DNA from: Lentilactobacillus otakiensis DSM 19908 = JCM 15040
GTDB taxonomy: Bacteria > Bacillota > Bacilli > Lactobacillales > Lactobacillaceae
Length of the DNA: 64,000 bases
Assembly: GCF_001434145.1 (NCBI RefSeq)
Contig: NZ_AZED01000014.1
Span: forward strand, 310,001 to 374,000
Direction of reading: 5' to 3'
The translations under genes and the position numbers were made by a program. Positions 1-64,000 of this stretch are shown piece by piece; positions within the stretch are counted from its first letter, which is position 1; each line of letters starts with the position of its first letter. The notes below the pieces were generated by a model. The model worked only from the letters and a program-made list of their open reading frames with translations. It searched no databases and was not told where the DNA came from.

Positions 1-2208
1 CAGCTAGCTGAAAGTGGTGTCTTGGCATCGAACAATATTTCGTTGCTTGGGATTAAACCTGCCGATCTGCGGAAAGTTATGGACAATCAAAAACTTCGTG
101 ATACATTAACAGAAATCAATGAAAAAGTGATTGCTTCAAAGATTGTTGCCGATGACGATGAAGCAATGGACTTTGTCAGAGAAGTTGGCTTTCCAGTAAT
201 TGTGAAGCCTATGTCATCAAGCCATGATACTAGCCGTTTCATCTGCAATAACACCGATGAATTGGAAGACGCCTTAGATGTTAGTTTTAAACGGACGTAT
301 ATCAAACGTTGTTCAATTGAACAAAGCATCGTTGGCTACAAAGAAATTGAAATGGTTGGAATTCGCGATGCCAGTGGAAATAAGATTTTAATCTCCGGTA
401 TGGAGGATATGGATCCAATTGGAATTCACTCTGGAGATTCAATCATTTTTGCTCCAACTCAAACGCTCATTAATGAGGAATACCAGGCGCTTCGAAGCGC
501 CACTTTCCGAATTATGGATGCCCTCAATGTGACGGGAACCTGTCATGTTCAGTTTGCTCAATCAAGGACTGATTCAAATTATTTTGTGACTAAGGTTAGT
601 CCATTCTTCACACGTAACACCATTTTGGCTGCGAAGGCGACAGGGTACCCCTTAACCTACGTCTCAAGTTTTCTGGAACTTGGGTATAATCTTACCGAAA
701 TCAAGTTACCAAGCAAATACAGCAAGTTTTTGGCGTTTATGGAGCCAACAATGGATCACGTAGTCGTCAAAATTCCGTTATGGCCATTTAGAGATATCAC
801 TGACGTTGACCAACATTTGAATACATTGATGAAATCAGTTGGGTCGACGATTGGGATTGGTCGGACAGTTGAGGAAGCAATTATCAAATCAATGCACAGC
901 TCCCAGTTCTCACCGCGGGATATTTTACCCAGTGTCTCAACCGTTGACGATGATGATGTGATTAATCAGTTAATTCATCCATTGGCCAGTCGAATATTAA
1001 TTTTAATGGAAGCCCTTCATCGGGGGTTCTCCATCGATGAACTCTCTGAATTGACTCAAATCGACCGTTTTTATTTCTATAAATTGAATCAATTGTTGAG
1101 AGCACAAGATTTCGTAGTCAACAATCCGATGTCACCACAATCCATTGAGATTGGCCACAAGTATGGTTTTGGTGATGGTATGCTGGCTGAGTTATGGAAA
1201 GTCAATATTTCTAAAATTCAGCAAATGAATGAAAACTATCATAATCACGTGACTTACAAAGCCATCGAGCCCAGTGCTGGTGAATTCTTGGAATCTACAA
1301 ATATCTTCTACAGTAGTTATGAACTTGAGAATGAAAGCCACCCATTTACTGACAAGAGCGCTTTAGTTATTGGACGGGGTGGTAATCAGTTGGGCCCTAA
1401 TTCGGCCGCTGATTATTACACATCCCAAATTTTGCGGGCACTTCACAAATCTGGTTATAAAACCATTATTATGAATACCAATCCAAACGCGGTTTCCCTG
1501 ACACCTCAATTGAGTGATAAACAATATATTGAACCGATTCAACTTGGAAATATTTTGAACATTGTGGATATTGAGAAGCCGGATGTCGTCATTTTACCAG
1601 GCAACCGTCATTATTTATCCAAACAGTTAAAGCAGTTCAAGAATTTAAATATTATTGTATTGCCGCCAGATCAGAAAGTTGCCACATACAATCAAAAGTA
1701 TGCGACGACTGCTGTCGATCTGTTTATTGAAGGTGACGAGGTATTACCGGTCACAACAATTTCCTTCGTTGGTAAAGATCAGCGTACCGATCTTCGATTC
1801 ATTAATGATTATAAAGAGCCGATGGATAACTGGCAGACTGACGAAGCCAAACTAATCGCTGACGCTTCAACGAATGTTGATACTCAAGAATGGCAAGGCT
1901 TAGTCCAGGTCTTGTATAATACAACTGGTAATTCTGAATACGAGATGACCGGGATTCGACCAGTTCGAATTACTGAGACGGCCTTCTTAACTAAAACGAC
2001 TGGTATTAATTGGGTTAATGTTCTGGTAAAAAAATATCTTGGAAAACTGGATATGGATGACTTGCGAGAAGATCTCAAGCCAACCGAACATAAACGATCA
2101 TCAATTATGACTGCCCATTTTCCGTTCAAAGAGCTCCAATCTGGTCGCTCGGAAGGGACGACTAAGCAGGAAGTTGGTTCGTCGCTTTCATTTAAAAACT
2201 TTGAATAA
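1..2208 (+). CDS. Degenerate carbamoyl-phosphate synthase large-subunit-like protein (5' partial)
   Basis: The frame is open from base 1, so the start lies upstream; 735 residues are visible. The order follows CarB: a first ATP-grasp domain (about residues 20-250, with GYKEIEM, HSGDSI and KATGYP), the helical oligomerisation domain (about 330-430), then the second-half Rossmann region (IGRGGNQLGPNSAADYY, about 460). The second ATP-grasp domain is reduced to a remnant and the allosteric domain is missing, so the C-terminus is hundreds of residues shorter than CarB. Key catalytic positions are lost: the glycine-rich loop reads SSSHDTSR, and the metal-binding EMNPR segment reads KVSPF. It probably does not make carbamoyl phosphate. 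The intact long frame argues against a simple pseudogene. It ends at a strong shared terminator. Its function is unknown; a regulatory or structural CPSase partner is one guess. Confidence 0.8.
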   Translation, partial: QLAESGVLASNNISLLGIKPADLRKVMDNQKLRDTLTEINEKVIASKIVADDDEAMDFVREVGFPVIVKPMSSSHDTSRFICNNTDELEDALDVSFKRTYIKRCSIEQSIVGYKEIEMVGIRDASGNKILISGMEDMDPIGIHSGDSIIFAPTQTLINEEYQALRSATFRIMDALNVTGTCHVQFAQSRTDSNYFVTKVSPFFTRNTILAAKATGYPLTYVSSFLELGYNLTEIKLPSKYSKFLAFMEPTMDHVVVKIPLWPFRDITDVDQHLNTLMKSVGSTIGIGRTVEEAIIKSMHSSQFSPRDILPSVSTVDDDDVINQLIHPLASRILILMEALHRGFSIDELSELTQIDRFYFYKLNQLLRAQDFVVNNPMSPQSIEIGHKYGFGDGMLAELWKVNISKIQQMNENYHNHVTYKAIEPSAGEFLESTNIFYSSYELENESHPFTDKSALVIGRGGNQLGPNSAADYYTSQILRALHKSGYKTIIMNTNPNAVSLTPQLSDKQYIEPIQLGNILNIVDIEKPDVVILPGNRHYLSKQLKQFKNLNIIVLPPDQKVATYNQKYATTAVDLFIEGDEVLPVTTISFVGKDQRTDLRFINDYKEPMDNWQTDEAKLIADASTNVDTQEWQGLVQVLYNTTGNSEYEMTGIRPVRITETAFLTKTTGINWVNVLVKKYLGKLDMDDLREDLKPTEHKRSSIMTAHFPFKELQSGRSEGTTKQEVGSSLSFKNFE

Positions 2209-2220
2209 TATTATTCAAAA

Positions 2221-2256
2221 AAGCATTTCGACTTTTGTCGAAATGCTTTATTTTTT
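2221..2256. terminator. Bidirectional terminator between CarB-like gene and rqcH
   Basis: A perfect 12-bp stem (2221-2232 with 2237-2248) has a TTTT loop and T-rich tracts on both strands. It serves two convergent genes and overlaps the rqcH stop codon. Confidence 0.9.
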
Positions 2257-3954
2257 CATTTTATCAACTAAATCCTCGTCTGGTGTGACAAACAAGGTGG
2301 TTTGGTTATCATAAATAACGTAGCCAGGTTTAGTTCCATTTGGTTTACGAATATTTTTGACCTTGGTGTAGTCAACTTGAACTTTGGAAGACTCCTGTGC
2401 TTTGGAGTAGTAGGCGGCTAAATTTGCAGCTTCTGCCAAGGTTTCCTCAGAAGGATCAAAACTCCGGATAATGACATGTGATCCTGGAATATTCTTGGTG
2501 TGTAACCAAGTTTCCCGCTTATCGGCAGTGTGCATGGTCAGCTTTTCGTTCTGCAAATTATTTTTTCCGACTAAGATTTCGGTACCATCGGAAGAAACAA
2601 ACTGCTCGGGTTTGTTAATCTTTTGACGCTTATTTTTCTTCTTTTTATTTTGTTCATGATCTCGCAGGTAATGTCCCTGCTCCAACTCATAACGAATATC
2701 TACCAAATCTTGTGGATCGGCCAACTCGATTTGTGATTGGATATTTTCGAAATACTCGATTTCTTGTTCCGTCAGTTTGATTTGTTCACCGACATATTTG
2801 ACGGCGTTTTTTAGCTTTTGATATTTCTTAAAGTAGCGTTGCGCATTCTGAGAAGGTGATTGTTGATTTGAAAGCTGGATGTTAATCAACTTGTCTTCAT
2901 CATAATAATTTGGCAATTCAATTGAAGTCATCCCACGTTGAACCTTATTGAGATAGGTGGTCAGGATCTCACCCTTGACCCGATAGTCGTCCGCATTTTC
3001 AGTTTCCTTCATATCTCGTTGGAGCTTTTTGAGTTTATTACGATTTTTCTTTAATTGTTTTTTGACGACTTGGATTAATACCGCGCCTTGTTCGCGAACG
3101 CGGTCTCGCTGAGCTTTACTGGCGTAAAAACCATCAAGTAGTTCACTTAAAGTTGAGAAAGTCTTATTTTTAGTTGTACCTGGGTACGGAAATGCGGTAA
3201 AATTAATCTTGTTACCTGCAACATGGCTAAAGGTTGGCTCTGGGACGTCAAATCTTTGGAAGAAATTCTTAAAATTAGTCTCAACATTTTCGTCTTTATG
3301 CAAATTAGTTGCAAGTGCCAAAGACGTGTCATTGCCGAGTCCTTGAATGCTTTTTCTTAAATTATCCGCCAACATATCGACGTTAGGGAAATCTTTGATT
3401 AATTGTTTGATATTGGAAAAATCTGTGATTTTAAATGGATTTTCCAGATCTTGTTTTGGCGGTTTAATATAGGTTGCACCAGGAAGTAATAAACGGTATC
3501 GGTTGACATCCGAGCCCACATGTTTGATTGCATCAATAATTTTTCCTGTGGCTTGGTCCACCAAGATGATATTACTGTGTCGGGCCATAATCTCAACAAT
3601 CAGATCTAATTTGGTTTGATCACCAAGTTCATTGCGTGCAGTGAAGGTAAACGTCAGCACCCGATCGTTTTCTTGTTGAGAAACATCACTCAGAATCCCA
3701 CCACTTAAATGCTTGCGCATAATCATTGTAAAGTTCGTTGGGACATTCGGATTTACATAGGGAACCTTCGTAATCTGTACCCGGGCATAAGTAGGGTTGG
3801 CAGATAGCAGAAGCTGCCGGTTTTTTCCGTGAGCTCGAATGGTTAATATGAGCTCATTTGGATAGGGTTGATTAATTTTGCTGATTCTGCCGGTTTGCAG
3901 CAGATCAGTTAATTCATTTTTCATAGAATGGGTAAAAGAACCATCAAATGACAT
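2248..3954 (-). CDS. rqcH: Rqc2 homolog RqcH (NFACT / fibronectin-binding-type protein)
   Basis: RqcH binds 50S subunits carrying stalled nascent chains and recruits alanyl-tRNA to add C-terminal alanine tails, which mark the peptide for degradation. The protein has 568 residues, close to the family length. The N-terminus MSFDGSF is the family start, so ATG 3954 is preferred over an upstream GTG at 3966. An NFACT-N region holds the Asp-Arg pair (NDRVLTF, near residue 96). A long coiled-coil middle follows (about 275-410). The C-terminal NFACT-R domain contains WLHTKNIPGSHVIIR. Lysine-rich runs in the middle fit rRNA or tRNA contact. It stands alone, convergent with the CarB-like gene and divergent from marR. 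Older annotations call such proteins FbpA adhesins; the ribosome role is better established for the family. Confidence 0.95.
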   Translation of the reverse strand: MSFDGSFTHSMKNELTDLLQTGRISKINQPYPNELILTIRAHGKNRQLLLSANPTYARVQITKVPYVNPNVPTNFTMIMRKHLSGGILSDVSQQENDRVLTFTFTARNELGDQTKLDLIVEIMARHSNIILVDQATGKIIDAIKHVGSDVNRYRLLLPGATYIKPPKQDLENPFKITDFSNIKQLIKDFPNVDMLADNLRKSIQGLGNDTSLALATNLHKDENVETNFKNFFQRFDVPEPTFSHVAGNKINFTAFPYPGTTKNKTFSTLSELLDGFYASKAQRDRVREQGAVLIQVVKKQLKKNRNKLKKLQRDMKETENADDYRVKGEILTTYLNKVQRGMTSIELPNYYDEDKLINIQLSNQQSPSQNAQRYFKKYQKLKNAVKYVGEQIKLTEQEIEYFENIQSQIELADPQDLVDIRYELEQGHYLRDHEQNKKKKNKRQKINKPEQFVSSDGTEILVGKNNLQNEKLTMHTADKRETWLHTKNIPGSHVIIRSFDPSEETLAEAANLAAYYSKAQESSKVQVDYTKVKNIRKPNGTKPGYVIYDNQTTLFVTPDEDLVDKMKK

Positions 3955-4001
3955 CTTATCACTCACTTTCGTATAAGTAGCATGTACTAGTATAGCGCAC
4001 T

Positions 4002-4022
4002 TTCCTTACTGATGCTAAGGAA
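4002..4022. repeat. Inverted repeat upstream of marR promoter
   Basis: TTCCTTA (4002-4008) and TAAGGAA (4016-4022) form a 7-bp inverted repeat with a 7-nt spacer, just upstream of the marR -35 box and between the divergent rqcH and marR genes. It could be an operator; no regulator is shown. Confidence 0.4.
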
Positions 4023-4034
4023 GACACATGTTAT

Positions 4035-4063
4035 TTGTATGTAATAATCAAATAGCGTATACT
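4035..4063 (+). promoter_or_regulatory. Promoter of marR-degV
   Basis: TTGTAT (4035-4040) and TATACT (4058-4063) are separated by 17 bp. The ribosome binding site CGGAGG follows at about 4071-4076, 10 bases before the marR ATG. Confidence 0.7.
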
Positions 4064-4086
4064 AATTTTTCGGAGGTCTTTTCATC

Positions 4087-4500
4087 ATGAAGGATATTCT
4101 TGTGGCACTTAATTCCGCTGCCAAAAATCATCGGTCCCAAATATTCAAGATTACCAAGGCAATGAATTTAACAATCTCGGAATGGAAATTGTTAAATCAA
4201 TTGATTGCTGGCAATACAACTCAGGAGTTGTTGTCTGAGAGTACTCAACTTGATATTTCCACGTTATCCCGACAATTAAAGCGGTTATTGGAAAAAGAAA
4301 TGATTGATAAAACGGCGGTTGGACGTGACAAGCGACAACTCATCTATAGAGTAACCGATAAAGGAACCCATGCCAGTGAATATGTCCAAGATGAAATTCA
4401 ACAGCTGACAGATCGGGTATTCAACCATTGGACAGATGAAGAGAAAAACCTCTTAAAGATATTGATTAATCGTCTTGAAAAGAGTTTGGATAGAATTTAA
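4087..4500 (+). CDS. MarR-family transcriptional regulator
   Basis: This is a 137-residue winged-helix DNA-binding protein of normal MarR length. Residues about 30-95 form the wHTH: a recognition segment (TQLDISTLSRQLKRLLEKEM) followed by the wing (AVGRDKRQLIYRVTDKG). Flanking helices at both ends form the dimer interface. It has its own promoter and a good ribosome binding site. The downstream DegV gene starts 19 bases after the stop, so the two are probably co-transcribed. The regulator may control fatty-acid uptake or lipid genes by analogy with FabT, a MarR protein of lactic acid bacteria. The sequence does not show a ligand, and it is not in a fab cluster, so the FabT identity is not claimed. 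An inverted repeat at 4002-4022 may be its operator. Confidence 0.9.
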   Translation: MKDILVALNSAAKNHRSQIFKITKAMNLTISEWKLLNQLIAGNTTQELLSESTQLDISTLSRQLKRLLEKEMIDKTAVGRDKRQLIYRVTDKGTHASEYVQDEIQQLTDRVFNHWTDEEKNLLKILINRLEKSLDRI

Positions 4501-4519
4501 TTATGAGCAGGTGAATTTA

Positions 4520-5392
4520 ATGAAAATTGCGATCGTGACCGATAGCACGGCGTATTTGACCAAGGAAGAACAAGCAAAATATCATATTACCGAAGTGCCG
4601 ATTCCTGTCATTATTGATGGTCGGGAATACAAAGAGGGTGTCGATCTTACCACAGAAGAATTCTATGATAAATTAAAGAATTCCCAAGCCTTTCCAAGTA
4701 CTTCACAGCCACCGATTGGTGAAATGATTGACCTTTACAACTCCTTGGCAGCAAAAGGTTATGACACCGTGATCAGCATTCACCTTGCCAGTACCATTTC
4801 AGGATTTTATAGCGCCTTAACCCAGATTGCCCCCACAATTGACAGCATTAAAGTGATTCCGTATGATTCGAAAATTACTGTCAAATTAATGGGATATATG
4901 GCCATTCAGGCAAGCAAAATGGCTAGTCTTGGCCGGACACCCGAACAAATCATTACATATCTTGATGGTCTTCGACAGACAATTGATGAAGTTTTTGTTG
5001 TTGATGATTTGCAAAATTTGGTCCGTGGCGGCCGACTTTCAAATGCTTCTGCTTTTATTGGTGGGGTGTTGAAGATTAAACCTTTGCTGACTTTTGATGA
5101 TAAGAGCAACGAAATTGTGGCTTTCGAAAAGATTCGATCCCGGAAAAAAGCTTTGAAGCGCGTCGAAGAAATTTTTGCTGACGTTCAACACAAAGTTGAT
5201 TATCCGCTCCGGGCATTAGTGATCAATGCCAATGACCCGAAAGCCGGTAACGAATGGGCAAATAAAATTCACGAACTTTATCCAGATATGAAGATTGAAC
5301 AAAGTTATTTTGGACCGACCATTGGGACGCATTTAGGCGACAAGGCATTAGCACTTGCCTGGCTTAGAGACTTTGATTTAGATAATATCTAA
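4520..5392 (+). CDS. DegV-family (FakB-like) fatty-acid-binding protein
   Basis: DegV/FakB proteins hold a fatty acid and present it to the kinase FakA for phosphorylation, allowing external fatty acids to enter phospholipids. The protein has 290 residues. The start is ATG 4520, after GAGCAGGTG; a longer frame from 4475 would overlap marR and has no ribosome binding site. The N-terminus has the family motif IVTDSTAYL, and residues about 55-70 carry FPSTSQPPIGEM with the conserved TSQP. VDDLQNLVRGGRLS (about 158-171) and GTHLG near the C-terminus are also typical. It follows marR in one operon and ends at a terminator. The matching kinase fakA and the acyl-phosphate user plsX lie at 37-42 kb. 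Which fatty acid it binds cannot be told. Confidence 0.92.
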   Translation: MKIAIVTDSTAYLTKEEQAKYHITEVPIPVIIDGREYKEGVDLTTEEFYDKLKNSQAFPSTSQPPIGEMIDLYNSLAAKGYDTVISIHLASTISGFYSALTQIAPTIDSIKVIPYDSKITVKLMGYMAIQASKMASLGRTPEQIITYLDGLRQTIDEVFVVDDLQNLVRGGRLSNASAFIGGVLKIKPLLTFDDKSNEIVAFEKIRSRKKALKRVEEIFADVQHKVDYPLRALVINANDPKAGNEWANKIHELYPDMKIEQSYFGPTIGTHLGDKALALAWLRDFDLDNI

Positions 5393-5408
5393 TATGAACT
5401 ATTTTAAT

Positions 5409-5459
5409 ATGCAGTCGCCTATTGTTCAGCAAAACACGAACTAAGCGATTGCATTTTTT
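5409..5459 (+). terminator. Terminator after degV
   Basis: ATGCAGTCGC (5409-5418) pairs with GCGATTGCAT (5445-5454) with one G-U pair, and a run of T follows. Confidence 0.8.
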
Positions 5460-5500
5460 AATCCATGTGATAGACTTTAATAGTTACATAAATTAAATAT

Positions 5501-5612
5501 GGGGTAGGATTCAATGCGTTAAGTGTCGAAGGAACGGAATGTGAACTTCGAACGAAAAACGGCTGACTACGACTTGTCAGTCCTTTGCGGTATTGTTTCC
5601 GCATTCACTATG
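5501..5612 (+). promoter_or_regulatory. Tetrahydrofolate (THF) riboswitch upstream of folT
   Basis: The conserved core GCGTTAAGTG (5516-5525) and GGAACGGAATGTG (5531-5543) match the folT-type THF aptamer. Supporting pairings are CAAT/ATTG (5512-5515 with 5592-5595, followed by the conserved GCGGT side), TCGAAG/CTTCGA (5526-5531 with 5546-5551) and GGCTGAC/GTCAGTCC (5561-5567 with 5576-5583). It sits directly before a folate transporter gene, the usual location. Reduced folate binding is expected to lower FolT synthesis. Confidence 0.9.
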
Positions 5613-5642
5613 CTATTTAGATTTCCGCTAAATAATGGTGAG

Positions 5643-5656
5643 CTCCTTTTAAGGAG
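5643..5656 (+). promoter_or_regulatory. Hairpin masking the folT ribosome binding site
   Basis: CTCCTTTTAAGGAG folds back on itself so that the AAGGAG ribosome binding site (5651-5656) is paired with CTCCTT. It lies 30 bases after the THF aptamer and 10 bases before the folT ATG. It is the likely expression platform, acting on translation rather than by termination. Confidence 0.7.
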
Positions 5657-5666
5657 ATGCTGCATC

Positions 5667-6197
5667 ATGAAGTCATTGTCATTAGGTTTTCGTAAGCTTC
5701 GGGTCGTCGATATTGTTGTGTTAGGGATCTTTATGTCACTGCTATTGATTCTTGGCCGGTTCACAGTTGGGGTTCAGACATGGCGGTTGAGCTTTGGATT
5801 TGTGGTCACAGCAATTGCTGGTTTATTATATGGGCCATTATGGTCCTCATCAATTGCCGCTTTGGCTGATATCATTGGCACATTAGTTTCTGGCAATGTT
5901 TATTTCCCAGGATTCACGCTTTCAGCGATTTTAGGGGCTGCTATTTATGGCTACTTCTTTTATGGTAAGGAAATTACCTGGAAACGTGTGATTATCGCTC
6001 AATTGATTATTGCCGTATTCGTGAACGCCATTCTGAACACGTATTGGTTAACGATCTTATACAAGACACCATTTTTAGCATATTTACCCATTCGAATGAT
6101 TAAAGAAGTTGTCATGACACCAATTCAGATGGCAATTATCTACTATGTTTTGAATTCGCAAACGTTACAAAATATTCAAAACAAATTATTCAAATAA
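5667..6197 (+). CDS. folT: Folate ECF transporter S component FolT
   Basis: FolT is the membrane substrate-binding subunit of an energy-coupling-factor transporter; it captures folate and docks onto the shared EcfA-EcfA'-EcfT module, which is not in this window. The protein has 176 residues and about six hydrophobic segments. The loop with PFLAYLPIRMIKEVV near residues 138-152 resembles the folate-site region of FolT proteins. The start is ATG 5667, after AAGGAG; the longer open frame from 5523 only reads through the riboswitch. Control by the upstream THF riboswitch strongly supports a folate substrate. A weak terminator separates it from the biosynthetic folB gene, so uptake and synthesis are adjacent but may be partly uncoupled. 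Confidence 0.93.
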   Translation: MKSLSLGFRKLRVVDIVVLGIFMSLLLILGRFTVGVQTWRLSFGFVVTAIAGLLYGPLWSSSIAALADIIGTLVSGNVYFPGFTLSAILGAAIYGYFFYGKEITWKRVIIAQLIIAVFVNAILNTYWLTILYKTPFLAYLPIRMIKEVVMTPIQMAIIYYVLNSQTLQNIQNKLFK

Positions 6198-6203
6198 TTT
6201 AAT

Positions 6204-6241
6204 GCGACACACTTGCTGATGCGTATAGTGGGCCGCTTTTT
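6204..6241 (+). terminator. Weak terminator or attenuator between folT and folB
   Basis: GCGACACACT (6204-6213) pairs with AGTGGGCCGC (6227-6236) at 8 of 10 positions, followed by TTTTT. Mismatches suggest partial read-through into the folate operon. Confidence 0.5.
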
Positions 6242-6269
6242 GTATTGCAGTTGAGAGGAGAGCCAGGAC

Positions 6270-6617
6270 ATGTATTTGATTCGCATTCATAACATGAAAT
6301 TTCATAGTCACATTGGTGTTTTGAAGGAGGAAAAAGTTGTTGGCCAAAATCTTCAAATTGATTTGACGGTTAAGGTTAATGCCCAACCGGCAAATGATGA
6401 CTTGAAGACGACGGTTTCTTATGCCGACTTCTATCCAGCAATTGAGGATATCGTCACGTCCAGCCACGCGGATCTTGTTGAAACCTTGGCCGAAACAATC
6501 ATTTCAAGGATCAAGCGACTTGATTCTCGGATTGCGACCGTCCAAGTCAAGATTAAGAAACAGTCAACACCGATTGATGGCGCATTTGACGATGTTGAAA
6601 TACAAATGGAGGGTTGA
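6270..6617 (+). CDS. folB: Dihydroneopterin aldolase FolB
   Basis: FolB cleaves 7,8-dihydroneopterin to 6-hydroxymethyl-7,8-dihydropterin and glycolaldehyde in folate synthesis. The 115-residue length is typical. Family features include the N-terminal IRIHNMKFHSHIGVLKEEK, with the glutamate after the HIGV segment, SYADFYPAIEDIV (about 50-62), SHADLVETLAETI (about 67-79), and the C-terminal lysine-rich VQVKIKKQSTPI. GAGGAG precedes the ATG. It is the first gene of a tight cluster: the next gene, folKE, begins 2 bases after its stop, so translation is probably coupled. Confidence 0.95.
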   Translation: MYLIRIHNMKFHSHIGVLKEEKVVGQNLQIDLTVKVNAQPANDDLKTTVSYADFYPAIEDIVTSSHADLVETLAETIISRIKRLDSRIATVQVKIKKQSTPIDGAFDDVEIQMEG

Positions 6618-6619
6618 TC

Positions 6620-7663
6620 ATGGAAGATGTTTATTTGAGTTTAGGTAGTAATATTGGTAACCGTGAGCGATACCTTCATCAGGCGATTTCCATGCTTGGA
6701 AATGATTCAGGTATTTTGGTTGATAAGGTTGCTCATTTTTATGAAACTTCGCCAGTGGGTGGCGTGGAACAGCGCGCATTTTTGAATACTGCTGTGAAGA
6801 TCGCAACACGTTATCAACCCGAGGAGTTGCTGCAAAAAATTCACGACATTGAAAGCGAGCTTCAGCGAACCAGGACAATTCATTGGGGCCCTCGCACACT
6901 GGACATTGATATTATTTTCTTTGGCAATCAGAAGATACAAAATCAAAGATTGACGATTCCACACCCAGAAGCCTTTAACCGCTTATTTGTGTTAATGCCA
7001 ATTCAAGAGATTATGGATGAATCCTTACCTCAATTTTCCAAAATTAATCAGACCATCTCTCAATTTCCGGATAAGGATCAAGAAATTCACAAAATTAATT
7101 CTGCGGATTCTTTTGATGATTCAATCAAGACATCTATCAGGAAACTGTTGACCACGATTGGGGAGGATCCCGATCGGTCCGGACTCAAAGAAACTCCTGA
7201 CCGGGTTGCCAGAATGTATGGAGAAATATTTTCTTCCATTGGTATTGAGGATTTTCAAGACTACAAACTTTTTGATGAGCCAATCAAGGATTCAAAGATG
7301 ATTATGATCAAATCGATTCCATTTTATTCCATGTGTGAACACCACATGATGCCATTTTGGGGCACTGTCAATGTCGGTTATCTGCCAAAAGACGGTAAAA
7401 TTATTGGCTTGAGCAAGATTCCGCGGCTAGTTGATTTTGTATCACACAAGTTAAGCTTGCAGGAAAAGATTACCGATGATGTTTTGTCGCAAATGGACAA
7501 GATTTTGAGCCCGCAGGGGGTAGCTGTCGTTGTTGACGCCCGCCATATGTGTGTTGAAATGCGTGGTGTCAAGAAGACCGGTTCGGTCACGCGAACAACC
7601 AAGTTTTCTGGGGTGTTCGAACAGGATCCCTCGCTTCGTCAGGAATTCTTGCAGTCAATTTAG
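6620..7663 (+). CDS. folKE: Bifunctional HPPK / GTP cyclohydrolase I (FolKE fusion)
   Basis: This 347-residue protein joins two folate enzymes. Residues about 1-155 are 6-hydroxymethyl-dihydropterin pyrophosphokinase: LSLGSNIGNRERYL, the RTRTIHWGPRTLDIDII signature, and IPHPEAFNRLFVL. Residues about 170-347 are GTP cyclohydrolase I: DPDRSGLKETPDRVARMY, the zinc-site MCEHHMMPFWG, and HMCVEMRGVKK with the second zinc cysteine. It thus carries out the entry step from GTP and a later pyrophosphoryl transfer from ATP. The linker is short and lysine- and aspartate-rich. Such folKE fusions are known in Lactococcus. The start is ATG 6620, 6 bases after GGAGGG; an in-frame TTG at 6614 is too close to that site. 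Confidence 0.95.
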   Translation: MEDVYLSLGSNIGNRERYLHQAISMLGNDSGILVDKVAHFYETSPVGGVEQRAFLNTAVKIATRYQPEELLQKIHDIESELQRTRTIHWGPRTLDIDIIFFGNQKIQNQRLTIPHPEAFNRLFVLMPIQEIMDESLPQFSKINQTISQFPDKDQEIHKINSADSFDDSIKTSIRKLLTTIGEDPDRSGLKETPDRVARMYGEIFSSIGIEDFQDYKLFDEPIKDSKMIMIKSIPFYSMCEHHMMPFWGTVNVGYLPKDGKIIGLSKIPRLVDFVSHKLSLQEKITDDVLSQMDKILSPQGVAVVVDARHMCVEMRGVKKTGSVTRTTKFSGVFEQDPSLRQEFLQSI

Positions 7664-7672
7664 GAGGTTCAA

Positions 7673-8986
7673 ATGAGCCAAACAACCGAATTTACAGGAT
7701 TTCTATACGATCAAGGTGACCGGATTAAACTTTTAAAAGAAGTTTTATCTGAGCTTGGGCATCCAGATACCAATTTTTCAATTATTCATGTCTGTGGGAC
7801 CAATGGAAAAGGTTCCACTGCGATGATGATTGGGTCGATTTTACAGAAGCTCCAATTTCGGGTCGGCTTGTTTACCAGTCCGTTCATTGGTGATGTGACG
7901 AATGGAATCCAAATTAACCAAAGGAATATCTCATCAGTCACTCGCCAAGCACTTTTGTCGCGGCTTGAACAGATCATGTCTTCCGACAAATTTGCTGGTC
8001 AAACTTTATCTGAATTTGAAGCAGAATTTGTTGCTGCTATGATGTATTTTTCAGATCAACACGTTGATTATGTGGTTCTTGAATGCGGGCTTGGCGGCGA
8101 GTTAGATGCTACAAATGCCGTTACAACGACTATGTATTCGATTTTTACTAAAATTGGTTTGGATCATATTGGCATTCTTGGGAACAACATTGAAGAAATT
8201 GCCACTACTAAGTCTAAGATCATTCGAGAAGACAATACAACGATTGTCGCACCAGATCAGCGACCCGCAGCATTTGACGTTTTGGCTGAGGAAGCCCGAA
8301 TAAAACACGCCAAGTTGTTGGATGCCGGTACCATAAAAATACGCGAAGTTGACGCTGGTCTGCCCTCACAAACGATTCAGTTTCATCAAGAATCATTTGA
8401 AGGCCACTTCAAGTTTGGACTTCAAGGGACTTACCAGGTTGAAAATGTCTCAACAGTCGTTACTTGGTTAATCGATTTTGTTCAGAAACAACAATTATCG
8501 ATTAATCTTGATCGACTTTTGACTGATTCACTCGGTCAGCTTCAAGTTCCTGGACGGTTCGAAATGATTTCTTCATCACCGAAAATTATTGTGGACGGTG
8601 CCCATAATCTTGATGCAATCTCTGCTTTCGTTGATACAGTGAGTGTCAATTTAAAGCATCAGCATAAAGTGATTGTCACGGGCTTCTTGAAGGATAAGGA
8701 CTATCGTGATTGTGTAAAATTGTTAACCCAAATTGATGATGCCAGTTTTCGGTTGACCCGTCCTGATAACGCCAAACGTGCATTATCGGAGCAAACACTT
8801 CAAACAGTATTCGCCGAGAATAGCGGAATCGAATATCCAACATATGCTGAGCCAATCACCGCTTTAACCCACACAATGACGGAATTTCGGCATCAGCCGG
8901 ACACAATTATCCTGGTTGTGGGTTCATTTTACCTGCTTAACCCAATTCGAAGGTTTATTAAAGATAGGAGTAATGATCATGAATAA
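7673..8986 (+). CDS. folC: Dihydrofolate synthase / folylpolyglutamate synthase FolC
   Basis: FolC adds L-glutamate to dihydropteroate and then builds polyglutamate tails, using ATP. The 437 residues match the family. The Mur-ligase-type P-loop is CGTNGKGST (about residues 42-50), and ECGLGGELDATN (about 139-150) is the magnesium/ATP region. IVDGAHNLDAI near residue 306 is the C-terminal domain signature. GGAGG precedes the ATG. Its 3' end overlaps the folP start by 8 bases. Placement inside the folate operon suggests the dihydrofolate synthase role matters here. A second folC elsewhere in the genome cannot be excluded. Confidence 0.94.
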   Translation: MSQTTEFTGFLYDQGDRIKLLKEVLSELGHPDTNFSIIHVCGTNGKGSTAMMIGSILQKLQFRVGLFTSPFIGDVTNGIQINQRNISSVTRQALLSRLEQIMSSDKFAGQTLSEFEAEFVAAMMYFSDQHVDYVVLECGLGGELDATNAVTTTMYSIFTKIGLDHIGILGNNIEEIATTKSKIIREDNTTIVAPDQRPAAFDVLAEEARIKHAKLLDAGTIKIREVDAGLPSQTIQFHQESFEGHFKFGLQGTYQVENVSTVVTWLIDFVQKQQLSINLDRLLTDSLGQLQVPGRFEMISSSPKIIVDGAHNLDAISAFVDTVSVNLKHQHKVIVTGFLKDKDYRDCVKLLTQIDDASFRLTRPDNAKRALSEQTLQTVFAENSGIEYPTYAEPITALTHTMTEFRHQPDTIILVVGSFYLLNPIRRFIKDRSNDHE

Positions 8987-9821
8987 CAGTGAACAACATT
9001 TTTCCGGTCGTGGATTTGATTTTGATGTCACTCAAGAACCCTTAATTTATTCCATTTTAAATCTGACCCCCGATTCATTTTTTGATGGCGGCGTGAACGA
9101 TAGTATTGACCAAGTCCTGCAGCGGATTGAAACTGAGCAGGAGCTGGGTGCCAAAGTATTCGAGCTAGGTGGAAAATCCTCCAAACCTCATTTTGACGAC
9201 ATTAGTCCCGCTGAGGAATGGGGTAGGGTTAAACCGTATTTAACGGCCATTCAGCAGCGCTTTCCCAAGATTGTTTTGGCAATTGATTCGAATACCAACG
9301 CTGTCATTGAAGAAGCTTTAAAATCTGGAATTCAAATTATTAATGATATTGATGGGTTTAATTCTGAAGTAAAGTTGAATTTAATTGCGAAATATCACCC
9401 GTCAGTGGTGACGATGTTCAATGGGCGAAACTTTGACGAACAACCCGAGACATTAAATCAAACGATGGATCATTTTTTCACTGACTCGATCGCTCATTTA
9501 GAGAAGGCTGGGTTGGCCAAAACTGAAATTGTCATTGATCCCGGAATTGGTTTTTCGACCTCCAATACGTTGGAGTTTGACTTAATCAAGATGAAAGCCA
9601 CGAAACATTTAATCAGCTTTAACACACCGGTCATGGTGGCCATTTCTCGGAAAAGTTTTGCTAAACGATTATTTGACGCAAAATTAGAGGATCGACTTGT
9701 TCCGACAATCCTATTTGAAACATTTATGACTCAATTGGGTGGTCGAATTCTGCGGGTGCATGATGTCAAAGAAACTCATGAGATGATTGAAACCTATAAA
9801 ATCTTCAAAGATCAATTGTGA
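8979..9821 (+). CDS. folP: Dihydropteroate synthase FolP (atypical substrate loop)
   Basis: FolP condenses hydroxymethyl-dihydropterin pyrophosphate with p-aminobenzoate and is the sulfonamide target. It has 280 residues. The start is ATG 8979, 8 bases after AGGAG, rather than ATG 8973. Motifs seen are NLTPDSFFDGG (about 25), IINDIDGFN, DPGIGFS, AISRKSF and the C-terminal RVHDVKE, which fit a DHPS TIM barrel. Loop 2, usually GGESTRPG, reads GGKSSKPH, and the loop usually SVDTxK reads AIDSNTN. These are p-aminobenzoate and pterin contact regions, so substrate affinity or sulfonamide sensitivity may differ. The gene overlaps folC and is followed 12 bases later by a Nudix gene. Confidence 0.88.
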   Translation: MNNSEQHFSGRGFDFDVTQEPLIYSILNLTPDSFFDGGVNDSIDQVLQRIETEQELGAKVFELGGKSSKPHFDDISPAEEWGRVKPYLTAIQQRFPKIVLAIDSNTNAVIEEALKSGIQIINDIDGFNSEVKLNLIAKYHPSVVTMFNGRNFDEQPETLNQTMDHFFTDSIAHLEKAGLAKTEIVIDPGIGFSTSNTLEFDLIKMKATKHLISFNTPVMVAISRKSFAKRLFDAKLEDRLVPTILFETFMTQLGGRILRVHDVKETHEMIETYKIFKDQL

Positions 9822-9833
9822 GGGTGATTTAGA

Positions 9834-10361
9834 ATGATTAATGGCATGAACTTTATATCCAAGATAATTCAGGATATTCAAAAGCTTGAATCAACTGACT
9901 ATCCCTGGATTAGCCACGAGAAACTCGAATCATTGGAATCCTTAATCAATGATCACCAAGAAGGACTTCGAAATCGAAAATCTTTGATTCATTTATCTGC
10001 CAGTGCATTTGTCATTAATGACCATCTTGGGTATTTTATCCGGCATCCATATTTGCACACAATTTTATTGCCGGCAGGTCATGTAGAGCCCAATGAACTA
10101 CCAGTGAACTGTGCGGTTCGTGAATTTCATGAAGAGACCGGATATACTGCTGACGGACCTTTGGGCAAGTTAATTGATCTTAATTTGATTGACATTCCAG
10201 CTAATCCTTTGAAAGATGAAATGGCACATCAGCATATTGATTTCCGGTACGCTTTGCCGCTTGCCGATACACTTCCAGCAACCCCAGAGTTACCAGTGTT
10301 TCGACTTTCGGGGAAGGATGCTCCAGCTGAATTTCAGCCATACTTTTACTTGGACGACTAA
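9834..10361 (+). CDS. Nudix hydrolase (candidate dihydroneopterin triphosphate pyrophosphatase)
   Basis: This 175-residue protein holds a complete Nudix box, G-x5-E-x7-REFHEETGY, at about residues 82-104 (GHVEPNELPV... then REFHEETGY), so it should cleave a nucleoside-diphosphate-type bond with magnesium. An alpha-helical N-terminal extension of about 55 residues precedes the fold. GAGGGTG lies 7 bases before the ATG and 12 bases separate it from folP, so it belongs to the folate operon. Folate synthesis needs an enzyme that removes pyrophosphate from dihydroneopterin triphosphate between the FolE and FolB steps. A Nudix protein does this in Lactococcus (FolQ), and no other candidate is seen in the operon. 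That assignment is inferred from context, not from a substrate motif. Confidence 0.85.
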   Translation: MINGMNFISKIIQDIQKLESTDYPWISHEKLESLESLINDHQEGLRNRKSLIHLSASAFVINDHLGYFIRHPYLHTILLPAGHVEPNELPVNCAVREFHEETGYTADGPLGKLIDLNLIDIPANPLKDEMAHQHIDFRYALPLADTLPATPELPVFRLSGKDAPAEFQPYFYLDD

Positions 10362-10395
10362 CTAATGGAAGAAGGCGATCGTTATCGAAAATAAT

Positions 10396-10815
10396 ATGAA
10401 AATTCGCAAGATGCGGCTCGAAGATTATCCAAACGCGTATCAACTCTGGCAACGGATACCTGGGATGAATTTAAGGGATCCGGATGACAGTTTTAAAGAA
10501 ATCAGCCGGTTGATCAGCTTTAATCCTGACTTTTGCTATGTCGTCGAAAATACTAATCAGCAAATAGTTGGCAGTATTCTTGGTGCAACGGATGGCCGGC
10601 GCGGTACAATTTATCATCTGGCCGTGGATCCTAAAGTACAACGGCAAGGTCTTGGCACTAAATTGGTTGATCTCGTCATTGATCAGTTAAAACAAGTTGG
10701 CATTCAAAAAGTATACGTTATGGTGATGCGTGATAATCAAGCTGGTGAACAATTTTGGCTGCGACAGAAGTTTGTAAAGCGCGACGACATCGTTCGTTTT
10801 AACAAAATTATTTAA
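10396..10815 (+). CDS. GNAT-family N-acetyltransferase
   Basis: This 139-residue protein has the GNAT fold. KIRKMRLEDYPNAYQLW opens the domain, YHLAVDPKVQRQGLGTKLV (about 76-94) gives the acetyl-CoA pyrophosphate-binding motif Q/R-x-x-G-x-G/A as RQGLGT, and AGEQFWLRQKFVKRD is motif B. The acceptor is unknown. No good ribosome binding site lies just before ATG 10396. The purine-rich GGAAGAAGG is 23 bases away, inside a possible 9-codon reading frame (10364-10393) that stops 2 bases before the start, so translation may depend on the upstream message. It is 34 bases after the Nudix gene and ends before a terminator shared with the convergent licD. Confidence 0.85.
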   Translation: MKIRKMRLEDYPNAYQLWQRIPGMNLRDPDDSFKEISRLISFNPDFCYVVENTNQQIVGSILGATDGRRGTIYHLAVDPKVQRQGLGTKLVDLVIDQLKQVGIQKVYVMVMRDNQAGEQFWLRQKFVKRDDIVRFNKII

Positions 10816-10873
10816 AGCCGATCAATTCAAAGAGGGAGCCATCATTTTAACCGAATTGGATTATTCGCTTTCT

Positions 10874-10901
10874 ACTTTACATAATATATATTATACGAAG
10901 T
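10874..10901. other. dif: dif-like XerC/XerD recombination site
   Basis: A 28-bp site has 11-6-11 architecture: left arm ACTTTACATAA (10874-10884), centre TATATA (10885-10890), right arm TTATACGAAGT (10891-10901). Read on the - strand, the left arm becomes TTATGTAAAGT, matching the conserved XerD-side arm of Bacillus dif. Compared from memory with B. subtilis dif, only about three positions differ. It lies where gene orientation switches and 1.2 kb from xerS. It would resolve chromosome dimers at cell division. Confidence 0.75.
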
Positions 10902-10915
10902 AGTGTAAAATCAAA

Positions 10916-10968
10916 AAAGAATCAGTTCTCAAAGCCAACACTCTCGGCAATGACAACTGATTCTTTTG
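10916..10968. terminator. Bidirectional terminator between GNAT gene and licD
   Basis: AAAGAATCAGTT (10916-10927) pairs perfectly with AACTGATTCTTT (10955-10966) across a 27-nt loop, with T-rich or A-rich flanks on both sides. Confidence 0.85.
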
Positions 10969-10988
10969 TGCATTAATTTGGTGAATAA

Positions 10989-11831
10989 TTAACTGACGGC
11001 TTCTTCCAGATCATTCCCAGATTCAACTTGAGTGTTCGTTTGATAACTATCCACCTTTACTTTTAAAACGTGACGCTGAATGCGTTTATCAAGCGGTGGT
11101 AATTTCATATAGTCGCCGTATAATCTCGTTAAGTATGCGTCATAATCTGCTAGCACCGGTACCTGTAAATTTTCAAATTTCATGGTTTTTACATGATGAA
11201 TTTCATCTGGTTTGATTAATTCTTTACCATATTGATATGGTGATGACATGTTAATTAATGATAAGTCTGGATGACCATTATATTGCGTCATGGTGCTCAA
11301 ACGAATGTCATACAGCTCACTTAAGTTATAATCTGCATATTTGGATTGACTGATGCTTTCTTGATAAAGATCCGGATAAAATCGTTTCCGAATTTCTGCC
11401 AGCAGATCCGTTAACTTTTCTTGCTGACGTTGTTGCTGAAGTTGTTTCTTGGGCATTCTGTCAAATGGGAATACGTCAATGAAGATGCCATTCTTAGCTT
11501 TTGTCAGTTCACGACCATGTTCTAAAATTTCTGTGCCATTGGCCATCACTTTGGCAAAATCATATTCATATTGTGGATCAAGGCGGTTTTCCTCAACGAA
11601 GTATCCCCGGTCTGACAGTTCCGCTGGTGCAAATTGCAGAAACTTTTCGAAGTCAGTTCGCGGTAGTCCAATGTCGATATCGTCATCCCATGGAATAAAT
11701 CCGTGGTGGCGGACAGCACCAATTGCTGAACCACCGGTTAGAAAGTATTCTAAATGATGCCGAGAATTGATTTCTGCGACGTTTGCCAGGATACCTAGCT
11801 GAATTTTGTGAATTAATTGTAAATCAAGCAT
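10989..11831 (-). CDS. LicD-family phosphotransferase
   Basis: LicD proteins transfer phosphorylcholine or related polar groups onto cell-surface glycans, using a nucleotidyltransferase-like fold. Residues about 30-60 hold the family signature: FLTGGSAIGAVRHHGFIPWDDDIDIGLP, here split by its G-G-S and D-D-D-I-D metal-binding core. FIDVFPFDRMP near residue 125 is also typical. It has 280 residues, no signal peptide and no membrane segment, so it should be cytosolic. GGAGGTC precedes the ATG. The gene lies alone between the dif-like site and an inverted repeat, divergent from xerS. No teichoic-acid or capsule genes are nearby, so its acceptor cannot be deduced. Confidence 0.88.
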   Translation of the reverse strand: MLDLQLIHKIQLGILANVAEINSRHHLEYFLTGGSAIGAVRHHGFIPWDDDIDIGLPRTDFEKFLQFAPAELSDRGYFVEENRLDPQYEYDFAKVMANGTEILEHGRELTKAKNGIFIDVFPFDRMPKKQLQQQRQQEKLTDLLAEIRKRFYPDLYQESISQSKYADYNLSELYDIRLSTMTQYNGHPDLSLINMSSPYQYGKELIKPDEIHHVKTMKFENLQVPVLADYDAYLTRLYGDYMKLPPLDKRIQRHVLKVKVDSYQTNTQVESGNDLEEAVS

Positions 11832-11904
11832 AACTCATGACCTCCTCAATCAAAATTTCAATCTCATATCTAAACCTCTTTTGTGTTGGATTGTTCAACT
11901 ACTA

Positions 11905-11932
11905 ATATTAATCAGATCAAACAGCGGGTCAA
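11905..11932 (-). promoter_or_regulatory. Probable licD promoter
   Basis: On the - strand TTGACC (11932-11927) and TAATAT (11910-11905) are spaced by 16 bp. The -10 is imperfect. Confidence 0.45.
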
Positions 11933-11948
11933 TTAATATGCCTTTTTA

Positions 11949-11957
11949 TGCTATACT
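11949..11957 (+). promoter_or_regulatory. Extended -10 promoter of xerS
   Basis: TGC-TATACT (11949-11957) forms an extended -10 element. No good -35 is seen. The inverted repeat at 11959-11988 begins just downstream, covering the expected transcription start. Confidence 0.5.
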
Positions 11958-11958
11958 T

Positions 11959-11988
11959 AACTTAATAAAATACAGATTTTATTAAGTT
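11959..11988. repeat. 30-bp perfect inverted repeat with 6-bp centre upstream of xerS
   Basis: AACTTAATAAAA (11959-11970) and TTTTATTAAGTT (11977-11988) are exact reverse complements around the centre TACAGA. The size and layout resemble a Xer/difSL-type site or an operator. It is not a terminator, as it lies between divergent genes. Confidence 0.75.
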
Positions 11989-12057
11989 ATAAGTCTAAAA
12001 GTAAATAAGCCCCACCAAAATACCGGTTTTTATCCAGGTTACTAAGGAGTTAAAAAA

Positions 12058-13155
12058 ATGAATTCTTCCCAATATATTCACCACAATGAACAGCTGGTGC
12101 AGAAATTGCCCGATTACATCAACGAATATTACTTAGACAAATCAACGGTCCCATTATCCCCTGCCACGCTATACCAATATTTGAACGAGTTTCATCGCTT
12201 CTTGAGTTGGGTGATTGCTGTTGGTATTGTCAAAGTCTCCCAAGTTAAAGACATCCCACTTTCGAGTCTTGAACATTTCAAAAAACAGGATATGGAGCTC
12301 TATAAGTCCTATCTGCTCAATCGCGGCAAACAAACTGCCAACAATCCCCAAGGATCGATTTCCCACCGAACTGTCAATCGTTCACTCAATGCACTCTCAG
12401 CCTTGTTCCGGTATCTGACTGAGGAAACTGAAACCGCAGATGGCGAACCTTATTTTTATCGAAATGTGATGAAAAAAATTTCATTGGTGTCTGACAGCGA
12501 AACCTACCAGACCCGCGCCAATAACATTAAAGACCAGTTGATGCTTGGTGATAGTGATATGAAATATGTCGAGTTTATCAAAAATGATTACCCAAAAGCG
12601 CTCACAAACAAACGAACTCTTGCGTTATATCGACGTGATCGCGAGCGCGATACTGCCATCAATGCTTTAATGTTGGGAACCGGGATTCGAGTGTCCGAAC
12701 TCACCAATGCCAACTTGAAGGACTTAAATATTAATAAAGCGACAATTACGGTCCGACGCAAAGGCGGTAAACGCGATTCGGTCCCGATTGCTGGTTGGGT
12801 CTTAACCTACTTAGCCGATTATTTGAAGATTCGTAAGCAGCGTTATTCGGCAAGTAAGGACACCCCTGCCCTCTTTTTGACGAAAGGGGCAACTGCTCCA
12901 AGACGCATTTCAACTGCCACTGTAGAGCTGCTAGTGGCCAAATACTCCCAGGCTTTCAACCATGTTCGGGTCACACCGCATAAACTGCGACATACTTTGG
13001 CTTCAAAGTTATATTTAGAAACCAATAATGAGCATTTGGTGGCGACTCAGTTAGGCCAAAGTTCAACCAATGCAACCGGTTTGTATACTCACATCATTGA
13101 CACCAAGCAACGGCAGGCCTTGAATGGATTGCATCAACAGGATAAATCAGAGTAA
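12058..13155 (+). CDS. xerS: Tyrosine recombinase XerS
   Basis: XerS is the single-protein Xer recombinase described in streptococci and lactococci, where it resolves chromosome dimers at difSL. The protein has 365 residues. The N-terminal SAM-like core-binding domain has YINEYYLDKSTVPLSPATLY and GEPYFYRNVMKKIS, both closely XerS-like. The catalytic domain has Arg in GTGIRVSEL (about 204), Lys in RRKGGKRD, HKLRH (about 308) and the nucleophile Tyr in LYTHI (about 342). The usual LGH histidine or tryptophan position reads LGQ. AAGGAG lies 9 bases before the ATG. It stands next to a 30-bp inverted repeat and 1.2 kb from a dif-like site, in the orientation-switch zone. A XerC is also encoded at 25.8 kb. 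Confidence 0.93.
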   Translation: MNSSQYIHHNEQLVQKLPDYINEYYLDKSTVPLSPATLYQYLNEFHRFLSWVIAVGIVKVSQVKDIPLSSLEHFKKQDMELYKSYLLNRGKQTANNPQGSISHRTVNRSLNALSALFRYLTEETETADGEPYFYRNVMKKISLVSDSETYQTRANNIKDQLMLGDSDMKYVEFIKNDYPKALTNKRTLALYRRDRERDTAINALMLGTGIRVSELTNANLKDLNINKATITVRRKGGKRDSVPIAGWVLTYLADYLKIRKQRYSASKDTPALFLTKGATAPRRISTATVELLVAKYSQAFNHVRVTPHKLRHTLASKLYLETNNEHLVATQLGQSSTNATGLYTHIIDTKQRQALNGLHQQDKSE

Positions 13156-13161
13156 CTTAAA

Positions 13162-13201
13162 AAACGCATCCTCTGAATGGCAACATTCACTGGATGCGTT
13201 T
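13162..13201. terminator. Bidirectional terminator between xerS and mutY
   Basis: AAACGCATCC (13162-13171) pairs with GGATGCGTTT (13192-13201); inside it TGAATG (13174-13179) pairs with CATTCA (13184-13189) around a GCAA loop. Confidence 0.85.
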
Positions 13202-13203
13202 AT

Positions 13204-14319
13204 TCATGATATAGATGGTCTTTTTTGATAAGCTGACCACAATTTGGATTGTACTTTTGAAAATGTCATTTCGTCAAAAACTGCTGGCTGGATCCATTTC
13301 CCTGGAAAATAACTGAGATCCACATTCTCTGGTAGACGGCCTTCCAGCAGGGTAATTTTCCACTGTTGATGAGTAAATGTGTGGGTGACTGGTTTATCAA
13401 GCACCTGACTGAGTTTAATTGGAAGTTGATAATCGCTTTGCATTTTGGCCTCAACAATTTGGATCAGCGCAGACTTGGAAAGACTTTGATCATCGGTTAG
13501 GTCCTGATGATCAAACAATGGAAACATCCAAAAATTAGCGAGAATCCCACTTGATGGACGCTTCTGAAATAAGTAGCCGTTATCTGATCGGATCACTAAA
13601 CCAAAGTAATCATGAACCACTGGCCGCTTCTTCTTGGTTTTCACCGGATATTGATCCTCAATTCCGTCCAAAAATGCTTGATTAAAAGCCCTGACTGGTG
13701 AGTGGCTGGAATCAAAATTTGTTGCTGTCATGTAGCTGGCACCCAAATCCATGATTGCCTGATTAAAATCACCGGGTCGATCTTTAGAAATGATTTTGTT
13801 GATGACCTTCTCAAATATTTTCCGGGTTTGCGGTTTAGCTACGTCGGCATTAATTTCAAGCAGTCGGGCAAAGACTCGAAAAGCATTGCCGTCGACTGCT
13901 GCGACCGGTTGGTTAAACGCGATACTGGCAATTGCGCCGGCAGTATAAGGCCCGATGCCACTCAACTCTTGAAGGTCGTGGGCGTTAGATGGCCATTTGC
14001 CATGATAATCAGTCACAACTTGGCGGGCAGCTTTTTGGAGATTCCGGGCTCGTGAGTAGTATCCTAATCCCTCCCAAGTTTTCATCAGCTTGTCTTCTGG
14101 TGCATCGGCCAAATCTTGGACGGTTGGAAATTCTTCCATGAAGTGTAAATAATATGGGATCACCGTTTGAACCTGGGTCTGCTGTAACATGATCTCTGAA
14201 ACCCAGACATGATATGGATTGTGGTCCTGACGCCAAGGAAGCGTTCGCTTGTTGTGATCATACCAGTCGAGCAATGTTTGTTGGAACGCTTTAATTTTTG
14301 TTTCTGACCACTCAATCAT
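13204..14319 (-). CDS. mutY: A/G-specific adenine glycosylase MutY lacking the iron-sulphur cluster
   Basis: MutY removes adenine mispaired with 8-oxoguanine. It has 371 residues. The start is ATG 14319; a longer frame from 14352 runs through the upstream terminator. WVSEIMLQQTQVQTV (about 36) carries the catalytic Glu, LSGIGPYTAGAIA (about 110) the helix-hairpin-helix, and VDGNAFRV the catalytic Asp. The C-terminal half (about 230-371) is the NUDT-like 8-oxoG-recognition domain. After MDLGA, where four cysteines normally bind a [4Fe-4S] cluster, the protein reads SYMTATNFDSSHSPVRAFN with none of them. Clusterless MutY is known in Lactobacillales. It is convergent with xerS and separated from msrA by a terminator. 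Confidence 0.93.
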   Translation of the reverse strand: MIEWSETKIKAFQQTLLDWYDHNKRTLPWRQDHNPYHVWVSEIMLQQTQVQTVIPYYLHFMEEFPTVQDLADAPEDKLMKTWEGLGYYSRARNLQKAARQVVTDYHGKWPSNAHDLQELSGIGPYTAGAIASIAFNQPVAAVDGNAFRVFARLLEINADVAKPQTRKIFEKVINKIISKDRPGDFNQAIMDLGASYMTATNFDSSHSPVRAFNQAFLDGIEDQYPVKTKKKRPVVHDYFGLVIRSDNGYLFQKRPSSGILANFWMFPLFDHQDLTDDQSLSKSALIQIVEAKMQSDYQLPIKLSQVLDKPVTHTFTHQQWKITLLEGRLPENVDLSYFPGKWIQPAVFDEMTFSKVQSKLWSAYQKRPSIS

Positions 14320-14350
14320 CCGAGTTCGTCCTTTCCGACTACCTGTAACC

Positions 14351-14394
14351 AAAAAGCAGCAAGATTGACCCAGAAATTTGGGTTACCTGCTGCC
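14351..14394 (-). terminator. Terminator after msrB-msrA
   Basis: On the - strand GGCAGCAGGT...ACCCA pairs with TGGGT...GCTGC (14394-14356), followed by TTTTT (14355-14351). Confidence 0.75.
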
Positions 14395-14406
14395 AGAGGC
14401 TCACGA

Positions 14407-14925
14407 TTAATGCTGCCAATTTTGCTTAATAAACTTTTCTCGCCCACCCATTTCTTCCATCTGATAACGTAATGGGTTTTTCTTATAGAATTCTTGATGT
14501 TCGTCCTCAGCTGGATAAAATGGTTTGGCATCTTCAATTTGAGTCACAATTGGACTATCAAATTGTTCACTTTCAGCAAGGGCTTTCTTCGATGCTTCAG
14601 CAATCTTTCTTTGTTCATCGTCCTTAACAAAAATTACTGGTCGATAGTTATCGCCGCGATCTTGGAATTGACCCATCGCATCCGTGGGATCGGTTTGATG
14701 CCAATAAATCTCGACTAATTTGTCGTAACTAATTACTTCAGGATCGAAGAAAATTTTGACTGCTTCGGTATGGCCAGTCGTGTGACTTGCGACCTGCTCA
14801 TAAGTTGGGTTGGGAACGTGGCCGCCGGTATAACCGGAAACGACTTTGTTAATGCCGGGAATCGTGTCGAATGGCTTAACCATGCACCAGAAACATCCGC
14901 CTGCGAAAATTGCTGTATCTTCCAT
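14407..14925 (-). CDS. msrA: Peptide methionine-S-sulfoxide reductase MsrA
   Basis: MsrA reduces the S form of methionine sulfoxide in proteins, using thioredoxin. It has 172 residues. The active-site [11 protein letters not shown] lies at residues about 9-19, with the nucleophilic Cys in [34 protein letters not shown] (in two adjoining motifs) and [23 protein letters not shown] are typical. The start lies 20 bases after the msrB stop, so the two complementary stereospecific enzymes form one operon. A terminator follows. Confidence 0.96.
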
Positions 14926-14945
14926 TCATTGCACCTCAATTTTAT

Positions 14946-15374
14946 TTATTCAAATAATTGTTTGTATTTACTGTATCCCTTTGCATCCAATTCATCAACT
15001 GGAATAAATTTTAAAGCGGCAGAATTAATGCAGAATCGATGACCGCCAGCTTCCTTAGGGCCATCTGGAAATACATGTCCAAGATGAGAACCGGCTTCTT
15101 TGCTGCGGACTTCTTCTCGAATCATGCCGTGCGACATATCCAAGTGATTATCGATATTGGCTTTATCAATTGGTTTGGTAAATGATGGCCAACCACAACC
15201 GGCATCGTATTTATCGGTCGATGAAAACAGTGGCTCTCCGCTCACAACATCCACATAAATGCCATCTTTGTAAAAGTCATCATACTCACCGCTAAACGGT
15301 GCTTCGGTGGCTTTATTTTGTGTTACAGCGTACTGTTCTGGGGTTAATTTATTTTTGAGGTTTTGCTTGTCCAT
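14946..15374 (-). CDS. msrB: Peptide methionine-R-sulfoxide reductase MsrB (zinc-free type)
   Basis: MsrB reduces the R form of methionine sulfoxide and complements MsrA, encoded just downstream. It has 142 residues. The start ATG 15374 is 8 bases after GGAGGG; an extension to 15392 would include that site. CGWPSFTKP (about 64-72) and [11 protein letters not shown] (about 118-128) give the substrate site and catalytic Cys. The two CxxC zinc motifs of many MsrB proteins are missing: where one is expected the sequence is [12 protein letters not shown]. This zinc-free form is common in Firmicutes. Confidence 0.95.
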
Positions 15375-15422
15375 AAGAGCCCTCCGTTTCAATAATAGGT
15401 TGTGTACAATTCAACTATTCTT

Positions 15423-15451
15423 ATTATAGAGGGCGTCTGGATCAAAGTAAA
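15423..15451 (-). promoter_or_regulatory. Promoter of msrB-msrA
   Basis: On the - strand TTTACT (15451-15446) and a perfect TATAAT (15428-15423) are 17 bp apart. Confidence 0.7.
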
Positions 15452-15452
15452 C

Positions 15453-15492
15453 AAAAACGGCCATAACTAAATCGAATTGATTAGTCAGGCCG
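15453..15492 (-). terminator. Terminator after ppaC
   Basis: On the - strand CGGCC (15492-15488) and GGCCG (15462-15458) close a stem extended by ACTAA/TTAGT, followed by TTTTTG. Confidence 0.75.
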
Positions 15493-15508
15493 CTCAGCGT
15501 TTTAAGGA

Positions 15509-16435
15509 TTAATCTAATGCATCATTCAATGGAGGGACAACTTGCTTCTTACGTGAAACAACTCCCGGCAATGATAATGTATCATTTGCTAATTTACTGT
15601 TAAAGGCTTTTTCAACAGCTGAGGCAGGTTCGCCGACAACGATCATCTTAGAATCGCTGTTCAAAACATTCGTAATGAGAACAAGGAATAAATCATAGCC
15701 CTTGTCTGCGGCTTCAGCCTTCATCGCTTTTTTGATGTCGTCTTGACGTTTGTCGATTTCGCTGAATTCAACGACGTTGATTTGATCAATTCGAACGCTC
15801 TTGCCACCCATGGTGAATGACTTGGCATCTTGATCGATCAATTCCTGGTCGCTCTTTGCTGAAACGTTAGTCCCGGCTTTAAGCATTTCGATACCATACT
15901 TTTCATAGTCGATGTCAGCAATTTCTGCCAAAGTTTTAACGGCAATTTTGTCTTCTTCGGTAGTAGTTGGTGACTTCAACAGCAAAGTATCTGAGATAAT
16001 TGCTGATAACATCAAACCAGCTAATTGAGCAGGAATTTCAACTTTGTTTTCGTCAAACATCTTAACGATGATTGTACTGCAGCAGCCAACTGGTTCAGCA
16101 CGGTAATACAGTGGCTGGTCAGTTTGGAAGTTGGAAATTCGATGGTGATCAACGACGTGAGTGATCGTTAAATCTTTGATATCACTAACACTTTGTTGAA
16201 ATTCATTATGGTCAACCAACATAACTGAATCAACTTCATTTTTAGCGGTTTTGATAATTCGTGGTGTTGGTTCGTCAAAATAATTAAGGACAAATGCGGT
16301 TTCTGAATTAGGTTCACCCAAAGCAACAGCTTCTGTATCATAACCTAATTTATTTTGAAGATATGAAAATGCTTTAGCAGCAACAATCGCATCTGTATCA
16401 GGACTTTGATGACCGAAAACTAATTCTTTACTCAT
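15509..16435 (-). CDS. ppaC: Manganese-dependent inorganic pyrophosphatase PpaC
   Basis: PpaC is a cytosolic family II (DHH) pyrophosphatase that pulls biosynthetic reactions forward by hydrolysing pyrophosphate. It has 308 residues. [11 protein letters not shown] (about 7-17) supplies the His and two Asp metal ligands, VDHNEFQQS (about 74) another, and HVVDHHRI (about 95-102) is the DHH motif. [10 protein letters not shown] is typical. The C-terminal DHHA2 domain contains the substrate-binding [10 protein letters not shown] near residue 295. AAGGAG precedes the ATG. A LysR gene ends 28 bases upstream in the same direction, and a terminator follows. Confidence 0.97.
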
Positions 16436-16463
16436 TTAAACAATCTCCTTTTATTTTAATAAT

Positions 16464-17423
16464 TTATTTCCCTAAACGGGCTAAATAATCTTCTTTAGCA
16501 AGAAACTCATCAAACTTCTGTAAGAATCGTTCAATCCGTGGAATTTCATTCTTGCGCTTACGGTAGACGAAGTTCAGGTCAAATTTAACTTTAGGATCCA
16601 ACTCAGTCACCCAAATGTCATCGTCAGTTAACTTCTTCAAGTCGATGTTTAACATATATGACTTTGGTAATGCCGTATTGGTATGCGAGTTGATGGCAAA
16701 CTTCAAAATTTGTTCTGGCATGGTGTAACGAGCAGCAACCTTTGGCCAGTCAACCATCTGATTCTTAAAGGATTCCCGTAAAGTTTGGTTCAAGTAATAA
16801 TCTTGTGGATACATCACCCAAGGTCGGTCATTAACATCCTTCAATCGAACCCGTTTGCGTTTTGCCAAACTTGGATTGTGGTGAATGAATAACAGATCAT
16901 CAGAAATGATCTTCTTGGAGCTGTATGGTTTCCAATTCTTGATCGATTCATCCGGCAGGTACATAATCGCCAGGTCAATTCGGTTGTTCTCCAAGCTTTC
17001 CCAAATTTCTTTTCTGGTCAACATGTGGAAATTGACTTCCAAATCAGGATTTTCTTGGTACAACGCTAATGCAAAGTCTTCAAAAACTTTGGTTTCAATT
17101 GATGCCAGGATTCCCAGATTAATCTGACCAGTCGTTGAACTAGTTGCCTGTTGGATCTGGTCATTGGCGTCATTTAACAGGTCGTAAATTTGCCGTGTGG
17201 TCTTCAACATGATCACGCCTGCATCAGTCAGTCGCAGTTTCTTACCAACTGAGTAGAATAATTCAGTTCCCATTGTCTTTTCAAGCTTCTTAATCTGCTG
17301 GGTCAACGCTGGCTGCGTGATCCCTAAGATTTGAGCGGCTTGCGTATAGTTCATTGTTTCTGACAACTGGAGAAAATACGATAAAGTCTTAGATGCAAAG
17401 ATATTTTCCTGAGTGGTTTTCAT
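16464..17423 (-). CDS. LysR-family transcriptional regulator
   Basis: This 319-residue protein begins with a LysR helix-turn-helix: MNYTQAAQILGITQPALTQQIKKLE at about residues 23-47, written here as adjoining segments MNYTQAAQILGI and TQPALTQQIKKLE. The rest is a periplasmic-binding-protein-like effector domain of two lobes (about 95-300). GGAGAG precedes the ATG. Its target is not shown: ppaC downstream is a housekeeping gene and parC upstream is transcribed in the same direction. The 100-base leader has an AT-rich imperfect dyad (ATAAGAATTATCAT near 17480-17493) that could be an autoregulatory site. The inducer is unknown. Confidence 0.92.
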   Translation of the reverse strand: MKTTQENIFASKTLSYFLQLSETMNYTQAAQILGITQPALTQQIKKLEKTMGTELFYSVGKKLRLTDAGVIMLKTTRQIYDLLNDANDQIQQATSSTTGQINLGILASIETKVFEDFALALYQENPDLEVNFHMLTRKEIWESLENNRIDLAIMYLPDESIKNWKPYSSKKIISDDLLFIHHNPSLAKRKRVRLKDVNDRPWVMYPQDYYLNQTLRESFKNQMVDWPKVAARYTMPEQILKFAINSHTNTALPKSYMLNIDLKKLTDDDIWVTELDPKVKFDLNFVYRKRKNEIPRIERFLQKFDEFLAKEDYLARLGK

Positions 17424-17503
17424 TCAGACTCTCCTTATCGGTCAGTGCGACCATTAAATAATTAACAGGATACTGCTATTATGATAATTCTTATTGTTAA
17501 TAC

Positions 17504-17539
17504 AATCAATTGATATGATAAAAACTTAATCAATTGATA
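17504..17539. repeat. Repeated palindromic 12-mer at the parC 3' end
   Basis: AATCAATTGATA occurs at 17504-17515 and again at 17528-17539. Each contains the palindrome ATCAATTGAT, so the two copies can pair as a hairpin. One copy is inside the last parC codons. There is no clear T-run. Confidence 0.5.
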
Positions 17540-19964
17540 AGTCGACGAACTTTGGCCTGATGGAAACTGGTGTCCCTTCACTATCCACGTCGATCACAAA
17601 GGATCCGTTTGAGTAGCGGCCACCCAATGAGTAATCGGCTGGCAAAATATCATGAATCTTACGATGATCAGTCCGTACTTCAAGTGGCTGATCTTCACTT
17701 TCAATCGTGCAGAAATCAACAATCCGATGGGAATTGCTCTTAAGTTCCCGCAAAATCATGACGCCTTTTCGAGCTCGGGAAGTAACTGGAACTTCTTTAA
17801 TTGCCAACTTCTTAAAGGCACCCCGTTGCGTCACAATTGCCAAGACGCTCTGATCGTTAACCAGCTGCAGATTAGCAACTTTATCTTCACCACGTAAGGC
17901 AATTGACTTCACCCCAGTAGTTCGACCGCCGTTAACTGGTACTTCGTCAATGCCGTATCGTAATGCCAGACCGTGATTTGAAATCAGCAATAGCTGACCA
18001 GCATCTTCTGGATTTGGCAGGTAATGGATGGCAACGACTCTTTCATCTGCATTCTTGAGCTTCTCGTAAGTATAAGCATGACTCTTATAAGTTCGACCTG
18101 GTTTCATATCGTCCAAAGCAGTCTGTTTAACATGCCCTTGATCCGTGGCAATCAGGAAATTGCCCTTTTCCTTCAGCGAATTGAACGCATAAGTACCAAT
18201 GATTTCTTCATCAGCATCCAAACCAATTGTCTGAGAAATATGCTCACCGGTATCTTTCCATTTCACATCAGCAAGTTCAAAGACCGGCCGGTAAATCAGA
18301 TTACCCTTGTTGGTAAACATAAATAAATGATCACGGGCATTTAACTGCTCCATGAAAATTGGATAATCTTCATCCTTTAAGCCGGTATCGGTTGTGGATG
18401 CCTTGTATGAACGGATACTGCTGCGCTTGATATAGCCGTCGTGGCTAACCATCACGACCACATCTTCATCTGGAATCAAGACATCGGTATTAATTTTAAT
18501 GTCAGAAACTTTGGCTTGAATTTCAGTTCTGCGGGCATTGCGATAATTCTTTGAAATCGCTTTTAGCTCGCTAGCCAAAACTCGGTTGAGTTCTTTGGGG
18601 CTATCCAGGATTTTATGATATTTGGTAATTTCGTCTGAAAGATGCTGATGCTCTGTTTCTAGTTCAGTAACGTCAGTGTTCGTCAATCGATAAAGTTGTA
18701 AGGCGACGATGGCATCAGATTGTTTCTCTGAGAACCCGTATTCTTTAACTAAATTGTCACGGGCATCCTTACGGTTCTTGCTGGCTCGGATAGTTTTGAT
18801 CACATCATCCAGGATTGAGAGCGCCTTAATCAGACCTTCAACAATATGCTGACGGTCCTGAGCCTTCTTCAAATTAAATTTCGTCCGCTTTCCGATGACT
18901 TCCTGTTGAAATTCCAGATAAGCGACTAGGATTTTCTTCAGTGATAAGCGTTCCGGTCGCATATGAGAAATTGCCACCATATTGAAGTTGTACGAAACCT
19001 GAAGGTCAGTGTTCTTGAATAAGTAATTCAAGATTCCTTTGGAGTCAACATCCCGTTTAAGTTCGATGACGATACTCAAACCGTTTCGATCACTTTGATC
19101 ACGAACTTCTGAGATACCCTCAATCTTTTTATTTAAGCGAATTTCATCAATCCGCTTCACTAATTGGGCTTTATTGACTTCATATGGAATTTCCGTGATG
19201 ACAATTTGTGACTTGTTGCCCTTCAAGGGTTCAATGGAGGTCTTGGAACGGACAATAATCTTACCATGTCCGGTTTCATAAGCCTTCTTGATGCCGTCGA
19301 TTCCTTGAACAATTGCTCCGGTTGGGAAATCCGGCCCTTTAACAAACTGCATTAAATCATCCAAAGTTGCATCGGGATGCTTCATGAGATAAAGAATGGC
19401 ATCGATCACTTCACCTAAATTATGAGGTGGAATGTCAGTCGCATATCCTGCTGAAATACCGGTTGAACCGTTGACTAATAAATTAGGAAATCTGGCTGGG
19501 AGCACAGTTGGTTCATACTCGGTGTCATCAAAATTGAGGACCCAATCAACCGTGTCTTTATCAATATCGCGTAACATTTCAGTCGCAATTTTGCTCAACC
19601 GTGCTTCGGTATACCGCATAGCTGCAGGCGGATCGCCATCCATTGAACCGTTGTTACCATGCATTTCAATCAGTGGTTCTCGGACTTTCCAATCCTGACT
19701 CATTCGGTTTAACGCTTCATAGATTGAACTGTCACCATGGGGATGAAAGTTACCCATGACGTTCCCTACAGATTTGGCTGACTTTCGGAATGCCTTGTCG
19801 TAGGTGTTGCCGTCTTTGTTCATCGCATACAAAATTCGTCGTTGAACCGGTTTTAAACCGTCGCGAATGTCAGGTAATGCCCGTTCTTGAATGATTGATT
19901 TGGAATATCTGCTGAATCGTTCACCCATCACATCTTCAAGGGTCAAACTTTCAATTTTACTCAT
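17526..19964 (-). CDS. parC: DNA topoisomerase IV subunit A ParC
   Basis: ParC is the DNA-cutting subunit of topoisomerase IV, which separates linked daughter chromosomes. It has 812 residues. The catalytic Tyr is in AAMRYTEARLS (about 116-126). The quinolone-resistance region reads HPHGDSSIYEA, with the usual sensitive-type Ser and Glu. The C-terminal beta-propeller (about 495-800) has divergent repeats such as TDTGLKDEDYP and GRTTGVKSIALRGEDK rather than a strict GyrA box, which favours ParC over GyrA. It starts 15 bases after the parE stop. Proximity to the putative terminus zone suits its decatenation role, though the gene location is not required for that. Confidence 0.96.
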   Translation of the reverse strand: MSKIESLTLEDVMGERFSRYSKSIIQERALPDIRDGLKPVQRRILYAMNKDGNTYDKAFRKSAKSVGNVMGNFHPHGDSSIYEALNRMSQDWKVREPLIEMHGNNGSMDGDPPAAMRYTEARLSKIATEMLRDIDKDTVDWVLNFDDTEYEPTVLPARFPNLLVNGSTGISAGYATDIPPHNLGEVIDAILYLMKHPDATLDDLMQFVKGPDFPTGAIVQGIDGIKKAYETGHGKIIVRSKTSIEPLKGNKSQIVITEIPYEVNKAQLVKRIDEIRLNKKIEGISEVRDQSDRNGLSIVIELKRDVDSKGILNYLFKNTDLQVSYNFNMVAISHMRPERLSLKKILVAYLEFQQEVIGKRTKFNLKKAQDRQHIVEGLIKALSILDDVIKTIRASKNRKDARDNLVKEYGFSEKQSDAIVALQLYRLTNTDVTELETEHQHLSDEITKYHKILDSPKELNRVLASELKAISKNYRNARRTEIQAKVSDIKINTDVLIPDEDVVVMVSHDGYIKRSSIRSYKASTTDTGLKDEDYPIFMEQLNARDHLFMFTNKGNLIYRPVFELADVKWKDTGEHISQTIGLDADEEIIGTYAFNSLKEKGNFLIATDQGHVKQTALDDMKPGRTYKSHAYTYEKLKNADERVVAIHYLPNPEDAGQLLLISNHGLALRYGIDEVPVNGGRTTGVKSIALRGEDKVANLQLVNDQSVLAIVTQRGAFKKLAIKEVPVTSRARKGVMILRELKSNSHRIVDFCTIESEDQPLEVRTDHRKIHDILPADYSLGGRYSNGSFVIDVDSEGTPVSIRPKFVDLSID

Positions 19965-19979
19965 CTTTTAGTCGCACCC

Positions 19980-21935
19980 CTAATCATTTGTATTATCCAA
20001 GATGCTGCCATCTTCTTCTAAATTAAACTTAACGTTTTGCTCGATCCATTTTCGTCGGGGTTCGACTTTATCGCCCATCAACGTTGTGACTCGTTTTTCT
20101 GCCAAGGCAGCATCGTCAATTCGAACTCGAATTAAGGTTCTGGTATCCGGATTCATTGTGGTTTCCCACAGCTGATCGGCGTTCATTTCACCAAGACCCT
20201 TGAATCGCTGAAGGCTGTATCCTTTGCCGAAATCTTTGGAAACCTTGTTAAGTTCTTCATTGGTCCAAGCATACTGAACCTTTAATTTCTTGCCGGCACC
20301 TTTTTGTAACTTATAAAGTGGCGGCAGCGCAATAAACACCCGGCCGTTATCAATCATTGGCCGCATGTATTTGTAGAAGAACGTTAATAATAAAATTTGA
20401 ATATGAGCCCCATCATCATCGGCATCAGTCATGATAATGATCTTATCGTAATTGGCGTCGTCAATGTTAAAGTCAGCGCCAACCCCGGCCCCAATTGTAT
20501 AAATCATGGTGTTAATTTCTTCATTTTTCATGATTTCCGGTAATTTGGCCCGTTCGGTGTTCAAAACCTTACCTCTAAGCGGCAAAATTGCTTGATAACG
20601 ACGGTCTCGGCCCTGTTTGGCAGATCCGCCGGCAGAATCTCCTTCGACCAGGAAAAGCTCGTTACGGCTGTAATCCTTGGATTGAGCTGGGGTCAACTTA
20701 CCGGACAGCAGACGTTCCTGCTTCTTATGACGCTTACCAGTCCGAGTTTCATCCCTGGCTTTTCGAGCCGCCTGACGGGCTTGGCGTGCTCGCAATCCTT
20801 TATGAACCAAGGTTTGAGCAAATTCACCGTTTTCCATCAAATAGTAGCCGAGTTTTTCGCTGACAACATTATCGACAATTGAACGTGCTTCGGGGGTCCC
20901 TAATTTTTCCTTGGTCTGCCCTTCGAACTGGAGAATTTCTTCTGGAACTCGTAATGACAAGACCACCGAGAGGCCTTCACGCACATCGCTACCCTCAAGG
21001 TTTTTATCTTTTTCCTTGAGCATGCCGACTTTTCTGGCATAGTCGTTAAACGCTTTTGTCCAGGCATTTCGTAAACCGGCTTCGTGGGTTCCACCGTCTT
21101 TAGTTCGGACGTTATTGACAAATGACAGCATTGTTTCGGAATAGCCGTCATTATATTGAGCAGCGACTTCTACTTCGACGCCCTCTTTTTTGCCATCAAA
21201 GTACATGACATCGCCTAATGTATGTTTGTCTTCATTCAAGTATTGAACGAATTCTTTGATGCCTTCTTCATAATGGAAGACTTCTTCTTGTTCCTGATCC
21301 GTCCGTTCGTCGGTTAATGTGATCTTAGTTCCTTTTAGCAGGAAGGCAGATTCACGTAACCGTTCAGAGAGCACTGAGAAATTATAAACGGTGCTGGTAA
21401 AGATAGTTGGATCGGGCTTGAAGGTGACTGTCGTCCCACTATGAGCCCGAGTCTTGCCCAGCTTTTTTAAGGTACCAACTGGGTGACCACCGTTTTTGAA
21501 GTCTTCTTCATAACGATACCCATCACGGACGATCACAACTTTGAGCCAAGTGGAAAGTGCGTTAACAACACTGGCACCAACTCCATGCAGACCACCGGAA
21601 GTTTTATAGCCCCCCTGGCCAAATTTTCCACCTGCATGAAGCATCGTCAAAATGACTTCAGGAGTCGGTTTCCCTGAAGCGTGCATGCCAACTGGCATCC
21701 CTCTGCCATGATCGACAACGGTAATGCTGTTGTCTTTATGAATTGATACTTGGATCTCGTCCCCATAACCGGCCAAGACTTCATCGACGGCGTTATCAAC
21801 TATTTCGTAAACCAGATGATGCAGGCCGCGGGAATCTGTGGAACCGATATACATTCCGGGACGCTTTCTAACTGCGTCGAGTCCCTCAAGAATTTGAATC
21901 GAGGAATCATCATATTTTTGCTTTTGCTTTACCAT
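19980..21935 (-). CDS. parE: DNA topoisomerase IV subunit B ParE
   Basis: ParE is the ATPase subunit of topoisomerase IV. It has 651 residues. The GHKL ATP site contains EIVDNAVDEVLAGYG (about 44), VVDHGRGMPVG and GGLHGVGASVVNAL (about 113). The transducer domain follows. The Toprim domain has LFLVEGDSAGGSAKQGRDR (about 428) and the metal-binding MTDADDDGAHI (about 505). The C-terminus ends after KRVTTLMGDKVEPRRKWIEQN. AAAGGAG precedes the ATG. It heads the parE-parC operon and is divergent from plsY, a common Firmicutes arrangement. Confidence 0.96.
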   Translation of the reverse strand: MVKQKQKYDDSSIQILEGLDAVRKRPGMYIGSTDSRGLHHLVYEIVDNAVDEVLAGYGDEIQVSIHKDNSITVVDHGRGMPVGMHASGKPTPEVILTMLHAGGKFGQGGYKTSGGLHGVGASVVNALSTWLKVVIVRDGYRYEEDFKNGGHPVGTLKKLGKTRAHSGTTVTFKPDPTIFTSTVYNFSVLSERLRESAFLLKGTKITLTDERTDQEQEEVFHYEEGIKEFVQYLNEDKHTLGDVMYFDGKKEGVEVEVAAQYNDGYSETMLSFVNNVRTKDGGTHEAGLRNAWTKAFNDYARKVGMLKEKDKNLEGSDVREGLSVVLSLRVPEEILQFEGQTKEKLGTPEARSIVDNVVSEKLGYYLMENGEFAQTLVHKGLRARQARQAARKARDETRTGKRHKKQERLLSGKLTPAQSKDYSRNELFLVEGDSAGGSAKQGRDRRYQAILPLRGKVLNTERAKLPEIMKNEEINTMIYTIGAGVGADFNIDDANYDKIIIMTDADDDGAHIQILLLTFFYKYMRPMIDNGRVFIALPPLYKLQKGAGKKLKVQYAWTNEELNKVSKDFGKGYSLQRFKGLGEMNADQLWETTMNPDTRTLIRVRIDDAALAEKRVTTLMGDKVEPRRKWIEQNVKFNLEEDGSILDNTND

Positions 21936-21967
21936 TCGTTATGACTCCTTTTTTTGCAATCTACTTC

Positions 21968-21996
21968 ATAATAACCTAATTTGACGGTTATGGAAA
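21968..21996 (-). promoter_or_regulatory. Probable parE promoter
   Basis: On the - strand TTTCCA (21996-21991) and TATTAT (21973-21968) are 17 bp apart. Confidence 0.5.
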
Positions 21997-22006
21997 CGAA
22001 ATTTTA

Positions 22007-22035
22007 TTGGCTGAATGCAAATTCCATGCTAAAAT
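22007..22035 (+). promoter_or_regulatory. Promoter of plsY
   Basis: TTGGCT (22007-22012) and TAAAAT (22030-22035) are 17 bp apart. Confidence 0.7.
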
Positions 22036-22082
22036 GAGAAACGCTATTAAGTTTATTAATTGCGACTACTGAGAGGTTTAAG

Positions 22083-22721
22083 ATGAATTTCAATATTGAA
22101 CAAATTATCATGATGTTAGCAGCAGCTTATTTATTAGGCTCAATTCCAAGTGGTGTCTGGATCGGCAAAATTTTCTTCCATGTTGATATTCGCCGCCATG
22201 GCTCCGGCAATATTGGGACAACCAATACCTACCGGGTTTTAGGACCGATTGCCGGCTCAATCGTGATGGCTTTGGATATTTCCAAAGGTGCAGTTGCGAC
22301 GTTGCTGCCGACATTCTTCCATGTGACAACAGTCAGCCCACTGGTCTTCGGTTTGATGGCCATTCTCGGTCACACCTTTTCGATTTTTGATAAATTTAAA
22401 GGTGGCAAGGCCGTTGCGACGAGCGCGGGGATGCTGCTGGCGTACAAACCGGCCTTTTTCTTTCTAGCTGCGGGTATTTGGATATTAGTGATCTTGCTTA
22501 CCAGCATGGTTAGTTTGGCCAGCATGATTGGTTTTACATTGACGACGATTGCCATTTTTTTCACTCACGATATTTTCCTGAGCGCGTTGGCGGTCCTGTT
22601 AACGATTTTTATTTTCTATCGTCATCGTGCCAACATCAGCCGAATTCGAAACGGGACGGAAAGTATGGTGCCATTTGGGCTCGGTAATATGCTTCGAAAA
22701 CGCCGCAGTTCCACTAAATAA
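22083..22721 (+). CDS. plsY: Glycerol-3-phosphate acyltransferase PlsY
   Basis: PlsY transfers the acyl group from acyl-phosphate, made by PlsX, to glycerol-3-phosphate, the first step of phospholipid synthesis. It is a 212-residue integral membrane protein with about five hydrophobic segments. The three family motifs are present: LLGSIPSGVWIGK (about 17), HGSGNIGTTNTYRVLG (about 39), and GHTFSIFDKFKGGKAVATSAG (about 99, in two parts GHTFSIF and KFKGGKAVATSAG). GAGAGG precedes the ATG. It is divergent from parE. It fits with plsX, acpP and fakA at 37-42 kb. Confidence 0.96.
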   Translation: MNFNIEQIIMMLAAAYLLGSIPSGVWIGKIFFHVDIRRHGSGNIGTTNTYRVLGPIAGSIVMALDISKGAVATLLPTFFHVTTVSPLVFGLMAILGHTFSIFDKFKGGKAVATSAGMLLAYKPAFFFLAAGIWILVILLTSMVSLASMIGFTLTTIAIFFTHDIFLSALAVLLTIFIFYRHRANISRIRNGTESMVPFGLGNMLRKRRSSTK

Positions 22722-22729
22722 GTTAATCA

Positions 22730-22772
22730 AAAACGAGTGATTTCTGAATTTGAGGAATCACTCGTTTTATTT
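22730..22772 (+). terminator. Terminator after plsY
   Basis: AAAACGAGTGATT (22730-22742) pairs perfectly with AATCACTCGTTTT (22756-22768), followed by ATTTTG. Confidence 0.9.
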
Positions 22773-22805
22773 TGTTTTGTTACTGATTGCTGAAACGTGC
22801 TCTCT

Positions 22806-22895
22806 GGGGCAGCAGTCTGCATCTAAAGGGTTTTGACTAAAAATCAAACTCGATTTTTAGCCAAAACCCTTTAGACACCGCCTGCTAACCGCCCC
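22806..22895. repeat. Structured 90-bp intergenic element
   Basis: A 24-bp stem (22822-22845 with 22852-22875, one mismatch, loop AAACTC) is enclosed by GCAG/CTGC (22812-22815 with 22882-22885) and GGGGC/GCCCC (22806-22810 with 22891-22895). No T-run follows on either strand. It may be a miniature mobile-element remnant or an RNA hairpin. It lies between plsY and the mutarotase gene. Confidence 0.7.
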
Positions 22896-22907
22896 TGATT
22901 ACACTCT

Positions 22908-23783
22908 TTAAAAGAAACTAATCGAATACTTACCTGCAAAGGCGTGGCGGCCTTCTAGCTTGTTAATGGCAAACTTATCTGTCAATTGACCATCTGAGTT
23001 AACCGTGTCGGCCAACCCCCACCATGGTTCGATGCAGACAAATGGCGCTTTCTTAGGATATGGCGACCAAATGCCCACATAAGGCGCATTTTCGACCGTT
23101 AAAGAAACACCGTGATCATTGTTTGCATTTGCCAGCATGACCGTCGTTTCACGACGGTCAAGGTTCAGCACAATGGCATCGCTGTTAAACATGTCGTGGT
23201 CCAACGATAATGGCTTGGTCAGGTCAATGGTCTTGGAATCATCAGGATCGCTATACGGCGGTTTTAGAGGGATCTGAGTGTAAGCCTTCTTAGGAGCGAC
23301 CCTTACAAATGAATCCCCGAAAGCTCCTTCTCCTTTAACTAAAGGCACATTGAAGCCAGGATGGGCACCAATTGAAAATAGTAAGGTGTCTTGCGCTGGA
23401 TTAATAACGTTCAAACTGACATTCAGTTGATGGTCAACCAGTTCATAAATGATTCTTAATTCGAATTTAAATGGATATTTGGCGAGCGTTTCGTCATTGG
23501 AACGCAATAGCAATGAAGCTTTAGTAGGGAGCTGAGATTCAACCTTGAACTGATTGTCCCGGGCAAACCCGTGCTGAGTCATCTCATATGTCTGTCCATC
23601 ATATTCATACTGATTGTCCTTCAAGCGACCGACAATGGGAAACAAAATGGGCGCATGCCGTTTCCAATAAGTCGGATCTGCCTGCCAAATATATTCAAGC
23701 CCATCGGTATCTTTAACACTGGTCAGTTCAGCGCCCAGTTCATTAATTAAAACGGTTAGATACTGATTCTTTAGCGTAATCAT
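22908..23783 (-). CDS. Aldose 1-epimerase family protein (LacX/GalM-like)
   Basis: This 291-residue protein has the galactose-mutarotase-like beta-sandwich fold. Typical elements are an N-terminal LTVLINELGAELTSVKD, the RHAPILFPIVGRLKD segment (about 43-57), HGFARDNQF (about 72), SIGAHPGFNVPL (about 137-148) with the conserved His, and the C-terminal FVCIEPWWGLADT with the catalytic-type Glu. It resembles the LacX branch rather than classical GalM and may interconvert sugar or sugar-phosphate anomers; the sugar is unknown. GGAGG precedes the ATG. It starts 19 bases after hslU and is probably the last gene of the xerC-hslV-hslU transcript. Confidence 0.88.
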   Translation of the reverse strand: MITLKNQYLTVLINELGAELTSVKDTDGLEYIWQADPTYWKRHAPILFPIVGRLKDNQYEYDGQTYEMTQHGFARDNQFKVESQLPTKASLLLRSNDETLAKYPFKFELRIIYELVDHQLNVSLNVINPAQDTLLFSIGAHPGFNVPLVKGEGAFGDSFVRVAPKKAYTQIPLKPPYSDPDDSKTIDLTKPLSLDHDMFNSDAIVLNLDRRETTVMLANANNDHGVSLTVENAPYVGIWSPYPKKAPFVCIEPWWGLADTVNSDGQLTDKFAINKLEGRHAFAGKYSISFF

Positions 23784-23802
23784 TTGAATTTCTCCTCCAG
23801 AT

Positions 23803-25215
23803 TTACAGAATGTAACGTGACAGGTCCTTGTTTTGAGCTAATTTACCGACCTTGTCGTCAACGTATTTTTCGGTAATCGTGATGTCACCCATCTGCATAT
23901 CAGGGCCTTCGTAAAGGATGTCTTCAAGTAATTTTTCTAGGATCGTGTGCAGACGACGAGCGCCAATATTGTCTGTATTATGGTTAACGTCGGTCGCAAT
24001 CTCGGCAATTCGATTGATGGCCTCGATTGTGAAAGTCACTTTAATATTGTCAGTCCCGATCAAAGCGATGTACTGCTTGGTGAGTGAGTTGGTTGGCTCT
24101 GTCAAAATTCGGACAAAGTCCTCTTTGGTCAGTTCGTTTAATTCAACTCGAATTGGGAAACGGCCTTGGAGTTCAGGAATCAAATCTGAAGGCTTGTTCT
24201 CAGCAAAGGCACCTGAACCGATAAAAAGCATGTGGTCAGTATTAACCGTGCCATATTTGGTATTAACTTGTGAACCTTCAACGATTGGTAAAATGTCTCG
24301 TTGAACACCTTCACGGGAAACTTCCCCGCTATTTTGGGATTTACCTGGGGCAATTTTGTCAATTTCATCGATAAAGATAATCCCTGTGTTTTCAGCACGG
24401 ACAATCGCATTATGATACAGGTCTGCCTTGTTAATCAGTTCCTCAGATGCTTGTCGAGTTAAAATTTCGCGCGCTTCGCTAACCGGCACAGTCCGCTTGA
24501 TTTTCTTCTTTGGCATCAAACCTGATAAGGTATCATTCAAATCGATCCCCATTTGGTTCATCATGGTGCTTTGGCCGGCAGGTTGTTGTGAAGGATCGTC
24601 CATTTCAATTTCAACTTGGTCGTTTTCAAGCAAGCCTGCCTTGAGTTTTTCGGCCGTTGACATCCGCTTCTCACGAATATCATCAGTCACATCTTCTTGG
24701 TCGTCCTGGTCTGCAGAAGGCATTTGGCCATTTTGCATTTGAGTAAACATGTTCATGAGGTTCTGCATGTCATTTTGACGTTTTTCTTTTTTCTTGGCAG
24801 GTACTAACAGCTTAACCAGTCGATTATTGGCCTGTTTTTCGGCTTCGACATGGACCTGCTTATATTGATCGGCACGTTCCAACTGGATAGCATTTTCAAC
24901 CAGGTCACGGACCATGGATTCAACATCACCACCAACATAGCCGACTTCAGTGAACTTAGTAGCTTCGACTTTGACAAATGGTGCGTTGACAATCTTGGCC
25001 AATCGGCGGGCAATTTCAGTTTTACCAACTCCGGTCGGTCCGATCATGAGTAGATTTTTTGGTGAAATTTCATCCTGCATGTCCTTTGACAGCTGCATTC
25101 TGCGATAACGATTCCGCAAAGCAACCGCAACGGCTTTTTTGGCTTCATTTTGACCCACAATGTATTGGTCTAAAACGTCAACAATCTCTTTTGGTGTTTG
25201 AGTAGACTCAGTCAA
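23803..25215 (-). CDS. hslU: ATP-dependent protease ATPase subunit HslU (ClpY)
   Basis: HslU is the AAA+ unfoldase that feeds proteins to the HslV protease. It has 470 residues. Walker A is GPTGVGKTEIA (about 54-64), the pore-loop region GYVGGDVES follows (about 92), and Walker B is IIFIDEIDKIA (about 262). The inserted I-domain spans about 110-240 and contains a low-complexity Met/Gln/Asp segment (NMFTQMQNGQMPSADQDDQED). The C-terminal tail DLSRYIL is the conserved peptide that docks into HslV. It starts 12 bases after hslV. Confidence 0.97.
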   Translation of the reverse strand: MTESTQTPKEIVDVLDQYIVGQNEAKKAVAVALRNRYRRMQLSKDMQDEISPKNLLMIGPTGVGKTEIARRLAKIVNAPFVKVEATKFTEVGYVGGDVESMVRDLVENAIQLERADQYKQVHVEAEKQANNRLVKLLVPAKKKEKRQNDMQNLMNMFTQMQNGQMPSADQDDQEDVTDDIREKRMSTAEKLKAGLLENDQVEIEMDDPSQQPAGQSTMMNQMGIDLNDTLSGLMPKKKIKRTVPVSEAREILTRQASEELINKADLYHNAIVRAENTGIIFIDEIDKIAPGKSQNSGEVSREGVQRDILPIVEGSQVNTKYGTVNTDHMLFIGSGAFAENKPSDLIPELQGRFPIRVELNELTKEDFVRILTEPTNSLTKQYIALIGTDNIKVTFTIEAINRIAEIATDVNHNTDNIGARRLHTILEKLLEDILYEGPDMQMGDITITEKYVDDKVGKLAQNKDLSRYIL

Positions 25216-25227
25216 TTTAAGTTCCTC

Positions 25228-25770
25228 CTATAATTCTTCAGAAATCACGTTCTGGTTGGTGAAGATATCGATATTTCCAGCAATGTGAATGGCAGCTTCT
25301 GCGATTTCTCTGGCGCTCATGTCTTGAGCGTGGTGTTTCATGGCAGTTGCGGCAGCCAGTGCGAAGTTACCACCTGACCCAATGGCTAAAATATCGTCAT
25401 CTGGCTCGATGACTTCACCTTGGCCGGATACCAGTAGTAAATCCTTGTCGTTCATCACGATTAATAAAGCTTCAAGCTTTTGCAGCTGCTGATCGCCACG
25501 CCACTCTTGGGCTAATTCAACGGCAGATCGTTTGAGATCGCCGTCAAATTGATTTAATTTCTTTTCGAAACGTTCTTCAAGGTTAAAAGCATCGGCAACG
25601 CTACCAGCAAAGCCGACGACAACTTTGTTATCGTAAATGCGACGAACCTTGTGGGCAGTTCCTTTCATGATGACTTTTTCACCCATGGTAACCTGACCGT
25701 CTCCGGCCATAGCGAGATGTCCGTTGTGACGGACAGCGACGATGGTTGTTGCTTCAAATTTGATTGGCAT
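25228..25770 (-). CDS. hslV: ATP-dependent protease subunit HslV (ClpQ/CodW)
   Basis: HslV is the proteasome-like peptidase ring of the HslUV protease. It has 180 residues. The N-terminus [17 protein letters not shown] suggests a short propeptide before the active-site Thr (residue 8 or 9, in ATTIVAV). [16 protein letters not shown] and [11 protein letters not shown] (about 53) are family signatures, and [11 protein letters not shown] lies near residue 133. It starts 14 bases after xerC and is followed by hslU, as in the Bacillus codV-clpQ-clpY order, but codY does not follow. Confidence 0.97.
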
Positions 25771-25783
25771 AGTATACCCCTTT

Positions 25784-26728
25784 TTATTTTGATTTTAATG
25801 AATCATTATTTCGAGGAAAATACTTCTTATAATCATCCATTAAATGTGATTTGGTAACATGTGTGTAAATTTGGGTTGTCGATAGGCTGCTATGGCCCAG
25901 CAACTCCTGGACAGATCGCATGTCAGCACCGTTATTGAGCATTTCTGTTGCGAAGGTGTGGCGTAACATGTGGGGATGAATCTTGGTGGTCAGACTGCTT
26001 TGTTTGACAATCTCGTCCATAATATATTCGATTCCTCGGGCTGTAATCGGCCTGCCATAATGATTAATGAACAGAAATCGGTGGCTTTGATGATACTTAG
26101 CCATGATTGGGCCTCTGGCACCACTCAAGTATGCTTCAATTGCATCTTGAGCATATTCCCCAAAGGGAACGTAACGCTGCTTGTTGCCCTTCCCAGTGAC
26201 TAAAATGGTCCGGTTATCCAAATCAATATCATTCAATTGAATACCGGCACATTCACTCACCCGAATACCGGTTGCGTAAAGTGTTTCTAAAACCGCCGAA
26301 TTTCTTAACCCAAGTTGAGGATTAGGATTTTGTTTGGCGCCTTCAAAAAGTGCCCGCATCTCATTTTGGTACAAAAATCTTGGCAGCCGACGATTATTTG
26401 TCTTCAGGTGAACGTACTCGAATGGATTATGAGCGATGACCTCACTTTTAACCAAAAATGCGTAAAATGATTTTAATGCAGAAATCTTTTGGGCAATCGA
26501 ATTTCTGGCGTACTTTTTTTCGTACAAGTTAGTCAGAAACGATTCAACGTCAAAGGCGTCCACTTTCGTCAGTTCTTTCTGGTCACTAGGCACCTCAGCT
26601 AAAAATACGACGAACTCGGTGATTGCCTGCTGATATGCCTGGATCGTATCTGCAGAATAATTTCGATCACTTCGTAGATACTTCAAAAACCATTGAATAT
26701 TTTTTTGATCTCCATTTAATTCCGTCAT
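25784..26728 (-). CDS. xerC: Tyrosine recombinase XerC (CodV)
   Basis: This 314-residue site-specific recombinase acts with XerD at dif to resolve chromosome dimers. The N-terminal core-binding domain spans about 8-100. The catalytic domain has Arg in [12 protein letters not shown] (about 158), Lys in [12 protein letters not shown] (about 182), [14 protein letters not shown] (about 253), His in LLGHSSL (about 279) and Tyr in QIYTHV (about 289). All six positions are intact, unlike XerS at 12 kb. It is followed at once by hslV and hslU. Its presence supports the dif-like site at 10874-10901 as a functional XerC/D target; xerD is not in this window. Confidence 0.95.
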
Positions 26729-26956
26729 GAGCCACCATCCTCAACGATGTAATCGCGTTCAAGTCCTAACATCTATGATAGCAAATAAACGCGGCTTGTG
26801 CCTGGATTGCATTGAAATTAAAGAAAACTAAATTCGATTAGCCTCATCGAATAAGCGTCATTCTACATAGCTCGTTAGCAGTCGGCAAACTAAAGTGCCA
26901 GTCTTTACCAGAACTTAAGATTTACTTTGGTCGTCTGATTCACCAAACGGAAACAC
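26729..26956. other. Intergenic region between xerC and rplS, no gene seen
   Basis: This stretch holds the upstream region of xerC. ATTCGAT (26832-26838) and ATCGAAT (26846-26852) form a small hairpin. A TATCAT-like -10 on the - strand lies near 26773-26778, without a clear -35. No coding frame or RNA gene was recognised. Confidence 0.5.
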
Positions 26957-26988
26957 AAAAAAGACCGAATCGATTTCTCGATTCAGTC
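26957..26988 (-). terminator. Terminator after rplS
   Basis: On the - strand GACTGAATCGA (26988-26978) pairs with TCGATTCGGTC (26973-26963) with a GAAA loop, followed by TTTTTTG. Confidence 0.9.
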
Positions 26989-27000
26989 TGGTTTGGTTCA

Positions 27001-27363
27001 TTATCCACGTGAACGAAGTGAAGCTCTAATACGAGCAGCCTTACCTTGTAAGTCACGCAGGTAGTAAAGCTTAGCACGACGAACGTGTCCTTGTCTTACT
27101 ACTTCGATTTTATCAACTCGTGGTGAATGAAGTGGGAAAATTCGTTCAACACCAACACCGTTACTTACTTTACGAACAGTGTAAGTTGCTTGAATTCCTG
27201 AACCCTTGCGTTTGATAACAACACCTTCGAACAACTGAATACGTTCTCTGGTACCTTCAACAACCTTAACGTAGATTTTCACAGAATCTCCGGCACGGAA
27301 ATCAGGAATATCATTACGTAGTTGTTTCTCGTTGATCTTGTCAATCAATTGATTTTGTCGCAT
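27001..27363 (-). CDS. rplS: 50S ribosomal protein L19
   Basis: L19 sits at the subunit interface of the ribosome. It has 120 residues including the start [16 protein letters not shown], and the start is ATG 27363, after AAAGGAAG; a TTG 6 bases upstream is less likely. Signature segments are [22 protein letters not shown] (in two parts [12 protein letters not shown] and [10 protein letters not shown]), [28 protein letters not shown] and [18 protein letters not shown]. It is transcribed apart from trmD, from its own promoter with a structured leader. Confidence 0.97.
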
Positions 27364-27369
27364 AAACAA

Positions 27370-27437
27370 ATCTTCCTTTCACTAACATTCATTATCTTGT
27401 TTGACAGCGGAATGTTGTTTTGCGGCTTGCGCCAAAA
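27370..27437 (-). promoter_or_regulatory. Putative L19 leader RNA
   Basis: The rplS 5' leader folds into AACATTC/GAATGTT (27416-27410 with 27390-27384) preceded by a GGC-GCAA-GCC tetraloop hairpin (about 27433-27424). This resembles the Firmicutes L19 autoregulatory leader, but the match is from memory. Confidence 0.5.
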
Positions 27438-27442
27438 ATTAG

Positions 27443-27472
27443 TGTAACATAATTAATCCTTGTCTGTAAAGG
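27443..27472 (-). promoter_or_regulatory. Promoter of rplS
   Basis: On the - strand TTTACA (about 27472-27467) is followed after 18 bp by TACACT (about 27448-27443), with TG one base before it (extended -10). Confidence 0.6.
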
Positions 27473-28253
27473 TTTTTTTCTTGTCAGCATCCTTTGCAGC
27501 CTGCTTTTCTTCTTCCTCAATTCGAACGTCTGCGAACAGCTTTTTTTGCGTACTGGTCAAATTATGATGATCAATTAGGTCCGGCCGACGCAGATAGGTT
27601 CGACGCAGAGCCTCTTTTTGATTCCATAAGGCGATCTTTTTGTGGTCGCCATTCATCAGGACTTCAGGGACTTTCATGCCTCGAAATTCAGCTGGTCGGG
27701 TATATTGAGGTTCTTCAAGCAAACCAGTGGAAAATGATTCTTCAACACTTGACTGGTTATTGCCCAAAACACCAGGAATCAGACGGGTAATTGCATCAAT
27801 CATAACCATTGCCGGTAATTCCCCGCCGGTCAACACGAAGTCTCCTAGGGAATATTCATCGGTGACGATTGAACGAATCCGTTCGTCATAGCCCTCATAA
27901 TGACCACAGATAAAGGTTAAATGGTCATCATGTGACAGTATCTCAGCATCATGCTGTTTAAATTGCTTTCCAGCCGGATCCATGAGAATCACTTTACCTT
28001 GCGGATATCCAGCAGCCTTCGCAGTCTTTCTGGTATGGTCGTAGGCATCCAAAATTGGTTGCGCCTGAAGCAGCATACCCGCCCCACCGCCAAACGGATA
28101 GTCATCTACATGGCGATGCTTATCGGTGGTGAACTCCCGAAAATTGGTCACATCTAAATCAATGATGTGATTTTCGATTGCTTTTCCGATAATTGAATCG
28201 TGCATCGGAACTGAAAACATTTCTGGAAAAAGGCTTAATACATCAATTCTCAT
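27453..28253 (-). CDS. trmD: tRNA (guanine-N1)-methyltransferase TrmD
   Basis: TrmD methylates G37 of tRNAs using S-adenosylmethionine and prevents frameshifting. It has 266 residues. The SPOUT knot region includes [12 protein letters not shown] (about 114-125), [19 protein letters not shown] (about 136-154) and [34 protein letters not shown] (parts YTRPAEFRG and [10 protein letters not shown]) and RRPDL are also typical. A charged C-terminal tail of about 25 residues ([15 protein letters not shown]) extends past the usual end. The ATG overlaps the rimM stop by 4 bases, so translation is coupled. Confidence 0.97.
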
Positions 28254-28771
28254 TCGTCCAAGCCCTCCGGAACGTCAGCCGTTATTTTGCCGGCATCGAG
28301 GTCAACATTTGTGATGACTGAATCAATTTTTGGTAATAATAGGTCTTTTTGACCATCCCGTTCAACGACCCAAACATCGTTGGCACCCGGTGATAAGATT
28401 TCTTTCACTTGGCCGATTTCATTGCCCTGAGGGTCGACGACATCCAAACCAATAATTTGGTGGTAATAATATTCACCGGGTTTGAGATCGTCATTAGAGA
28501 GACTATCCTCGTCGATTTTGAGTTCTGATGGCTTTAAGTACTCAACATCATTAATTGAGGGATGATTCTTGAAATGCAACAGAATAAAGCCTTTGTGCTT
28601 GCGAACACTGTCGATCGTCAAGCCAACCATCTCTTTTCTGTTGGGCAGCTTGGCAAAAACGGTGTTGCCGACCTTAAATCGTTTGTCGGGAAAATCAGTG
28701 ATTGAAATCACTCGGACTTCGCCTTTCAAGCCTTGGGTATTGACAATTTTGCCGATATTATAATAATTCAT
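28250..28771 (-). CDS. rimM: Ribosome maturation factor RimM
   Basis: RimM helps assemble the 30S head around ribosomal protein S19. It has 173 residues. The start is ATG 28771, 9 bases after GGAGGA; the longer frame to 28879 reads back through a terminator. The N-terminal domain has [19 protein letters not shown] (about 3-21). The C-terminal PRC-barrel begins around [20 protein letters not shown] (about 95) and ends with [22 protein letters not shown] (parts [10 protein letters not shown] and [10 protein letters not shown]). It overlaps trmD. Confidence 0.96.
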
Positions 28772-28814
28772 CAAATAATTCCTCCAGCTCACTTTGAATT
28801 CCAATTTTGAATAA

Positions 28815-28857
28815 GAAAAAAGGGCCCAAACAAAACATACGTTTCGCTTAAGAACCC
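28815..28857 (-). terminator. Terminator or attenuator between khpA and rimM
   Basis: On the - strand GGGTTC...CGAAAC pairs with GTTTTG...GGGCCC, followed by TTTTTT. It lies inside the rpsP-khpA-rimM-trmD order and may lower rimM-trmD expression relative to rpsP. Confidence 0.7.
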
Positions 28858-29105
28858 TATTGCTTCCCATCGTCAACAATCAAACGAGCTTTCTTTTGAC
28901 CCTCAACCGGAACGCTGTACACAATTGTCCTGATTGTCTGAATCACATGGCCATGCTTTCCAATGATTCTGCCAATGTCATCTTCATTTAACTTCAGATG
29001 ATATTCCAGGAATCGATCGGATTCATTATGCGAAATCTCGACATCATTTGGATAATCGACTAACGGTGAAATAATCTTATTAATTAAACCATCAATACTT
29101 GTCAT
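28857..29105 (-). CDS. khpA: KH-domain RNA-binding protein KhpA
   Basis: KhpA is a small KH-domain protein that pairs with KhpB/EloR and affects cell elongation and RNA metabolism in Gram-positive cocci and lactobacilli. It has 82 residues from ATG 29105; a GTG at 29117 is an alternative start. The single KH domain holds the GxxG-type loop in IGRIIGKHGHVIQTIRTIV (about 44-62). It sits between rpsP and rimM, its usual place in Firmicutes. The ribosome binding site is weak (GTGAGTG), and the gene may depend on translation of rpsP, whose stop is 16 bases upstream. Confidence 0.93.
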   Translation of the reverse strand: MTSIDGLINKIISPLVDYPNDVEISHNESDRFLEYHLKLNEDDIGRIIGKHGHVIQTIRTIVYSVPVEGQKKARLIVDDGKQ

Positions 29106-29121
29106 GATGATAATCACTCAC

Positions 29122-29397
29122 TTACTTTTTTGAGTATTTAGCTTCGTGATATTTCTTCATAATGCCGGCATCTGATAAGATGTTACGAACAGTATCAGAT
29201 GGTTGGGCACCATTGTTTAACCAGTTCATGATTGATTCTTCTTCAAGAGTAATCTTAGCTGGTTGAGTTAATGGGCTGTAAGTACCAACGTTTTCGATGA
29301 AACGACCGTCACGAGGACTACGTGAATCGGCAACAACGATACGGTAATAAGGACGCTTCTTTGAACCCATGCGCTTTAAACGAATCTTAACTGACAT
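29122..29397 (-). CDS. rpsP: 30S ribosomal protein S16
   Basis: S16 is a primary assembly protein of the 30S subunit. It has 91 residues. [33 protein letters not shown] (seen as adjoining parts [18 protein letters not shown] and [14 protein letters not shown]) fills the N-terminal half, and [12 protein letters not shown] is the C-terminal signature. AGGAGG precedes the ATG. It heads the rpsP-khpA-rimM-trmD transcript, with a clear promoter just upstream. Confidence 0.98.
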
Positions 29398-29430
29398 GCT
29401 TTTACCTCCTGTAATGTTTTAACGATTAAT

Positions 29431-29459
29431 AATATACCAGTAATTTGAATGCTTGTAAA
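29431..29459 (-). promoter_or_regulatory. Promoter of rpsP operon
   Basis: On the - strand TTTACA (29459-29454) and TATATT (29436-29431) are 17 bp apart. Confidence 0.8.
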
Positions 29460-29557
29460 GGTTTTTTTCTTTACACCGTCAAAATGGCTTGTTTATTGGT
29501 TAGATTTAGACTTGTTGGACAAATTGACCAGCTGTTAACGACAATTGCTTGTCAGAA

Positions 29558-30994
29558 TTAACGACGTTTTTTATTTTTCTTCATCCGACGTTTCTTGTTC
29601 TTTTTCATCTTCCGGCTGAACTGTTTCATTGCCAGCTTGGACATTTTACCGCCCATGCCAGTGCTATTCATCATATTTTCCATACCAGACATGTTACCCT
29701 TGGAAACCTTGTTCATCATGGTCTTCATCTGACCAAACTGTTTGATCATTCGATTGACTTCTTGAACTGGGCGCCCGGAACCACGGGCAATTCTCCTACG
29801 TCTTGATGGATTTAAAACGTCTGGATCCGTTCGCTCTTGTTCCGTCATTGAATAGACGATAGCTTTAAGATGATCCATATCTTTGGGATTCATATTAGCG
29901 TTTTTGAGCTGTGGATTGTTGGCCATTCCAGGAATCATCTTCATAATTTCATCCAAAGGACCCATTTTTTGAATTTGATTTAATTGGTCGACAAAATCGT
30001 TGAAATCAAAAGTGTTTTCCTTGATCTTTTCGGAAAGCTCTTGGGCTTGTTTTTCATCATATTCTTTTTGAGTCTTTTCAATGAGTGAAAGCATATCACC
30101 CATCCCAAGGATTCGAGAAGCCATTCGATCAGGATAAAAGACGTCCAAATCAGACATTTTTTCACCCTGACCAACAAACTTAATTGGCTTTTGAGTAACC
30201 GCACGAATTGAGAGTGCAGCACCACCACGGGTATCACCATCCAGCTTGGTTAGGACGACACCAGTGACATCCAAGGTCTTATTAAAGCCCTCGGCAGTTG
30301 CCACGGCGTTTTGACCAGTCATGGCATCAATGACCAACAAGATTTCGTTTGGTTGAACGGCATCTTTAATATGACTCAACTCGTCCATCAACTTCTCGTC
30401 GATTTGCAAACGACCGGCGGTATCGATGATCACGTAGTCGTTATGATCTTCTTTAGCCTTTTGTACACCTTGTTTGGCAATTTCAACTGGATCAACATCT
30501 GTTCCTAGTTGGAAAACAGGCACGTCAATCTCTTGGCCAACTGTTTGCAGTTGATCAATGGCAGCTGGCCGGTAGACATCATCAGCAATCAATAAAGGGC
30601 GGGCATTTTGCTCGTTCTTTAATTTCAAAGCTAACTTACCGGCAGTGGTCGTTTTACCAGCACCTTGAAGTCCAGACATCATGATGATTGTCGGAATCTT
30701 TTCGGATTTGTTTAGGGGAACTGCTTCTTCCCCCATTGTTTTGGTTAATTCTTCGTCAACAATTTTGACAATTTGTTGAGATGGATTCAAGCCTTCCAGC
30801 ACCTTGGCACCGTTGGCCCGTTCCTCAACTGTTTTGACAAAATCACGAACGACTTGGAAATTGACATCGGCTTCAAGTAAAGCCAGACGGATCTCACGCA
30901 TGGTAGCACGAAGGTCTGATTGTGAGACCTTTCCTTTACCACGTAAAGTTTTCATGGCGTTTTGTAAACGCTCGGTTAATCCTTCAAAAGCCAA
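29558..30994 (-). CDS. ffh: Signal recognition particle protein Ffh
   Basis: Ffh is the GTPase of the signal recognition particle; with 4.5S/6S RNA it delivers ribosomes making membrane proteins to FtsY. It has 478 residues. The NG domain holds GLQGAGKTTTAGKLA (about 108-122), DVYRPAAIDQL, DTAGRL (about 190) and LTKLDGDTRGGAAL (about 246). The methionine-rich M domain (about 325-455) binds the signal peptide and RNA, with SRRRRIARGSGRPVQEVN. The C-terminus ends in a duplicated basic octamer, KKNKKRRM then KKNKKRR. It starts 12 bases after ylxM. Confidence 0.97.
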   Translation of the reverse strand: MAFEGLTERLQNAMKTLRGKGKVSQSDLRATMREIRLALLEADVNFQVVRDFVKTVEERANGAKVLEGLNPSQQIVKIVDEELTKTMGEEAVPLNKSEKIPTIIMMSGLQGAGKTTTAGKLALKLKNEQNARPLLIADDVYRPAAIDQLQTVGQEIDVPVFQLGTDVDPVEIAKQGVQKAKEDHNDYVIIDTAGRLQIDEKLMDELSHIKDAVQPNEILLVIDAMTGQNAVATAEGFNKTLDVTGVVLTKLDGDTRGGAALSIRAVTQKPIKFVGQGEKMSDLDVFYPDRMASRILGMGDMLSLIEKTQKEYDEKQAQELSEKIKENTFDFNDFVDQLNQIQKMGPLDEIMKMIPGMANNPQLKNANMNPKDMDHLKAIVYSMTEQERTDPDVLNPSRRRRIARGSGRPVQEVNRMIKQFGQMKTMMNKVSKGNMSGMENMMNSTGMGGKMSKLAMKQFSRKMKKNKKRRMKKNKKRR

Positions 30995-31006
30995 TTAGTT
31001 CACCCC

Positions 31007-31348
31007 TTATTGTTCTTCGGTTGTTTCCAGATTTCTGATCATTGAGTTTAATTTTTGATCGTGGGAATATTTTTGTTCAACATAAGACTGAATCTGATCA
31101 AGTTTGTGATTTCGATCGACAAAACTGTGATATAAATTCAATTTATCTTCGTATTGCTGCAGAATCTTTTCTGACCGGCGGATATTATCATAAACCGCTT
31201 GTCGACTGACGTTATACTCACCAGCAATTTCACCCAGCGAATAATCGTCTGCATAATACAGCTCAATATAATTTGCCTGCTTTTTGGTGAGTAACGGCTC
31301 GTAAAATTCAAACAAAGAATTAATATAGTTGTTTTTTTCCAGTTCCAT
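31007..31348 (-). CDS. ylxM: UPF0122 helix-turn-helix protein YlxM
   Basis: YlxM-type proteins are small sigma-factor-like HTH proteins encoded just before ffh and reported to be linked with SRP function. It has 113 residues from ATG 31348, 8 bases after AAAGGAG; a TTG two codons upstream is too close. The HTH region is [41 protein letters not shown], recognised by [11 protein letters not shown] (about 23) and [11 protein letters not shown] (about 50). The C-terminal half is charged and helical. It sits between ftsY and ffh, the usual context. Confidence 0.93.
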
Positions 31349-31424
31349 GTTCAAGCTCCTTTAACAACCGATACGTCCATAGCGTACCGATTAATGCCGA
31401 GTCAGTCAACGCTAAATGCACAGT

Positions 31425-32753
31425 CTATTCGGAAATTAATCCTTTAAATAATCCATAGACAAAATCATTTGGATCAAACGGCTTGAGATCGGTGACTTTT
31501 TCGCCTAAGCCAACGTATTTAACCGGCAAATGCAACTCGCTGCGGATGGCAAGGACGATTCCACCACGAGCAGTCCCATCTAATTTGGTCAAGACGATTC
31601 CAGTTACATCAGTCGCTTCTTTAAACATTTTGGCTTGGGTCATAGCATTTTGACCAGTGGTTGCATCCAAGACCAGCAAAACTTCGTGGGGGGCTTCAGG
31701 AATTTCTCGGGTGAGAATCTTTTTCATCTTACTCAATTCGTTCATCAAATTAACTTTGTTCTGTAAACGCCCGGCTGTATCAACCATCAGCACATCATAA
31801 TTGTCATCACGCGCTTTTTGGACAGCGTCATAGACGACTGACGCCGGATCGCTCTTGGCTTTTCCTTTTACAATATCGACGCCATCACGCACAGCCCAAA
31901 CATTTAGTTGCTCAATTGCGCCGGCTCTAAAAGTATCGGCAGCTGCCAGAACAACTTTTTTGCCCTGATCTTTGTACATTTTAGCCATTTTACCAATCGT
32001 GGTCGTTTTACCAACACCATTTACCCCAACAAAGAGGATCACAGTTGGCCCCGATTTGGCCATGTTAATTGCTGGGTTTTCACCGTTACCGGCTTTATCG
32101 TACATATCGATGAGCTTTTTAACGATCACATTTTGAACATCTTTTGGCTTTTTGGCATTTTGCAGCTTCACTTCATCACGCAGCTCATCGGTAATCCGCA
32201 TTGAAGTTTCAAAACCAACATCAGATTCAATCAGCATATCTTCCAAGTTATCGAAAAATGACTCATCGACATGCCGGAAATTAGCTAATAACGCGTTGAG
32301 CTTCTCACCAAATGAGGAACGAGACTTTTCCAAGCCCTTTTCGTATTGTACCGTAGTTGATTCAGCAGCAGCTTCATTATGTTCATCAGCTTCCGGCTGT
32401 TGACCAGCTTGACTAGTTTGTGAAGCCTCTTCACCTGGTTCCTGAGTATTTTCCTTGGTTTCCTCCTGTGGTTGAGAAGGTGCCTCTTTAGTCGGCTCAG
32501 TTGGCGTAGAACTTGGCTCTTCAGGCTGCTCATCTGCTTGTTGAGCAGACTTTTCGGTGGTTTGGACATCTGCAGACGGATCGGTTGTTTGCTTTGGGCT
32601 TTCGTCTGAAGTTGATACTGCACTGCTTGGACTTGGTTGAACCTCTTCCTTGGCTGGTGTTTCAGTTGCTGGCTCGGTTTGTTCAGTTGATTTTTCTGGT
32701 TCCTTTTCTTCATTCTTCTTTGAACGACGTTTAAATATATCAAAAAGACCCAA
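31425..32753 (-). CDS. ftsY: Signal recognition particle receptor FtsY
   Basis: FtsY is the membrane-associated receptor GTPase that docks the SRP. It has 442 residues. MGLFDIFKRRSKK is an N-terminal basic, membrane-touching helix, and residues about 14-140 are a low-complexity acidic region rich in Glu, Gln, Pro, Ser and Thr. The NG domain follows: VGVNGVGKTTTIGKMAK (about 242), AADTFRAGAIEQL, DTAGRLQNKVNLM (about 325) and LTKLDGTARGGIVLA (about 385). The start is TTG 32753, 6 bases after GGAGGTG and directly after the smc stop, so translation is probably coupled. A short gap separates it from ylxM. Confidence 0.96.
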   Translation of the reverse strand: MGLFDIFKRRSKKNEEKEPEKSTEQTEPATETPAKEEVQPSPSSAVSTSDESPKQTTDPSADVQTTEKSAQQADEQPEEPSSTPTEPTKEAPSQPQEETKENTQEPGEEASQTSQAGQQPEADEHNEAAAESTTVQYEKGLEKSRSSFGEKLNALLANFRHVDESFFDNLEDMLIESDVGFETSMRITDELRDEVKLQNAKKPKDVQNVIVKKLIDMYDKAGNGENPAINMAKSGPTVILFVGVNGVGKTTTIGKMAKMYKDQGKKVVLAAADTFRAGAIEQLNVWAVRDGVDIVKGKAKSDPASVVYDAVQKARDDNYDVLMVDTAGRLQNKVNLMNELSKMKKILTREIPEAPHEVLLVLDATTGQNAMTQAKMFKEATDVTGIVLTKLDGTARGGIVLAIRSELHLPVKYVGLGEKVTDLKPFDPNDFVYGLFKGLISE

Positions 32754-35700
32754 TCAACTCACCTCCGTTTTTAAATTATCTAAGTTAACAGTGACAACTT
32801 TAGAAACGCCTGATTCCTGCATTGTCACACCATACAGTTGATCGGCGTAAATCATGGTTTCTTTTCGGTGGGTAATGACAACGAATTGAGTTTCATCACC
32901 GAAACGCTTCAAATACTTAGCAAAACGATCCGCATTGAATGGATCAAGGGCGGCTTCGGCCTCATCTAGAATACAGAATGGAACCGGGCGAACTTTGATG
33001 ATCGCAAACAGCAGGGTAATCGCTGTTAAAGCCTTTTCCCCACCGGACAGTAAGCTTAAATTACGGTAGTTCTTGCCAGGCGGCTTGACCATAATTTCAA
33101 TTCCAGTATCCAGCATATCATCGGGATCGGTCAAGACCAGCTTGGCTTCCCCACCACCAAACATGTCAACAAAGACTTTGGAAAAAGCTTTGCTGACTTG
33201 GTTAAACGCGGTGGCAAACTTATTGGAAATTGTTGAATCCATATCGCGCATGGTGGAAGTTAAATGATCTTTGGCATCAAGTAAATCTTGTTTTTGTTTG
33301 GTTAAAAAGTCAAACCGTTTGGAAACTTCTTTGAATTCTTGAATGGCACCGATATTGACTGGACCGATCTCATCAATTCCAGTTCGAAGCATTTTAATCT
33401 GACTGGCGACTTGTTTTTCGTCCCAGTTCCAGTCAGGGTTCGTCAAATCAGGTTGTTCAATTTGGTAAGATTCTCTTAATGTCGCCAAATTACCATCTAA
33501 ATCCTGACGGTTCTTAGCTGCTTTTTGCTGGGCACTGGTCAGTTCATACTTGGCATTGTTTAAATTAATCTGTTCATCTTGGATGGTTTGGTTCAAATCA
33601 TCTAGGCGACTCTGACCAGCTTCAATGGTTGTTTTGAGCTTTTTAAGATCCAAATTTGTTGAATCCTGCGCAGTTTGAGCAGCATCAATTTCCTTGTTCA
33701 AACTGCCGGAATCCACTTGGTGGTTGAGTTCGGTTTCTAATTTTGTTCGTTGCTCAACCAACTGACCACGGTCGTGCTGGTGATTGGTTATTTGCGTATT
33801 AATTGCCGTTTGATCAACCTTGAGTTGGCTCAACTTTTGCTCTTCCACAACAATCTCTTCGTGGAGGGATTGTTTCTGGGTGGCAAATTTTTCGGCTGAT
33901 TGCTTGACGTTAGCTAATTGAACGCGTTTATCGTCAAGCTGATCATTCGTATTCTGGATTTGTTGTTCAATTGTTTTTTGCCGATCAGCCAGTTCTGAAC
34001 TGTCACTGGACTCGCCAGTTTGAGATGAATTTTTGATTGCTAACTGCAGTGTTTTGAGTTCCCGCTGCTTTTCTTGAGCAGCTGTTCGCAATGTTTGACA
34101 ATCATTTTCCAGAGCGCTAACTTTCTGTTGGATTTGGTAAACTTTCTGTTGGCCACGTTCGTGAGAAGCCTCAATCTTTGCAAGTTCATCTTTGGCGTTC
34201 TGAAGCTGTTTTTCATTTTCAGCTAATTTTTGGTCCATTTGAGCAGTCGATTTATTCAAGGCTTCCAATTCGTTTTTTTGAACCAACACACCTTGATTAT
34301 CATTGCGGTTGGCTCCACCTGTAAGTGAGCCACCGGCATTAACCACTTGGCCGTCTAGTGTCACAATTCGGGTTCGATGATTAATTTGTTTGGAAATGTT
34401 GATCGCACTATCAAGCTTGTCGGCAATGATGGTGGTTCCAAGAAGAAAAGCTTTAATCTTGCTTAAATTGTTGGGCATCGTGACTAAGTCAGCGGCAACC
34501 CCAATAAATCCAGGTACTGCTTGAGCCTCTCGAATAACATTTGGGTTTAATTGATGGCCATTGATCGTGGAAATCGGTAAGAGTGTGACTCTTCCCAACC
34601 GCTCTTTTGTCAGCAAGCGAATTGCCGCAGATGCGGCTTGATTATTTTCGACAATGATGTGTTGAGCCTGTGACCCCAGGGCGGTCTCGATTGCTTTGAC
34701 GTATTTTTCATTAATTTCAAGGTAATCAGAAACCGGTCCCAATATTCCGGTTAATTCATTTTTTCGTTTGAGAAGATTGGCAACCCCACGATAAAAGCCG
34801 CGATAAGAATCGTGGAGATTTTTAAGTGATTCTGCCTTGGCTTTGGCTTGTTCGGCTATCTTTAAAGCTGCCAGCCAGTTGGCCTGCGACTGGTCCACTG
34901 CCTGTTTGCGGGCATTCATAAGTTTGGCCAAATCTGCCAGTTTGGCGGCGACATCTTTTAGATCGGACCGAGTTTCATTCAAAGTGGTTTGCTTGTCGCT
35001 GAATTGTTCTTGAGTCTGGTGCAAATCGTCGGTTGCTTTAGCGATCCGTTGTCGTTGTGACCCAAGTCGTTCTTCCAACTGCCGATCATCATGACTTTTC
35101 ATGGTAATCCGGTTCTTAATGGTCGTCTTTTGTTGCAGCAAGTCAACGTATTGATTACGCAGTTTGTCGATTTCTCCCTCAATGACAGAGACACTGTTGG
35201 CCTTTTCTTTGGCTGCAACTTGATTGAACTGGTCTTGTTTGGCGTCAATTTTAGCTGCAAGCCGTTTACCAGCATCAATTGATTGGCTGAGTTTGACCTT
35301 GTAGTCGTCAATTTGTTTGTCGGTTAATTTGATTTGTTCGGAAATCCGCTTTAAGTCGGCATCTTTAAACGACTTTTCCTGTGCTGTTAGTTGATGTTTG
35401 CTTTTTAACGATTGAATCCGTTCCGTGATTTCTAATAATTGATCATTTAAGTGGTCAATTGTGGACCGATTTGCAGTCAGCTTGGTTTTTAATTGATCCC
35501 TGGAGTTTTCATCTTTTCGAACCTGGGCATAGATTTTGTTAACCAGGTCCGACTTTTCAGAAACAGTTTGCTTAACATGATTTGAATCATTCATCAGCTG
35601 CTTGGTTGATAAAATCAACTGCTGCTTTTCAAACTGATCCAAACGTTTCTTTTGATCAAGATAATCTGTTGCCAAACTGCTCTGTTCTTCAAGGGGCGCC

Positions 35701-36305
35701 ATCCGTCCCCGGAGTTCGGAAATAATATCTTCAACTCGGTTAAGATTGTCGGTTGTTTCATCAATTTCTTTTTGGGCGGTGTTCTTGTGCTGCTTATATT
35801 TGTACACACCAGCCACGTTCTCGATGATTGAGCGCCGTTCTTCTGGTTTACTATTAAAAATCTGTTCAACATTTCCTTGAGAAATAATTGATAATGAGCC
35901 CTGACCAATTCCTGTATCCATGAATAAATCAGTAATATCTTTCAGGCGGCATTGCTTTTCGTTCAGGTAATAAGAACTATCACCGTTGCGGAAGAGTTTT
36001 CGGGACAGTTTCAATTCATCAAATGGGGTTTGAATGAAATGGTCAGAATTGTCCAAAGTTAACGTAACGGACGCCATGCCTAAAGACCGTCGATCAGCGG
36101 AGCCCGAAAAAATAACATCAGGCATCCGTGACCCACGGAGATTTTTGGCAGATTGTTCCCCCATTACCCAACGAATGGATTCAGCAATATTGCTTTTTCC
36201 ACTACCATTGGGACCAACAATTCCGGTCATCCCACCCGGAAAGTTAATGAGTGTTTTATCCGCAAATGATTTAAAACCTACAATTTCAATGGATTTAAGT
36301 TGCAC
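32754..36305 (-). CDS. smc: Chromosome partition protein SMC
   Basis: SMC is the condensin ATPase that, with ScpA and ScpB, compacts and separates chromosomes. It has 1183 residues. Walker A is GIVGPNGSGKSNIAE (about 29-43). Two long coiled coils (about 165-500 and 670-1010) flank the hinge (about 515-640, with GILGPVSDYLEI and GGSLTGG just after). The C-terminal head has the signature LLSGGEKALTAITLLFAI (about 1090) and Walker B FCILDEAEAALDPFN (about 1115). The start is GTG 36305, 7 bases after GGAG. It lies between rnc and ftsY as in many Firmicutes. Confidence 0.97.
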   Translation of the reverse strand: MQLKSIEIVGFKSFADKTLINFPGGMTGIVGPNGSGKSNIAESIRWVMGEQSAKNLRGSRMPDVIFSGSADRRSLGMASVTLTLDNSDHFIQTPFDELKLSRKLFRNGDSSYYLNEKQCRLKDITDLFMDTGIGQGSLSIISQGNVEQIFNSKPEERRSIIENVAGVYKYKQHKNTAQKEIDETTDNLNRVEDIISELRGRMAPLEEQSSLATDYLDQKKRLDQFEKQQLILSTKQLMNDSNHVKQTVSEKSDLVNKIYAQVRKDENSRDQLKTKLTANRSTIDHLNDQLLEITERIQSLKSKHQLTAQEKSFKDADLKRISEQIKLTDKQIDDYKVKLSQSIDAGKRLAAKIDAKQDQFNQVAAKEKANSVSVIEGEIDKLRNQYVDLLQQKTTIKNRITMKSHDDRQLEERLGSQRQRIAKATDDLHQTQEQFSDKQTTLNETRSDLKDVAAKLADLAKLMNARKQAVDQSQANWLAALKIAEQAKAKAESLKNLHDSYRGFYRGVANLLKRKNELTGILGPVSDYLEINEKYVKAIETALGSQAQHIIVENNQAASAAIRLLTKERLGRVTLLPISTINGHQLNPNVIREAQAVPGFIGVAADLVTMPNNLSKIKAFLLGTTIIADKLDSAINISKQINHRTRIVTLDGQVVNAGGSLTGGANRNDNQGVLVQKNELEALNKSTAQMDQKLAENEKQLQNAKDELAKIEASHERGQQKVYQIQQKVSALENDCQTLRTAAQEKQRELKTLQLAIKNSSQTGESSDSSELADRQKTIEQQIQNTNDQLDDKRVQLANVKQSAEKFATQKQSLHEEIVVEEQKLSQLKVDQTAINTQITNHQHDRGQLVEQRTKLETELNHQVDSGSLNKEIDAAQTAQDSTNLDLKKLKTTIEAGQSRLDDLNQTIQDEQINLNNAKYELTSAQQKAAKNRQDLDGNLATLRESYQIEQPDLTNPDWNWDEKQVASQIKMLRTGIDEIGPVNIGAIQEFKEVSKRFDFLTKQKQDLLDAKDHLTSTMRDMDSTISNKFATAFNQVSKAFSKVFVDMFGGGEAKLVLTDPDDMLDTGIEIMVKPPGKNYRNLSLLSGGEKALTAITLLFAIIKVRPVPFCILDEAEAALDPFNADRFAKYLKRFGDETQFVVITHRKETMIYADQLYGVTMQESGVSKVVTVNLDNLKTEVS

Positions 36306-36319
36306 ACTCGTTCTCCAGT

Positions 36320-37030
36320 CTAAACTAGATTGTCTCCCTCTGTATCAAACTGCTCCAGCGCTTGCTGAGCAGCCTTTTGTTCAGCGCCCTTTTTGGAATG
36401 ACCAATCCCGACACCGTATAGTTTGCCGTCAATCGAAACGTTGACTTTAAACGATCGATCATTATCAGGACCGTATTCATCAACTAATTCATAGTCGATC
36501 GCAACCGGACCGTCAGCTTGAGCGAGTTCCTGCAATTCTGTCTTGTGATCGAAGAATTCCGCAAACATGCCTTCGTCCAGTTTAGGGAAAATAACTTTGG
36601 TCACAAAGCGGGTAACTTCTGCTTGTCCCTGATCAAGGTATAAACAGCCAACAAATGATTCGAAAATATCACATAGTAGTGAATCACGATCGCGGGCACC
36701 CGCTTTCTCTTCACCTCTGCCCAAACGAATATATTTGTTGAAATTGCATTCCCTGGCAAATGTACTAAAACTTTGTTCGTTGACCATTGCTGCCCGCAGC
36801 CGAGTTAATCGACCCTGAGGCATCTTAGGATAACGTTTGAAAATATAGTCGGAAACGATCAGTTGTAAGACAGCATCACCCAAAAATTCCAATCGTTCAT
36901 AAAACTTCAGTCCTTCACCGCGATGTTCGTTAACATATGAAGCTTGTGTAAATGCCTCGTCGAGTAAAGCCTGATCATCGATATGAATGTCAAAGTCCTG
37001 TTTTAACATTTCATTTAAGCCTTTTATCAA
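36320..37030 (-). CDS. rnc: Ribonuclease III
   Basis: RNase III cuts double-stranded RNA in rRNA precursors and structured mRNAs. It has 236 residues. The catalytic signature ERLEFLGDAVLQL (about 45-57) and the downstream DSLLCDIFESFVGCLYLD (about 120-137) carry the metal-binding Glu and Asp. The dsRNA-binding domain is at about 160-230, with DNDRSFKVNVSI and HSKKGAEQKAAQQAL. The start is TTG 37030, 6 bases after GGAGGT; an ATG seven codons in lacks its own site. A stem-loop with T-run lies between it and acpP. Confidence 0.96.
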   Translation of the reverse strand: MIKGLNEMLKQDFDIHIDDQALLDEAFTQASYVNEHRGEGLKFYERLEFLGDAVLQLIVSDYIFKRYPKMPQGRLTRLRAAMVNEQSFSTFARECNFNKYIRLGRGEEKAGARDRDSLLCDIFESFVGCLYLDQGQAEVTRFVTKVIFPKLDEGMFAEFFDHKTELQELAQADGPVAIDYELVDEYGPDNDRSFKVNVSIDGKLYGVGIGHSKKGAEQKAAQQALEQFDTEGDNLV

Positions 37031-37063
37031 TCTTGTACCTCCAAATAAAATCCAGATAACAGT

Positions 37064-37104
37064 AAAAAATTGAAATTATATCAATCCTGAAATAATTTCA
37101 ATTT
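37064..37104 (-). terminator. Terminator or attenuator between acpP and rnc
   Basis: On the - strand AAATTGAAATTA (37104-37093) pairs perfectly with TAATTTCAATTT (37078-37067), ending in T6. Abundant acpP message could stop here, with partial read-through into rnc-smc-ftsY. Confidence 0.75.
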
Positions 37105-37117
37105 GTGATTACTTTTA

Positions 37118-37360
37118 TTATTTTTGATGAGCCATGATGTAGTCAACAGCTTCGTTAATTGTGTTCAGCTTTTCAGCATCCTCATCCGAAATTTCAGCAT
37201 TAAAAGTATCTTCCATGTCCAGCACAAATTCAACAAAGTCAATTGAATCAGCGTCCAGATCATTTTTAAAATTCAAGTCACCGGTAATTTTACTTCGGTC
37301 GACATCAAATTGGTCAGCCACTAAATCGGCAATTTTTGCGAACACTTCGTTTTTATCCAT
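37118..37360 (-). CDS. acpP: Acyl carrier protein
   Basis: The protein carries growing fatty acids on a phosphopantetheine arm. It has 80 acidic residues. The attachment Ser is in DLDADSIDFVEFV (Ser near residue 38), where many family members have DSLD. The start is ATG 37360; a GTG four codons upstream overlaps the ribosome binding site. It lies between plsX and rnc, the usual Firmicutes place, supplying acyl-ACP to PlsX. Confidence 0.95.
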   Translation of the reverse strand: MDKNEVFAKIADLVADQFDVDRSKITGDLNFKNDLDADSIDFVEFVLDMEDTFNAEISDEDAEKLNTINEAVDYIMAHQK

Positions 37361-37412
37361 TTTGATAAACACCTATTTCATAAAATTAATTTGCTAATTA
37401 CCATTATATCAA

Positions 37413-38456
37413 CTATTTACTGCTTTTGATACTATCTTTTATTTGTTGCAGTTCGTCAGCGTGATCGGTAACATATTTGTCCAAATCTGGAATCATGTTA
37501 GACAAAATAATTTGGCGAATCTGGCCGATGGTGTTCTTGACGGTGTCAGCTTTGCTGCTGCCGTGAGTTTTCACAACCGGTGCTTTGACTCCCAACAGTA
37601 CGGCGCCACCGTACTGAGAATAATCCATCGAACTGCCGATCTTATGAAAAGTATCTTTGAGCATCAAGGCACCAAACTTGGCTTTGGTGCCATTGCCCAT
37701 GATGGTGCTCTTAATGAGTTTCATCATTGACAATGCAGTTCCTTCAATACTCTTTAAAACGGCATTCCCAGTAAAGCCATCAGTTACGACAACGTCGGCC
37801 GCCCCATTTAGCAATTCACGGGATTCAACGTTCCCGACAAAATTGATGTCTTTGTCAGCCGCCAACAGATCATGAACCTTGCGATGATTCATATCACCCT
37901 TATCAGCTTCGGTTCCGTTATTCAGCAACCCAATTCGGGGATTTTTAACCTGGTTCACATTTTGAGCATAATACTTACCCATGAGGGCATATTGGTAAAT
38001 GTTCAAGACTTTGGTATCGGCATTAGCACCAACGTCAATCATCACAAACTTATTTTGATTTTTGCCTGCAATAACTGGCAGGGTCGTCGTCAAACCTGGG
38101 CGATCAATTCCTTTAATTCGGCCAACAATAAATAATCCAGCTGCTAAGATTGCGCCGGTGTTCCCTGCAGAAAAGAATGCATCTGCATTGCCTTCTTTAA
38201 CAGCGGTTGCCGCAAGGACAATACTGGATTGTTTCTTGGTCCGAACTGCTTTAACGGGTTCATCACCCATTTCAATGACTTCGTTGGCTTGGACGATCTG
38301 AATTCGTTCATCGTTGGTCAGATATTTTTTGATTTGGTCCGTTTTTCCATATAATTGAAATTCAACGTCAGGATAAGCATCCCGCGCCAATTGGATTCCT
38401 TCAACAACTTCTTTAGGGGCGTAATCGCCGCCCATTGCGTCAACTGCAATTTTCAT
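37413..38456 (-). CDS. plsX: Phosphate acyltransferase PlsX
   Basis: PlsX converts acyl-ACP to acyl-phosphate for PlsY. It has 347 residues, slightly longer than average. MKIAVDAMGGDYAPKEVVEG opens the protein. SAGNTGAILAAGLFIVGRIKG (in SAGNTGAILAA and VGRIKG, about 99) and DVVVTDGFTGNAVLKSIEG (about 215) are family motifs, as is GGAVLLGVKAPVVKTHGSS (about 284). AGGAG precedes the ATG. It is followed by acpP and preceded by recG. FakA and the DegV protein encoded nearby also make acyl-phosphate, so PlsX may work in both directions. Confidence 0.97.
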   Translation of the reverse strand: MKIAVDAMGGDYAPKEVVEGIQLARDAYPDVEFQLYGKTDQIKKYLTNDERIQIVQANEVIEMGDEPVKAVRTKKQSSIVLAATAVKEGNADAFFSAGNTGAILAAGLFIVGRIKGIDRPGLTTTLPVIAGKNQNKFVMIDVGANADTKVLNIYQYALMGKYYAQNVNQVKNPRIGLLNNGTEADKGDMNHRKVHDLLAADKDINFVGNVESRELLNGAADVVVTDGFTGNAVLKSIEGTALSMMKLIKSTIMGNGTKAKFGALMLKDTFHKIGSSMDYSQYGGAVLLGVKAPVVKTHGSSKADTVKNTIGQIRQIILSNMIPDLDKYVTDHADELQQIKDSIKSSK

Positions 38457-38470
38457 TTTTAACTCCTATT

Positions 38471-40501
38471 TTAATCAGTAGTAATGATTTCATTGTACTT
38501 TAAGTATCGCACTAATTGTACATTTTCTGGATTTTTTTGCCAATCCTTGTGGACGGTAATGCTTTGAGCTTCTTGGTTAGCAACTTGTAAAATATTAAGA
38601 TCGCCAACTGGATCAGCGACTTTAAAGTCGGGCATTCCTGACTGTTTACTGCCGGTGATATCGCCCTGCCCCCGTAATTCCAAATCTTTTTGAGAGAGGA
38701 AAAAGCCATCGGTACTGCTGGCAACTGCGGTCATCCGTTTCTTGCCGAGTTCATTTTTCGGATCGGCAATCAAAATGCAATACGACTGAGTATCGCCACG
38801 ACCAACCCGGCCACGTAATTGATGAAGCTGTGCCAAGCCAAAATGATCTGCGTCAAAGATCAGCATTGTGTTGGCATTGGCAACATCCACGCCGACTTCA
38901 ATGACGGTCGTTGCCACCAAGACTTGAAACTGGTTATTCTTAAAATCAGCCATAGCAGTGTCTTTTTCTTCATCTGTCATTCGGCCGTGTAGTAACCCAA
39001 CTGAATAGGCTGGTTCAAAAATCGCTTTGAATCGATCAAAAATTGCCAAGGCATTTTTCATATCAACCGCTTCTGATTCTTCAATCAGTGGCGTCACAAC
39101 GTAGATCTGATTACCGGCATCAAGTTGCTTTTTGACAAATCGAATGGCAGAATCTGTTTTCGCAGAAGTAATCCAGGTTGTTTTGATGGGTTTACGCCCC
39201 TTTGGCAGTTCATCGATCACAGAAACGTCCATGTCACCATACATCGTGATTGCCAACGTTCGGGGAATCGGTGTCGCCGTCATGGCCAACATATTGGTAC
39301 TCCGCCCTTTTAAGCATAACGCTTGGCGTTGGTTGACACCAAATCGATGTTGTTCATCAATGACTGCCAGCCCAAGATCGTCATAATCCACTTGGTCTTG
39401 AAAAAGCGCATGAGTGCCGACAATTAAATTAACTTCGCCGTCGGCAATCCTTGGTAGCATTGCTTTTCGTGCCAAGCTGCTGGTGGCGCCAGTTAATAAG
39501 GCAATATTAACATTCAGGCCGGCAAACATCTTGGCAAATGTATTTGCATGCTGTTCCGCCAAGATTTCTGTCGGTGCCATGATCGCAGCTTGTTTGTGGG
39601 CACTGATTGCAGCGAGAATTGCGATCGCTGCGACAACTGTCTTACCACTGCCGACGTCTCCTTGAAGCAGCCGATTCATTTCAAGTGGCTGAGCAAGATC
39701 GGCTAGAATTTCGTTGACCACTTTGTTTTGTGAGTCAGTAAGTTTGAATTTTAGTTGATTGGTAAATTTTTGAATTAACTGTGAATCATATGCAATGACT
39801 GCAGCTGGATCCGGCTTTCGATGCTGCTGTTTTAAAATTTGAATCTTCATCGCAAACAAGAAGAATTCCATAAATTTGGCAGTTCGAAAAGCTTTTTGAG
39901 CCGCAACTGGTGATTCAGGAAAATGAATGTTTTTGATCGTATCATGGAATGACTCTAAACGGTATTTCGTTCGAATTGATTCTGGAATGATATCGTCAAG
40001 TTGATCCTCGTATTCATCGAAGCCCAATTTGACAAGTTGCTTAATCGTGTTTTGTTTAACTTCTTTGTTGCTGGGATAAATTGAATCGTAGGTATCACTC
40101 TTATCACCATTTAAAATTTTCATTCCCTGAATTTGATTACGATTTCGATCAAACGTTCCGAAAATAATAACTGGTGCCTCAAGCTCAAGTTGTTTTTTAA
40201 GCCAAGGCTGATTAAAGAATGTCACATTATAAATATCATCATTGATCTTAAGGTGAAAGCCCAGCCGACTCCTACGTCTACCAAAAAAGTTCACGGTCGG
40301 TTCGCTAATGACCGTTCCTTTAACTGTCACTTTTTGTCCATCAACGGCTGTACGGAGATCCTTTAATGATAAGTCGTCATAGCGTCGAGGATAATAGGTC
40401 AGTAAATCATTGATTGTATTAATGCCAAGCTTATTTAGAGCAGTTAGCCGTTTTTCGCCGACACCTTTGAGAACGCCGACTGAATCGCTCAAACTGGCCA
40501 T
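38471..40501 (-). CDS. recG: ATP-dependent DNA helicase RecG
   Basis: RecG reverses stalled replication forks and processes Holliday junctions. It has 676 residues. An N-terminal wedge/OB domain (about 50-160) with KVTVKGTVISEPTVNFFGRRRSRLGF-type strands (seen as VKGTVISEP and FFGRRRSRL) precedes the helicase core. Motif I is LLQGDVGSGKTVVAAIA (about 277), motif II is VIDEQHRFGVNQRQ (about 376), and the second lobe has TTVIEVGVDVANANTM and QLRGRVGRGDTQSYC. AGGAGGG precedes the ATG. A weak terminator separates it from fakA. Confidence 0.97.
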   Translation of the reverse strand: MASLSDSVGVLKGVGEKRLTALNKLGINTINDLLTYYPRRYDDLSLKDLRTAVDGQKVTVKGTVISEPTVNFFGRRRSRLGFHLKINDDIYNVTFFNQPWLKKQLELEAPVIIFGTFDRNRNQIQGMKILNGDKSDTYDSIYPSNKEVKQNTIKQLVKLGFDEYEDQLDDIIPESIRTKYRLESFHDTIKNIHFPESPVAAQKAFRTAKFMEFFLFAMKIQILKQQHRKPDPAAVIAYDSQLIQKFTNQLKFKLTDSQNKVVNEILADLAQPLEMNRLLQGDVGSGKTVVAAIAILAAISAHKQAAIMAPTEILAEQHANTFAKMFAGLNVNIALLTGATSSLARKAMLPRIADGEVNLIVGTHALFQDQVDYDDLGLAVIDEQHRFGVNQRQALCLKGRSTNMLAMTATPIPRTLAITMYGDMDVSVIDELPKGRKPIKTTWITSAKTDSAIRFVKKQLDAGNQIYVVTPLIEESEAVDMKNALAIFDRFKAIFEPAYSVGLLHGRMTDEEKDTAMADFKNNQFQVLVATTVIEVGVDVANANTMLIFDADHFGLAQLHQLRGRVGRGDTQSYCILIADPKNELGKKRMTAVASSTDGFFLSQKDLELRGQGDITGSKQSGMPDFKVADPVGDLNILQVANQEAQSITVHKDWQKNPENVQLVRYLKYNEIITTD

Positions 40502-40530
40502 ATTATCCCTCCTTTGTTTTTGATATAAAT

Positions 40531-40560
40531 AAAAGTTTGGCCAACTGTGACCAAACTTTT
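40531..40560 (-). terminator. Weak terminator between fakA and recG
   Basis: AAAAGTTTGG (40531-40540) and CCAAACTTTT (40551-40560) form a 10-bp stem. The following tract is T-rich but interrupted. Confidence 0.6.
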
Positions 40561-40570
40561 AGGAATTTGC

Positions 40571-42280
40571 TTATTCGACAGAAATCAAAAATGGATAAAC
40601 CGGTTGATCACCTTCGTGGATTTCAACTTCCAATTCATCGTCGAGCTTTAAAATACCGGCTTGAACTTTTTCGGCAGCTGATTTGTCAGTGCCTTCACCA
40701 TAAATAATGGTAATCGCTTCACTGTCGTCATCCAACATCTTGCCAACCATTTTAATTGAAGTCTCAACCAAATCATCACCAACTGTGGCAATATCTCCAT
40801 CAACAATACCCATAAATTGATCCTTTTTGATATCTAAATCGTCAATCTTGGTATCTCGAATGGCTGTCGTAACCTGACCGGATTTAACGGTTGGCAGATT
40901 GTCTTCCATTGCTTTTTGATTATCTGAAAGTGAATTTTCTGGGTTGAAGCCAAGCATGGCGGTAATCCCTTGCGAGATCGTCTTGGAATGGACAATGACG
41001 GTCGGAATATCAACCACTTTAGCGGCTTGCTCAGCCGCCAGAAAAATATTTTTATTGTTCGGCAACACGATTGCTTGTTTGGCTTTGGTGTTCTTAATGG
41101 CATTCACAATGTCTTCAGTACTTGGATTCATTGTCTGACCGCCACTGACGATATAGTTAACACCTAAGCTTTCGAACAATTGGTTAAGGCCCTTACCTGA
41201 TGAGACTGAAATAATGGCGGTATCTGAAGTAGGTTGTTGCGTATTAATGCTTTCAGCCTTCTCGATTGGTGAAGCTTCTTCAGTGTTTTCTTCGTCCTCT
41301 TCAATAATCGTTTCTTGTTGAAGACGCATGTTATCAACTTTGACGGTTGCTAAATCACCAAACTCCTGGCCCCAAGCAAGAACCTTGCCTGGATGTTCGG
41401 TATGAACGTGGACTTTAACGATGTCGTCATCATTAATGACCAGCAGAGAGTCCCCAAGTTTGGCTAAATAATCATAGAAAGTCTGGTAATCGAATTTGTG
41501 GTCAACTTCGCGGCCTTTTCCAATCCGAACCATGATCTGAGTACAATAACCATAAACAATATCTTCAGGATTTAATTTACTTTGAACGCTTTGATCAGCC
41601 ACTTTAATCATCTGATTCATTTCGGCATCATTTGGCTGATATTCGCCTGATTCAGCTTCATCACGGCCATTTAAGACGTCATCAAAGGCTTCCAGTACAA
41701 AGACCAGTCCCTGACCACCGGAATCCACAACGCCCACCTGCTTCAACACAGGCAGTAAATCAGGCGTCTTCTCCAAAGCTGATTGTGAAGCCTTGTAAAT
41801 GGCATCCATGACTGCAACAACATCATTGGTGGTTGCAGCAGCCTTTTTACCAGCGGTAGCGGCCATCCTGACAACCGTCAAAATGGTTCCCTCGGTTGGC
41901 TTCATAACTGATTTGTAGGCAATTTCGGTTCCAGCAACAAAGGCATCCGAGATGTCTTGGGCGCTGAGTGTTTCCTTGCCTTCTGTAGACTTTGAGAAGC
42001 CACGGAAAATTTGCGATAAAATAACCCCTGAGTTACCACGAGCACCCATTAAGAGACCCTTGGCCAAGGCAGCGGTTAAGTCGCCGACATTCGTCTTGAC
42101 GTCTTTGTTGACATATTTGTACCCGGAAGCCATTGATAGGCTCATATTGGTGCCAGTATCACCATCCGGAACTGGAAATACGTTTAATGAATTGATAAAA
42201 TCAGAATTTTTATTTAATTTAGTTGCGGCTGCTTGAACCATCGCCGTAAATTCGGTGTTGGTAATTTCTGTAACTTTCAA
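40571..42280 (-). CDS. fakA: Fatty acid kinase catalytic subunit FakA (YloV-like)
   Basis: FakA phosphorylates fatty acids held by DegV/FakB proteins to acyl-phosphate. It has about 569 residues. The DAK2-like N-terminal domain has LNVFPVPDGDTGTNMSLSMASG (as NVFPVPDGDTGTNMSLSMA, about 31) with the Asp cluster that binds magnesium-ATP, then LLMGARGNSGVILSQIFRGF (as MGARGNSGVILSQI). The middle and C-terminal FakB-binding domains contain a Glu-rich linker (about 325-345). The apparent ATG at 42301 overlaps the AAGGAGG site, so a TTG at 42280 (or 42283) is preferred. It follows the asp23-like gene and precedes recG and plsX. Confidence 0.93.
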   Translation of the reverse strand: MKVTEITNTEFTAMVQAAATKLNKNSDFINSLNVFPVPDGDTGTNMSLSMASGYKYVNKDVKTNVGDLTAALAKGLLMGARGNSGVILSQIFRGFSKSTEGKETLSAQDISDAFVAGTEIAYKSVMKPTEGTILTVVRMAATAGKKAAATTNDVVAVMDAIYKASQSALEKTPDLLPVLKQVGVVDSGGQGLVFVLEAFDDVLNGRDEAESGEYQPNDAEMNQMIKVADQSVQSKLNPEDIVYGYCTQIMVRIGKGREVDHKFDYQTFYDYLAKLGDSLLVINDDDIVKVHVHTEHPGKVLAWGQEFGDLATVKVDNMRLQQETIIEEDEENTEEASPIEKAESINTQQPTSDTAIISVSSGKGLNQLFESLGVNYIVSGGQTMNPSTEDIVNAIKNTKAKQAIVLPNNKNIFLAAEQAAKVVDIPTVIVHSKTISQGITAMLGFNPENSLSDNQKAMEDNLPTVKSGQVTTAIRDTKIDDLDIKKDQFMGIVDGDIATVGDDLVETSIKMVGKMLDDDSEAITIIYGEGTDKSAAEKVQAGILKLDDELEVEIHEGDQPVYPFLISVE

Positions 42281-42309
42281 CAACTTGTCCTCCTTGGTCA
42301 TTCGCGTAA

Positions 42310-42672
42310 TCAGTCGTTCATTACCTGAACGCCTTGAATGATTACATTGACCGAATTTGCAGATACCCCAAGCATACTTTGTAGGTTATACTTAACCTTT
42401 GCTTGAACGTTTTTAGAAACTTCTGAAATTTTATTGCCATATGCGACAATAATATAAACGTTAATTTCAATTTCATTATCGTGTTGTTTAACGACAACGC
42501 CTTTGAAATAATTTTCACGATTTAGAATGGTATTAACGTTGTCTCTGAGCTGATTGCGACTTGCCATACCAACGACACCATAATTGTCGGTCGCAGCACC
42601 GCCAACAACATTTGCGATAACATTGTTGTCGATGTCAACTGTTCCAAATCTTGTTTTGATTTTGACGGCCAT
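42310..42672 (-). CDS. yloU: Asp23/Gls24-family envelope stress protein YloU
   Basis: Asp23-family proteins are small alkaline-shock or envelope-linked proteins. It has 120 residues. TRFGTVDIDNNVIANVVGGAA (as TVDIDNNVIANVV, about 10), INVYIIVAYGNKISEVSKNVQAKVK (as IIVAYGNKISEVSKNVQ, about 73) and the C-terminal VNVIIQGVQV are the family pattern. Its molecular role is unknown. It always precedes the FakA/YloV gene in Firmicutes, as here, and is divergent from rpmB. A second family member lies at 62.6 kb. Confidence 0.93.
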   Translation of the reverse strand: MAVKIKTRFGTVDIDNNVIANVVGGAATDNYGVVGMASRNQLRDNVNTILNRENYFKGVVVKQHDNEIEINVYIIVAYGNKISEVSKNVQAKVKYNLQSMLGVSANSVNVIIQGVQVMND

Positions 42673-42891
42673 GTGCAGCAGCCTCCTTATTTTCTATTTA
42701 CCTATTAACGATAGTTAATATTACCACAATAACGCTAAAAACCAAAGTAATCTTGATGGTTGGAAATGGGCTGTCAAGTATAATTACTTGAAAGAAAAGT
42801 ATTGCAATATCAATGTATCTATGATAAATTATTCTAGTGTAATGAAACAGACTTTAACACTAAAATCAAAGAGAAGGGAGATTTGTTACCC

Positions 42892-43077
42892 ATGGCAAAG
42901 GATTTTATTAACGGTAAGCGTACCCACTTTGGTAACAAACGTTCACACGCTTTAAACTCAAGCCGTCGCAGCTGGAAGCCAAATTTGCAAAAAGTTCGGA
43001 TTCTTGTTGATGGCAAGCCTAAGAAGGTTTGGATTTCTGCCCGAACACTTAAATCAGGTAAAGTAACCCGTGTATAG
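42892..43077 (+). CDS. rpmB: 50S ribosomal protein L28
   Basis: L28 is a small ribosomal protein near the E site. It has 61 residues from ATG 42892, after AAGGGAG (42874-42880); three upstream codons in frame are not likely used. [15 protein letters not shown] and [22 protein letters not shown] (as [19 protein letters not shown]) are the signatures. It has no zinc-binding cysteines. It is the only + strand gene in this part of the window, divergent from yloU, and ends at a terminator. Confidence 0.97.
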
Positions 43078-43087
43078 CAATAACTTG

Positions 43088-43111
43088 GATCGATGCTAAT
43101 CGATCTTTTTT
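43088..43111 (+). terminator. Terminator after rpmB
   Basis: GATCGAT (43088-43094) and ATCGATC (43099-43105) with a GCTA loop are followed by TTTTTT. Confidence 0.85.
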
Positions 43112-43120
43112 ATTACAATC

Positions 43121-43178
43121 AAACAGCGGCAATGTTCAGCAACCATTTTGGTTGACCTGAGCGTTGCCGCTGTTTTTT
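43121..43178. terminator. Second, bidirectional terminator between rpmB and thiN
   Basis: AAACAGCGGCAA (43121-43132) pairs with TTGCCGCTGTTT (43164-43175), with an inner CAACC/GGTTG hairpin and T-rich flanks. It reaches the thiN stop codon. Confidence 0.85.
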
Positions 43179-43840
43179 TAATTAAATCTGTTAATATCTT
43201 TGCTTTGGATGACACACATGACCCCACTGCCAAACTTAAACTTAGCAGTCTCGCCGACAAATTCATTACTGGCTAAGGACATTGGGTGCTTGACCTGATA
43301 ATCATCCAACCGGTATTTTTCGTCATACAGGGTTAGATGGTCCATTGGGGTCAATGCCACAAATGCCAGATACTTTTTATCTGGCTCTTTAGCGATCTGA
43401 TATTCACCTGGTAAGAAGAAAGTCATCGTGTTCTGCTTGTCGATCATCCGAATTTTGGGCGCATACGGCTTGAATCGAGGCTCCAAAACCATCCACAAGT
43501 TTGCCAGAAAATGGTCGAGCCGACCACCGGTAGCACCATATATGTCAAGTCGATCGGCATGGTATTCCTGCAGGGCAACTTTTAGTCCCAGCTGGGTATC
43601 GGTGTCGTCTTTTTCTGGAATTGACTGGCGGATGTCTTTGATGTGATCGCGGACTAGTTGAAGTTCGTCAGGTTTAAGAGAATCGAAATCGCCGATTGCA
43701 ACCAACGGATCAATCCCCTTGTCAATCAAATGGAGATTGCCTCTATCAATACCGATCCAATCACCCTTTACCTGGCCATTTTTTAATTCATCCGGCCAGA
43801 GGTCAATCGGGCCGCCGACCAATAGATTGAGTATCTTCAT
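43178..43840 (-). CDS. thiN: Thiamine pyrophosphokinase ThiN
   Basis: ThiN transfers pyrophosphate from ATP to thiamine, making the active cofactor. It has 220 residues. The N-terminal half has GIDRGNLHLIDKGIDPLVAIGDFDSL (as DRGNLHLI and AIGDFDSL, about 31-54) with catalytic Asp residues, then EKDDTDTQLGLKVAL (about 75) and YGATGGRLDHFLANL (about 101). The C-terminal beta-sandwich forms the dimer. The ATG directly follows the rpe stop. It is the last gene of the stp-stk-rsgA-rpe-thiN group. Confidence 0.95.
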   Translation of the reverse strand: MKILNLLVGGPIDLWPDELKNGQVKGDWIGIDRGNLHLIDKGIDPLVAIGDFDSLKPDELQLVRDHIKDIRQSIPEKDDTDTQLGLKVALQEYHADRLDIYGATGGRLDHFLANLWMVLEPRFKPYAPKIRMIDKQNTMTFFLPGEYQIAKEPDKKYLAFVALTPMDHLTLYDEKYRLDDYQVKHPMSLASNEFVGETAKFKFGSGVMCVIQSKDINRFN

Positions 43841-44494
43841 TTATTTTGTCGCATCCTTTATTGCTTTGATTCGGCTAACTGGGTCGTCGGCGTCAAAAAC
43901 GTATGATCCGGCAACGGCGACAGTTGCCCCTGCTTGATAGGCACCAACAACTGTGTGTTCATTGACCCCACCATCAATTTCAATATCGAAGTCCAAGCCT
44001 TCTGATTTTTTGATTTCATTTAATTCGGCAATCTTCTTGACGGTTTCAGGCAGGAACTTTTGTCCGCCAAATCCTGGGTTCACAGTCATGACCAACACTT
44101 GGTCAACCATGTAAAGGACCGGCGTGATCGCAGACACTGGAGTGCCGGGGTTGATCACAACTTCGGCCTTGACGCCCTTATTCTTGATCATTTGAAGGGC
44201 CCGATGAATATGTGGTGTTGCCTCAACGTGAACCCCAATAATATCAGCGCCGGCATCGGCAAATTGGTCAACAAATCGTTCGGGTGACTGAACCATCATG
44301 TGAACATCAAGGGTCATGTCAGTGATTGGACGAATTGCTTTGACCCATCCCGGACCATATGACAATGCCGGTACAAATTGACCATCCATAATGTCGATGT
44401 GTAGGACTTCTGCCCCACCTTTATCAACTTTTTCGATATCCCTTTGTAAATTAACATAATCTGCACTTAAAATTGAAGGCGCAACTTTAATCAT
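43841..44494 (-). CDS. rpe: Ribulose-phosphate 3-epimerase
   Basis: Rpe interconverts ribulose-5-phosphate and xylulose-5-phosphate. It has 217 residues from ATG 44494, 6 bases after GAGGAAG; a longer frame would overlap rsgA. VAPSILSADYVNLQRDIE (about 4), HIDIMDGQFVPALSYGP (about 36), LDVHMMV (about 63), VNPGFGGQKF (about 141) and DGGVNEHTV (about 175) cover the TIM-barrel active site with metal-binding His and Asp. In a heterofermenter the pentose product feeds phosphoketolase. It starts 11 bases after the rsgA stop. Confidence 0.96.
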   Translation of the reverse strand: MIKVAPSILSADYVNLQRDIEKVDKGGAEVLHIDIMDGQFVPALSYGPGWVKAIRPITDMTLDVHMMVQSPERFVDQFADAGADIIGVHVEATPHIHRALQMIKNKGVKAEVVINPGTPVSAITPVLYMVDQVLVMTVNPGFGGQKFLPETVKKIAELNEIKKSEGLDFDIEIDGGVNEHTVVGAYQAGATVAVAGSYVFDADDPVSRIKAIKDATK

Positions 44495-44505
44495 AATGAA
44501 CTTCC

Positions 44506-45396
44506 TCACTTTTTATAATTTGGTTTCCGGTTTTTGATATCAGTGTACAGCTGCAGATAATTTTCGTATCGACTCTGCATTATCTCACCATTTGCCACTT
44601 CTTTTTTCACTTCGCAGTCAGGTTCATTAACATGAACACAGCCACGAAAACGGCATTTAACGGCTGCCCGCTTGAACTCAGGGAAGTAGTTCGCCAATTC
44701 CCGGTAATCGATCTCTAACGTGTCATAAGACGAGAATCCGGGGGTGTCGGCAATATAGCCATCGTTCACCCGTAGCAACGCAACTTTTCGAGTGGTATGT
44801 TTCCCACGATTTAGCGCAGTGGAAATCTCCCCAGTCGCCAGTTGTAAGTCAGGCGCTAAGTGATTCAGAAGTGTCGATTTCCCGGCACCAGTCTGTCCCA
44901 TTATCACATTTTCTTTTCCTGAAAACAATTGGCGTAAATGATCCAACGACTTTTCATCGAATGCTTTTTTAGGCAAAATCACATCGTATGGGACTTTTGC
45001 ATAATCTTCAGCTAACTTTGTAAAATACTGGGATTGTTGATCATCCAATAAATCAGTTTTCGTAAAATAGATAATTGGCTTGATATGACTGATTTCCAAT
45101 GCAATCAGCTGTCGATCAAGCAAATTACTAGAAAATTCCGGTTGAGTTGTCGCCGTGGCCACAATTGCTTGGTCGATATTGGCGATCGGCGGCCGGACCA
45201 ACGAATTCTTCCGTGGCAGCATTTTGAGTATGTAACCTTTGTCTTCATCTTCAACTTGGAACTCTACGTCATCACCAACTAATGGTGTAATCTTTCGTTT
45301 CCGAAAATTCCCCCTGGCGCGCGTTCTGTAAATCTTACCGTCTGAGTGAACATCATAGAAACCACTCAACGATTGAAAAATCTTTCCCTGTTTCAA
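44506..45396 (-). CDS. rsgA: Ribosome small subunit GTPase RsgA
   Basis: RsgA is a circularly permuted GTPase that aids late 30S assembly. It has 296 residues. The N-terminal OB fold contains ARGNFRKRKITPLVGDDVEF (parts ARGNFRKRK and PLVGDDVEF). The permuted G motifs appear as TKTDL (G4, about 112), GQTGAGKSTLLNHL (G1, about 166) and DTPGF (G3, about 216). The C-terminal zinc site is CRFRGCVHVNEPDC (about 249). The start is TTG 45396, after GAGGTGATCAA; the extended frame to 45420 overlaps that site. A terminator lies between it and the upstream kinase gene. Confidence 0.95.
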   Translation of the reverse strand: MKQGKIFQSLSGFYDVHSDGKIYRTRARGNFRKRKITPLVGDDVEFQVEDEDKGYILKMLPRKNSLVRPPIANIDQAIVATATTQPEFSSNLLDRQLIALEISHIKPIIYFTKTDLLDDQQSQYFTKLAEDYAKVPYDVILPKKAFDEKSLDHLRQLFSGKENVIMGQTGAGKSTLLNHLAPDLQLATGEISTALNRGKHTTRKVALLRVNDGYIADTPGFSSYDTLEIDYRELANYFPEFKRAAVKCRFRGCVHVNEPDCEVKKEVANGEIMQSRYENYLQLYTDIKNRKPNYKK

Positions 45397-45410
45397 TTGA
45401 TCACCTCGAT

Positions 45411-45447
45411 AAAAAATCACTTCCCTTTTATTATAAGAGAAGTGACT
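45411..45447 (-). terminator. Terminator or attenuator between stk and rsgA
   Basis: On the - strand TCACTTC (45445-45439) pairs with GAAGTGA (45423-45417), followed by TTTTTT. It sits just before the rsgA ribosome binding site. Confidence 0.7.
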
Positions 45448-45464
45448 TTAATTTGCAGTAATTA

Positions 45465-47513
45465 TTAATGTGAATCGTAAGTGACGTTGTTGTCACGCAT
45501 AATGGTTTTACCGTCCCGAACAACTTTATACTTGCCAACTTCATTACCAGTCAGCTTGAACGGTAAAATGACTTGGGTATCTTTTGTAATAACCATCTGC
45601 TTGTAAACATTTGAAAGACTGTGGTCATGGTCTTTGAGATAGATCAACACAACATTTTCATTTGAGCCGCTGGAATCGTCTGCAGAAGATGCTTCACCAG
45701 AGGCACCACTTTCTGTCAATGTGGAATCAGAAGTTGCCGCACTGGTATTTTGCAGATATGGAATCGTTATTCGAACATTAAAGCTCTTCAACTCATCTGA
45801 ACTATCTTTCTTAGGACCACGAGAAATCCAAACGGCCACGTTACCACCCTGTTGAATGGATTCGTTGGCGTTAGGTGATTGACGAACGACCCGCCCCTTT
45901 GGCTGATCGTCTGAGTATACATAATCAAAGGTCGGGTTGATTTCCACTTTGTTCGAGTAAGAAACAACTTGCGCTTTGGTCATCCCCGTCAAATCTTTCA
46001 GGGTGATTCGCTTCACACCGGTTGAAACCATAAATGTCAGTGTCTTATTAGCCGGATTGAATCGCTTGCCGGACTGGAAATCCTGCTGGAGAATTCTCCC
46101 GGATCTAAATGAACTCGACGGTGCATTTCGTTTATGCACTGTGAAGCCCTCATCCTCAAGCTTCTGTTTGACAACATCATATTCCTGGCCAACATAATTA
46201 CCGACGAGGACCTTTCGAGGACCGGAACTGACAACTAAATTAACTTTGGTCCCCTTTTTAACCTTGGTCTCTTCTTTAGGGGTGGAATGAATCACTCGGT
46301 GACGGTCAATTTTGTCACTACTCTGATATTTAACAGTCCCAACCGTTAAATCGGCAGCTTTAATTTTAGCTTCCGCGTCTGTCTCCAAGGTTCCTGAAAC
46401 AACTGGAACGGTCGTTTTGCCGTTAGCCGAAACAATCATAATGAATGCTAGAATAATCAACACGACACCAGCAATGCCACCGATAATCAACCATCGGCGA
46501 CGACGCTTTTTTTTCGGTGCTTTTTTGGTAGGATTCGCTTGATCCGCGTTTGCTGATTCTGAGTTTTGTTTGGCAGGACCGGCATCTGCTGATGCCGGAT
46601 TTTCACCTAATGGACTAAACGGCATCACCCGAGTAGCTTCATTGACAGTGTCCTCAGGTGGCGCAACGGTAAACTTAGGCTCATTGGCCCGAGATTTATC
46701 AAGTGACGTGTTCAGATCAGCCGCCATCTCATTGACTGTTTGATATCGGTCATCAGGATTCTTGGCGGTCGCTTTGAGAACAACGTTTTCCATAGCTTGT
46801 GGGATGCGCGGATCAAAGTCCCTGACTGAAGGCATTGGCGTCTGAGAATGCTTAATTGCAATTGAAACCGCCGTGTCCCCATTGAAAGGAACTTTCCCGG
46901 TTAAAATTTCATAGAGGATAATCCCCAATGAGTAAATATCTGAACGGGCAGTGGCCATTTGACCCTTGATTTGTTCTGGAGACAAATAATGAATTGACCC
47001 AATAATTGAGCGGGTCTGTGTCATGGTGTCTTCGGTGCCGGCTCTGGAAATCCCAAAGTCGGTAATTTTAATGTAGCCATGTTTATCGACTAATATATTT
47101 TGTGGTTTTAAATCACGGTGAATGATGTTGTGCCGATGAGCTTCACTCACAGCTGAGCAAATCTGTTCCATGATGTTAACGACTTCAGCGTAAGGAATCG
47201 GAAAATTATCCTTGATGTACTTCTTTAAATCCTCACCATCAACGAACTCCATGACCAGATATTGCATCCCCTCAACCTCATCGACATCATAGATGCCCAC
47301 AATATGGGGATTATCAAGTTGGGTCGCCGCCATAGCCTCGTGCTGAAATCGCTTTTTAGCTTTAGGGTTGTCTCGAAAATCCAACCGCAGTAATTTAACG
47401 GCTACTTTTCGTTTTAAAATCAGATCTTCAGCCAAATAGACATCGGCCATCCCGCCTTCACCAAGGCGACCGATGATTTCATATCGGCCATTTAATACAT
47501 AACCCTTATTCAT
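45465..47513 (-). CDS. stk: PASTA-domain serine/threonine protein kinase (PrkC/Stk)
   Basis: The kinase senses peptidoglycan fragments or lipid II and phosphorylates proteins of division and wall synthesis. It has 682 residues. The kinase domain (about 11-270) has GRLGEGGMADVYLA, VAVKLL, HRDLKPQN (about 134), DFGIS and SPEQIKGQ. A Pro-rich, basic juxtamembrane region precedes one membrane segment (WLIIGGIAGVVLIILAFIMI, about 345-364). Outside the cell lie three PASTA repeats (about 370-575), then a Ser/Thr-rich linker and a C-terminal domain of about 70 residues that is not PASTA. GAGGTG precedes the ATG, which overlaps the phosphatase gene by 8 bases. Confidence 0.96.
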   Translation of the reverse strand: MNKGYVLNGRYEIIGRLGEGGMADVYLAEDLILKRKVAVKLLRLDFRDNPKAKKRFQHEAMAATQLDNPHIVGIYDVDEVEGMQYLVMEFVDGEDLKKYIKDNFPIPYAEVVNIMEQICSAVSEAHRHNIIHRDLKPQNILVDKHGYIKITDFGISRAGTEDTMTQTRSIIGSIHYLSPEQIKGQMATARSDIYSLGIILYEILTGKVPFNGDTAVSIAIKHSQTPMPSVRDFDPRIPQAMENVVLKATAKNPDDRYQTVNEMAADLNTSLDKSRANEPKFTVAPPEDTVNEATRVMPFSPLGENPASADAGPAKQNSESANADQANPTKKAPKKKRRRRWLIIGGIAGVVLIILAFIMIVSANGKTTVPVVSGTLETDAEAKIKAADLTVGTVKYQSSDKIDRHRVIHSTPKEETKVKKGTKVNLVVSSGPRKVLVGNYVGQEYDVVKQKLEDEGFTVHKRNAPSSSFRSGRILQQDFQSGKRFNPANKTLTFMVSTGVKRITLKDLTGMTKAQVVSYSNKVEINPTFDYVYSDDQPKGRVVRQSPNANESIQQGGNVAVWISRGPKKDSSDELKSFNVRITIPYLQNTSAATSDSTLTESGASGEASSADDSSGSNENVVLIYLKDHDHSLSNVYKQMVITKDTQVILPFKLTGNEVGKYKVVRDGKTIMRDNNVTYDSH

Positions 47514-48255
47514 CGGCGGTCACCTCCGAATCGTACTTGGCAATTAAAACGGTGATGTTATCCAGGCCACCATTTTCGTTAGCCAGTGAAACCAGCATGT
47601 CGCACTTCGACTGCAGTTCTTCATCCATTGCTAAAATCTTTTCGATGTCAGAATCGTCCACCATGTTGGTTAGCCCATCGGTGCAGAGCATGATTTGGTC
47701 ACCAGGTTGAGCGGTGTAGGGTTTAAAGTCAGCAGCAGAATCGCTGTTGATTCCTAAGCTCTTGGTAATAATATTCTTATAAGGATTGGTTTTGGCTTGA
47801 TCAGGCGTAATATCGCCGTGTTTAACCAATTCGTTGACATAGGAATGGTCCTCGGTGATCTGAGTAAATTGGGCGTTGGAATAGACATAGCCGCGGCTGT
47901 CACCAATATTTGCGATGAGACTTTGTTTACCATCAATCAAAGCAGCGACAATGGTTGTCCCCATGCCATGTAATCGGGTATCGGTATTGGATTCATCAAT
48001 GATGGCGGTGTTTTCTTTAGCCAACTGATTTTCAAACCATGTTTCAATTTTGTCCAAGCTGGAAATTGCCGTCGCTTCAAAGGCTTCTCCTATGTGGGTA
48101 ACCACCATTTGAGAAGCGACTTCACCGGCATTGTTGCCACCGATACCATCGGTGATCAATGCTAGGACCAAACCATTTTGATTTTTAAATGCGCCGACTG
48201 CATCTTCGTTTTTATCACGAACTTTACCAGTCGAGGATTGATATGCAATTTGCAA
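47506..48255 (-). CDS. stp: PP2C-family protein phosphatase (PrpC/Stp)
   Basis: The phosphatase reverses the action of the PASTA kinase encoded next to it. It has 249 residues. The PP2C metal and substrate motifs are GKVRDKNEDA (about 10), ITDGIGGNNAGEVAS (about 33), GMGTTIVAALI (about 95), NIGDSRGYV (about 113), LCTDGLTNMV (about 189) and GGLDNITVLI (about 228). The start is TTG 48255, 9 bases after GGAG; the family begins at this point (QIAYQSS), while the longer frame to 48294 overlaps rsmB. Overlap with the kinase gene implies coupled translation. Confidence 0.95.
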   Translation of the reverse strand: MQIAYQSSTGKVRDKNEDAVGAFKNQNGLVLALITDGIGGNNAGEVASQMVVTHIGEAFEATAISSLDKIETWFENQLAKENTAIIDESNTDTRLHGMGTTIVAALIDGKQSLIANIGDSRGYVYSNAQFTQITEDHSYVNELVKHGDITPDQAKTNPYKNIITKSLGINSDSAADFKPYTAQPGDQIMLCTDGLTNMVDDSDIEKILAMDEELQSKCDMLVSLANENGGLDNITVLIAKYDSEVTADE

Positions 48256-48269
48256 ATTGATCAACTCCG

Positions 48270-49601
48270 TTATGATTTCCGAGTAAGAGAGCAAACAAAG
48301 AATCCGTCTGAATCATAGTCATCGGGATAGATCTGAACCATATCACTATCTGGATTTAAATTCTTGTCAGTTTTGGTCTTGGAAATTTCAAAATTTGGGT
48401 TCTCGCTAATAAACTTGGCGATAACATCCTGGTTTTCTTGTTTGACAATCGTGCACGTACTATATGTAATAGTACCACCAGTTTTAACTTTAGAAGACAC
48501 AGCATTTAAAATTTGCAGCTGAATTTCACTCAAACGGTTAATGTCAGCGACAGTCTTGTCGTAACGAATTTCAGGCTTCCTTCTCAATAGTCCAAGTCCG
48601 GAACATGGTGCATCAACTAAGATTGAATCAAACATGCCGTCATCAAACTTGGTATCAACTTTGCGGGCATCCAATTCGAAGGTTTCAACTTTTTTGTAGA
48701 CTCCTAAACGAGTTGCATTTCGTTGGACCGTTTTAAGCTTTTTTTTGTGGATATCAAGGGCAAAAACCTTTCCGTCTTCCAAACGACTGGCAATCTGTGT
48801 CGTTTTACCGCCGGGGGCACTGCAGGCATCCAAAATATTATCTGCCGGGTCAATTTTCATCGATTCCACAGGCAGCATGGCACTTTCATCTTGAATGGTT
48901 AGCAAGCCATCACTAAAGAAATCACTGTGGATAATTTGACCGTCGTTAATGATAATGCCTTCACTGGAAACCTTGCTTGGTTCAGCATCGAAACCATCTT
49001 TGGCGAGATCGGCCAGCAAATCTGCTTGAGAAATTTTCGCCAAATTGGCTCGAACTGACTGTTTGGGAGCTTTGTTGAGGGATGCCAAGATAGATGCAGC
49101 TTTGGCCTTACCCAATTGCTCCTCAAGCATGTCAACCAACCAGGTTGGCACACTATATTCAATCGATAAGCGGGTCTTTTCATCTTGGATATCATCCAAG
49201 TTGGGAGTTCCCTTGCGATCCATTTGATGAAGAATTCCGGTCACAAATCGTCTGGTCCCGTCATGACCCATCACCTTGGCAATCTTGATGGTTTCATCAA
49301 AAATTGCCCGCTTGGGAACCCGATCTAAGTACTCCAATTGATACATGGCAGTATAGAGCAATTCCTTGACCCAAGTTTCGGTCTTTTCAGGTTCTCGTAG
49401 GAATGGCCGCAATTTGTATTCCAATGTCAATCGATGTTGAATCACGCCGTACACGATGTTAGTGAATAAGCCCTTATCGGCGGGACCCATTGAAGTTGAC
49501 TGAATCACTGCGTTAATTTGAAGATTTGAATATGAACCATTGCTGGTTCTAACCAATGTCATCACGGCAAGTTGGCGTGGATTATTTGTTGTATATTTCA
49601 T
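48270..49601 (-). CDS. rsmB: 16S rRNA (cytosine-967-C5)-methyltransferase RsmB
   Basis: RsmB methylates C967 of 16S rRNA. It has 443 residues. An N-terminal NusB-like domain (about 1-140) has RLTLEYKLRPFLREPE and AMYQLEYLDRVPKRAIFDE (as YQLEYLDRVPKRA). The methyltransferase domain has LDACSAPGGKTTQIA (about 254), VDAPCSGLGLLRRKPEIR (about 323) and the catalytic-region STCTIVKQENQDV (about 378). The ATG comes directly after the fmt stop, with GGTG as ribosome binding site. Confidence 0.95.
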   Translation of the reverse strand: MKYTTNNPRQLAVMTLVRTSNGSYSNLQINAVIQSTSMGPADKGLFTNIVYGVIQHRLTLEYKLRPFLREPEKTETWVKELLYTAMYQLEYLDRVPKRAIFDETIKIAKVMGHDGTRRFVTGILHQMDRKGTPNLDDIQDEKTRLSIEYSVPTWLVDMLEEQLGKAKAASILASLNKAPKQSVRANLAKISQADLLADLAKDGFDAEPSKVSSEGIIINDGQIIHSDFFSDGLLTIQDESAMLPVESMKIDPADNILDACSAPGGKTTQIASRLEDGKVFALDIHKKKLKTVQRNATRLGVYKKVETFELDARKVDTKFDDGMFDSILVDAPCSGLGLLRRKPEIRYDKTVADINRLSEIQLQILNAVSSKVKTGGTITYSTCTIVKQENQDVIAKFISENPNFEISKTKTDKNLNPDSDMVQIYPDDYDSDGFFVCSLTRKS

Positions 49602-50546
49602 TTATTTAATCACCTGTTGGCCAACTTTAAGTGACTGACCAATCCCATTTAAGTAGTCTGTAATCTGTTGTTTTGGTTTGCCTGCGGGCTGAATTTCTTG
49701 AATCGACAGAACAGTTCCATCCCCTGCTGACAATAATAATTGGTGCTTGGTTTTTTCGACGACTGAACCTGGTACTAAATCTGTATGCTGATCAATTACC
49801 TGGGCACGCCAGATTTTGGTTCGTTTGCCATTCATCATTGTATAAGCCACTGGATCCGGGCACAATGCCCGAATCTTAGCATTTACCATAAAAGCGGTTT
49901 GGCTAAAGTCCAGTTGTTCCTCATCTGGCTTGATGGTTGGCGAAAAGACCACTTGATCTTCCGCTTGTGGCATTGGTGAAACATCCCCAGAAATCACTTT
50001 CGGTAATGTCTCTAGCAACAAATCACGACCAACGAGACTTAGCTTGTCAAATATCGACTCAGTGTCATCATCGTCTTCAATCTTGATGGCTTTTTGGGCT
50101 AAAATATCGCCGGCATCCATCTTCTTAACCATATAAATTAAACTAATCCCGGTTTCTTTGTCACCGTTCATAATTGCATACTGAACGGGTGCCCCGCCAC
50201 GATACTTTGGAAGTAATGAGCCATGGACATTGACAGAAGCAACTTTAACGGCGTTTAGCATCTTTGATGGCAAAAACTGTCCGTAAGCGGCCGTGACAAT
50301 CAAGTCTGGATGAAAATCAATCACCCGCTGCATTTCCGGGCTGCCACTTAATTTTTCCGGTTGAAAGACTGGAATGTTATTCTTGACCGCGGCTTGTTTG
50401 ACCGGGCTCTGCGAAATCTTGTGTTTACGCCCAACCGGTCGATCCGGTTGAGTCACGACGCATAAAATATCATATTGTTTATCAATTAATCCTTGTAGAA
50501 TTGGCACCGCAAACTGCGGTGTTCCCATGAATACGATTGTCGTCAA
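49602..50546 (-). CDS. fmt: Methionyl-tRNA formyltransferase
   Basis: Fmt formylates initiator Met-tRNA. It has 314 residues. VFMGTPQFAVPILQGL opens the protein. NVHGSLLPKYRGGAPVQYAIMNGD (as NVHGSLLPKYRGGAP, about 107) holds the catalytic Asn-His pair, and GISLIYMVKKMDAGDILAQ (about 133) follows. The C-terminal OB domain (about 205-310) binds tRNA. The start is TTG 50546, about 11 bases after AAAGG; no ATG lies before the conserved FMGTP. It is between priA and rsmB. Confidence 0.96.
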   Translation of the reverse strand: MTTIVFMGTPQFAVPILQGLIDKQYDILCVVTQPDRPVGRKHKISQSPVKQAAVKNNIPVFQPEKLSGSPEMQRVIDFHPDLIVTAAYGQFLPSKMLNAVKVASVNVHGSLLPKYRGGAPVQYAIMNGDKETGISLIYMVKKMDAGDILAQKAIKIEDDDDTESIFDKLSLVGRDLLLETLPKVISGDVSPMPQAEDQVVFSPTIKPDEEQLDFSQTAFMVNAKIRALCPDPVAYTMMNGKRTKIWRAQVIDQHTDLVPGSVVEKTKHQLLLSAGDGTVLSIQEIQPAGKPKQQITDYLNGIGQSLKVGQQVIK

Positions 50547-50573
50547 ATTGATCGTTTCCTTTCGTACTATAAA

Positions 50574-52973
50574 TTACATAAAATCAAGCGGTTCATTATC
50601 AATCGCAATCTGAAGCCCCTGGCGTTGTTTCTTTTGCGATTGAACCAAGATATCATCCAAAGTGGCTTTTAAATGAGGCTCCTTACGATATTTGATAATG
50701 ATCTGATAGTAATAATGATTGTTAATTCTGGTAATTGTTTTTGGGGTTGGACCAAGAATGATTGCGTTTGGAGAGAGATTTTTCTTCAAAAAATTCATGA
50801 TCCCAAACATTTCCGAGGCCGTTTGGTTCTCACTGGGTGAATTGCCAGTGAGCTTAACGGTGTAGTAGTATGGTGGATATTTGCCGTCATGACGAACCCG
50901 CATTTCAGTTGCGTAAAACTTTTCGTAGTCCTGCGTCTTTGCCAACTGAATCGCATAGTGATCCGGGTTAAAGGTTTGAATAATCACTTCACCGGTTTTA
51001 TCTGCTCGCCCCGAGCGTCCTGACACCTGGGTTAACAGTTCAAAAGTGCGTTCACTGGAACGAAAATCAGGGAATTGCAATGCAGAATCGGCATTCAGAA
51101 CCCCGACTAAGGTGACTTCGGGGAAATCCAGCCCTTTTGCAATCATTTGAGTTCCCAACAAGATATCTGCTTTATGGGCACCAAACTTGTCAATGATCGC
51201 TTCATGCGAGCCCTTTTTGCGAGTGGTATCAACGTCCATTCTCAAAACTCGGGCGGTTGGGAACATATTTTTGACCTGTTCTTCCAACTGCTGACTTCCC
51301 ATGCCATAAAAGCGGATCCGCTTGCTATGACATTTAGGACAAACCGTTGGTACCGGCTCTTTGTGGCCACAGTAATGGCAATTCAGCGTGTGGGTATCTT
51401 TGTGCATCGTTAGTGAAATATCACAGTTGGGACATCTTGGGACGTAACCACAATCCCGACACATCAAGAATGCTGAATAACCACGGCGATTTAATAGTAA
51501 GATCACCTGTTCATGTTTGTCCAACCGGACCTGAATGGCATCCGCCAGTTTTGTCGATAATGCACTATGGTGTTTGGCCATCTCGGTTTTCATGTCAATA
51601 ATCGAAACGTGTGGTAATGCGTGCTGATTGATCCGGTGTGGGAGACTGAGCAGTGTGTAAACGCCTTTCATTGCCCGTGCACGGGATTCCAGAGAAGGGG
51701 TGGCACTTCCCAGGACAACTGGGCAATGATTGTAAGCAGCCCGCCATTTGGCAACATCACGGGTTTGGTAGCGCGGATTGTCAGCCTGTTTATAACTGCT
51801 ATCGTGCTCCTCATCCATAATGATCAGACCAATATTGGTTAGAGGCGCAAAGACGGCCGAACGGACACCAACCACAACCTTCGCTTTACCCTGATTGATC
51901 CGCTGCCATTCATCATAACGTTCACCACTGGACATCGCGCTATGAAGCATTGCGACCTGATCACCGAAACGGCTTCGGATTCTGCCGACAATTTGAGGGG
52001 TCAAGGTAATTTCTGGGACCAACATTAAAGCTGTTCGCCCCATCGCCAGTGCATGCGCAATTGATTGAAGATAGACTTCCGTCTTGCCAGATCCAGTGAC
52101 CCCCTCAAGAAGGAAGACCTGGTCTTTTTTCTGGGAAACAGCTTTTTCAATTGAACTAACCGCCTTTTGCTGATCAGGTTGGAGTTCAAATGGCTTAGTA
52201 GGCGCCACCTCTCTTAAAAATGGGTTACGCACGTGACGCTTTAAAGTGGCGGAAACCCAACCTTTCTTTTCGGCAGTTTTAAGCGTGCCGGCAGTCACCC
52301 CCATCGATTCCCACTTAGTGAGTAATAGTGTATCGTTTGGATGTTGTGACAACGTTTTTAACAACTTAATTTGGCCAATCGCATTCTTGCGAACAGTCTT
52401 GAGGGCCGCTTGAATTTCCTGCTGATCCAGATTGCCTGAATAAGCTTTTAACATAATCGGGCGAGCGTGATTCGTTAAATTATACTCTACGCGAATGTCA
52501 CCCATTTTTTGAAGTTTCAAGATTTCCGCCAAAGTCTGATTATCAAATTGTTGCCGATCATATTCAATTTCAGGCTCGCCATGGAAGATTTCAGGATACT
52601 TAGCACAAATTTGTTGGTTTTTAGCAATTAATTTCTTTTTGCTTTTGGTCCGCATCCCGCCAGGCAACATTGTCTGCAGGCAGCTGATTTTAAATGAGTA
52701 TGTTTGATCTGCCAACCACTGAGCCAGGTCGAGCAGCTCAGGATTGATGACCGGATACAGGTCGATGAGATCCGCAATTGGTTTTAATTTCCCATCAAAA
52801 CTGGAACTATCAGTAATTCCAACAATGAATCCGGTAATTTTTCGGTGACCAAAAGGAACCTGCACTCGCATGCCGGGTTGAATTTGATCAGCCAAATGAT
52901 CCGGAATCGAGTAACTGAACGGACTATTGGTTTGGCGTGTTGGCACGTCAACAATTACTTGAGCAACCTGCAA
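50574..52973 (-). CDS. priA: Primosomal replication protein PriA
   Basis: PriA is the helicase that reloads the replisome at stalled forks. It has 799 residues. The DNA-binding N-terminal domain starts AQVIVDVPTRQTNSPFSYS. The helicase core has LLEGVTGSGKTEVYLQSI (about 290) and IIMDEEHDSSYKQ (about 390). The zinc-binding cysteines are arranged as CRDCGY, CPNCD, CHYCG and CPKC (about 510-555). The true start is TTG 52973, 8 bases after AAAGGAG; the apparent ATG at 52991 lies upstream of that site. It follows coaBC. Confidence 0.96.
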   Translation of the reverse strand: MQVAQVIVDVPTRQTNSPFSYSIPDHLADQIQPGMRVQVPFGHRKITGFIVGITDSSSFDGKLKPIADLIDLYPVINPELLDLAQWLADQTYSFKISCLQTMLPGGMRTKSKKKLIAKNQQICAKYPEIFHGEPEIEYDRQQFDNQTLAEILKLQKMGDIRVEYNLTNHARPIMLKAYSGNLDQQEIQAALKTVRKNAIGQIKLLKTLSQHPNDTLLLTKWESMGVTAGTLKTAEKKGWVSATLKRHVRNPFLREVAPTKPFELQPDQQKAVSSIEKAVSQKKDQVFLLEGVTGSGKTEVYLQSIAHALAMGRTALMLVPEITLTPQIVGRIRSRFGDQVAMLHSAMSSGERYDEWQRINQGKAKVVVGVRSAVFAPLTNIGLIIMDEEHDSSYKQADNPRYQTRDVAKWRAAYNHCPVVLGSATPSLESRARAMKGVYTLLSLPHRINQHALPHVSIIDMKTEMAKHHSALSTKLADAIQVRLDKHEQVILLLNRRGYSAFLMCRDCGYVPRCPNCDISLTMHKDTHTLNCHYCGHKEPVPTVCPKCHSKRIRFYGMGSQQLEEQVKNMFPTARVLRMDVDTTRKKGSHEAIIDKFGAHKADILLGTQMIAKGLDFPEVTLVGVLNADSALQFPDFRSSERTFELLTQVSGRSGRADKTGEVIIQTFNPDHYAIQLAKTQDYEKFYATEMRVRHDGKYPPYYYTVKLTGNSPSENQTASEMFGIMNFLKKNLSPNAIILGPTPKTITRINNHYYYQIIIKYRKEPHLKATLDDILVQSQKKQRQGLQIAIDNEPLDFM

Positions 52974-52991
52974 GGCAGATTCTCCTTTCAT

Positions 52992-54197
52992 TTATTTCTG
53001 AAGTTTGTTTGAAATAATATCAATCAATTGGCTGGCAACCTTGCTCTTACTTTCAATGGTCGTTTTGATTTGCCGACCGTCGGCAAATAAGAAGGTCACT
53101 TGATTGTCGTCTGCGTTGAAACCAATTCCAGCTTGTGAAACATCATTGGCGACAATTAAATCTAAGTTTTTGGACTTAATCTTTTTCTCGGCGTTGGCGA
53201 TTAAATCATTGGTTTCAGCAGCAAAACCGACAACAATTTGGTTCGCTTGCTTGATTGTCGAAATCTCTTTTAGGATATCTGGGTTTCGAACCAGTTCCAA
53301 TGACATGGTTTGATTGTCGGCCGTTTTTTTAATTTTCTTCTTGGCAACTTCGGCAGGGCGATAATCGGCAACTGCCGCCGCCATGACCAGGATATCGGCA
53401 TTTTTAAACTGAGCTTTAACTGCTGCTAATAATTCCGCAGCCGTTTCCACTTTAACCAGTTGAATCCCTTCTGGAGGGGTAATCTGTGGGTTTGCTGCGA
53501 TTAGTGTCACTTCCGCACCTGCTTGTCGGGCTGCAGTGGCAATGGCAAAGCCCATTTTCCCTGAGGAATGATTAGTCAAGTATCGGACAGGATCAAGTGG
53601 CTCGCGGGTGCCCCCAGCAGTGACAACAACCTTTTTGCCAGCAAGCGGACCGGTAGCCGCTGCTGACACATCGATCCAACTGAGAATTTCGTCTGGTTCC
53701 GGCATGCGGCCTTTACCAGAGTATCCTTCAGCAAGGAATCCTTCTGCCGGTTCCATGACATGAATGCCTGCAGTTTTAAGTTCATCAATGTTTCGCTGGG
53801 TGGCAAAGTTAGTCAGCATGTGGGTGTTCATGGCAGGCACCACAAATACCGGACTTGTCATCGTTAATAAGGTGGAAGTGACCATGTTATCAGCAATCCC
53901 GTTAGCCATTTTAGCAATTGTATTGGCAGATGCCGGAGCAACAATTGCCAAATCAGCCGTGTCAGCCATGTTGACATGTGGAATGATTGTCGGATCACTA
54001 CTGGTAAAATCGTTAGTTAAGACTTTATTTTTACTGACAGTTTGAAATGCCAGTGGTGTCACAAATTTTTGCGCAGCTTCACTCATAATGACGTGGACCG
54101 TGTTCTGGCTCTTGACCAATTCACGAACCAGCGTCAAAGACTTGTAAACTGCAATACTGCCTGTCACAAAGACGGCAACATTTTTATTTCGAAACAT
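52992..54197 (-). CDS. coaBC: Bifunctional phosphopantothenoylcysteine decarboxylase/synthetase CoaBC
   Basis: CoaBC makes 4'-phosphopantetheine in CoA synthesis: CoaB joins cysteine to phosphopantothenate and CoaC decarboxylates the product. It has 401 residues. The flavin CoaC domain (about 1-180) has NVAVFVTGSIAVYKSL, ADTADLAIVAPASANTIAKMANGIADN (parts) and PAMNTHM. The CoaB domain has VVVTAGGTREPLDPVRYLTNHSSGKMG (as TAGGTREPLDPVRY, about 192) and LVRNPDILKEI. In the CoaC lid the usual ACGxxGxGRM reads AEGYSGKGRM, so the conserved catalytic cysteine is replaced by Glu. GAGGTGG precedes the ATG. Confidence 0.94.
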   Translation of the reverse strand: MFRNKNVAVFVTGSIAVYKSLTLVRELVKSQNTVHVIMSEAAQKFVTPLAFQTVSKNKVLTNDFTSSDPTIIPHVNMADTADLAIVAPASANTIAKMANGIADNMVTSTLLTMTSPVFVVPAMNTHMLTNFATQRNIDELKTAGIHVMEPAEGFLAEGYSGKGRMPEPDEILSWIDVSAAATGPLAGKKVVVTAGGTREPLDPVRYLTNHSSGKMGFAIATAARQAGAEVTLIAANPQITPPEGIQLVKVETAAELLAAVKAQFKNADILVMAAAVADYRPAEVAKKKIKKTADNQTMSLELVRNPDILKEISTIKQANQIVVGFAAETNDLIANAEKKIKSKNLDLIVANDVSQAGIGFNADDNQVTFLFADGRQIKTTIESKSKVASQLIDIISNKLQK

Positions 54198-54227
54198 TTT
54201 TCCACCTCGTTTCAGATTTCCTCTTTT

Positions 54228-54237
54228 ATTGTACCAA
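54228..54237 (-). promoter_or_regulatory. Extended -10 promoter of coaBC
   Basis: On the - strand TTGG-TACAAT gives an extended -10 (TGn before TACAAT, 54233-54228); a clear -35 is absent. Confidence 0.5.
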
Positions 54238-54309
54238 ATCTAGGCGAGATAAAAACGACGAGTGCCTTGAAAGTTCTGTGATTTGCATGAATAGCTGACA
54301 TTTTCATGA

Positions 54310-54348
54310 AAAAAAGACTGAAGACAAAACATTTGTTTTGCCTCAGTC
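54310..54348 (-). terminator. Terminator after rpoZ
   Basis: On the - strand GACTGAGGCAAAAC (54348-54335) pairs with GTTTTGTCTTCAGTC (54330-54316), followed by T7. Confidence 0.85.
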
Positions 54349-54364
54349 CCTTCATTAGTAATTA

Positions 54365-54577
54365 TTATTCAAAGTCTTTTGCTTTAGGATCAATCTTCAA
54401 AACGCCAGCAGCAATTTCTTCCAAAGCTTTTCCAACTGACTTTTGTGATTTATAGCTATCCAATAATGGCTTAGCACCAGCATCTAATTCATGTGCACGT
54501 TTGCTGGCAAGGGCAATTAATGAATAACGGGAATCAATCTTATCTAACAATTTATCAACAGATGGGTAAAGTAACAT
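54365..54577 (-). CDS. rpoZ: RNA polymerase omega subunit
   Basis: Omega helps fold the beta' subunit of RNA polymerase. It has 70 residues. [30 protein letters not shown] contains the family core ([17 protein letters not shown], about 17-33), and [14 protein letters not shown] (about 47) is the C-terminal signature. GGAG precedes the ATG and the gene starts immediately after gmk, the standard gmk-rpoZ pairing. A strong terminator follows, separating it from coaBC. Confidence 0.95.
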
Positions 54578-54578
54578 A

Positions 54579-55193
54579 TTATTTATCTCCTAACATTGAT
54601 TCATAATCGGGCATGACCCGAGCGACTTTTAATCGTTCACTTCTAATAATTGACTTGATTCGGTCAACGGCCAAAGGCACCTTGTCATTCAAAACAGCAT
54701 AATCATAGTTTCGCATCATACTGATTTCATTAACGGCCTTCTTGATTCGTTTGTTAATGACATCCATCTTGTCGGTTCCACGACCAACTAACCGATGTTT
54801 TAACTCCATCAAATCTGGTGGGGTTAAGAAGACAAAGACAGCATCAGGTACATTGGCTCGAACCTGCATGGCACCGTTAACTTCGATTTCAAGAAAAACG
54901 TCTTTGCCGGCTTCCAAGGTCTCATTAACATATTTTAATGGCGTACCGTAGTAGTTGTCAACATACTTGGCGTATTCGAGCATTTCACCATTCTGAATGT
55001 TCTCTTCGAACTGCTCTTTAGAAACAAAATAATAATCGACACCATTTTTTTCACCAGGGCGCGGCTTTCTGGTCGTCATTGAAGTCGAGTATTCAAAATC
55101 GACATCCGGCTCCTCAAATAACGCTTTTCGTACCGTTCCCTTACCAACGCCGGACGGTCCTGATAAAACAATCAACATTCCTCTTTTAGCCAT
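54579..55193 (-). CDS. gmk: Guanylate kinase
   Basis: Gmk phosphorylates GMP to GDP. It has 204 residues. The P-loop is [16 protein letters not shown] (about 10-25). [22 protein letters not shown] (parts [11 protein letters not shown] and GVDYYFV, about 37) binds GMP, and [22 protein letters not shown] (as RIKKAVNEI, about 140) is the lid region. AAGGGA precedes the ATG. It has its own promoter and heads gmk-rpoZ, divergent from the LexA-box gene at 55357. Confidence 0.96.
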
Positions 55194-55229
55194 CGAAAAA
55201 ATCCCTTCAATTATTTTGTAATACCTGCT

Positions 55230-55258
55230 ATTATCGCGCTTTTTAGGTGATTTGACAA
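55230..55258 (-). promoter_or_regulatory. Promoter of gmk-rpoZ
   Basis: On the - strand TTGTCA (55258-55253) and GATAAT (55235-55230) are 17 bp apart. Confidence 0.75.
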
Positions 55259-55295
55259 GTCCTGGTCACCTGGATAAAGAATTTGAATTTAGGGG

Positions 55296-55324
55296 TTGCG
55301 TTTTAGAACGAATGTTCGTATAAT
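55296..55324 (+). promoter_or_regulatory. Promoter of the YolD-like gene
   Basis: TTGCGT (55296-55301) and a perfect TATAAT (55319-55324) are 17 bp apart. A LexA box fills the spacer. Confidence 0.85.
55305..55318 (+). promoter_or_regulatory. LexA (SOS) box 1
   Basis: AGAACGAATGTTCG matches the Gram-positive LexA consensus CGAAC-N4-GTTCG at all but the first base and lies wholly between -35 and -10. Confidence 0.8.
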
Positions 55325-55331
55325 GAAAGCA

Positions 55332-55345
55332 CAAACAAATGTTCG
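55332..55345 (+). promoter_or_regulatory. LexA (SOS) box 2
   Basis: CAAACAAATGTTCG matches the LexA consensus with one change (second base). It is centred 27 bp after box 1, in the untranslated leader. Confidence 0.7.
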
Positions 55346-55356
55346 GGGTGAACAAA

Positions 55357-55662
55357 ATGCAAAACAAACAATCATATCTATCAGAAATTACCAAGACGTT
55401 TATCAACAACTATGACCGCTTCTTTGAAATCGTTCGGAACACTCGTCAGATCAAGCAAATGCCAACCTTCCAGATTAACTACTTTATCAAGCAAACACTT
55501 GAAAACAACTTTCCAGTCACAATTGAATTCAATGATCAAGACGTTGAACAATCCGGATACTTATCCAAAATTTCAGATGATCGATATTTACTCACGTCAG
55601 ATGATAATCGGTTAACTCGGATCATTCGGGTGGCTGAAATTAAAGCAATTCGAAAATATTAA
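55357..55662 (+). CDS. YolD-like small protein under predicted LexA control
   Basis: This 101-residue protein has no certain family. Its C-terminal half, PVTIEFNDQDVEQSGYLSKISDDRYLL followed by VAEIKAIRKY (about 52-101; read here as two parts), has the alternating pattern of a small beta-barrel and resembles YolD-like proteins, which accompany SOS-induced Y-family polymerases in Bacillus. The N-terminal half (SYLSEITKTFINNYDRFFEIVRN) is helical. The start is ATG 55357, 6 bases after GGGGTG; an upstream in-frame ATG at 55339 overlaps that site. Two LexA boxes in its promoter point to DNA-damage induction. No polymerase gene is adjacent; recN converges downstream. Function remains unproven. Confidence 0.8.
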   Translation: MQNKQSYLSEITKTFINNYDRFFEIVRNTRQIKQMPTFQINYFIKQTLENNFPVTIEFNDQDVEQSGYLSKISDDRYLLTSDDNRLTRIIRVAEIKAIRKY

Positions 55663-55685
55663 ATCACCGTTTCAGGTAATATTTA

Positions 55686-55725
55686 AGGGGAACCACGCTG
55701 TAAAGCGCTGGCTCCCCTATTTTTG
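55686..55725. terminator. Bidirectional terminator between the YolD-like gene and recN
   Basis: AGGGG (55686-55690) with CCCCT (55714-55718) close a stem that continues through CCA/TGG, followed by ATTTTTG on the + strand and A-rich sequence on the other side. Confidence 0.75.
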
Positions 55726-57426
55726 TTATGCCTTAATTTTTTGTTTCTCTTCATCAGCCAGCTTCAGCAATTCGCTGGCATGTTCTTTAGTTAATTTGGT
55801 AATTGCAGTTCCAGATAACATTCGAGATATCTCAGCGACGCTTTGGGCCGTGGTTAACTCGGTGATGGTCGTTGTCGTTCGATTATCCGAGACTTGTTTT
55901 TCAATAAAGTAGTGGTGATCGCTCATTGCTGCCACCTGCGGTAAATGCGTAATACATAAAACTTGGGACTTTTGAGAAATGGTATAAATTTTGTTACCAA
56001 TCGCCTGAGCAACGCGACCCGATACACCCGTGTCGACTTCATCAAAAATGATTGAGGTGACGCCAGCCGCTTTAGCGAACATTGTCTTCAATGCCAGCAT
56101 GATCCGTGACAACTCCCCACCGGATGCTGATTTAACCAATGGCAGCATTTTTTCGCCCGGATTGGTTTGAATGTAAAATTCAACTCGATCTGCGCCGAGG
56201 CGATTTAGTGCCCGGTTCTGCTGAATGTTGACTTCAAAGACAGCCTTATCCATATATAGATCGGAAAGTTGTTGATGGACAGCTTCTTCAAGCTTTTTAG
56301 CCCAACGGTGACGAATATCAGTCATTTTGGTAGCTGACTTAATCAAAACTGCTTTAATTTCAGCCAACTGTTTATCCAAATCATCGTTAGCTTCGGCATC
56401 TCCAGACATTTGTTTGAGTTCCTGCTTGATTTTAGCTAAGTATGCTAAAATTTGCGCAACTGAATCCCCATACTTGTGCTTTAACTGATAAATGGTGTTC
56501 AAACGCTGCTCAACTTGATCCAAACGATCCTGGTCGAACTCGAGATTATTTAATTGATCTGAAATCTGACTGGCGACATCTTGCAAGGCAAAGAAAGCCC
56601 CAGACAGATTATCAGAGATCGTTTTGTACTCCGGATCCAAATCTTCAATATCCTGCATTGAACTCATTGCCGAACCAATCGAATCAATTGATCCAGTGGC
56701 ATCCTCATCGCCGTTAATACCTTCATAGCTGGCCAATAATGCATCATGAATTTTTTGGAAATTATTCAAACGGTCTCTTTCGGCAACCAAATTGGTATCT
56801 TCGTTCTCATGAAGATCCGCAGCTTCAATTTCTTTGATTTGGAATTTCAGCATATCGACGCGTTGGGCCCATTCTTTTTCGTTTTGGTGTTTTTTTTCAT
56901 TAAGATTACGCAGCTTGATGAACTGATCGTATTTTTCTTGATAAGATTCCAGCACAGGTGTCAGTTCATCTTCAGCAAAATCATCCAATAACTGAATATG
57001 GCGTTCTGGACGCATGAGTTCTTGATGGTCATTTTGACCTTGAATGTCAACAATCGTTTCACCAATGCGCTTCAAGGTGGCAATGTTAACCATGATCCCG
57101 TTGACCCGGCAACTATTTCTGCCATTAGCGAAGATAACCCGTTCGATAATCACATTCCCATCGCTGTGATCGATACCCAAATCATCCAGCACACTGTAAG
57201 TTGGGTTGTCATCATGCAAAATAAAGTTTCCCTGGATGACGGCCTTGGTCGCTCCAGTACGAATAAGGTCGTGTGACCCCCGTCCACCAACCAGGAGCCC
57301 CACGGCATCGATGATAATTGATTTACCAGCACCAGTTTCACCCGTTAAGACGGTCATCCCTGCCTGGAAATCAATATCTAAATGTTCAATGATTGCAAAA
57401 TCTGTAATTGATAATTCTAGTAACAT
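55726..57426 (-). CDS. recN: DNA repair protein RecN
   Basis: RecN is an SMC-like ATPase that gathers double-strand break ends for recombination. It has 566 residues. Walker A is LTGETGAGKSIIIDAVGLL (about 28). Coiled coils span about 155-235 and 275-365. The C-terminal head has the signature SASGGELSRIMLALK (about 430), Walker B IIFDEVDTGVSGRVA (about 457) and CITHLPQVAAMSDHHY (about 492). GAGAGG precedes the ATG. It follows argR with a 22-base gap and converges on the LexA-box gene; recN itself is often SOS-induced in bacteria, but no LexA box was seen at its own start. Confidence 0.96.
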   Translation of the reverse strand: MLLELSITDFAIIEHLDIDFQAGMTVLTGETGAGKSIIIDAVGLLVGGRGSHDLIRTGATKAVIQGNFILHDDNPTYSVLDDLGIDHSDGNVIIERVIFANGRNSCRVNGIMVNIATLKRIGETIVDIQGQNDHQELMRPERHIQLLDDFAEDELTPVLESYQEKYDQFIKLRNLNEKKHQNEKEWAQRVDMLKFQIKEIEAADLHENEDTNLVAERDRLNNFQKIHDALLASYEGINGDEDATGSIDSIGSAMSSMQDIEDLDPEYKTISDNLSGAFFALQDVASQISDQLNNLEFDQDRLDQVEQRLNTIYQLKHKYGDSVAQILAYLAKIKQELKQMSGDAEANDDLDKQLAEIKAVLIKSATKMTDIRHRWAKKLEEAVHQQLSDLYMDKAVFEVNIQQNRALNRLGADRVEFYIQTNPGEKMLPLVKSASGGELSRIMLALKTMFAKAAGVTSIIFDEVDTGVSGRVAQAIGNKIYTISQKSQVLCITHLPQVAAMSDHHYFIEKQVSDNRTTTTITELTTAQSVAEISRMLSGTAITKLTKEHASELLKLADEEKQKIKA

Positions 57427-57448
57427 GGATTAAACCTCTCAATGACTG

Positions 57449-57907
57449 CTAATCGGTGCCCAGCATATTGTTAATCTGGTTGCGAACGTTAACGGCATCC
57501 TCATCTGTTTTTCCAATAATTAAAACTGTATTGTCATCGCCAAGGGTGCCAAAAATCCCACTGTAGTTCATTTGATACATCAAACTTGAAATGACTGGAC
57601 CGCTTCCGGGTAAAACCTTCATAAAAACGAGTTTGTCCTGAGAATCAACCGACACAAAAGAATCCCGAATCGTTTGAACAAGTTTCTTTTCAGTATCAAT
57701 GTTTTTCTGGGTTGGCAGACTGTATCGATAACCACCAGTAACGGATGGAACTTTGACCAGCTGCATATCCTTAATGTCTCGAGAAACAGTGGCTTGAGTA
57801 ACTTTGATTCCCTGTTTATCCAACAATGAAACAAAGTCCTCCTGTCTTTGAATATTATTACTTGTAAGTAATTGTTTAATCAATCTTTGGCGTTCTTTTT
57901 TGCGCAT
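57449..57907 (-). CDS. argR: Arginine repressor ArgR
   Basis: ArgR is a hexameric arginine-responsive regulator of arginine genes. It has 152 residues. The N-terminal winged helix has SNNIQRQEDFVSLLDKQGIKVTQATVSRDIKDM (as QGIKVTQATVSRDIKDM, about 32-48) with the SRDI motif. The C-terminal oligomerisation domain ends with the arginine-site segment FGTLGDDNTVLIIGKTDEDA (about 119). GGGGGTG precedes the ATG. A likely ARG box lies directly upstream. In Firmicutes this gene position (between tlyA and recN) usually marks the AhrC-type regulator. Confidence 0.94.
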   Translation of the reverse strand: MRKKERQRLIKQLLTSNNIQRQEDFVSLLDKQGIKVTQATVSRDIKDMQLVKVPSVTGGYRYSLPTQKNIDTEKKLVQTIRDSFVSVDSQDKLVFMKVLPGSGPVISSLMYQMNYSGIFGTLGDDNTVLIIGKTDEDAVNVRNQINNMLGTD

Positions 57908-57927
57908 GAATACACCCCCAATAGTAA

Positions 57928-57945
57928 ATTGAATAAAAATACAGA
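57928..57945. promoter_or_regulatory. Putative ARG box (ArgR operator)
   Basis: ATTGAATAAAAATACAGA fits the consensus TNTGAATWWWWATTCANW at 16 of 18 positions. It lies between the tlyA stop and the argR ribosome binding site, suggesting autoregulation. Confidence 0.6.
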
Positions 57946-58761
57946 TTATGATCCCTTTAACTCAGAATAAGCGTTCTCAATGACTTTTTCAATCGAAACA
58001 TTTGCTGACATGCGTGGTTCATCGTCAGATTCCAGTTCGACTAGGAATTCGATATTCCCAGCACCACCTTTAATTGGTGAGAAATCAAGGTTCTGAACGG
58101 AATATCCGTTGGCAACCGCAAAATTCAAGATCTTTTCAAGTACCATTTTATGCACTGCGGGATCTTTAACGATGCCGTGTTTACCAACATTTGATTTACC
58201 AGCCTCAAATTGTGGCTTGATCAAAGCGACTACATGACCATTTTTCTTAATAATGTTTTTTAATGGTGGCAAAATTAATTCCAGTGAGATGAAGGAAACA
58301 TCAATTGAGGCAAATTCAGGTTGCCCATGGGTAAAATCAGCTAACTTGCTGTAACGGAAATTGGTGTGTTCCATCACAACCACGCGGGGGTCTTCCCGCA
58401 GCTTCCAAACGAGTTGATTACTGCCGACATCTAGGGCATAACTTAGCTTGGCACCGTTTTGCAGCATGACATCGGTAAAACCACCGGTTGATGACCCAAT
58501 ATCAAGGACCGTCATTCCTTTGACGTCAAGATTGAATACCTTTAATGCTTTTTCAAGTTTTAAGCCGCCACGGCTTACATAAGGCATTGGCTTACCCTTG
58601 AGATGCAAATCGGTATCCACTGGAATTTTAGTTCCAGGTTTATCCAGCCGTTCTTCATTATCCCCTAAGATTTCTCCAGCCATTACAGCCCGCTTTGCTT
58701 TTTCACGGGTGTCAAATAACCCCTGAGTTACTAACAATACATCGACTCGTTGCTTTTCCAT
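57946..58761 (-). CDS. tlyA: TlyA-family rRNA (cytidine-2'-O)-methyltransferase
   Basis: TlyA-type enzymes methylate ribose groups on 16S and 23S rRNA. It has 271 residues. The S4-like RNA-binding domain opens it: RVDVLLVTQGLFDTREKAKRAVMAG (as DVLLVTQGLFDTREKAKRA, about 6). The Rossmann methyltransferase has LDIGSSTGGFTDVMLQNGA (about 81) and FASIDVSFISLELILP (about 144). The start is ATG 58761, one base after the ispA stop; a longer frame overlaps ispA. The name haemolysin in older annotation is not supported by sequence. It precedes argR and recN. Confidence 0.94.
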   Translation of the reverse strand: MEKQRVDVLLVTQGLFDTREKAKRAVMAGEILGDNEERLDKPGTKIPVDTDLHLKGKPMPYVSRGGLKLEKALKVFNLDVKGMTVLDIGSSTGGFTDVMLQNGAKLSYALDVGSNQLVWKLREDPRVVVMEHTNFRYSKLADFTHGQPEFASIDVSFISLELILPPLKNIIKKNGHVVALIKPQFEAGKSNVGKHGIVKDPAVHKMVLEKILNFAVANGYSVQNLDFSPIKGGAGNIEFLVELESDDEPRMSANVSIEKVIENAYSELKGS

Positions 58762-58762
58762 A

Positions 58763-59656
58763 TTACTTCTCGTCCTCATTTTTAAAATAACTTGTAAAAT
58801 CATTTAACAAGTTGGTATCAATTGATAATTCCTCACCCGCCGTTTGAAGTGCCTGTTGAGCTTGTTGGATGGTTTCGTGAAGCATTTCGTAAGATTGATC
58901 CAAACCAACAAGATTTGGATAGGTGTTCTTGCCGGCATCTTGATGAACCGGCTTACCGATTTCAGCTTCAGTTCCGACAACATCTAAAATGTCATCGTAA
59001 ATCTGGTAAGCCTCTCCAAATTTTTCCGCAAATGTCAATAATGACTGGCGTTTTTCGGGGATGACGCGTCCCATGATCAAGCCAGCTTCCACGGCATAGC
59101 GAATCAGAGCACCAGTCTTGTTACGGTCTAATTTTTGCAGACCTTCCAAGGACAATCGGGTGCCTTCAAATTCAATGTCATCAGCCTGACCGGACACCAT
59201 CCCGTGGGGCCCCGCTGCTTTTGCGAGCGCCAATGTCAGTTCGGCTTGCGTCTCATTATCCAAATCATTATCAACTAGCCACTGAAAAGCCAGTGGTTGT
59301 AACCCATCGCCTGCCAAAGTTGCCATCCCAGCACCAAATTTAACATGGTTAGTGGGCTTTCCACGTCGTAAATCGTCGTTATCCATGGCAGGTAAATCAT
59401 CGTGAATCAGTGAATAGGAGTGCATTAGTTCTAGTGCACAGCTGGTCTTTAACACCGTATGGTCAATTTTGTCACCAAGACTGGTTAACACTGCCAGCGT
59501 CAACAATGGCCGCAAACGTTTCCCGCCGGCGTTGACTGAGTAGTTCATGGCGGCTGCCAGGGTTGTTTGGTCAGTATCTTGGGTGATTTCATTTGCTAAC
59601 ACATGATTAATTTTAGGGATCCATAAATTTTCAAAGTCAGTCAGCTTGGTTGCCAT
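58763..59656 (-). CDS. ispA: Polyprenyl (farnesyl/geranyl) diphosphate synthase IspA
   Basis: IspA condenses isopentenyl diphosphate units, feeding undecaprenyl-phosphate and other isoprenoids. It has 297 residues. The first Asp-rich motif is LIHDDLPAMDNDDLRRG (about 85-101), and the second is QIYDDILDVVG (about 224-234). GGKRLRPLL (about 46) and the region MVSGQADDIEFEG are typical. The start is ATG 59656, overlapping xseB by 20 bases. It lies between xseB and tlyA as in B. subtilis. Confidence 0.95.
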   Translation of the reverse strand: MATKLTDFENLWIPKINHVLANEITQDTDQTTLAAAMNYSVNAGGKRLRPLLTLAVLTSLGDKIDHTVLKTSCALELMHSYSLIHDDLPAMDNDDLRRGKPTNHVKFGAGMATLAGDGLQPLAFQWLVDNDLDNETQAELTLALAKAAGPHGMVSGQADDIEFEGTRLSLEGLQKLDRNKTGALIRYAVEAGLIMGRVIPEKRQSLLTFAEKFGEAYQIYDDILDVVGTEAEIGKPVHQDAGKNTYPNLVGLDQSYEMLHETIQQAQQALQTAGEELSIDTNLLNDFTSYFKNEDEK

Positions 59657-59903
59657 TACTATCACTCTTCTCATCTTTAGGCGCTTCAAAGTTAACCTCG
59701 TTGCCATCTTTATCCATCATTTTGGCCATCGTATGTTCTGCCTTGGTCAAGGTGTCTTGAAGTTGTTCGCTTAATTTGATGCCAATTTTAAATTTGTCCA
59801 TTGATTCTTCAAGCGAAACGTTGCCCTGCTCAAGTTGATTGACAATCGTTTCCAACTCAGTCATTTTTTCCTCGAAAGTTTTGTTATTTTGTGTATCAGC
59901 CAT
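59637..59903 (-). CDS. xseB: Exodeoxyribonuclease VII small subunit
   Basis: XseB is the small partner of XseA in the single-strand-specific exonuclease VII. It has 88 residues. The family core FEEKMTELETIVNQLEQGNVSLEESMDKFKIG (as MTELETIVNQLEQGNVSLEE, about 14-33) is clear; the acidic tail DKDGNEVNFEAPKDEKSDSNG is typical in length. GGAG precedes the ATG. It starts 1 base after the xseA stop and overlaps ispA. Confidence 0.96.
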   Translation of the reverse strand: MADTQNNKTFEEKMTELETIVNQLEQGNVSLEESMDKFKIGIKLSEQLQDTLTKAEHTMAKMMDKDGNEVNFEAPKDEKSDSNGNQAD

Positions 59904-59904
59904 G

Positions 59905-61248
59905 TTATTTCTCCTTCTTGCGGTTAATTTTGTTTACAGATGCGTTAACAGTGCCATCAGTAAAATGAACATCGATGGTTTGACTATCCAAATCGGCCAC
60001 CCGTTTAACAAAATGTCCTTGCTCATCTGTGGTATACGTATAACCTCGACTGAGGATCTTCAAAGGGCTCAAATGATCGAGTGAACCAACCAGCATCTGA
60101 TAATGTTGCTGAACATTTCTCATGTTCTGAGTGGTTGCTCGATTGAGTCGGCCCTGCAAAGTTGATAATTTTTGTTGCTGCTCTTTGATGGTATACGTCG
60201 GTGCGACCAATCGCAGTCTCATCTTCAAGTCAGCAAAACGCTCCTTACGTTTGCCGGTAATTTTATCAGCTTGGTTATATAACCGCTGAGTTAATAAATC
60301 CAGCCGTTGGGAAAACGTTTCGTAAATTCGTTGTGGTGAGGTGAAAACAGTCGATTGTCGTAAACGCTTCAATCGAAGCTGATCAGCCTGAATCACCTGA
60401 TAAGTTGCATTAACAATTCGATTTTGAGTGGTCTTCAAATCAACCAATACTTGGTCCAAACGAGGAACTGCCAACTCAGCAGCTGCAGTTGGTGTGGCGG
60501 CACGGACATCAGCAACCAAATCCGCAATTGTGGTATCAGTTTCATGACCCACGGATGAAATCACGGGAATTTTGCTGGCCACAATTGCTCTGGCAACGTT
60601 TTCTTCATTAAATGGCCACAAATCTTCAATTGAGCCACCACCACGGCCAACAATCAATGTGTCAAAACTGCCATCCTGATTGACCCGCTCAATTTGTTGA
60701 ACAATATCGGCACTGGCCTCAGTTCCTTGCACCAATGCGGGAAACAGCACAATTTGAGCAATTGGATATCGTCGTCGGACGGTCGTGATAATATCACGGA
60801 TAACCGCACCACTAGGTGATGTCACAACCGCAATCCGCTTTGGAAATTGTTTGAGCGGCTTTTTAGGCAAGTTAAACAACCCTTCACCAGACAGCTTTTT
60901 CTTAAGCTGTTCGTAAGCCTGGTAAAGTTGGCCGACACCATCTGGTTCCATTTGTTCAACGTATATCTGGTAACTTCCACTCGGCTCATAAACTGAAATA
61001 TGGCCAACAACTAAGACTTTCATCCCTTCCTCGGGCGTAAATTTTATCCGGTTAAACGCAGACTTGAACATGATCGCACTAATCTTGGCGTTGTCATCCT
61101 TCAAACTGAAATATTGATGGGCATTTGGCCGCAACCGAAAGTTGGAAATTTCCCCAGTGAGGTATACCTTAGTTAAATACGGATCAACATCGAATTTTCT
61201 TTTTATATATTTTGTTAAGGCGCTAACAGTTAGATAATCATTGGCCAC
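59905..61248 (-). CDS. xseA: Exodeoxyribonuclease VII large subunit
   Basis: XseA is the catalytic subunit of exonuclease VII. It has 447 residues. The N-terminal OB-fold has YLTGEISNFRLRPNAHQYFSLKDD (as GEISNFRLRPNAHQYFSLKD, about 32). The catalytic domain has VVTSPSGAVIRDIITTVRRRYP (as TSPSGAVIRDI, about 143), GRGGGSIEDLWPFNEE (about 201) and SVGHETDTTIADLVADVRAATPTAAAE (as GHETDTTIADLVADVRAATP, about 234). A helical region follows. The start is GTG 61248, 8 bases after GGAG; it begins 8 bases after the folD stop codon. Confidence 0.95.
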   Translation of the reverse strand: MANDYLTVSALTKYIKRKFDVDPYLTKVYLTGEISNFRLRPNAHQYFSLKDDNAKISAIMFKSAFNRIKFTPEEGMKVLVVGHISVYEPSGSYQIYVEQMEPDGVGQLYQAYEQLKKKLSGEGLFNLPKKPLKQFPKRIAVVTSPSGAVIRDIITTVRRRYPIAQIVLFPALVQGTEASADIVQQIERVNQDGSFDTLIVGRGGGSIEDLWPFNEENVARAIVASKIPVISSVGHETDTTIADLVADVRAATPTAAAELAVPRLDQVLVDLKTTQNRIVNATYQVIQADQLRLKRLRQSTVFTSPQRIYETFSQRLDLLTQRLYNQADKITGKRKERFADLKMRLRLVAPTYTIKEQQQKLSTLQGRLNRATTQNMRNVQQHYQMLVGSLDHLSPLKILSRGYTYTTDEQGHFVKRVADLDSQTIDVHFTDGTVNASVNKINRKKEK

Positions 61249-62104
61249 TTTCAAGGCTCCATTCTGCTAAATCAACAGTCTGCTGCATTAAAGTTGCAAT
61301 TGTCATTGGGCCAACACCACCGGGAACTGGTGTAATGTAAGAAACTTTATCGAACAAATCATCATAGTCAGTATCGCCAACCAAATGACCTTCTTCATTA
61401 ATATTCTGACCAACATCAATCACAACCGCACCAGGTTTCACATCATTTTTAGTGACCGTATGAAGACTGCCAGTTGCTGAAACGATCACATCAGCATTCT
61501 TAGTATATTGAGTAATATCTTTAGTTAAAAGATGCAGAATTGAAACCGAAGCCCCGGCATTTAACATCAAGGCGGCCATCGGTTTACCAACAATTGCACT
61601 TCGACCGATCATCACAACGTCTTTACCCTTTAAGTCGATATTATATTCTTTGAACATTGTCATCACACCCTTGGGCGTACATGCCACTGGATATTTAGTT
61701 GAGTCATTTAAATACAATTTACCAACGTTAATGGGATGAAAACCGTCAACATCTTTTTCAGGTAAAATTGAACGCGTAATTTGCTTTTCATTAATTTGCT
61801 TGGGAAGTGGATCCTGCACCAAAATACCGGTGATTTTAGGATCTGCGTTATACTCCTGAACAATTTTCAACAATTCGTCTTGTGAAATTGTGTCTGGGAG
61901 CTCTCTGACGATTGAGTAGATTCCCAATCGTTTTGCTGTACGATGCTTATTTCTAACATATCGTTGACTCGCTGGATCCGTACCAACAATGATGACGACT
62001 AAACCAGGAGTGATTCCATTTTGATCTTGGAGCTGCTTAACCCGCTCACTCGTCTGTGAGTTTAACTTCTTTGCCAATGCTTTTCCATCAATAATTGTTG
62101 CCAT
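61238..62104 (-). CDS. folD: Methylenetetrahydrofolate dehydrogenase / cyclohydrolase FolD
   Basis: FolD interconverts 5,10-methylene-THF and 10-formyl-THF, using NADP; the product 10-formyl-THF is used by Fmt, also in this window. It has 288 residues. KRLGIYSIVRELPDTISQDELL, VQDPLPKQINEKQI (about 96), KDVDGFHPINVGKL (about 117) and VIGRSAIVGKPMAALMLNAGASVS (as VIGRSAIVGKPMA, about 163) are signatures, as is ITPVPGGVGPMTIATLMQQT (as PVPGGVGPMTIA). GGAGCGG precedes the ATG. A terminator lies between nusB and this gene, and folate genes occur at 5.6-10 kb. Confidence 0.97.
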   Translation of the reverse strand: MATIIDGKALAKKLNSQTSERVKQLQDQNGITPGLVVIIVGTDPASQRYVRNKHRTAKRLGIYSIVRELPDTISQDELLKIVQEYNADPKITGILVQDPLPKQINEKQITRSILPEKDVDGFHPINVGKLYLNDSTKYPVACTPKGVMTMFKEYNIDLKGKDVVMIGRSAIVGKPMAALMLNAGASVSILHLLTKDITQYTKNADVIVSATGSLHTVTKNDVKPGAVVIDVGQNINEEGHLVGDTDYDDLFDKVSYITPVPGGVGPMTIATLMQQTVDLAEWSLESGQ

Positions 62105-62151
62105 TTAGAAACCGCTCCTTTATATTTTCATTGTTAACAAATCATATGTAC

Positions 62152-62186
62152 AAAAAAATAGATTTACACATGTGTAAATCTATTTT
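62152..62186 (-). terminator. Terminator after nusB
   Basis: A perfect palindrome (16 bp on each side, 62155-62186) overlaps the nusB stop codon. On the - strand it ends in TTTTTTT. Confidence 0.85.
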
Positions 62187-62593
62187 ACCAGTTCTTCTAA
62201 AGCGTGTGACAAAATCCCGTTAACAAATTTTCGTGAACGGTCATCACTAAACTTTTTTGCAAGCTCAATTGCTTCGTTGATTGATACCTTGGCAGGCATG
62301 TCATCTACATAAACCATTTCATAGATGGCAATCTCCAAGATAATCAAGTCAGTTCTGGCAATTCGCTCAAGTGACCAACTGGCAGCTAAATACTTTTCAA
62401 TTGTTTGATCGATTTCAGATTTGTGCTCCAAAACACCTGAAATAAGTTGATGCAAATATTCAGGATAGTCGTCACCATATTTACCGCTCGTCAAAACTTG
62501 GAAGAAATCCTTCCAATCAGTTTGATCGTTAGTATTTAGGGCAAACAACGTTTGAAACGCAATTTCTCTGATTTGGTGTCGTGTTAATTCCAC
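62180..62593 (-). CDS. nusB: Transcription antitermination factor NusB
   Basis: NusB joins NusE (S10) and boxA RNA in rRNA antitermination. It has 137 residues. HQIREIAFQTLFALN (about 5), DQTIEKYLAASWSLERIARTDLIILEIAIYEM (as WSLERIARTDLIILEIAIYEM, about 73) and VSINEAIELAKKFSDDRSRKFVNGIL (as INEAIELAKKFSDDRSRKFV, about 102) are the family pattern. The start is GTG 62593, whose first base is the last base of the upstream stop codon; GGTGAGG is the ribosome binding site. It belongs to efp-yqhY-nusB and ends at a strong terminator. Confidence 0.96.
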   Translation of the reverse strand: MELTRHQIREIAFQTLFALNTNDQTDWKDFFQVLTSGKYGDDYPEYLHQLISGVLEHKSEIDQTIEKYLAASWSLERIARTDLIILEIAIYEMVYVDDMPAKVSINEAIELAKKFSDDRSRKFVNGILSHALEELVK

Positions 62594-63030
62594 TAGTCCT
62601 CACCATTTTCCTCTTCGTCGGCAAATGGGTTATTCGGATCAACCGTACTGGTGGTCTTCTCCGGAATGACCCCTTGAACATGCACGTTAACTTCAGTAAC
62701 CTTTAGGCCTGTCATGAAGAGTAACTGCTGTTCAACTTGACTTTGAATTTCAAGTGCAACTTTAGGTACAGAAACACCATAATTCAGGTAAACATAAACG
62801 TCGACCGTTAATTCTTCATCAGTATACGTTAAATTAACGCCCTTGCCATGTTCTTTTCTTCTTCCCAGCAGCTCATTAACACTATTAGTGAACGAGCCTC
62901 GCATCCGATTAACACCATCAATTTGGGATGCTGCAACGCCAGCAATGATCTCTAACACGTTGGGTGCAATTTCAATCTTGCCAAGCTCCGGATCGTTAGA
63001 ATGAAGAATGATATTCGTGTCTTCAGCCAT
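62593..63030 (-). CDS. yqhY: Asp23/Gls24-family protein YqhY
   Basis: This 145-residue protein is the second Asp23-family member in the window. GKIEIAPNVLEIIAGVAASQIDGVNRM (as IEIAPNVLEIIAGVAA, about 19) and VDVYVYLNYGVSVPKVALEIQ (as YVYLNYGVSVPKVA, about 77) are typical, and the tail is acidic (NPFADEEENGED). In B. subtilis YqhY lies next to the acetyl-CoA carboxylase genes and nusB, and affects lipid supply; here accBC is absent and efp lies upstream. The start is ATG 63030, 7 bases after GGAGG; ATG 63033 is nearly equal. It overlaps nusB by one base. Confidence 0.92.
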   Translation of the reverse strand: MAEDTNIILHSNDPELGKIEIAPNVLEIIAGVAASQIDGVNRMRGSFTNSVNELLGRRKEHGKGVNLTYTDEELTVDVYVYLNYGVSVPKVALEIQSQVEQQLLFMTGLKVTEVNVHVQGVIPEKTTSTVDPNNPFADEEENGED

Positions 63031-63061
63031 CATAAAGCCTCCGTTTCAGATCAATCGAATA

Positions 63062-63622
63062 CTATGCTCGGGAAATATAAGTTCCGTCGGTCGTATTGAT
63101 AGTCAACTTATCACCTTGGTTAACAAAGAAAGGTACTTGCAATGTTAAACCAGTGGTCATTGTTGCGGGTTTTGAACCACCTGATGCAGTATCACCCTTG
63201 ATACCAGGTTCAGTTGAAGCAACTTCCAAAGTAACAGTGTTAGGCAATTCAATTCCTAAGGTTTCGTTACCGTATTGGATAACTTGAACTTCCATATTTT
63301 CTTGTAAGTAGTTCAATTCGCTCTTGATTTGCTCAGCAGGAATTGAGATTTGATCATAAGTATCCATATCCATGAATACGTGTTGATCGCCATCTGCATA
63401 TAGATATTGCATCTTACGAGTATCAATTTGAGCTTGTTCCATCTTGGCACCAGAACGGAATGTCTTTTCTTGAACAGCACCAGTCCGTAGGTTCTTTAGC
63501 TTAGAACGGACAAAAGCGCCACCTTTACCAGGCTTAACATGTTGGAAACTCAAGATTCTCCAGATTGCGTGATCAACTTCGATGGTTAATCCATTCTTAA
63601 AATCAGCAGTTGAAATTGCCAT
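63062..63622 (-). CDS. efp: Elongation factor P
   Basis: EF-P relieves ribosomes stalled at polyproline. It has 186 residues in three beta-barrel domains. The loop [18 protein letters not shown] (about 28-45) carries the Lys at the position that is modified in some bacteria (PGKGGA). [20 protein letters not shown] (about 70) and the C-terminal [24 protein letters not shown] (as [18 protein letters not shown]) are signatures. The start is ATG 63622, after AGGAGG; the ORF can be read to 63655 but that part includes the ribosome binding site. It heads efp-yqhY-nusB. Confidence 0.97.
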
Positions 63623-63717
63623 TTTTGTTCCTCCTAAATGTAATGTAACATACATAGATTATATAATACTTTAAACCAAAATAGCCAATTAAAATGGTAT
63701 CTTGATCTCAGACAATT

Positions 63718-63754
63718 AAAAAGCTGGGATGCAAAACACGAGTTTTGTCCCAGC
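63718..63754 (-). terminator. Terminator after rpmA
   Basis: On the - strand GCTGGGA (63754-63748) pairs with TCCCAGC (63729-63723), with an inner CAAAAC/GTTTTG stem, followed by TTTTT. Confidence 0.85.
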
Positions 63755-63777
63755 CTCTTTAATTTAAATATTATGAG

Positions 63778-64000
63778 TTATTTAGCAGCTTCAGCAACTG
63801 GATAAACTGAAACCTGACGCTTGTCGCGTCCTTTTCTTTCGAAACGAACAACTCCATCAACTACTGCAAACAATGTGTCATCGTTACCACGCTTAACATT
63901 GTTGCCTGGGTAAATATGAGTTCCACGTTGACGATAGATGATTGATCCACTGTGTACTGAAGAACCATCAGCAGCCTTCGTACCTAAACGACGACCAGCT
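63778..64000 (-). CDS. rpmA: 50S ribosomal protein L27 (5' end beyond the window)
   Basis: About 74 C-terminal residues are visible, running from [20 protein letters not shown] through [20 protein letters not shown] (both typical L27 segments) to the terminal [13 protein letters not shown]27 reaches the peptidyl-transferase centre. The N-terminus, where many Firmicutes have a cleaved leader, is outside the window. A terminator follows, so efp is transcribed separately. Confidence 0.95.

Follow-up and report, generated by a model that had tools for sequence, protein, structure and literature searches.

The chromosome of Lentilactobacillus otakiensis DSM 19908 = JCM 15040 very probably carries a putative dimer-resolving XerS module side by side with the XerCD/dif system, and in several other lineages of the Lactobacillaceae such a module has very probably replaced XerCD/dif. 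Within the window that we analyzed, a stretch of 64,000 nucleotides of this genome, xerS and its own candidate 28-bp 11-6-11 site would form a second complete module, served by a single recombinase, ~1.1 kb from dif.

By analogy with established Xer/dif and XerS/difSL systems, one dif arm would be bound by XerC and the other by XerD, and their activation by FtsK at the septum would lead to strand exchange in the 6-bp dif centre, turning dimeric chromosomes into monomers. XerS would bind both arms of its own site, exchange strands within or close to the variable 6-bp centre and resolve dimers at the terminus independently of XerC or XerD. Both systems look intact in this genome and would either divide the work or be redundant. 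Elsewhere in the Lactobacillaceae, the XerS module would have taken over, with loss of XerD, dif and often XerC.

The dif site at the replication terminus

The 28-mer ACTTTACATAATATATATTATACGAAGT at positions 10874–10901 (+ strand) is an ordinary chromosomal dif site at the terminus. It consists of ACTTTACATAA, which we take to be the XerD-type arm, the centre TATATA, and TTATACGAAGT, presumably the XerC-type arm; the assignment follows from likeness to the dif sites of B. subtilis and E. coli. The original prediction had described a 28-bp 11-6-11 site resembling Bacillus dif, and 25 of the 28 bases are indeed identical to the reverse complement of B. subtilis dif as printed in PMC3025954 (3 differ; hand count). 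At up to 3 mismatches this was the sole match in the 64-kb window (0 in 100 shuffles) and in the whole assembly (2,346,188 bp in 21 contigs; 0 control hits), which leaves one best site in the genome. All named loci that contain close relatives of this xerS come from Lentilactobacillus, in keeping with the genus of the window. The same site, with 0–3 changes, occurs in 12 of these 13 loci; the thirteenth, L017, spans just 1.2 kb upstream of xerS.

Cumulative GC skew, calculated along an uninterrupted 254-kb stretch of contig C8, reaches its maximum at C8:320838, only 36 bp from dif (C8:320874), in support of the predicted terminus at dif. All sampled pieces of this 641-kb contig were skew-positive to the left of dif and skew-negative to its right. 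The skew evidence comprises the contiguous 254 kb, the sampled pieces of C8 and data from relatives, the chromosome being split into 21 contigs that are not ordered. In the near-complete relative G217, 20 skew samples show exactly two changes of sign, one near 1.2 Mb and one spanning the contig end (~2.4–2.5 Mb), and dif is located at the latter switch. A peak of GT (keto) skew 49 kb away was set aside, since gene strand governs the AT skew in the window's right part. Gene orientation changes as predicted, with genes at 4.1–10.8 kb on the + strand and almost all genes from 13.2 kb onward on the − strand (exceptions include 10989–11831 on −, xerS on + and 22083–22721 on +). Following the argument of Kono et al. 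2011 (PMC3025954), a dif site indicates the terminus region, and the forks need not collide exactly there.

Directly past dif lies an imperfect inverted repeat (10912–10970; 25 bp, 84%, 9-nt gap) that probably serves the convergent genes on its two sides, 10396–10815 and 10989–11831, as a bidirectional terminator. The latter gene (− strand), located between dif and the proposed XerS site, is a bystander; its weak match to NF045866 (75 bits, cut-off 225) points to a LicD-like nucleotidyl/choline phosphotransferase type, a name that is a guess.

The original prediction placed XerC at 25.8 kb and XerS at 12 kb, and both genes are real. The protein encoded by xerC (25784–26728, − strand) scores 359 bits against TIGR02224 (cut-off 335) and is a partner of dif together with XerD. 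The gene for this second partner, xerD, lies outside the window, ~59 kb to its left on the same contig (C8:251236–252105; 394 bits, over the cut-off). XerS, which had been listed with XerC beside dif, seems to have an 11-6-11 site of its own at 11960–11987 that had been overlooked.

The xerS gene and its proposed site

The xerS gene (12058–13155, + strand) encodes a single tyrosine recombinase of 365 aa that matches the NF003462 equivalog with 447 bits (cut-off 267), has the conserved residues R211, K235, H308, R311 and Y343, and shares 49% identity with a streptococcal XerS. Comparison with relatives revealed strong purifying selection (dN ~0.10–0.13 with dS near saturation). Beginning 98 bp before its start codon, the proposed site (11960–11987, + strand) reads ACTTAATAAAA-TACAGA-TTTTATTAAGT, a perfect 28-bp inverted repeat at the centre of a longer one, likewise perfect (14-4-14; 11958–11989). 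The sequence has no second match in the genome when up to 3 mismatches are allowed, lies ~1.1 kb from both the GC-skew maximum and dif, and looks like the core site of a recombinase, with exact borders that depend on the AAAA-N6-TTTT core assumed in our search. A −10-like hexamer seen in the sequence, TATACT (11952–11957, + strand; extended form TGCTATACT), abuts the left arm and is a possible xerS promoter. Most Lentilactobacillus loci show the same layout, with TATAAT beside the arm.

Among 21 distinct sequences of the Lentilactobacillus/g9/g20 group, the arms hold 1.88 and 1.87 bits per position and the centre 0.54, with the conservation of the inner bases partly built in by the search, which required the AAAA-N6-TTTT core (up to 1 mismatch) and at least 8 of 11 symmetric positions. 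The centre occurs in 16 different versions in this group; outside it, the centre is less variable (1.35–2.0 bits) and in several clades reads CTATAA. Other clades have arms that are changed on both sides (TTTCATTAAAA, TATCATTAAAA, GTTCATTAAAA, TGTTGTTAAAA and ACTCAATAAAA, with matching right arms). In the streptococcal XerS loci that we fetched, difSL reads TTTCCGAAAAA-CTATAA-TTTTCTTGAAA, and its 14-bp core, AAAACTATAATTTT, is identical to that of many lactobacillar XerS sites.

XerS exceeded the cut-off in 138 of 399 Lactobacillaceae genomes, spread over 14 of 40 genera. The pattern TCATTAAAA-N6-TTTTAATGA (up to 1 mismatch) was present in 75 of these 138 genomes versus 10 of 261 XerS-negative ones (p = 2e-31, a value that ignores kinship). 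Most of the remaining XerS-positive genomes of genera g1, g9 and g20 carry a site of the ACTTAATAAAA type, and all six loci read from g25 carry one of the TGTTGTTAAAA type. No site was found in the fetched xerS loci of many g6, g20, g12 and g18 and some g37 members; in g20 and most g6 genomes, whole-genome patterns located it elsewhere. For g12 and g18, whose XerS is divergent, no convincing site was found near xerS, and g31 yielded a weak candidate only.

The arms of the site follow the XerS clade, and the centre varies. In the XerS tree (a quick FastTree reconstruction with long branches), the ACTTAATAAAA type lies within one supported clade. One genome of the window's own genus, G199, combines an XerS and arms that both belong to the g15/g4 clade, and with this pairing from another genus's clade, gene and site seem to travel together. 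In many genera, dif and the XerS site lie ~0.4–1.2 kb apart. The orientation of dif is the same as that of xerS in g1, g9, g25 and g3 and opposite in g15, g37, g4, g24 and g12, which indicates that the modules were juxtaposed, or inverted, more than once. Three genomes (G322, G369 and G392) contain 2–3 XerS-family genes each; the extra copies (e.g. L125, with 35% identity to the window's XerS) may be parts of mobile elements.

Joint loss of XerD and dif, and alternative roles considered for XerS and its site

XerD, scored over its cut-off, was surveyed in 131 of the 138 XerS-positive genomes. XerD and dif were both present in 97 and both absent in 31, a concordance of 128/131 (p = 1.5e-26, again ignoring kinship). 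Of the three discordant genomes, the draft G369 has XerD and no dif match, the draft G047 has dif and no XerD, and G130 lacks XerD and retains a degraded dif-like remnant adjoining xerS (locus L046). One half of this remnant is intact and the other degraded, the state to be expected of a dif in decay. Several of the genomes that matter most here are drafts.

Losses of XerD and dif fall in g22, g6, g31, g18, g9 and one g37 genome. The XerS-negative members of g6, g22 and g18 that we tested have two Xer proteins and dif, and in the tested contrasts within g6 and g22, XerCD/dif was lost only where XerS is present. XerC was likewise not found in the genomes without XerD and dif of g22, g31 and g18 and in the single one of g9. 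XerD-less g6 genomes (e.g. G045 and G344) keep one divergent XerC-like protein that reaches 174–309 bits against the XerD model and has an internal stop in G344. In G283, which lacks XerC, XerD and dif, the skew maximum lies 1 bp from the XerS site. The lactobacilli occur in three states, sometimes within one genus: XerCD/dif only, both systems, and XerS without XerD and dif. Replacement is less well supported for g18, where no XerS site was found, and for g31, with its weak candidate. A separate set of genomes, G155, G131, G178 (genus g9), G034 and G319, gave no XerC or XerD, no XerS at E 1e-80 and no dif match; G155 gave no PF00589 match at 1e-5 either, though it is rated 100% complete.

Many copies of the site lie 80–130 bp before xerS, which, together with the −10-like hexamer abutting the left arm in most Lentilactobacillus loci, this one included, would suit an operator through which XerS or another regulator controls the xerS promoter, with no recombination taking place. 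We consider it unlikely that 11960–11987 is only such an operator. Its 14-bp core is identical to that of difSL, and in L. hilgardii, g20 and several g15/g4 and g6 genomes the site lies 1.5–24 kb from xerS, yet 0.6–1.2 kb from dif or near the skew peak. In L. hilgardii (locus L014), a gene separates the site from xerS. In G382, the site has xerS at a distance of 24 kb, dif at ~840 bp and the skew maximum at 96 bp. In G204 the distance to xerS is 6.5 kb, with dif ~740 bp and the skew maximum, itself beside dif, 0.7 kb from the site. G260 and G386 have xerS 4–6 kb off and dif ~630–650 bp from the site; in G045, without dif and XerD, xerS is 17.7 kb away and the skew maximum 2.0 kb. Since the site keeps close to dif or to the skew peak where xerS is 4–24 kb distant, it is not simply a xerS operator or leader hairpin, and both were rejected as sole roles; autoregulation of xerS through the site may be an added role in Lentilactobacillus.

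It is less likely still that XerS serves a plasmid or mobile element and owes its place near the terminus to chance or to being a remnant, leaving dimer resolution to XerCD/dif alone. The intact XerC, XerD and dif of this genome and the extra XerS copies in G322, G369 and G392 are compatible with this idea, but xerS is under strong purifying selection, XerCD/dif was lost only where XerS is present in the g6 and g22 contrasts, and in many closed genomes (e.g. G124, G148, G192, G037 and G049) xerS lies at the terminus, near half of the record, judged from coordinates only.

A hairpin in the 5′ leader of the xerS mRNA, or a terminator, is a very improbable sole explanation of the palindrome. Use of the −10-like hexamer would place it within the transcript, and the arms change symmetrically from clade to clade, as those of an RNA stem do; however, the stem is rich in A+T, the distance to xerS often amounts to kilobases, and some changes are uncompensated, e.g. 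TTTTATCAAGT opposite ACTTAATAAAA in L013 and TTTTAAAGATA opposite TTTCATTAAAA in g15. Least probable of all is a single system in which XerS acts on classical dif, alone or mixed with XerC/XerD: the proximity of the two sites in many genera and the outer arm ends that start with ACTT at both sites in Lentilactobacillus would agree with it, whereas other genera have different bases at the outer arm ends (TTTC, TATC, TGTT), dif and XerD disappear together and XerS persists, and the orientation of dif relative to xerS varies among clades.

A XerS module with its own site remains the preferred reading. The further-reaching proposition, namely that two independent, functional dimer-resolution systems operate within ~1 kb at one terminus, and that XerS moves between lactobacilli as a gene-plus-site module, settles beside dif and repeatedly supplants XerCD/dif, is in our estimation evenly balanced between true and false. 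Genomes in the three states make it possible to trace, step by step, how a nearly universal recombination system is replaced.

Comparison with known Xer systems

The dif site of the window is no different in itself from that of the B. subtilis XerCD/dif system (CodV/RipX and dif), with which it shares the 28-bp 11-6-11 site (25/28 identical), the single copy, the position at the skew maximum and the encoded XerC and XerD. It is unusual only for the second Xer module ~1.1 kb away.

For this second module, the closest counterpart considered here is XerS/difSL of streptococci and lactococci (Le Bourgeois et al. 2007, cited via the parts of PMC5357621 drawn on here). XerS-family recombinases have ~356 aa, and the known difSL is 31 bp long and asymmetric, with an extra base in the right half. 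The window likewise encodes a single XerS (365 aa) over the NF003462 cut-off, with a site beside the gene and at the terminus. In contrast to the 31-bp asymmetric difSL, this site is a symmetric 28-bp 11-6-11 repeat that keeps the AAAA-N6-TTTT core. The CTATAA centre of difSL is absent from the window's site and present in other genera only, and lactobacillar arms are clade-specific with a variable centre. Absence of XerC, XerD and dif, as in the XerS/difSL system, was not observed here: all are present in the window's genome and in 96 other tested genomes, whereas XerD and dif are absent from 31 other XerS-positive genomes. The parts of PMC5357621 and PMC2731167 used here describe XerS for streptococci and lactococci only; our survey suggests that its acquisition is not confined to these groups.

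The XerH/difH system of epsilon-proteobacteria, as far as the consulted part of PMC2731167 describes it, also pairs a single recombinase with an adjacent dif-like site of conserved inverted repeats and a variable central hexanucleotide. XerH is reported there to be phylogenetically unrelated to XerS.

A precedent for coexistence is L. helveticus DPC 4571, in which Kono et al. 2011 (PMC3025954) noted XerC, XerD and XerS, with xerS near the skew shift-point, and called the combination intriguing and possibly an evolutionary intermediate. Neither dif nor a XerS site was found in that genome by these authors. The proposed XerS sites that we located in most of the XerS-positive lactobacilli examined make the coexistence noted by Kono et al. 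directly testable. The three recombinases coexist in the genome of the window as in L. helveticus DPC 4571, and of these two genomes only the former has both sites located.
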